Of a DNA stretch of 20,551 bases, positions 1-20,551 are shown piece by piece. The DNA comes from a virus, in the IMG/VR virus record IMGVR_UViG_3300029319_000659, positions 1-20,551 of that record; one strand, given 5' to 3'. Each line of letters starts with the position of its first letter. Positions within the stretch are counted from its first letter, which is position 1. Both the position numbers and the translations under genes were made by a program. The notes under the pieces were generated by a model that worked only from the letters and a program-made list of their open reading frames with translations, made no database searches and was not told the DNA's origin.

Positions 1-228
1 ACAAAGATGTGGTTGAATAAACATAAGGTTCCTTATCATATATTAAAACTACGTCCAGAAAGACATCCTTTCAAATTTATGCCAGATGAAAAATTAAAAT
101 TACAATGGTTAAATGAAATGGATTGGAAAGATAATGTAGTTGCAGTATTTGATGATAGAGATAAAGTTGTCAATATGTGGAGAGAAATTGGTTTAACTTG
201 TATGCAAGTAGCACCAGGAAACTTTTAG
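1..228 (+). CDS. Polynucleotide kinase/3'-phosphatase-type protein, C-terminal fragment (5' end outside window)
   Basis: The frame is open from the first base, so the gene begins upstream; about 75 residues are visible. They match the end of the HAD-type 3'-phosphatase domain of phage polynucleotide kinases. An early WLNKHKVPYHILKLRP segment corresponds to the stretch that sets up the substrate, and near the end VFDDRDKVVNMWREIGLTC contains the acidic DDR pair typical of HAD motif IV, followed by the QVAPGNF ending. The known family removes 3' phosphates, and with an N-terminal kinase phosphorylates 5' ends, to heal nicked RNA or DNA before ligation. Whether the kinase half is present cannot be seen. 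The catalytic DxD nucleophile of the HAD domain should also lie upstream of the window. The family call is fairly secure; the exact substrate is inferred. Confidence 0.75.
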   Translation, partial: TKMWLNKHKVPYHILKLRPERHPFKFMPDEKLKLQWLNEMDWKDNVVAVFDDRDKVVNMWREIGLTCMQVAPGNF

Positions 229-244
229 AAACTTTTCATGAAAA
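218..244. repeat. Short direct repeat and 12-bp palindrome at the end of the phosphatase gene
   Basis: GAAACTTTT occurs at 218-226 and again at 228-236, across the stop codon. TTTTCATGAAAA at 233-244 is a perfect palindrome. It has no GC-rich stem and no following T-run, so I do not call a terminator. Confidence 0.4.
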
Positions 245-246
245 AG

Positions 247-281
247 ATTAGGACTTACGAGAAAAAGTTTTTATATTTATA
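247..281 (+). promoter_or_regulatory. Candidate promoter, 31-base conserved block, copy 1
   Basis: ATTAGGACTTACGA begins at 247, followed by an A-rich spacer and TTATATT at 271-277. The same 31-base block recurs at 7168-7198 with only three mismatches, again just upstream of a gene. The layout (conserved upstream box, spacer, TATATT-like -10) is that of a sigma-dependent promoter. This copy also runs into ATATTTATA (273-281), the element seen before several other genes here, so two promoter types may overlap. It would drive the small-gene run starting at 306. The start point is inferred, not observed. Confidence 0.6.
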
Positions 282-305
282 TATTATTAATCAAAAATAA
301 AAAAA

Positions 306-509
306 ATGGCATATTATACAGCTAAGGTTAGAATCGCGGTAGATTCACCAAAAGGAGTAAAAAGAGTAACAGAAATGTATTTAGTAAATGCTAATTCTGT
401 AACCCATGCGGAAGCAATGGTAACAAAAGACTTTGAAGGTTCAGGAGTTGACTTTGAAGTTAAAGCAGTATCCAATTCCAAGATTATTAAAGTAATCGAA
501 AACAACTAA
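306..509 (+). CDS. DUF4494-like small protein
   Basis: A 67-residue protein. The order of features, YYTAKVRI, a short loop with basic residues, VTEMYLVNANSVTHAEAMV, then VDFEVKAVSNSKIIKVI, resembles the repeat unit of DUF4494, a family I know mainly from Bacteroidota and their phages: a strand, then YLV-A-S-T-AEA leading into a helix, then a strand ending in a KI or EI pair. Function is unknown. There is no Shine-Dalgarno sequence; the leader is A-rich up to the ATG, as is common in Bacteroidota. It is the first gene after the 31-base candidate promoter. The similarity is from memory of the family pattern and needs a profile search. Confidence 0.55.
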   Translation: MAYYTAKVRIAVDSPKGVKRVTEMYLVNANSVTHAEAMVTKDFEGSGVDFEVKAVSNSKIIKVIENN

Positions 510-537
510 AAATTAAATAATAATTAAAAATTAAAAA

Positions 538-957
538 ATGGCAAAAAATTCAGTAAATTATCATGTAGGTGATAAGGTAGTAGTTAGAACAAGAACTTGG
601 TCTGGCGAAGAAAAATTACAAGTTGCAATGGTAACTCATGTTAGATATGCAACTCAATTAACTAAAAAGACTTACGACTTAAGATCGGAAGCAGGTACAG
701 CTCTTACTTATACAGGAGTTGACGAAAAGAAATCAAATCAAACAATTGTTTCAAGTATTACAGATGCATGGATTGCAAATGGTGGTACTAACAATATGTA
801 TATTCATAAGAAACATGGACATACAAGAGCTAATTTTGCATCAAATATTAAATTAAGAGCAGATGGTGAAGATATGGATTCTGATTCTTTAGTATTAGGT
901 CATTTTGAAAAACATAATGACTTTGTATTTCCAACTCAAGGACCTAGATCATTTTAA
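538..957 (+). CDS. Conserved-looking phage protein of unknown function
   Basis: A 139-residue soluble protein without a recognised domain. The N-terminus (YHVGDKVVVRTRTWSGEEKLQVAMV) looks like a small beta-barrel of the KOW/SH3 kind, where a GDxV turn starts the first strand; this is structural guesswork. The C-terminal half holds HKKHGHTRANFASNIKLR, which is basic, then an acidic stretch and a FVFPTQGPRSF tail. It is preceded by 28 bases of almost pure A/T with no Shine-Dalgarno sequence. It sits between the DUF4494-like gene and a small basic protein, probably in one transcript from the promoter near 250. Not recognised by family. Confidence 0.7.
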   Translation: MAKNSVNYHVGDKVVVRTRTWSGEEKLQVAMVTHVRYATQLTKKTYDLRSEAGTALTYTGVDEKKSNQTIVSSITDAWIANGGTNNMYIHKKHGHTRANFASNIKLRADGEDMDSDSLVLGHFEKHNDFVFPTQGPRSF

Positions 958-959
958 TT

Positions 960-1253
960 ATGGATATAACAAATAAATTTAAAAAACGAGTTCTAAAACG
1001 ATATCCTAACGCAAGACCAGTTCATTCAATGAATGGTGTACAAATTCACTCCGGTGACATATTTATTGCAAAGGAGTTTTATATGCCTGATACTGGATGT
1101 GAAGATAAAGCTTGGGAATATGCTGCAATTGCATGTAGAACCAAACAAAATTTTGATAGAACTCATCCAATGAAAATGGACTTAGGTGCTATTGAAGCAA
1201 AAATTAATAGAATTAATCGTAGAAAAAATAGAGGACGAAAACATGCTAGATAA
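960..1253 (+). CDS. Small basic hypothetical protein
   Basis: A 97-residue protein starting two bases after the upstream stop. The C-terminal 25 residues are strongly basic (INRINRRKNRGRKHAR), suggesting nucleic-acid contact. The middle carries GVQIHSGDIFIAKEFYMP and a Cys pair separated by a helix. I recognise no family. The end overlaps the methyltransferase start at 1243 by 11 bases, so the two are likely translationally coupled. Confidence 0.65.
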   Translation: MDITNKFKKRVLKRYPNARPVHSMNGVQIHSGDIFIAKEFYMPDTGCEDKAWEYAAIACRTKQNFDRTHPMKMDLGAIEAKINRINRRKNRGRKHAR

Positions 1254-2169
1254 AATTAAAAAAATGATGAGTAAAAAAGAAGAAACTCAAGAAGCAGAAG
1301 ACCTTAAGGTTTTAGACGAGCAAGTAAATGCTCAAAAAGAATCAGAACCTGCAACAGATGCAGTGCCAGAAACATACGAAGGCGATGAATATATTTCAGA
1401 TGAAGAATGGGAAGCAATGACTCCAGAACAAAGAGCTGAATACGAAGATGATGAAGATGATGAAGATTATCTTTCTGATGAAGAGTGGGATGCAATGTCA
1501 CCAGAAGAAAGACAAGCTTGGGAAGAAGGTGCAAATGAAGATGCTGTTCCAGAAAATGTTGAAGATGATAATGATCCAGATTATATTTTATCTTCGCCTG
1601 AAGTAGTTGGCTTTGATAGCTTTGATCAACAAATGGAAATGTATGATAGTGCATGCGAAGAAATAGAAGTAGAAGAATCAGTATTAGATTTTGGTTGTGG
1701 TAGAGGTGATTTATATGACTTCTTATATAGAAGAGATGGTATGGAACCAAAATATAAAGGAGTTGATATTAATGAGCCACTTATCAAAGCAGGACTTAAA
1801 AAATATGAACCAAATATTCAACTTGAATGTAAAGATTGGAACGCATTAGAACCTAATGAAACAGCAGATTGGTGTGTTAATATTGGATCGTTATGCACTC
1901 GATATGATGGTTCATCAAAAAAAGACATTGAAGTTGTAAAAGAAACAATAGATAAAATGATGCTACATTGTACAGTAGGATGTTCATTAGTATTATTTAG
2001 TTCTTATATGCCTGAAGAAGTTCGTGAAGAAGAATTTTTAATAACAGATCCAAAAGAAATTTTTGATTATGCCATTACAAAATATGGTGGTGATAATGGA
2101 AATGTAGCTTTAGATCATTCACAATCAGATTCAGCATATAAACTCGTAATTTTAAAAACACAATATTAA
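1243..2169 (+). CDS. Class I SAM-dependent methyltransferase with acidic repeated N-terminal extension
   Basis: The start was chosen at the ATG at 1243, preceded by AGAGGA; a GTG at 1186 in the same frame would add 19 residues but overlap the upstream gene by 68 bases. The product is 308 residues. Residues 147-156 (VLDFGCGRGD) are the glycine-rich SAM-binding motif I; KGVDIN about 20 residues later gives the acidic end of strand 2, and the DW region near 185 resembles motif II/III. Residues 1-140 are highly acidic and contain two copies of a 26-residue unit with the core SDEEW-AM-PE-R (see 1390-1524). The target is unknown: no DPPY or NPPY motif of N6-adenine or N4-cytosine DNA methylases is visible, so DNA methylation is not supported. 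The acidic extension may bind a basic partner or mimic nucleic acid; that is inference. Confidence 0.75.
   Translation: MLDKIKKMMSKKEETQEAEDLKVLDEQVNAQKESEPATDAVPETYEGDEYISDEEWEAMTPEQRAEYEDDEDDEDYLSDEEWDAMSPEERQAWEEGANEDAVPENVEDDNDPDYILSSPEVVGFDSFDQQMEMYDSACEEIEVEESVLDFGCGRGDLYDFLYRRDGMEPKYKGVDINEPLIKAGLKKYEPNIQLECKDWNALEPNETADWCVNIGSLCTRYDGSSKKDIEVVKETIDKMMLHCTVGCSLVLFSSYMPEEVREEEFLITDPKEIFDYAITKYGGDNGNVALDHSQSDSAYKLVILKTQY
1390..1524 (+). repeat. Two-copy 26-residue acidic repeat inside the methyltransferase gene
   Basis: Residues 50-68 read YISDEEWEAMTPEQRAEYE and residues 76-94 read YLSDEEWDAMSPEERQAWE, offset by 26 residues (78 bases). The DNA copies begin at 1390 and 1468. The protein match is much closer than the DNA match, which suggests an old duplication kept by selection. 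Confidence 0.85.
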
Positions 2170-2179
2170 AAATAGTAAT

Positions 2180-2482
2180 ATGAAACAAAAACAAAAATTT
2201 AGATCAAGCATAAACCAAGTAGCGGCTATGGATTCAGATAAGTTAAAACATTTAGGAAAAAATTATACTAGTATAGATTTTTCAATTAAAGAACATGTTA
2301 GTCCAGATGATTTTAAATATGCAAAAATGAAACCAGTTGTTGGATCATTTATCATAGGAAATAAACATGTAGATGTTACATACTCAGAATTAAATCAAAT
2401 CATGAGAACAGCTAATACAGCAATGCAAGCTTGTGATATGGCTTACCGTATGGGTAAATGGGGTAAAGCCAAAGATAGATAA
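2180..2482 (+). CDS. Hypothetical protein, about 100 residues
   Basis: The N-terminus is basic (KQKQKFRSS). The middle region resembles a small alpha/beta domain (VVGSFIIGNKHVDVTYSELNQIM), followed by a helical C-terminus rich in Met and Ala (TANTAMQACDMAYRMGKWG). No family recognised. The leader (AAAAATAGTAAT) has no Shine-Dalgarno sequence. The stop overlaps the next ATG as TAATG, so coupling with the 2482 gene is expected. Confidence 0.6.
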   Translation: MKQKQKFRSSINQVAAMDSDKLKHLGKNYTSIDFSIKEHVSPDDFKYAKMKPVVGSFIIGNKHVDVTYSELNQIMRTANTAMQACDMAYRMGKWGKAKDR

Positions 2483-2718
2483 TGGGATTTCATAAACGAT
2501 ATATTGATGATGATCAAGTAATTGATCTATATAGAAATGATGGATGCCAAGCGGTTATTGATTGGTATACAAAAGGAGCAGATGCTTTGATATTATCTGG
2601 ACCATTATCTGAAACTGTTAATACTTTATTGAACATATATAGAGTAGATAAGACAAGAGGATGGAATAGAATTTCAGAAACAATTGCAGAAGCATCCATT
2701 GAAAAGATGAAAAATTGA
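2482..2718 (+). CDS. Small hypothetical protein
   Basis: A 78-residue, probably mostly helical protein (YIDDDQVIDLYRNDGCQAV; LSETVNTLLNIY; ISETIAEASIEKMK). It starts inside the upstream stop (TAATG). No family recognised. Its stop is the last element before the ATATTTATA motif at 2718, so it probably ends this small operon. Confidence 0.6.
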   Translation: MGFHKRYIDDDQVIDLYRNDGCQAVIDWYTKGADALILSGPLSETVNTLLNIYRVDKTRGWNRISETIAEASIEKMKN

Positions 2719-2731
2719 TATTTATATAAAA
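2718..2731 (+). promoter_or_regulatory. ATATTTATA element, site 2
   Basis: ATATTTATA (2718-2726) followed by TAAAA lies 14 bases before the ATG at 2741. It matches the intergenic element also seen at 273, 3362, 5309, 10090 and 11793. The short distance would leave a very short leader if this is a promoter. Confidence 0.5.
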
Positions 2732-2740
2732 GAAGCGTAT

Positions 2741-2938
2741 ATGGCAAATTATGGTATGTATATGAAAAGTTCTAATGAGAATAGTCAGCATATTAACACA
2801 ATTCAAATGCCGACTATTGAGCAAGCAGAAGCTTATTTTGCTGGTCGTAAACAAATGACATTGGAACAATTTCGTTCATTATTTTTAGTACGAGAAATAA
2901 AGGACTCAACCAAAGGACTAATGTATGGGAATAGATAA
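2741..2938 (+). CDS. Small hypothetical protein
   Basis: A 65-residue protein without a recognised family. It contains TIEQAEAYFAGRKQMTLEQFRSLF, an amphipathic helical stretch, and a charged end. It is preceded by AGAAG, a weak ribosome binding site, 6-10 bases before the ATG. Its last 14 bases overlap the start of the 2925 gene in another frame, arguing that both are real and coupled. Confidence 0.55.
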   Translation: MANYGMYMKSSNENSQHINTIQMPTIEQAEAYFAGRKQMTLEQFRSLFLVREIKDSTKGLMYGNR

Positions 2939-3362
2939 ATTACAAATCGAGCAAGAAGAATATAATTTTTTTACATCATTAAAAGATAAAGAAAAAATTG
3001 AATTTTTACACGATGCCCAGTCCATAGGATTAGATTTATCTATAGAAAAATTTGTATCAAGAATAATTGAAACAAAAGAAGATAAAATTAAAAAACAACC
3101 ATTCAATGAATTGTTTCAAGATACGCTTCATGATGAAATAATATCATCAAATAAAAAAATAATTATTACAACTATGAATAATTATTTGCATCTAAATTCA
3201 GATAGTTTATCATTAATTAGACAATTTGTATTTAAGTTATTTGATGATGGACATATTTTATTTAGACATAAAAATGCAAAAAAGATACCTGGTGTAGATA
3301 GATTGCGTTTTTATAGATGCTATGAAATAATTGGTTCGGGCAATCCTTTTTGTCCAAACTAA
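2925..3362 (+). CDS. Hypothetical protein, about 145 residues
   Basis: A charged, largely helical protein without a recognised family. The N-terminal half is rich in Lys/Glu (LQIEQEEYNFFTSLKDKEKIEF), and the C-terminal half has LSLIRQFVFKLFDDGHILFRHKN, then a GVDRLRFYRCYEI segment. The helix-turn-strand order at the C-terminus could fit a small winged-helix fold, but no motif proves it. It starts within the previous gene and ends at 3362, where the next regulatory element begins. Confidence 0.6.
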   Translation: MGIDKLQIEQEEYNFFTSLKDKEKIEFLHDAQSIGLDLSIEKFVSRIIETKEDKIKKQPFNELFQDTLHDEIISSNKKIIITTMNNYLHLNSDSLSLIRQFVFKLFDDGHILFRHKNAKKIPGVDRLRFYRCYEIIGSGNPFCPN

Positions 3363-3378
3363 TATTTATATTAAATAA
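3362..3378 (+). promoter_or_regulatory. ATATTTATA element, site 3 (upstream of hsp20)
   Basis: ATATTTATATTAAATAA starts at 3362, directly at the stop of the previous gene. It is identical over 17 bases to the element at 11793 before the baseplate genes. The hsp20 ATG lies at 3457, so a transcript from here would carry a leader of roughly 75-85 bases that includes the GC-rich arm at 3393 and the stem at 3410. Confidence 0.6.
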
Positions 3379-3392
3379 TCGAGTGATACTTT

Positions 3393-3402
3393 GCGGGTCG
3401 GT
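3393..3402 (+). repeat. Left arm of GC-rich inverted repeat flanking hsp20
   Basis: GCGGGTCGGT; its exact reverse complement ACCGACCCGC lies at 3878-3887, just after the hsp20 stop. Eight of ten bases are G or C, in contrast to the AT-rich surroundings. The arm is followed by another CGGT, giving GGTCGGTCGGT. The pair could be a mark of insertion, or could pair in the mRNA and join the 5' and 3' untranslated ends. Confidence 0.8.
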
Positions 3403-3409
3403 CGGTTAC

Positions 3410-3427
3410 GTTAAAACAATGTTTAAC
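3410..3427 (+). promoter_or_regulatory. Small stem-loop in the hsp20 leader
   Basis: GTTAAA (3410-3415) and TTTAAC (3422-3427) are perfect complements around a 6-base loop. It lies 16 bases before the AAGGAG at 3443. The stem is AT-rich and weak, so it could melt with temperature; a role is only a guess. Confidence 0.35.
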
Positions 3428-3456
3428 AAAAATTAATTATTTAAGGAGATTATATT

Positions 3457-3870
3457 ATGGGAAATTTAACTCACTTTGGCACATCGCCATTCGACATCCT
3501 TTTTAAGGATTTTTTCAAATCAAATGAAGATTATCAGTTCGCTGATGCAACCAAGATTAACCATCCAGTAGATATATATGAAGCCAACAATGGTCTCAAT
3601 ATTGATATTGCATGTGTAGGTCTTACAAAAAAAGATATTGATCTTACTATCGAGGGAGATATCCTGCGTGTAGAATACAAAAAAGATAATGATTCTAATC
3701 ATGCAGAATACATTCAAAGGAACATAGCAAAACGAGCATTTAACTTTGGATGGAGAATTAGCAGAAGATTTGATTTATCAAAATTAGATGCTAAATTAGA
3801 AAACGGTTTATTACATTTGTTTGCTCCCCTAACAGAAGATAATAAACCAAAATCAGTTACAATTAAGTAA
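3457..3870 (+). CDS. hsp20: Small heat-shock protein (Hsp20/alpha-crystallin family)
   Basis: A 137-residue protein matching the length of IbpA-like small heat-shock proteins, ATP-independent holdases that bind unfolding proteins in oligomers. The alpha-crystallin domain spans about residues 35-128: PVDIYEANNGLNIDIACVG, then DIDLTIEGDILRVEYKK, then FDLSKLDAKLENGLLHLFAP, which holds the family A-x-x-x-NGLL-x-x-x-P signature. The tail ends in VTIK, a V-x-I version of the I-x-I oligomer motif. Hsp20 genes are widespread in aquatic T4-like phages, where a role in capsid or tail folding is suspected. A strong AAGGAG lies 8 bases before the ATG. The first two thirds use more GC-ending codons than the neighbours, and the gene is framed by a GC-rich inverted repeat, both hints of separate acquisition. 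Confidence 0.92.
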   Translation: MGNLTHFGTSPFDILFKDFFKSNEDYQFADATKINHPVDIYEANNGLNIDIACVGLTKKDIDLTIEGDILRVEYKKDNDSNHAEYIQRNIAKRAFNFGWRISRRFDLSKLDAKLENGLLHLFAPLTEDNKPKSVTIK

Positions 3871-3877
3871 ATGAATC

Positions 3878-3887
3878 ACCGACCCGC
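3878..3887 (-). repeat. Right arm of GC-rich inverted repeat flanking hsp20
   Basis: ACCGACCCGC, exact reverse complement of 3393-3402, starting seven bases after the hsp20 stop codon. In the transcript it would sit in the 3' untranslated end. Confidence 0.8.
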
Positions 3888-3891
3888 ATTC

Positions 3892-3907
3892 ACCGGTTAT
3901 AACCACC
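3892..3907. repeat. Palindrome GGTTATAACC downstream of hsp20
   Basis: GGTTATAACC at 3895-3904 is a perfect 10-bp palindrome with ACC on both sides. With no loop and no T-run it is a poor terminator; it may be a protein-binding site, or the end of a short acquired segment. Confidence 0.4.
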
Positions 3908-3929
3908 TTTAAAGAACGATTTATAAATT

Positions 3930-4136
3930 ATGCAAGTCAACAATTATATAGATTTCAATGGTAAGAAACTTATTATAAAACGAACGTTTAAAGTAGAAAG
4001 TTTAAAACCAGATTTTGATACTAATATTATGAAACAGTGGACTAGATCTGATACGTTATTAAAGAAGGATGGTTGGTTATATTGCTGTGAAACTATTCAA
4101 GATGCAGAAATTATTTCCGAAGAATCATTAGGATAA
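3930..4136 (+). CDS. Small hypothetical protein
   Basis: A 68-residue protein, probably a small beta-rich fold (NNYIDFNGKKLIIKRTFKV, then DGWLYCCETIQDAEIISEE). No family recognised and no clear Shine-Dalgarno sequence. It follows the hsp20 cassette and precedes the UV endonuclease by 48 bases. Codon use looks like a real gene, but its coding status rests mainly on frame and packing. Confidence 0.55.
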   Translation: MQVNNYIDFNGKKLIIKRTFKVESLKPDFDTNIMKQWTRSDTLLKKDGWLYCCETIQDAEIISEESLG

Positions 4137-4150
4137 TTGAAAAAATTTTC

Positions 4151-4160
4151 TTATATTAAA
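4151..4160 (+). promoter_or_regulatory. TTATATTAAA element before the UV endonuclease gene
   Basis: TTATATTAAAT matches the right part of the elements at 3362 and 11793 but lacks the ATA that opens them. It lies 24 bases before the ATG at 4185, in an almost pure A/T spacer. It would fit a -10 hexamer TATATT, but such A/T-only matches also arise easily by chance. Confidence 0.35.
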
Positions 4161-4184
4161 TATAAAATAACTAATAAAAATTGT

Positions 4185-5270
4185 ATGAATAATAAAGTAA
4201 GACTAGGTTATGCTTGTGTTAATATGGGCTTAACTAATCGTAAAAAAAAGCATGGAGGTAAAGTCACCACTTCCAGAACAGCTAGAAAAGCAACTTGGCA
4301 ATTAGGATCAGATAATCCAGAAGATTGGGATTATAGTTTAGTAGGCGAAAAAGCATTACTTAATGCTACTGATTTATTACATTATCTTAAATGGAACGAA
4401 GAACATGGTATTAGATTATTCCGTGTAGGTTCTGAATTATTTCCATGGCATGATCATTATGAATTAAAACAATTACCTCAGTTACCTGAAATATCTGAAC
4501 GATTAATGGAAGCTGGTAATTATGCTCGAAAACATGGTCATAGATTAACTACCCATCCAGGACCATTTCATGTATTAGGATCACCAAATCAAGATGTAGT
4601 AGAAAAATCAATTATTGGTTTAGAACGTCATTCTGAAATGTGGGATCTTATGGGATATGAACCATCATTCGAAAATAAGATTAATATTCATGTTGGCGGT
4701 GCATATGGTGATCATGCAGCTACAGCTAAACGTTGGATTAAAACATGGCATCGATTATCAGATAGATTAAAAGCTAGATTAGTTCTTGAGAATGATGATA
4801 AGCCATCAATGTGGTCAACTCGAATGTTATACGATTATTTTCATAAAGAAATTGGAATTCCAATTACATTTGATTATCATCATCATAGATTCCATCCAGA
4901 TGATATGACCGAACAAGAAGCTTTAGAACTAGCTAGATCGACATGGCCAGAAGGAGTTAGGCAATGTACTCATTATTCAGAATCAAGACGTAGAGAGAAA
5001 GAAGGTAGGTTAAGACAATTATGTGAAAATAATAATATTAATTTTGAAGATCTCGATAATGAAGATGAATGGCCAACATTTTCTAAATTGAAAAAGAAAT
5101 GGGCAAAGACGCGTGAAAATGCTCATTCAGATTATATTATCAATGAAATCGATACATATGGTCATGATTTAGATATTGTTGTAGAAGCTAAGGCCAAAGA
5201 ATTGGCAGTTTTAGGATGGAGAAAAAAGTATAGACAAAAAAATAAGCCAGAATTGGCTCAAATAAGTTAA
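4185..5270 (+). CDS. uvsE: UV damage endonuclease (UvsE/UVDE family)
   Basis: A TIM-barrel endonuclease that cuts 5' of cyclobutane dimers and other lesions. The ATG at 4185 gives 361 residues and opens directly with VRLGYACVNMGL, the family signature; an upstream TTG at 4137 only adds an atypical leader. Conserved pieces follow in order: FRVGSELFPWH (residues 79-89), THPGPFHVLGSP (123-134), IHVGGAYGDH (168-177), LVLENDD (199-205), TFDYHHHRFHPD (228-239), THYSES (262-267), and HSDYI plus DIVVEAKAKE near the end. Likely metal ligands are H89, H124, H169, E202, D230, H233, H263 and E334. The thermophile enzyme has a modified lysine two residues before the last His; here that position appears to be C261. 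This may be a natural variant or my misalignment. Phage copies presumably repair sunlit virion DNA. Confidence 0.9.
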   Translation: MNNKVRLGYACVNMGLTNRKKKHGGKVTTSRTARKATWQLGSDNPEDWDYSLVGEKALLNATDLLHYLKWNEEHGIRLFRVGSELFPWHDHYELKQLPQLPEISERLMEAGNYARKHGHRLTTHPGPFHVLGSPNQDVVEKSIIGLERHSEMWDLMGYEPSFENKINIHVGGAYGDHAATAKRWIKTWHRLSDRLKARLVLENDDKPSMWSTRMLYDYFHKEIGIPITFDYHHHRFHPDDMTEQEALELARSTWPEGVRQCTHYSESRRREKEGRLRQLCENNNINFEDLDNEDEWPTFSKLKKKWAKTRENAHSDYIINEIDTYGHDLDIVVEAKAKELAVLGWRKKYRQKNKPELAQIS

Positions 5271-5384
5271 AATATAATATATTAATTAATTAATAATATT
5301 AATATCTAATATTTATAATAAATAATAATTTAATAATAATTATGCAAAAGCTAAGTCAAACCACCGAAAAAAGGAGAAAATGTT
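5271..5384 (+). promoter_or_regulatory. AT-only intergenic tract with ATATTTATA element (site 4) and ribosome binding site
   Basis: From 5271 to about 5341 the sequence is almost entirely A and T. ATTAATTAATTAAT (5281-5294) is a perfect palindrome with near-matching AATAT/ATATT arms outside. ATATTTATA at 5309-5317 followed by ATAAATAA is the recurring element. Downstream, AAGGAG (5371-5376) serves the ATG at 5385. No other gene is seen in this gap. Confidence 0.55.
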
Positions 5385-5564
5385 ATGAGTAGTGTAAAAA
5401 ATCCACAAAATGTAAAGCGTCAACTAGATGAAGTTGATAATATGATCATGATTCTTGAAGATACGATTCGAAGAGGAATGAAAATAGATCCATCTGAAGC
5501 GCAGCGAAGATTTAAGGTTATTCGAGAAAAAATTAAATTTGCTCAAGATAATATACAAGGATAA
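5385..5564 (+). CDS. Small helical protein, 59 residues
   Basis: An open frame from ATG 5385 to TAA 5562-5564, with a strong AAGGAG eight bases upstream and only two bases before the next gene. It encodes MSSVKNPQNVKRQLDEVDN, an ILEDTIRRGMKIDPSEAQRR middle and a KVIREKIKFAQDNIQG end: charged heptad-like helices suggesting a short coiled coil. No family recognised. The strong ribosome site, promoter-like element and tight coupling to the membrane protein make it credible despite its size. Confidence 0.75.
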   Translation: MSSVKNPQNVKRQLDEVDNMIMILEDTIRRGMKIDPSEAQRRFKVIREKIKFAQDNIQG

Positions 5565-5566
5565 TT

Positions 5567-6628
5567 ATGAAGAAATATCTCTTGCCAATATTTATAGGAT
5601 TGTCTGCACTTGCCGTATCTGGCTCTGCAGCTTTCTATTCAGTTTTTGGTTTGAGTAAATTATTCGCAGGAGCAAGCTTGCAAGTTATAATAATGGCTGG
5701 TTCATTAGAATTTGCTAAACTTGTTTGTGCGTCCTTGTTATATCAATATTGGGGTACAATAAATAAATGGTTACGATTTTATTTATCTGTAGCAGTGTTT
5801 GTTTTAATGTTAATTACATCTGGAGGTATATACGGATTCTTATCAGGAGCTTATCAGGAAACAGCAACCAAATCAGAGTTCCTTGATAAATCTTTATTAG
5901 TGTTACAAACTAAACAAAATCGTTTTGAAGAAAACAAAACTGATTTAACATTAGAAAAATCGCAATTGAATGCAACCATATCTGATTTAAGAACATCATT
6001 ATCTAATCCAGCACAAGTACAATATGTAGATAGAGAATCAGGACAGTTAATAACAACAACATCAACATCAGCAAGAAAGGCATTACAAAAAGAATTGGAT
6101 GCGACGATTGTAGATAGAAATGATATAAACTTAAAGTTAGAAGCTGTGCAAGATTCTATTATGAGATTAGATACTGAATTGTTAGAACTTGAAATAGGTA
6201 ATGAAGAACAAAGAGAATTAGGACCGTTAAAATATTTAGCAGAAACGACTGGTAAAGAAATGAACCAAGTTGTAAACTGGTTTTTACTTTTAATAATATT
6301 TGTATTTGATCCATTAGCAATTGCAATGGTAGTAGCAGCTAATTTTGCATTTGCTCAAATAAAAAGAAAGGAACCAGAAGTGAAAATGTCTGTTCCAGAC
6401 GGAATGGAATTTGATAAATCTTATCCAATAGATATTTCTGAAGATGATGAGAAGCGAATGGATATAATTGGACAAAATGGAAATGATGGTATTCATTATG
6501 ATCAAGAAGAAATGATTAAAAAGAATGAAGAAATATTAGCTACACCTAAAGAAGATATATATCAAGAAAAAGAAGAAAGTCAAGAAGAAGCATATCAACG
6601 TAAAAAACGTTGGGGTACAAAAGGTTAA
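5567..6628 (+). CDS. Membrane protein with four predicted transmembrane helices and a periplasmic or cytoplasmic coiled coil
   Basis: A 353-residue protein. Hydrophobic helices lie at about residues 4-26, 36-60, 70-95 and 236-264. Residues 98-232 form a long, Gln/Glu/Lys-rich coiled coil (KQNRFEENKTDLTLEKSQLN; LQKELDATIVDRNDINLKLE), and the last 85 residues are a charged, acidic tail. Three helices, a coiled coil, one helix and a polar tail resembles the layout of DUF4407 bacterial membrane proteins, though I cannot show homology. Similar proteins occur, as I recall, in other aquatic T4-like phages, with no known role. It is one operon with the small helical protein at 5385. Superinfection exclusion, lysis control or envelope remodelling are all possible; none is supported directly. 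Confidence 0.8.
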   Translation: MKKYLLPIFIGLSALAVSGSAAFYSVFGLSKLFAGASLQVIIMAGSLEFAKLVCASLLYQYWGTINKWLRFYLSVAVFVLMLITSGGIYGFLSGAYQETATKSEFLDKSLLVLQTKQNRFEENKTDLTLEKSQLNATISDLRTSLSNPAQVQYVDRESGQLITTTSTSARKALQKELDATIVDRNDINLKLEAVQDSIMRLDTELLELEIGNEEQRELGPLKYLAETTGKEMNQVVNWFLLLIIFVFDPLAIAMVVAANFAFAQIKRKEPEVKMSVPDGMEFDKSYPIDISEDDEKRMDIIGQNGNDGIHYDQEEMIKKNEEILATPKEDIYQEKEESQEEAYQRKKRWGTKG

Positions 6629-6642
6629 CAAAAATTAAAAAT

Positions 6643-7167
6643 ATGGCAAAGAAAAAAGTTACAAATAAATTTAAAACACGTAAACGAAATGGTACAACAT
6701 ATATGATATGTCGCAATAGTATTGTAGATACAAATTATTGGGCATGGAATATACTTTCAAAGCATCCAAGATGTAATGAATGGTCAGAAGTAGGAGAAGG
6801 AGCTACTGCAGTACTATGTTATAAATGTGTTAATAAAACAGTCGGACCACCAGAAATAAGAAGTGGATATAAATCAACTGGTAGAATGAGAGGTTGGCAA
6901 TTTATGAAAGAATTTGTAGATGCACAAGGTAATGTATTTCATAAAGGCGTTGAGCAACCAAAACTTAAAGGAACTCTTAAACCAACACCACCAGCACCAG
7001 TTAAAAAGAAACTATCTAAAAATGAAAAAGAAGAATTGAGAACATCAATTCTAAAACAAATGGCTATGGTAAGAGGTAATCTTAAAACTGCAAAATTTAA
7101 AAAAGATATCAAAGCAGGTAATGTTCAAATGAGACGTTTAGAACGTAAACTAAAAAAGATTAGATAA
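6643..7167 (+). CDS. Basic cysteine-containing phage protein of unknown function
   Basis: A 174-residue protein. The ATG at 6643 follows an A-rich leader; an in-frame TTG at 6610 lies inside the previous gene and is less likely. The N-terminus is basic (KKKVTNKFKTRKRNG). Cysteines in MICRNS, HPRCNEW and LCYKCV may form a zinc-binding site. GRMRGWQFMKEFVDAQGN with the later GVEQPKLKGTLKPT is a block I associate with conserved phage proteins. A Pro-rich linker leads to a Lys/Arg-rich helical C-terminus (RRLERKLKKIR). Basic ends and a possible zinc site suggest nucleic-acid binding; no function is established. Confidence 0.7.
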   Translation: MAKKKVTNKFKTRKRNGTTYMICRNSIVDTNYWAWNILSKHPRCNEWSEVGEGATAVLCYKCVNKTVGPPEIRSGYKSTGRMRGWQFMKEFVDAQGNVFHKGVEQPKLKGTLKPTPPAPVKKKLSKNEKEELRTSILKQMAMVRGNLKTAKFKKDIKAGNVQMRRLERKLKKIR

Positions 7168-7198
7168 ATTAGGACTTACGAAAAAAAATTGTTATATT
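7168..7198 (+). promoter_or_regulatory. Candidate promoter, 31-base conserved block, copy 2
   Basis: ATTAGGACTTACGA begins at 7168, then an A-rich spacer and TTATATT at 7192-7198. It differs from the block at 247-277 at three of 31 positions. It directly precedes the five-gene ClpP-to-sigma operon, with the ATG only 10 bases after the -10-like element. Confidence 0.65.
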
Positions 7199-7207
7199 AG
7201 GATTAAT

Positions 7208-7840
7208 ATGAATTTATACGAAGAACGACAAATGCCTGAAAACGAAAAGGTACAGCCAGAAGAATATGATGTTAATCCGTATATTGATTTGACAGATGTT
7301 TTAAACTCATATGTTGATTTTGATGATTCGGTTATATTTTTTAATGATGATATTGGTGAAAGAACAATTATTGATTTAATGATACGATTTAGATCATTAC
7401 TAAAGTATAGAGACTCAGCAGAATATAAAGGATCACCAGAAGCTCCAATTAATCTTGTATTAAATAGTCCAGGAGGAGAAATTCATGAAATGATGGGAGT
7501 AATAGATTATTTAAATTCTATCAAACCACAAGTTAATATAATAGTTCGTGGTAGAGCATTTTCGGCCGCGGCAGTAATATTAGCATCAGCAACTGGTAAA
7601 CGAATGGCTAGTGAGAATGCTACTATTATGTTTCATCAACCTAGATCAATGATGGAAGGAAAGTTAACTGATGTAACTGCTACATTAGAATATGTACAAA
7701 AAATAGAACAAACAGTATATAATTTATTAGCAAGTAAATCAAATAAAACTGTTGAATGGTGGAAAGATAATATGAGATCCGATTTATATTTATCAGCTAA
7801 AGAAGCAAAAGAAATAGGAGTAATTGATATAGTAATATGA
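7208..7840 (+). CDS. clpP: ClpP-like serine protease
   Basis: A 210-residue protein of the ClpP/crotonase fold, the usual ClpP length. The parts are in order: an oxyanion-site strand NLVLNSPGGEIHEMM (residues 82-96), nucleophile loop GRAFSAAAVILASA with S119, MFHQP with H143, and RSDLYLSAKEAKEIGVID with D192. The catalytic triad is therefore complete. Host ClpP normally forms a barrel fed by a Clp ATPase; no ATPase lies nearby, so this copy may join host ClpX/ClpA, or act on phage proteins such as prohead parts. The N-terminal 25 residues are acidic and unlike the processing region of cellular ClpP. It leads an overlapping operon (ATGA junction at 7837) behind the second copy of the 31-base promoter block. 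Confidence 0.88.
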   Translation: MNLYEERQMPENEKVQPEEYDVNPYIDLTDVLNSYVDFDDSVIFFNDDIGERTIIDLMIRFRSLLKYRDSAEYKGSPEAPINLVLNSPGGEIHEMMGVIDYLNSIKPQVNIIVRGRAFSAAAVILASATGKRMASENATIMFHQPRSMMEGKLTDVTATLEYVQKIEQTVYNLLASKSNKTVEWWKDNMRSDLYLSAKEAKEIGVIDIVI

Positions 7841-8226
7841 TAGAACATGTAATATATAAAGGACCACAAAAATTAACACCTAATCAGAAAAGATGGTCAA
7901 AACGCTATATAAAAAAATCAGGTACTGATTTTATTTTTGAACCACCTGAAGAATATCATGAAGTATGTGAATGGGAAAATGGTTGGATTGATTTTACTGT
8001 TGATAAAGATTATAATGTTCTATTTATTCATTCAATGTATTGTAATAAACCTGATACCAATCTTGCAATGATTGAAACATTTAAATTAGCAGTTGATTTA
8101 GCCAAACAGAGAAACTGTAATGCAATAGAATGGGATACAAGAAGACCATTTAGAGCATGGAAAAGATTAGCCAAAAATATTGGAAACGTAAAAATAATAA
8201 CAAGACAATTAAGAATTGAAATATGA
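7837..8226 (+). CDS. Hypothetical protein, possibly GNAT-fold
   Basis: A 129-residue protein. The C-terminal half has NLAMIETFKLAVDLAKQRNCNAIEWDTRRPFRAWKR in two pieces: a helix, then a Cys-x-x-IEWDT strand, then RAWKR, which resembles the end of GNAT acyltransferases, where a helix, an outer strand and a second helix with conserved Ala/Trp occur in that order. The acetyl-CoA loop (Q/R-x-x-G-x-G/A) is not clearly present, so the activity is uncertain. It overlaps both neighbours by four bases (ATGA), so it is translated with ClpP and the HD protein. Confidence 0.65.
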   Translation: MIEHVIYKGPQKLTPNQKRWSKRYIKKSGTDFIFEPPEEYHEVCEWENGWIDFTVDKDYNVLFIHSMYCNKPDTNLAMIETFKLAVDLAKQRNCNAIEWDTRRPFRAWKRLAKNIGNVKIITRQLRIEI

Positions 8227-9014
8227 AATTATCAGCAGAACAAATAGTACAAAATTGGAACGACTTAATCAATTTTATTAAAAATAATTTTGAAGGCGAA
8301 AGAAAAGAAAAACTTTTAGCAATGTATACAGATCTTGAAGAAAGAATGTCAATGCAACCTGCTTCGAGTATTGACCATTATCATAATGCATTTGAAGGTG
8401 GTTATGTAGATCATGTATTACGAGTAATTAAATGTGCTCAACAAGTATATAATCTTTGGCAAGGTATGGGTGCAGATATGTCTGGTTATACTCAAGAAGA
8501 ATTATTATTTGTAGCATTGAATCATGATATAGGTAAAATGGGATTTCCTGGAGAAGGTAACGAAACATACTTACCAAATGATTCTGAATGGCATAGAAAA
8601 AATATGGGAAAGATGTATAAAGTTAATCCTAATAATCAATTTACTCTTGTAAATGATCTATCTATTTGGTTATTACAACATTATGGTATTAGTATATCTT
8701 GGAATGAAATGCTAGGAATAAAATTAACTGATGGATTATATGATGAAAACAATAAACCTTATTTCATGTCAAGAACAGCTGATTCAAAATTAAAAACAAA
8801 TTTAGGTTTTGTAATGCATCAAGCTGATTGCATGGCTGCTAGAATAGAATATGAAATGTGGGCAAAGACAAAATCAAATGTTAAGCCATCTACACCAGTT
8901 AATCAATCATATGGTAAAAAAGCTAGAGCTCAAAAATTAAGTAATATAGCATCAAATAGTAATGCTACATCTACATTAAAAATGTTCGATGATTTATTTG
9001 GAGATAAAAAATGA
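8223..9014 (+). CDS. HD-domain phosphohydrolase
   Basis: A 263-residue metal-dependent hydrolase. GGYVDHVLRV supplies H64, LNHDIGKMGF supplies the HD pair H101-D102, a helix carries H153, and HQADCMAAR gives the last acidic ligand at D202. This is the H...HD...D layout of the HD superfamily, which cleaves phosphomonoesters or phosphodiesters, including nucleotides and cyclic nucleotides. A YhaM-like nuclease or nucleotidase role is possible; the substrate cannot be read from the sequence. The C-terminal tail is Ser/Asn-rich and likely disordered. It shares ATGA overlaps with the genes on both sides. Confidence 0.82.
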   Translation: MKLSAEQIVQNWNDLINFIKNNFEGERKEKLLAMYTDLEERMSMQPASSIDHYHNAFEGGYVDHVLRVIKCAQQVYNLWQGMGADMSGYTQEELLFVALNHDIGKMGFPGEGNETYLPNDSEWHRKNMGKMYKVNPNNQFTLVNDLSIWLLQHYGISISWNEMLGIKLTDGLYDENNKPYFMSRTADSKLKTNLGFVMHQADCMAARIEYEMWAKTKSNVKPSTPVNQSYGKKARAQKLSNIASNSNATSTLKMFDDLFGDKK

Positions 9015-9298
9015 TGACAGCAATAATAATATTATCAGTTGTATTAGCAATATCATTACTTGTTAATATAAACCAGTTAAGAAAACAAGAAGATCAAACA
9101 GATTATATTAATGATTTAGAAACATCAAATACAAATTATTATAACTTTTTTGAACAATTAAAAACAAAAGTGAATCAAGCCAACTCTGAAATTAGAAACG
9201 CAGATAGAATAGGAGCATTTGAAAATTCAGACGAAGTAGGCACATCATTTAAAATTATAAAAGAAGTGATGGAGGACCTAAATCGTGGAGTTAATTAA
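9011..9298 (+). CDS. Small single-pass membrane protein with coiled coil
   Basis: A 95-residue protein. Residues 3-21 (TAIIILSVVLAISLLVNIN) form one transmembrane helix, followed by a charged coiled-coil region. The end, RIGAFENSDEVGTSF with IIKEVMEDLN, is a block I recognise from other aquatic phage proteins, without a known role. It overlaps the HD gene (stop TGA at 9012) and the sigma gene (TAATG). Confidence 0.7.
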   Translation: MMTAIIILSVVLAISLLVNINQLRKQEDQTDYINDLETSNTNYYNFFEQLKTKVNQANSEIRNADRIGAFENSDEVGTSFKIIKEVMEDLNRGVN

Positions 9299-10083
9299 TG
9301 AGCGCAGTAGATAAATTTTATATTTGGTTAGAAGAAGATAAATTACGTTTGGAAAAAGAAGCTAAACTTCCAAAGAAAAAGAAACGTGGTAGAAAGCCAA
9401 CTAAAAAAATGTATTTTTCATACATTAATGAGCAGGCTATTATAGCATATAATAAAGAAACAGATCAGTTAAAACGAGATAAAATTTATCGAGAATATAT
9501 TAATTATCCGTTTAACAAACTTGTTGAAAATATTATTCATACATTTAAATTTTATTATTTTGATGTTCCGTATAATGATGTAAAAGCTGAAGTGGTAGCA
9601 TTCTTAAACGAAAAAATACATAAGTTTACAGAAGGTAAAGGAAAAGCTTTTTCTTACTTTAGTATTATAGCAAAAAATTATTTAATTATTGCAAATAATG
9701 CTAACTATGCTAAATTAAAACAAAGAGCTGAATTATCAGTTATTGATGAAGTTAGAGATTTAGGAGGAGAAGCATCATATTCTGATTATCAGGAAACGTT
9801 AAGAGATTTTACAAATCAGTTTGTTGAATATTATGATAAAAATTTAAATAAATTATTTTCAAATAAACGTGACATCATAGTAGCAGATTCATTATTAGAA
9901 TTATTTCGTATACGACAAAACATTGAAAACTTTAATAAAAAAGCTTTGTATATATTGATTAGAGAAAGAACAGGATTAAAGACTCAAAATATTACAAAAG
10001 TTGTTAATAGATTTAAAAAAGATTTTACAGCAATGTTTTTATTATATCAAAGAACAGGTCATTTCTTGAAACCAAAATCCTAA
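9298..10083 (+). CDS. gp55: Phage late sigma factor, gp55-like
   Basis: A 261-residue protein resembling the RNA polymerase sigma factor that T4-like phages use for late promoters. YPFNKLVENIIHTFKFYY (residues 70-87) matches the first helices of sigma region 2, and GKGKAFSYFSIIAKNYLI (113-130) matches the conserved region 2 segment that contacts core enzyme and the -10 element. The N-terminus carries KKKKRGRKPTKK, an AT-hook-like basic stretch. A region 4 is not evident, as in gp55, which relies on a co-activator. T4 gp55 is shorter (185 residues), so about 75 residues are extra, mostly at the ends. It closes the ClpP operon and stands directly before the virion module, as expected for a late switch. 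Confidence 0.75.
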   Translation: MSAVDKFYIWLEEDKLRLEKEAKLPKKKKRGRKPTKKMYFSYINEQAIIAYNKETDQLKRDKIYREYINYPFNKLVENIIHTFKFYYFDVPYNDVKAEVVAFLNEKIHKFTEGKGKAFSYFSIIAKNYLIIANNANYAKLKQRAELSVIDEVRDLGGEASYSDYQETLRDFTNQFVEYYDKNLNKLFSNKRDIIVADSLLELFRIRQNIENFNKKALYILIRERTGLKTQNITKVVNRFKKDFTAMFLLYQRTGHFLKPKS

Positions 10084-10089
10084 GTCCTT

Positions 10090-10107
10090 ATATTTATAAT
10101 AAAGGAG
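10090..10107 (+). promoter_or_regulatory. ATATTTATA element (site 5) merging into ribosome binding site
   Basis: ATATTTATA at 10090-10098 is followed by ATAAAGGAG, so the element runs straight into AAAGGAG (10101-10107), seven bases before the ATG at 10114. If it is a promoter, the start point would fall in or at the ribosome site, giving an almost leaderless message. Confidence 0.55.
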
Positions 10108-10113
10108 TTAGTT

Positions 10114-10488
10114 ATGCATGACGAATTTGAATTATTCAAAGGAACTACATTTTCAGATTTAATGAAAGATATCTATCACAATTCAAAAAAGAAAGATAGG
10201 CAAATCAATACATTAATTCAAGAATTACAACCATTAATAAAAAATATTGGAGATGCGACAGTAATAGTCCCTTTAATAAAAGAATATCTAGATGTTTCTG
10301 TTAAAAACGATGAACATTTAGTTAAACTAGCTGCAGTAGTTCAAAGATTAGTTGGTTCAGCATCAAAAGATGATGGAGGAGAATTTGGAATGTCAGAAGA
10401 AGAAAAAGCTAGACTATTACAAACAGCTCAAGAAGAACTAGATGCAATACATAAAGAACAAGACGAAATAAATTTAGGAGGTAAATAA
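10114..10488 (+). CDS. Conserved-looking helical protein at the head of the virion module
   Basis: A 124-residue, mostly helical protein: FELFKGTTFSDLMKDIYHNS, then INTLIQELQPLIKNIGDATV, IVPLIKEYLDVSVKNDEHLV, KLAAVVQRLVG and a charged coil. I recall relatives upstream of baseplate spike genes in aquatic T4-like phages, but no function is known. A virion or assembly role is inferred from position only. Strong AAAGGAG upstream; the stop overlaps the spike start as TAATG. Confidence 0.7.
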   Translation: MHDEFELFKGTTFSDLMKDIYHNSKKKDRQINTLIQELQPLIKNIGDATVIVPLIKEYLDVSVKNDEHLVKLAAVVQRLVGSASKDDGGEFGMSEEEKARLLQTAQEELDAIHKEQDEINLGGK

Positions 10489-11552
10489 TGCCAAAAGTTT
10501 TAGAAGTTTTAGATACTACAGCCGCATTTAAAAATGAACCAGAAGATGAAAATGGAGAAAGATTACCATTAGGATCAGTAAAGGTAAGAACTGCAGGTGG
10601 TGGTGGTAAGAAAAATTTTAAAGATGAATGGGCTGTTCCATTAGGACCTGTTAAACGTATACCATTAGTAGGCGAACATGTAATAACAATGCGTGGCCCG
10701 TCATGGGGTGCAGGTCAAGGAGAAAATCCTGAACGAGCATATTATATGATGTCTTGTAATGTACAAGATAATTTAAATATTGGTATTTTACCACAAACGT
10801 TTTTACGTGGTAGAAACAATCCAGTAGGTAGATTAGGTGATTTCATAAACTCATTAGGTAATCCCCAAAGAGAAGATCCTGAAGATCCATTTATAGGACA
10901 AACATTTCAAGAAACAGATACAGTTAAGCCTGTACAGCCATATGAAGGAGATACAATACTTGAAAGTCGATTTGGTCAAGTAATTCGAATGTCATCTACT
11001 GTAACCAATAGTCCACATCCAGATGCAACAGAAGGTATTGATTTATACGAAATCAAAGCATGTGCAGATTGGGAAGGTGGAACAATGCAGTCGTCACCAA
11101 TAATGATTATTACAAACGGACTTGCACCAGTAGGTGGACCTGCAACATATACAAAAGAAAGTTTTGAAGATGATAAAGCTACAATATGTATGACATCAGG
11201 CCAAAAACTTAAAAGATTTGAAACTGCTCAATCTAATTTAGGTCAAGGTGTTGATCAAGCAAATAAATCTGAAGTTAGTCAAGTTATAATTAGTTCTGAT
11301 AGATTAGTATTTAATGCCAAAGAAGAACACGTAATTTTATCAGCCAAGGAATCAGTACAAATTGCAACACCTGATTGGGCAGCTGATATGAATGAAGTAT
11401 TATCAATAATGGATGAATTCTTGCAAGCGATGCAAAAAATAACAAGTGGTCAATCTCAATATCCAACACCAGTTGGAGGTCCCACATTAGCAAATCCAGA
11501 AGCTGGAACAATTCAGGCATTAGTACAACGAATGGCTCAGTTAAAACAATAG
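10488..11552 (+). CDS. gp5: Baseplate central spike protein, gp5-like, without lysozyme domain
   Basis: A 354-residue protein. Residues 50-90 hold an oligosaccharide-binding (OB) type beta domain with PLVGEHVITM and the tyrosines of AYYMM. YEGDTILESRFGQVIRM (about 152-168) begins a second beta section typical of spike proteins in aquatic phages. Residues 264-292 (SQVIISSDRLVFNAKEEH, then VILSAKESVQI) look like the short repeated strands of a triple-stranded beta-helix, as in T4 gp5 and VgrG tips. T4 gp5 has a lysozyme domain between these parts; here the space lacks the E-D-T catalytic layout, so the spike probably does not cut peptidoglycan. A C-terminal helical and Pro/Gly tail follows. It acts at the tip of the tail tube when it pierces the envelope. 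Confidence 0.75.
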   Translation: MPKVLEVLDTTAAFKNEPEDENGERLPLGSVKVRTAGGGGKKNFKDEWAVPLGPVKRIPLVGEHVITMRGPSWGAGQGENPERAYYMMSCNVQDNLNIGILPQTFLRGRNNPVGRLGDFINSLGNPQREDPEDPFIGQTFQETDTVKPVQPYEGDTILESRFGQVIRMSSTVTNSPHPDATEGIDLYEIKACADWEGGTMQSSPIMIITNGLAPVGGPATYTKESFEDDKATICMTSGQKLKRFETAQSNLGQGVDQANKSEVSQVIISSDRLVFNAKEEHVILSAKESVQIATPDWAADMNEVLSIMDEFLQAMQKITSGQSQYPTPVGGPTLANPEAGTIQALVQRMAQLKQ

Positions 11553-11561
11553 GAGAATAAT

Positions 11562-11765
11562 ATGCCGTTAATATTACCAAATTTACAAAGAGATATAGCA
11601 AAAGCTTTAAACAAATCTCAAAAAGCAAAATCACCAGGAGAAGGTGAAAGAATATTTGCACAACAATTAGCAATTGCAATCGATAAATATATAAAATCAG
11701 GAACTGTTAACACAGCCGTGGCAACGACAGGTGGAGCAGGAACGGGAGTAGGAGCAATCACGTAA
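11562..11765 (+). CDS. Small protein in the baseplate operon
   Basis: A 67-residue protein. The N-terminal half is helical and basic (LQRDIAKALNKSQKAKSPGE), while the end is a flexible, Gly/Ala/Thr-rich run (ATTGGAGTGVGAIT) after a SGTVNTAV strand. AGGAG at 11551-11555, partly inside the spike stop, serves the ATG. A capsid or tail accessory role is possible from position; the family is not recognised. The minus-strand frame over this region is a shadow. Confidence 0.65.
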   Translation: MPLILPNLQRDIAKALNKSQKAKSPGEGERIFAQQLAIAIDKYIKSGTVNTAVATTGGAGTGVGAIT

Positions 11766-11792
11766 AAAACTACCAACATTTAGTATACCCTG

Positions 11793-11828
11793 ATATTTAT
11801 ATTAAATAACAATAGATAGGAGTATACT
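11793..11828 (+). promoter_or_regulatory. ATATTTATA element (site 6) and ribosome binding site
   Basis: ATATTTATATTAAATAA begins at 11793, identical over 17 bases to the one before hsp20 (3362). AGGAG at 11818-11822 follows, six bases before the ATG at 11829. It is a likely promoter for the gp25/gp6 baseplate run. Confidence 0.6.
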
Positions 11829-12332
11829 ATGGATACAAAAAGTTTTGTCAAAATTCTACGTAAAGTAGTACGCGAAGAAGTACAGAGAGCTGTAAAGGAG
11901 TCTCTTACTGAACAAAAAGTTTCGCATAAAAAGGTTATAAATCACGGTATGCAGCTAAATAAATTAGCCGAACAAGCAGCCGAACAGTATAAACCAAAAG
12001 TTAAATCAAAAAAAGTATTTAGTAAAAATTCAATGTTGAATGATATACTAAATGAAACAGCAGAATTATCAGATTTCAGTAATATGTATGAAGGACCTGC
12101 AGTTACACAAGAAGAATGGCCAACATTGAATGATGAAACTATGACAACTAATAATGTTAATAGTTTTGCATCAATGATGAATTCTGGTAATCAAGTAGAT
12201 GCAACACCAACAACAGATGTTGATGGTAGAGCAGTAGATAAAAATGCTATACCTGATCATTTAACAAAAGCATTAACAAGAGATTATTCCAAATTAGTAA
12301 CATCAAAAGCATTTAATAAAAGAATAAAATAA
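11829..12332 (+). CDS. Probable virion-associated protein with helical N-terminus
   Basis: A 167-residue protein. MDTKSFVKILRKVVREEVQ begins an amphipathic helix, followed by a basic linker and a low-complexity Asn/Thr/Asp-rich section (FSNMYEGPAVTQEEWPT; SGNQVDATPTTDVDG) that is probably disordered. The C-terminus is basic. I recall similar helix-plus-disorder proteins just before gp25 in aquatic T4-like phages, function unknown. Preceded by a promoter-like element and AGGAG; its stop overlaps the gp25 start as TAATG. Confidence 0.7.
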   Translation: MDTKSFVKILRKVVREEVQRAVKESLTEQKVSHKKVINHGMQLNKLAEQAAEQYKPKVKSKKVFSKNSMLNDILNETAELSDFSNMYEGPAVTQEEWPTLNDETMTTNNVNSFASMMNSGNQVDATPTTDVDGRAVDKNAIPDHLTKALTRDYSKLVTSKAFNKRIK

Positions 12333-12838
12333 TGGCAAAGGCAGGTACTAGAGAAGAATTTAGATATAATCCATTAGATTTTGAACCAGATGTAGCCGTT
12401 GGGGTAATGTTACCCTTCAACGGAAATGCATTAGGTAGAAGCGATATACAACATTATGCTTCAGGTTCAAGATCTGGAGATGGAGTATTTGCATTATCAT
12501 TTAGTACCGAACAACAAGCAATATCAAATCTAAAAAATTTATTGTTGACTCGAAAAGGTGAACGTTTTATGCAGCCTGATTTTGGAACAAGGATTTTTGA
12601 TTCGCTATTCGAACCAAATACAAAAGAGTTAGAAGAAAATTTAGAAATAGTAATAAATGAAGATATTGAGTTTTGGTTACCTTATATTATAATAGATCAG
12701 ATTGCTATTGATAGAGCTGTTGATCAACATATTCTTGATATAAATTTACGATTTAGAGTTACAGAAAATGGAGCTAATCAAGTAATTAAAATATTAGTTG
12801 ATCAAGATGGAATACAATTAAATAATAGCATATTATAG
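12332..12838 (+). CDS. gp25: Baseplate wedge protein gp25
   Basis: A 168-residue protein. NLLLTRKGERFMQPDFGTRI (about residues 68-87) and FDSLFEPNT are the signature of the gp25 family, which in T4 sits at the inner baseplate, holds the gp6/gp7/gp53 wedge and starts sheath assembly. The family is sometimes called lysozyme-like, but a muralytic activity is not implied here. T4 gp25 is about 132 residues; this one has an N-terminal extension of about 35 residues (NPLDFEPDVAVGVMLPFNG). It starts within the stop of the preceding gene and is followed by gp6, the usual partner. Confidence 0.92.
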   Translation: MAKAGTREEFRYNPLDFEPDVAVGVMLPFNGNALGRSDIQHYASGSRSGDGVFALSFSTEQQAISNLKNLLLTRKGERFMQPDFGTRIFDSLFEPNTKELEENLEIVINEDIEFWLPYIIIDQIAIDRAVDQHILDINLRFRVTENGANQVIKILVDQDGIQLNNSIL

Positions 12839-12849
12839 GGTAATAAATT

Positions 12850-14730
12850 ATGGCAGATTTAGTAAAAAAAGAAGTAAAGTATGTTAATAAAGATTTTGCA
12901 CAATTTCGTAGAAATCTAATAAACTTTACAAAAACATATTTTCCAAATACATATAACGATTTTAATGAATCATCACCAGGTATGATGTTTTTAGAAATGT
13001 CGGCATATGTAGGTGATGTGCTATCATTTTATACTGATACTCAAGCAAGAGAATCATTAATAACTCAAGCTGAAGAAAGATATAACTTATATCAACTTGC
13101 AGGTATGTTTGGATATAAACCAAAAACATTTACGCCTGCTACAACAAAATTAGATGTATATCAATTAGTTCCATCTATTGGAACAGGAGTTAATGCTCGA
13201 CCTGACATGAAGTATGCATTAACAGTAAAGTCAAATGCAACTGTAGGAACAGAGGACGGCAAAATATTTAGAACATTAGATTCAGTTGATTTTAAATTTA
13301 CAAGTTCTTTTGATCCAACCGATGTTACAGTATATGAATTAGATGATACAGGTAATATTACATATTATCTTTTAAAGAAACAAGTTGATGCAGTATCAGG
13401 AGAAATTAAAACAAAAGAATATACATTTGAAGATCCAAAAATATATGATAAAATTGTATTACCTGAAGAGGATAAAAATGTACTTGAAATAATTGAAATA
13501 AGAGATTCTCAAAATAACTTATATTATGAAGTACCATATTTGGCACAAGATACAATAATGATGCCTATAAGAAACATTCCATTCAATGATCCAGAATTAT
13601 CAGAGTATCAAGGATCTGTTCCTTATATAATGAAATTGCAAAAAACATCAAGAAGATATGTATGTAGATTAAGAGAAGATAACAGAACTGAAATACAATT
13701 TGGAGCAGGAATTTCATCAGATGCAGATGAAGAAATTTTACCAAATCCAAAAAATGTTGGATTAGGCTTAACATATTTAAAACGTACTGTAGATTCAAGT
13801 TTAGATCCAACTAACTTTTTATATACTAGTACATATGGATTAGCACCAAGTGATACAACATTAACTGTTAAATATTCTGTTGGAGGAGGAGTAGAAGATA
13901 ATGTACCTGTTAATACATTAACTCAAAAAGAAGTAGTTGAATTTGAAGAAGCAACAGAACCATTAGATCAAACATTATTAACTCAAGCAAAAGATTCGGT
14001 ACAATTTAATAACCCGGTTGCAGCAACTGGTGGTAAAAGAGCAAATAATATAGATAATATTAGACAAGATGCGATGGCAAATTTTGCTGCTCAAAACAGA
14101 TCAATCACAAGAGAAGATTATATTGTTAGATGTTATGCAATGCCAGCAAAATTTGGATCTGTAGCTAAAGCATATATTATTCAAGATAATCAAATAGATA
14201 CATCAGATCCTAATAATAGAATACCTAATCCATTGGCATTAAATTTATATGTCTTATCATATGATGTCAATAAAAACTTTGTAGAACCAAATAATGCTAT
14301 TAAAGAAAATTTAAGAACATATTTATCTCAGTTTAGATTAATGACAGATGCAGTTAACATAAAGACCGCATTTGTAATTAATATAGCTATAGAATTTGAA
14401 ATTATAGTGCGACCAAATTATAATTCAAATGAAGTTATATTAAGATGTATAGAATTTTTAAAATCTAGATTTGATAACGATAAAATGCAAATTAATGAAC
14501 CAATATTAATATCTAATTTATTTTCTGAAATGGATAAAATAGAAGGAGTTCAGTCAGTGATTGATATTGAAATAAAAAATAAATATGATACAGCTGAAGG
14601 ATATTCTGGTCATGTATATGATATTGATGCAGCTACTAAAAATAGAATAATTTATCCGTCATTAGATCCTTGTATATTTGAAATTAAATATCCAAACAAA
14701 GATATTAAAGGACGAACAATAACAGTATAG
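12850..14730 (+). CDS. gp6: Baseplate wedge protein gp6 (baseplate J-like)
   Basis: A 626-residue protein, close to the 660 of T4 gp6. The N-terminal block FNESSPGMMFLEMSAYVGDV (about residues 38-57) followed by YTDTQARESLITQAEERYN and LAGMFGYKPK is the conserved start of the family. NFAAQNRSITREDYIVRCYA in the middle and a C-terminal helical/strand section (EFEIIVRPNYNSNEVI at about 516 on; ILISNLFSEMDKIEGVQSV) are typical of baseplate J proteins. Gp6 forms the dimers that join the six wedges into the ring around the hub. It lies 11 bases after gp25, with a weak AGGG start signal. Confidence 0.92.
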   Translation: MADLVKKEVKYVNKDFAQFRRNLINFTKTYFPNTYNDFNESSPGMMFLEMSAYVGDVLSFYTDTQARESLITQAEERYNLYQLAGMFGYKPKTFTPATTKLDVYQLVPSIGTGVNARPDMKYALTVKSNATVGTEDGKIFRTLDSVDFKFTSSFDPTDVTVYELDDTGNITYYLLKKQVDAVSGEIKTKEYTFEDPKIYDKIVLPEEDKNVLEIIEIRDSQNNLYYEVPYLAQDTIMMPIRNIPFNDPELSEYQGSVPYIMKLQKTSRRYVCRLREDNRTEIQFGAGISSDADEEILPNPKNVGLGLTYLKRTVDSSLDPTNFLYTSTYGLAPSDTTLTVKYSVGGGVEDNVPVNTLTQKEVVEFEEATEPLDQTLLTQAKDSVQFNNPVAATGGKRANNIDNIRQDAMANFAAQNRSITREDYIVRCYAMPAKFGSVAKAYIIQDNQIDTSDPNNRIPNPLALNLYVLSYDVNKNFVEPNNAIKENLRTYLSQFRLMTDAVNIKTAFVINIAIEFEIIVRPNYNSNEVILRCIEFLKSRFDNDKMQINEPILISNLFSEMDKIEGVQSVIDIEIKNKYDTAEGYSGHVYDIDAATKNRIIYPSLDPCIFEIKYPNKDIKGRTITV

Positions 14731-14739
14731 GGAACAATT

Positions 14740-15894
14740 ATGATATTAAATATATATACAGACAGAGATGCAACTTTATTTGAAAAATATCCTACTCAGA
14801 ACACAGGTATAGATCCAATACTATCGTTAACAAAAATTGAATCAGGATCTTTATTTCAAGGATTCTATCAATCGAATACATATAATTCACGTATATTATT
14901 AGATTTTAGTACTGAGTTAGCAGCAATATCAAAATCAATAGTTGAAGGAAACATACCTGAGCCTGGACTTATAGCAGGTAAATCACAATATTTCTTAGTA
15001 TTAAGAGCAGCAGAAGCTACAAGTATACCAATATCATATAATTTAGAAGCATTTCCTGTTTCTGAATCGTGGGAAAATGGTAATGGCCATTTTGATGATA
15101 TACCAATAGAAACTGATGGTGTATCATGGAAGTATCGTGACGGAACAAGTGAAACACCAATAGAATGGGCATCAGGATCTCAAATACAATTTGACGGAGG
15201 TGGCGGCGTATCTGAAGCCGGAGGAGGAACTTGGTATACAGGATCTTCATTTATAGCAACAGCATCATTTGATTATCAATCACCAGATATTAGAATGAAT
15301 ATTACTAATATGGTTAGCGCTTGGTTAGGAGGAACTATTAAATCTAATAATGGTTTAATTTTAAAACGTCCTACAGCAGATGAACAATCGAGTAAAAGAT
15401 TTGGAAAATTAGATTTCTTTGGTAAAGATACTAATACAATTTATGCTCCAAGGATAGAAGTTGCATGGCGAGATTTTGAAGTAGATGCATCTGCAAGAGC
15501 ATCCATAACAGAATTAGCAGAAGATAACGTTACTGTATATTTTAAAAATTTAAGAGCTGAATATAAAGAATCAGACCAAGTAAAAGTTAGAGTTGCATGC
15601 AGAGAAACATATCCAACAAAAACTTATTCAACTGCATCATTTTATGCACAAGTAAAAAGATTTCCAACTTCATCATTTTTTGCAGTTAAAGATGCGGTAA
15701 CAGAAGAAACAATTATTCCGTTTAATAAAACATTTACTGCATTAAGTTTAGATTCAAAAGGAAATTATTTTAATGTGAGATTCAATGCATTTTCTCCAGA
15801 ACGTACATATAGATTTTTAATTAAAACAGAATCAGATGGTGGAAATACTGTTAGAACATATGATAACGGATATTATTTTAAAGTGGTAAGATAG
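14740..15894 (+). CDS. Virion structural protein with a DNRLRE-like beta-sandwich
   Basis: A 384-residue protein. SRILLDFS (residues 50-57), the strand patterns up to about 180, then DIRMNITNMVSAWLGG (183-198) and NGLILKRP (205-212) match the layout of DNRLRE/carbohydrate-binding type domains, which have a D-x-T/N-x-x-V-x-x-W-x-x-G helix followed by an NxG-hhL-+ strand. The domain usually mediates stalk or surface binding. The C-terminal third is beta-rich and ends in YFKVVR. The position after gp6 points to a baseplate or tail appendage; whether it contacts sugar is open. A T4 homologue is not clear to me. Confidence 0.65.
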   Translation: MILNIYTDRDATLFEKYPTQNTGIDPILSLTKIESGSLFQGFYQSNTYNSRILLDFSTELAAISKSIVEGNIPEPGLIAGKSQYFLVLRAAEATSIPISYNLEAFPVSESWENGNGHFDDIPIETDGVSWKYRDGTSETPIEWASGSQIQFDGGGGVSEAGGGTWYTGSSFIATASFDYQSPDIRMNITNMVSAWLGGTIKSNNGLILKRPTADEQSSKRFGKLDFFGKDTNTIYAPRIEVAWRDFEVDASARASITELAEDNVTVYFKNLRAEYKESDQVKVRVACRETYPTKTYSTASFYAQVKRFPTSSFFAVKDAVTEETIIPFNKTFTALSLDSKGNYFNVRFNAFSPERTYRFLIKTESDGGNTVRTYDNGYYFKVVR

Positions 15895-15895
15895 C

Positions 15896-16243
15896 ATGGC
15901 AAGAAAAGAACATTTAAAAAGACAAAATGTAAGACGAGTTCAAGATGAGCCGTTTGATCAAGAAGAAATAGCTTTAGAACTTCAAAAAGAGTTTAACGGA
16001 TTATCTCGATTTGATGAAGATATCCCTAGAGCAAATAATGTTATAGATGTAACAGAACCTACAGATAAAGAGATTAAAGATCGTGAAGGTAAGGTAGATC
16101 GTAATCAATTTGGTACAATTGAATTACCAGCTAACTCACCAAGAAAATTTTTAGATATTAGTTTAACAACAGATCGTATTTTACGAAAATCTATTCAAAG
16201 AGTATTGGATTTAGAATTTGAACATTTTAAGCTTAAAGGGTAA
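15896..16243 (+). CDS. Small charged protein in the virion module
   Basis: A 115-residue protein with a basic start (KEHLKRQNVRRVQ), an acidic middle and a C-terminal block FLDISLTTDRILRKSIQRVL. No family recognised. Only one base separates it from the upstream stop, so it is cotranslated with the DNRLRE-like gene and precedes the large structural gene by two bases. A baseplate linker role is inferred from position. Confidence 0.65.
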   Translation: MARKEHLKRQNVRRVQDEPFDQEEIALELQKEFNGLSRFDEDIPRANNVIDVTEPTDKEIKDREGKVDRNQFGTIELPANSPRKFLDISLTTDRILRKSIQRVLDLEFEHFKLKG

Positions 16244-16245
16244 TT

Positions 16246-19200
16246 ATGTCATTTGATTTATATAAAAATAAAGCTGACATTTTAGCAACTAAAGAAACTA
16301 TTGAAGGTTTTCGATATAAACCTGAAGACTTCGATCTGTTCATTACTGAAAAAGCTCGAGCATTTGAAGATCCTGCTAATCAAAATATAGATTATGCAGT
16401 TGAAATGCATGTATATTCTCCAGCCGGTGATTGGTTAGGAGGTGACCATAGATTAGAATCAGTCAGAATACCTAGAATACAAGCACGAAGACAATTTTTA
16501 CAACTTGATTTACGAAAAGAATTAGAAGAAGTAGGAATTGAACGTGGTTCATATAAGTTAGTATTTAACTTTATGAAAAGTTTATTAGGTAATACAGAAA
16601 ATAGATCATTATTTATTAAAGAAGTATCACCTAGTAGAAAAGAAGTTTGGTTGACAATTGCCGATCCATTATCAACTGAATTAACTCCTGATGATGATAT
16701 AAAAAATACATTAGATCAACAATTCAAACAATTTAAAAAATTTGCAATATCTGAACAGGACAAAGGTCTTTCAAATGTTGTTTTAAATTTAGGTAATAAC
16801 AGAATTTTTAAAGCTGTAAATGTTCGAATAGGTGGTAAAACACGTTTAAATGAAATAGGCGAAAGTCGTTTACATTACGGTCAAAATATATATCTTAAAT
16901 TATACGATGAACTTCCAACTGATATTGTTACTAAATCTAGAGCATGGATAGCACAAGAAGATAAGCGACCTGTAATAGAAAATGTAAATGTATATCCAGA
17001 AATTGAAAAACCAACATTTAATATTCTTAAAGGACCAAATTTTGAAATTGATCAAGAATATTCAATGCAAACCGAAACAGATTTTCAAGCATGGAATGAT
17101 CTATTAGATACAAATACATCTACCACTCAGCAAATTATTGATAAAATGTTTAGTGGTTCTTTATCTGGTATTAATTTAAATGTTGATTTTACCAAATTTG
17201 AAAATTTTGTAAAATATAGTTCTGCAGAAGAAAGATTAAAAAACTTTAGATATAAGTTACAATTAATTGAACATTATGATACACAATTAGCAATACTATC
17301 AAATGCATCTGGATCTGATTCTGGTTCATTAGCTGGTAATGAAAGAATAAATACAAAACGAAAAAATGAAGTTATTGGTGGTTTTGATGCATTTGAAAGA
17401 TGGGCATATAATGAACCAACAGCTAGTTTATTTACTCACGGTGTAACTGGATCAACATTATTTGCACAACCGTATTCTATAACACCTTATCCTAAATTTT
17501 TACAAAACGGAAGTTATGTAAGATATCATTCAACATCAAGTCTAGGTGAAACTTGGTTAAACGGATATATTGCATCTGCATCTTTATTTGATTTAGAAAA
17601 TGAAGATTCATTGATAAATTCAATACCAGAAAACATAGGACGAGATTCTGAAAATAGTCAATATCTATTATTTGTAAACATGATAGGACATCATTATGAT
17701 ATTTTGTATTCATATATTAATGAACTAACAAGATTCCATGATACAGAAGAACATCCAAAATTAGGTGTACCAGGTGAATTATTGTATGATGTTGCAAAAT
17801 CTATGGGATGGTATCTTGCTAATGGTAATCAAGCAGAAGCATTATGGCAATATAAATTAGGTAAAACACAGTCTGGTTCATTTCAATCAACCGGTTCATT
17901 GTTTAGTAAATCATCTGAAGATATATCGCATGAAGTATGGAGACGTATTGTTAACAATATGCCTCATATCTTAAAAACGAAAGGTACAAAAAGAAGTGTT
18001 CATGCGTTAATGAATACATATGGTATTCCAAGAACATTGTTATCTATACGAGAATATGGAGGACCAAAAGCTCCAGAACAAGAACCTGATTTAATTGAAG
18101 ATAGATTTTCATATGCATTACAGTTTCAATCAGGATCTGTTGATGGAACTCAATCACCACATATAGTATATGGTGCAAGAGATTATACAACAAATATTGG
18201 TTCATGGGGATATCAAAGAGTAGGATTATCATCTGGTGCAGAAATTCCTCCGCAAACAAGAGAGTTTAGATTTAAACCAGGTATTACTCAAAGCATGTTG
18301 CTATTATCAACTACTGTTAATAATGCTGCGGATGGCACTGATATTCGAACTAAATTTCAATTAGCAGTACAGCATACAGCGTCATATTCTGGTTCTGGTA
18401 AATATGGTAGATTAGTTGTTTCTCATGGAAGAGGATTAGGCACATTTGCTCCAATAACAGGATCAACAGATTGGTTACCATTATATGATGGTGAATTTTG
18501 GAATGTAAGATGGTATTGGCAATATAATGGTTCTGGATCTGTACAATATAATCAGACTGATAATGCTAATACAACTTATCATATTGAATGTCAAAGAGCA
18601 GCAGATTATATTGAAGGTAAAATAGTACATTCAGGAAGTTTTAGCTATACACCAACTGATAATGCTGGAAGGCAAGGATGGTTGGTGGTATCTTCTAATC
18701 AAGCAAAACAAAAAGTTAGAATAGGTGGATATCCAGGTCTTGGTAATTCAAGAGACCAATTCAGAGTAAATACATATCTTCGAAGATTTATTGAAGATGA
18801 TAATAGTATTAGCTTTACAAATGCTAATGGTCCAAACTTGATGACCTTTTCTGGCTCAATGCAAGAATATAGAGAATGGTTAGAAGATATTGGATCAGGA
18901 TCTTTCAGAGAACATACATTAAACCCAACATCATATGTGTCGGGCAAATCACCAACATCATCATTTGATACGTTGATACGTCATTATCCATTAGGATCAG
19001 ATACAATTGCTGTAAATCATTTTGATACGCAATACCAAATTTTATCATCATCTCATCCAGCACAAACAATAGTTGATGCACAATTACCATTTGTAACAAG
19101 TTCATTTGATAATAGATTTGATTTGATAAATTCTGGTAGTTCATTTGCATCAATGTCATTCTTTCCAAATGGATCAACTCAAAGAGGTAATTATGAAAGA

Positions 19201-20551
19201 CTAACTGAAACTTATTATGTGGATGCACCTAGCATTGGTGGTACAAATACCAATTCAATGAAGATACGTCTTGAGGATTCAAAATTGGTTGGAGTATTAG
19301 ATCCAATGGCCATGGCTGAGAGAAGTCGTTATGATTATGCCACATTAGATTCAAATAGATTAGGATTATTTTATTCAGCGGCTGATTGGATCAATAGAGA
19401 CATATTCAATCAGATAGGTAGAATATCATTAGATGATTTCTTTGGATCGCCTGAAGATGAATTTAATGTTGAATATCCTGATTTAGAATCTATTGCTTTT
19501 CAATATTGGAAAAAGTTTGATCGCAGAAATGATATAAACGCGTATATTAAAATATTTTCAATGTTTGACTTTTCATTGTTTACTCAATTAAAACAATTGA
19601 TACCTGTTCGAGCAAATGCTGCAATGGGTGTGTTAGTTGAACCAAATATATTAGAAAGAGCTAAAGTACAAGTTTCTGAACGACCTATTATAACAAATCC
19701 TCAATATGAACAAAGAATAACAACAGCTATATCAGAGGTAACAGCATCAACATTACCTTTATCAGCTTCGTTATTTCCTACTAGACCAATAACAGGATCA
19801 ACACTTCCATTATCAGCATCATTAGCAGCTAGTAGACCAATTACAGCATCTGCTGTGCCTATTATATCACAATCAGCTGATATTGAATTACCAGGACCAG
19901 ATGTATCTGGATCAGAAATCCTTTCTCATAAAGGATCTGCAAGACAATTGGATGCAGCATATGTAGCATTATTAGGACCAACCGTGTCATCATCAATTGT
20001 TCCAACTAATTATAAATTGGAAAACTTTTTAAGAAAAAGAACATTTAAAGGAGTTGTTTATCCAGAAGGTAATGTATCTGCAGAAGGACCAGTAATAGTT
20101 TCAGATTATGCATTAGGAAGAAAGCCAGGATCTAATTTAACAGATGTGGATTATGATAGGAGTGTTACAGCATCAGCTGCATTCCAAGCAGTTATATTAG
20201 AACAAAGAAAATCATTACATTATAAGAAAAAGGTAGCTCATTTTACTCCAAGAAATAAAGTTACAAGACATTACGCAATGAATGAATTTGTATCATCAAC
20301 CAGTCCAATAATGTTAGATATATCAAATCCGTATGGTCAAGGTGTTGCCAAAACATTTCCGCATACGGGATATGCTCATTCAATTAGTTATTTGAAAAAA
20401 GCAGCTGGTGATGGAACGCATGTAAACATAGCTCCATCGACAGCTACATTTGAAACTATATCACATAATTTCTTTACTGGAAGTGCATTGATATTTGATA
20501 ATTTTGCAGCACAAAGTACTTTTGCAAGAGGAGCTGAATTGATTCGTATAC
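16246..20551 (+). CDS. Very large virion structural protein, 3' end outside window
   Basis: The frame opens at ATG 16246, just after the preceding stop, and stays open to the last base: 1435 residues without a stop. It begins MSFDLYKNKADILATKETIE; AGG overlap with the upstream stop is weak. Residues 500-600 hold helical blocks such as WRRIVNNMPHILKTKGTKRS, then ALMNTYGIPRTLLSIREYGG, typical of large phage baseplate or tail proteins. Residues about 620-850 form a beta-sandwich insert of the LamG/concanavalin kind, with YDGEFWNVRWYW near 747. Two 17-residue Ser/Pro repeats lie at about 1168-1201. The place in the gene order matches T4 gp7 or an adhesin-bearing wedge protein, but I cannot name a homologue. 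A contact with the host surface through the LamG-like part is inference. Confidence 0.8.
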   Translation, partial: MSFDLYKNKADILATKETIEGFRYKPEDFDLFITEKARAFEDPANQNIDYAVEMHVYSPAGDWLGGDHRLESVRIPRIQARRQFLQLDLRKELEEVGIERGSYKLVFNFMKSLLGNTENRSLFIKEVSPSRKEVWLTIADPLSTELTPDDDIKNTLDQQFKQFKKFAISEQDKGLSNVVLNLGNNRIFKAVNVRIGGKTRLNEIGESRLHYGQNIYLKLYDELPTDIVTKSRAWIAQEDKRPVIENVNVYPEIEKPTFNILKGPNFEIDQEYSMQTETDFQAWNDLLDTNTSTTQQIIDKMFSGSLSGINLNVDFTKFENFVKYSSAEERLKNFRYKLQLIEHYDTQLAILSNASGSDSGSLAGNERINTKRKNEVIGGFDAFERWAYNEPTASLFTHGVTGSTLFAQPYSITPYPKFLQNGSYVRYHSTSSLGETWLNGYIASASLFDLENEDSLINSIPENIGRDSENSQYLLFVNMIGHHYDILYSYINELTRFHDTEEHPKLGVPGELLYDVAKSMGWYLANGNQAEALWQYKLGKTQSGSFQSTGSLFSKSSEDISHEVWRRIVNNMPHILKTKGTKRSVHALMNTYGIPRTLLSIREYGGPKAPEQEPDLIEDRFSYALQFQSGSVDGTQSPHIVYGARDYTTNIGSWGYQRVGLSSGAEIPPQTREFRFKPGITQSMLLLSTTVNNAADGTDIRTKFQLAVQHTASYSGSGKYGRLVVSHGRGLGTFAPITGSTDWLPLYDGEFWNVRWYWQYNGSGSVQYNQTDNANTTYHIECQRAADYIEGKIVHSGSFSYTPTDNAGRQGWLVVSSNQAKQKVRIGGYPGLGNSRDQFRVNTYLRRFIEDDNSISFTNANGPNLMTFSGSMQEYREWLEDIGSGSFREHTLNPTSYVSGKSPTSSFDTLIRHYPLGSDTIAVNHFDTQYQILSSSHPAQTIVDAQLPFVTSSFDNRFDLINSGSSFASMSFFPNGSTQRGNYERLTETYYVDAPSIGGTNTNSMKIRLEDSKLVGVLDPMAMAERSRYDYATLDSNRLGLFYSAADWINRDIFNQIGRISLDDFFGSPEDEFNVEYPDLESIAFQYWKKFDRRNDINAYIKIFSMFDFSLFTQLKQLIPVRANAAMGVLVEPNILERAKVQVSERPIITNPQYEQRITTAISEVTASTLPLSASLFPTRPITGSTLPLSASLAASRPITASAVPIISQSADIELPGPDVSGSEILSHKGSARQLDAAYVALLGPTVSSSIVPTNYKLENFLRKRTFKGVVYPEGNVSAEGPVIVSDYALGRKPGSNLTDVDYDRSVTASAAFQAVILEQRKSLHYKKKVAHFTPRNKVTRHYAMNEFVSSTSPIMLDISNPYGQGVAKTFPHTGYAHSISYLKKAAGDGTHVNIAPSTATFETISHNFFTGSALIFDNFAAQSTFARGAELIRI
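19747..19863 (+). repeat. Tandem 17-residue repeat inside the large structural gene
   Basis: STLPLSASL-x-x-x-RPIT occurs at 19747 and again at 19798, period 51 bases, and a third partial unit (SAVPI) begins at 19849. The units are Ser/Pro-rich and probably flexible. Confidence 0.85.

Follow-up and report, generated by a model that had tools for sequence, protein, structure and literature searches.

The stretch of DNA analysed here, hereafter the window, is the entire 20,551-base record of an uncultured marine virus; it has about 30% G+C and is probably a genome fragment. Nearly all of its credible genes lie on the + strand, among them baseplate wedge genes (gp25- and gp6-like), uvdE, and genes for HSP20 and DUF4494 proteins. 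The UvdE UV endonuclease is phage-encoded (4137-5270, Pfam E 2.7e-56), near the HSP20 gene. Among isolates, Flavobacterium phage immuto and Microcystis phage Mel-JY01 come closest, with 42-53% identity in the gp6-like protein. In the window and in three related contigs (G001, G002 and G003) start codons are preceded by a G-rich, Shine-Dalgarno-like peak at about -11 to -8, with GGA, GAG or AGG at that position in about 50-65% of genes. Typical Bacteroidota have no Shine-Dalgarno signals, so this peak would be unusual if the host is one of them.

The initial annotation described a single element, ATATTTATA, in the gaps before six genes and once more inside a gene. We confirmed the gap copies at 273, 2718, 3362, 5309, 10090 and 11793, and found the in-gene copy to be real and coding, at 5588 rather than 5590. 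Every one of the seven copies lies on the + (gene) strand. By chance 2.57 copies are expected on both strands summed, and seven or more were reached in 1 of 100 shuffles. Six of the seven lie in gaps or at a gap edge, in a window with about 4% gap sequence (P about 6e-8), and the core ATATTTAT is found six times in window gaps versus 0.8 expected from an AT-matched Markov model of gaps. The automatic gap count had given seven cores, from which we removed the one at 1059 because it falls in an ORF (960-1253) that the gene caller missed. Gene calling for the gap counts was done with a simple caller and these counts carry a small error, which leaves the strand counts of the strict word, being independent of the gene caller, untouched.

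Five copies match a stricter form, ATATTTATWWWAAA, with the tail WWWAAA, and all five are in gaps (2718, 3362, 5309, 10090 and 11793). The sixth gap copy, at 273, had been misfiled and belongs to a host-type two-box promoter described below. The downstream (A/T)TAAA that had been noted as mostly present occurs at four sites, with TAAAA at 2718 and TATTA at 273. The pattern ATATTTATANWTAAA, one base too long, has zero matches. The in-gene copy (5588..5596, + strand; ATA TTT ATA, encoding Ile-Phe-Ile) was rejected as a member of the system, since it is coding and has no WWWAAA tail, and is a chance occurrence.

Each of the five strict elements, all on the + strand, is a putative late promoter. 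The first (ATATTTATATAAAA, 2718..2731) overlaps the stop codon of gene 2482-2718 and has a predicted start site at about 2731, with the next gene beginning at 2741; the orthologous gap in five related contigs (G001, G008, G009, L043 and L045) contains the same element with an ATG exactly at motif base 14. The second (ATATTTATATTAAA, 3362..3375) lies at the stop of gene 2925-3362, with a predicted start site at about 3375 and the HSP20 gene following at 3457. The third (ATATTTATAATAAA, 5309..5322) is followed by a small ORF from about 5385 and then by the 5567/5582 gene, and is conserved in the orthologous gap of three relatives (G001 17337, G008 16711, G009 15902). The fourth, with the same sequence as the third (ATATTTATAATAAA, 10090..10103), sits between a gene for a sigma-like protein and gene 10114, with a predicted start site at about 10103 that would leave a leader of about 11 nt. 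Its word ATATTTATWWWAAAGG is kept behind the sigma-like gene, before the next ATG, in most of about 45 related contigs while the flanking bases drift, and is present behind the same gene in Flavobacterium phage immuto at 78884. The fifth (ATATTTATATTAAA, 11793..11806) precedes a baseplate operon (11829 onward, including the gp25-like and gp6-like wedge genes), and is conserved before that operon in G001 (25693), G008 (24702), G009 (24453), G003 (64718) and G002 (102394).

Counting the element per strand relative to gene direction in the related phages, as had been proposed, gave a bias toward the gene strand: 280 forward versus 1 reverse match to strict ATATTTATWWWAAA in relatives that total about 2.3 Mb and are partly redundant. 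Because the related contigs overlap in part, the 180 distinct forward sites over all fetched relatives are the safer figure. Ratios for individual contigs were 23:1, 18:0, 20:0, 8:0, 8:0, 7:0 and 6:0, the majority strand being the gene strand, and the sole reverse match in the 23:1 contig overlaps a forward site; a letter-reversed control of ATATTTATWWWAAA gave nearly 0 in single contigs. Frequencies in genes and gaps also remain unequal once AT content is corrected for: across five contigs and the window ATATTTAT occurs 118 times forward and 5 times reverse in gaps, versus 39 and 52 times in genes, and it is the most enriched gap octamer (107 versus 12.6 expected), its reverse complement occurring 4 times versus 14.5 expected. 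A 93-kb relative (G004) has ATATTTAT forward in gaps at 23:2, but its tail is less strict and the A run follows at a variable distance. Mel-JY01 shows a weak strand bias only (26:13), and strict ATATTTATWWWAAA has no match in T4, RM378, the cyanophage S-PRM1 or ACP17.

A matrix built from 109 gap sites is a single 14-base block, (C/T)ATATTTAT A (T/A)(T/A) AAA, in which bases 9-14 form an AT-rich stretch directly downstream of the core; no -35 box or other upstream information was detected down to -44 in these sites. The position of start codons relative to this block is also constrained. Measured from the first base of the element at the 180 distinct sites, the first usable ATG lies at an offset of 13 in 11 cases, at 14-17 in none; all other offsets are 18 or more, peaking at 22-26 and usually within 18-44 nt. 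Two genes of immuto likewise have their ATG at offset 13, and one gene family has a conserved protein start that lies at offset 13 in some phages and farther away in others. Since start codons are found at base 14 or from base 19 onward, with none at 15-18, we infer that transcription starts near base 14, placing ATATTTAT at -13 to -6, such that an mRNA would either be leaderless or leave room for a ribosome site. This geometry predicts that some late mRNAs are leaderless, as would be those from sites 10514 and 74566 of immuto.

The same pattern might be thought to reflect an element acting in RNA, a translation enhancer, processing site or regulator-binding site in the 5' leader, in place of a DNA promoter: the word is found forward only, just upstream of starts, and often runs into an AAAGG Shine-Dalgarno-like stretch. 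We consider this very improbable, given that the element can lie anywhere from 13 to over 170 nt before the ATG (a minority of sites lying beyond 70 nt), that the ATG overlaps the last base of the element in several genes, that sites are mostly at the heads of gene blocks, and that a sigma factor appears to be encoded by these phages.

As the initial annotation correctly recorded, the reverse complement of all seven ATATTTATA sites contains the exact T4 late octamer, TATAAATA, which led to the suggestion that late promoters might be bidirectional or drive antisense RNA. The octamer has no forward copy in the window, and of 99 gap copies in large contigs 84 oppose the genes and 15 are forward, forward TATAAATA being without enrichment. 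However, base 9 of the element is either A or T, and the T present in 29% of sites destroys the reverse octamer while leaving the forward word intact (for example ATATTTATTTTAAAGG in L006, L010 and L014); that the forward word outlives this change is the simplest evidence on direction. The conserved AAA at bases 12-14 lies on the wrong side of the octamer, and the region that would have to melt for reverse transcription is not AT-rich; bases -3 to 0, where the RNA would begin, are C-richer than the gap background. There are almost no genes on that strand to drive, and the start codons obey a limit on the forward side. A working late promoter on the opposite strand is therefore highly improbable; the word is nearly palindromic, and the bidirectional or antisense reading arises as a by-product of this. 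Judged from the related phages, the orientation of ATATTTATWWWAAA is settled as forward.

The copy at 273 calls for a separate explanation. It is the -7 box of a predicted host-type (Bacteroidota sigma-A-like) promoter, GATTAG-N20-TATATTTA (246..279, + strand), before the DUF4494 gene (306-509); the orthologous gap contains the same two boxes in G008 and ATTAGG at the same spacing in G001. A second candidate, TTAG-N20-TATATTAG (7169..7200, + strand), was read from the gap before gene 7208, which is ClpP-like from its sequence, and shares TTAGGACTTACG with site 248. The class as a whole, GATT(T/A)G-N20-TATCTTTA, accounts for 20 forward gap sites in the relatives and the window in which the spacer is exactly 20, with almost none at other spacers; it is seen at 246-279 and 7169-7200 and in relatives G001, G002, G003 and G008. 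G002 often carries it as a longer repeat, AAAAAGATTTGCCTAATTGAAATAT...CTTATCTTTATAT. The -33 consensus of Bacteroidota sigma-A is TTTG, and the host-type class has TTTG or TTAG there. At the -7 position, the TATCTTTA class fits the published Bacteroidota sigma-A consensus TAnnTTTG (PMC9723704). The same phages thereby have, before other genes that are presumably early, a host-type promoter separate from the late element.

With copy 273 and a few sites in relatives having GATTAG or TTTG exactly 20 nt upstream, it could be supposed that all copies are host sigma-A promoters whose TAnnTTTG-type -7 boxes happen to read TATATTTA. There is no -33 box in 77 of 82 AAA-tailed gap sites, T precedes ATATTTAT in only 31% of sites, and the host-type class is marked by a consensus of its own with a rigid 20-nt spacer, all of which makes the proposal extremely improbable; for the five strict sites it is contradicted, as they lack both the -33 box and the set spacer. 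Finally, we give virtually no credence to chance production of ATATTTATA by AT-rich gaps in an AT-rich window, because AT-matched Markov models of three long contigs predict 4-5 gap copies of ATATTTAT versus 26-38 seen (29/4.0, 26/4.8 and 38/4.5 observed/expected), and no strand bias would be expected.

The genes downstream of the element are what suggest its timing. Across the related phages it precedes portal, gp73-type, post-capsid, head completion, sheath, tube, hub, baseplate and fibre genes in the same direction, in positions that correspond between separate phages (orthologous gaps), and is sparse across long runs of metabolic and replication genes. In immuto, which is cultured (laboratory host Flavobacterium sp. 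LMO8), it is found before TerL, sheath, tube and hub genes, the last three with ATATTTAT elements at 146992, 149171 and 149759, and CTATTTATAAATAAA stands before the portal gene. Elements mostly head gene blocks and do not precede each gene. Some stand before unknown or non-structural genes (small ORFs, HSP20, glycosyltransferase), and so 'late' is assigned from the bulk of the class and not copy by copy.

A candidate reader of the element is encoded directly before the late element at 10090, by a gene (9298..10083, + strand) for a 261-residue sigma-factor-like protein. Its predicted structure, of fair confidence (pLDDT 80.7), has mostly sigma factors as structural neighbours, matched over region 2, with a few such as SigW reaching the C-terminal part as well; E. 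coli sigma-E aligns with Z 8.3 over 101 residues at 3.2 A, and such values are middling and easily reached by helical proteins. In a viral library the model matches sigma factors including annotated gp55 late sigma factors. Sequence searches of PHROGs, Pfam and PDB gave no convincing match to the protein, whose identification is accordingly based on its fold, and comparing profiles with gp55 gave a weak result (probability 7%, E 0.005). The late-sigma HMM phrog_234 matches only the orthologue of this protein in immuto, gp118 (E 0.008), and has zero matches in the other relatives, as does phrog_12791 in the relatives. It is the consistency of the neighbour list, the uniqueness of the phrog_234 match in immuto and the place just before a late element that make the case for a sigma factor. 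The protein is likely the reader of the late element, and its kinship to T4 gp55 is probable. The pairing of this protein with the motif is not universal: a 484-kb uncultured phage (LR756508) encodes homologues of the sigma-like and gp6-like proteins (100339-106638, 41-44% identity), and ATATTTATWWWAAA is absent from the 49 kb around these genes. The late signal of LR756508 must differ from ATATTTATWWWAAA.

Several observations strongly support the earlier suggestion that a modified late motif is read in the forward direction: the orientation of the element, its location in gaps, its conservation upstream of late genes, the lack of a -35 box, the start-codon pattern and a spacing to the ATG that resembles that of T4. 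We conclude that the five strict elements are very probably forward one-box late promoters belonging to a T4-related myovirus that infects Bacteroidota-type hosts, with its own sigma-like protein as the proposed reader. We hypothesize that the core (C/T)ATATTTAT replaces the T4 TATAAATA -10-type box with no -35 box, and would be recognized by the phage sigma-like protein (9298-10083) on host RNA polymerase; the AWWAAA stretch downstream of the core would then melt, and RNA would begin at about motif base 14 and run into the next gene or operon, an mRNA being leaderless where the start codon is exactly at base 14. It is tempting to speculate more broadly, and only tentatively, about a branch of T4-related Bacteroidota phages with a two-domain sigma (region 2 plus a region-4-like C-terminus), a TT-centre one-box promoter, no T4-type clamp and some leaderless late mRNAs. 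If the promoter assignment is true, late operons could be marked from sequence alone in a large group of marine T4-related phages, most of them uncultured; immuto, being cultured, makes the prediction testable. It would also imply that the sigma factor of a phage, together with its promoter, can drift away from TATAAATA to TATTTAT without loss of the one-box layout, and that a lookalike of the T4 octamer does not necessarily signal antisense transcription when it lies on the 'wrong' strand.

Compared with known systems, on sequence evidence the element class is a real, conserved, forward variant of the T4-type late promoter and newly described; a literature search, with most subscription journals outside it, found nothing relevant on the motif. 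T4 late promoters read TATAAATA at -13 to -6, about a helical turn upstream of the start site, and are served by gp55, gp33 and the sliding clamp gp45. Like the elements described here, they consist of a single AT-rich box at the -10 position with no -35 element and an AT-rich segment downstream before late structural genes and about 20-36 nt from the ATG (PMC2988020); measured by the method used here, TATAAATA lies 22-36 nt before most ATGs of T4, overlapping the 18-44 nt usual for the present element. They differ in the core, where only the central AA has become TT (TAT-TT-AT versus TAT-AA-AT in T4), in the conserved AAA at bases 12-14, and in the ATGs that sometimes lie exactly at the predicted start site. 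A T4-type clamp was also not detected: the model PF02916 recovers the T4 clamp and finds nothing in G001-G003, immuto or Mel-JY01, a result that divergent clamps could escape, and clamp activation in the T4 style is accordingly not supported. Compared with Bacteroidota sigma-A promoters, a form of which these phages use before other genes including that following copy 273, the late elements lack the -33 box and fixed 20-nt spacer. In cyanophages (NATAAATA) and Aeromonas phage Aeh1 (a/gC at -13/-12) the T4 box has lineage-specific variants, accompanied by homologues of gp55 (PMC2984593, PMC2988020); those variants keep the central AAA, whereas the centre here is TTT.
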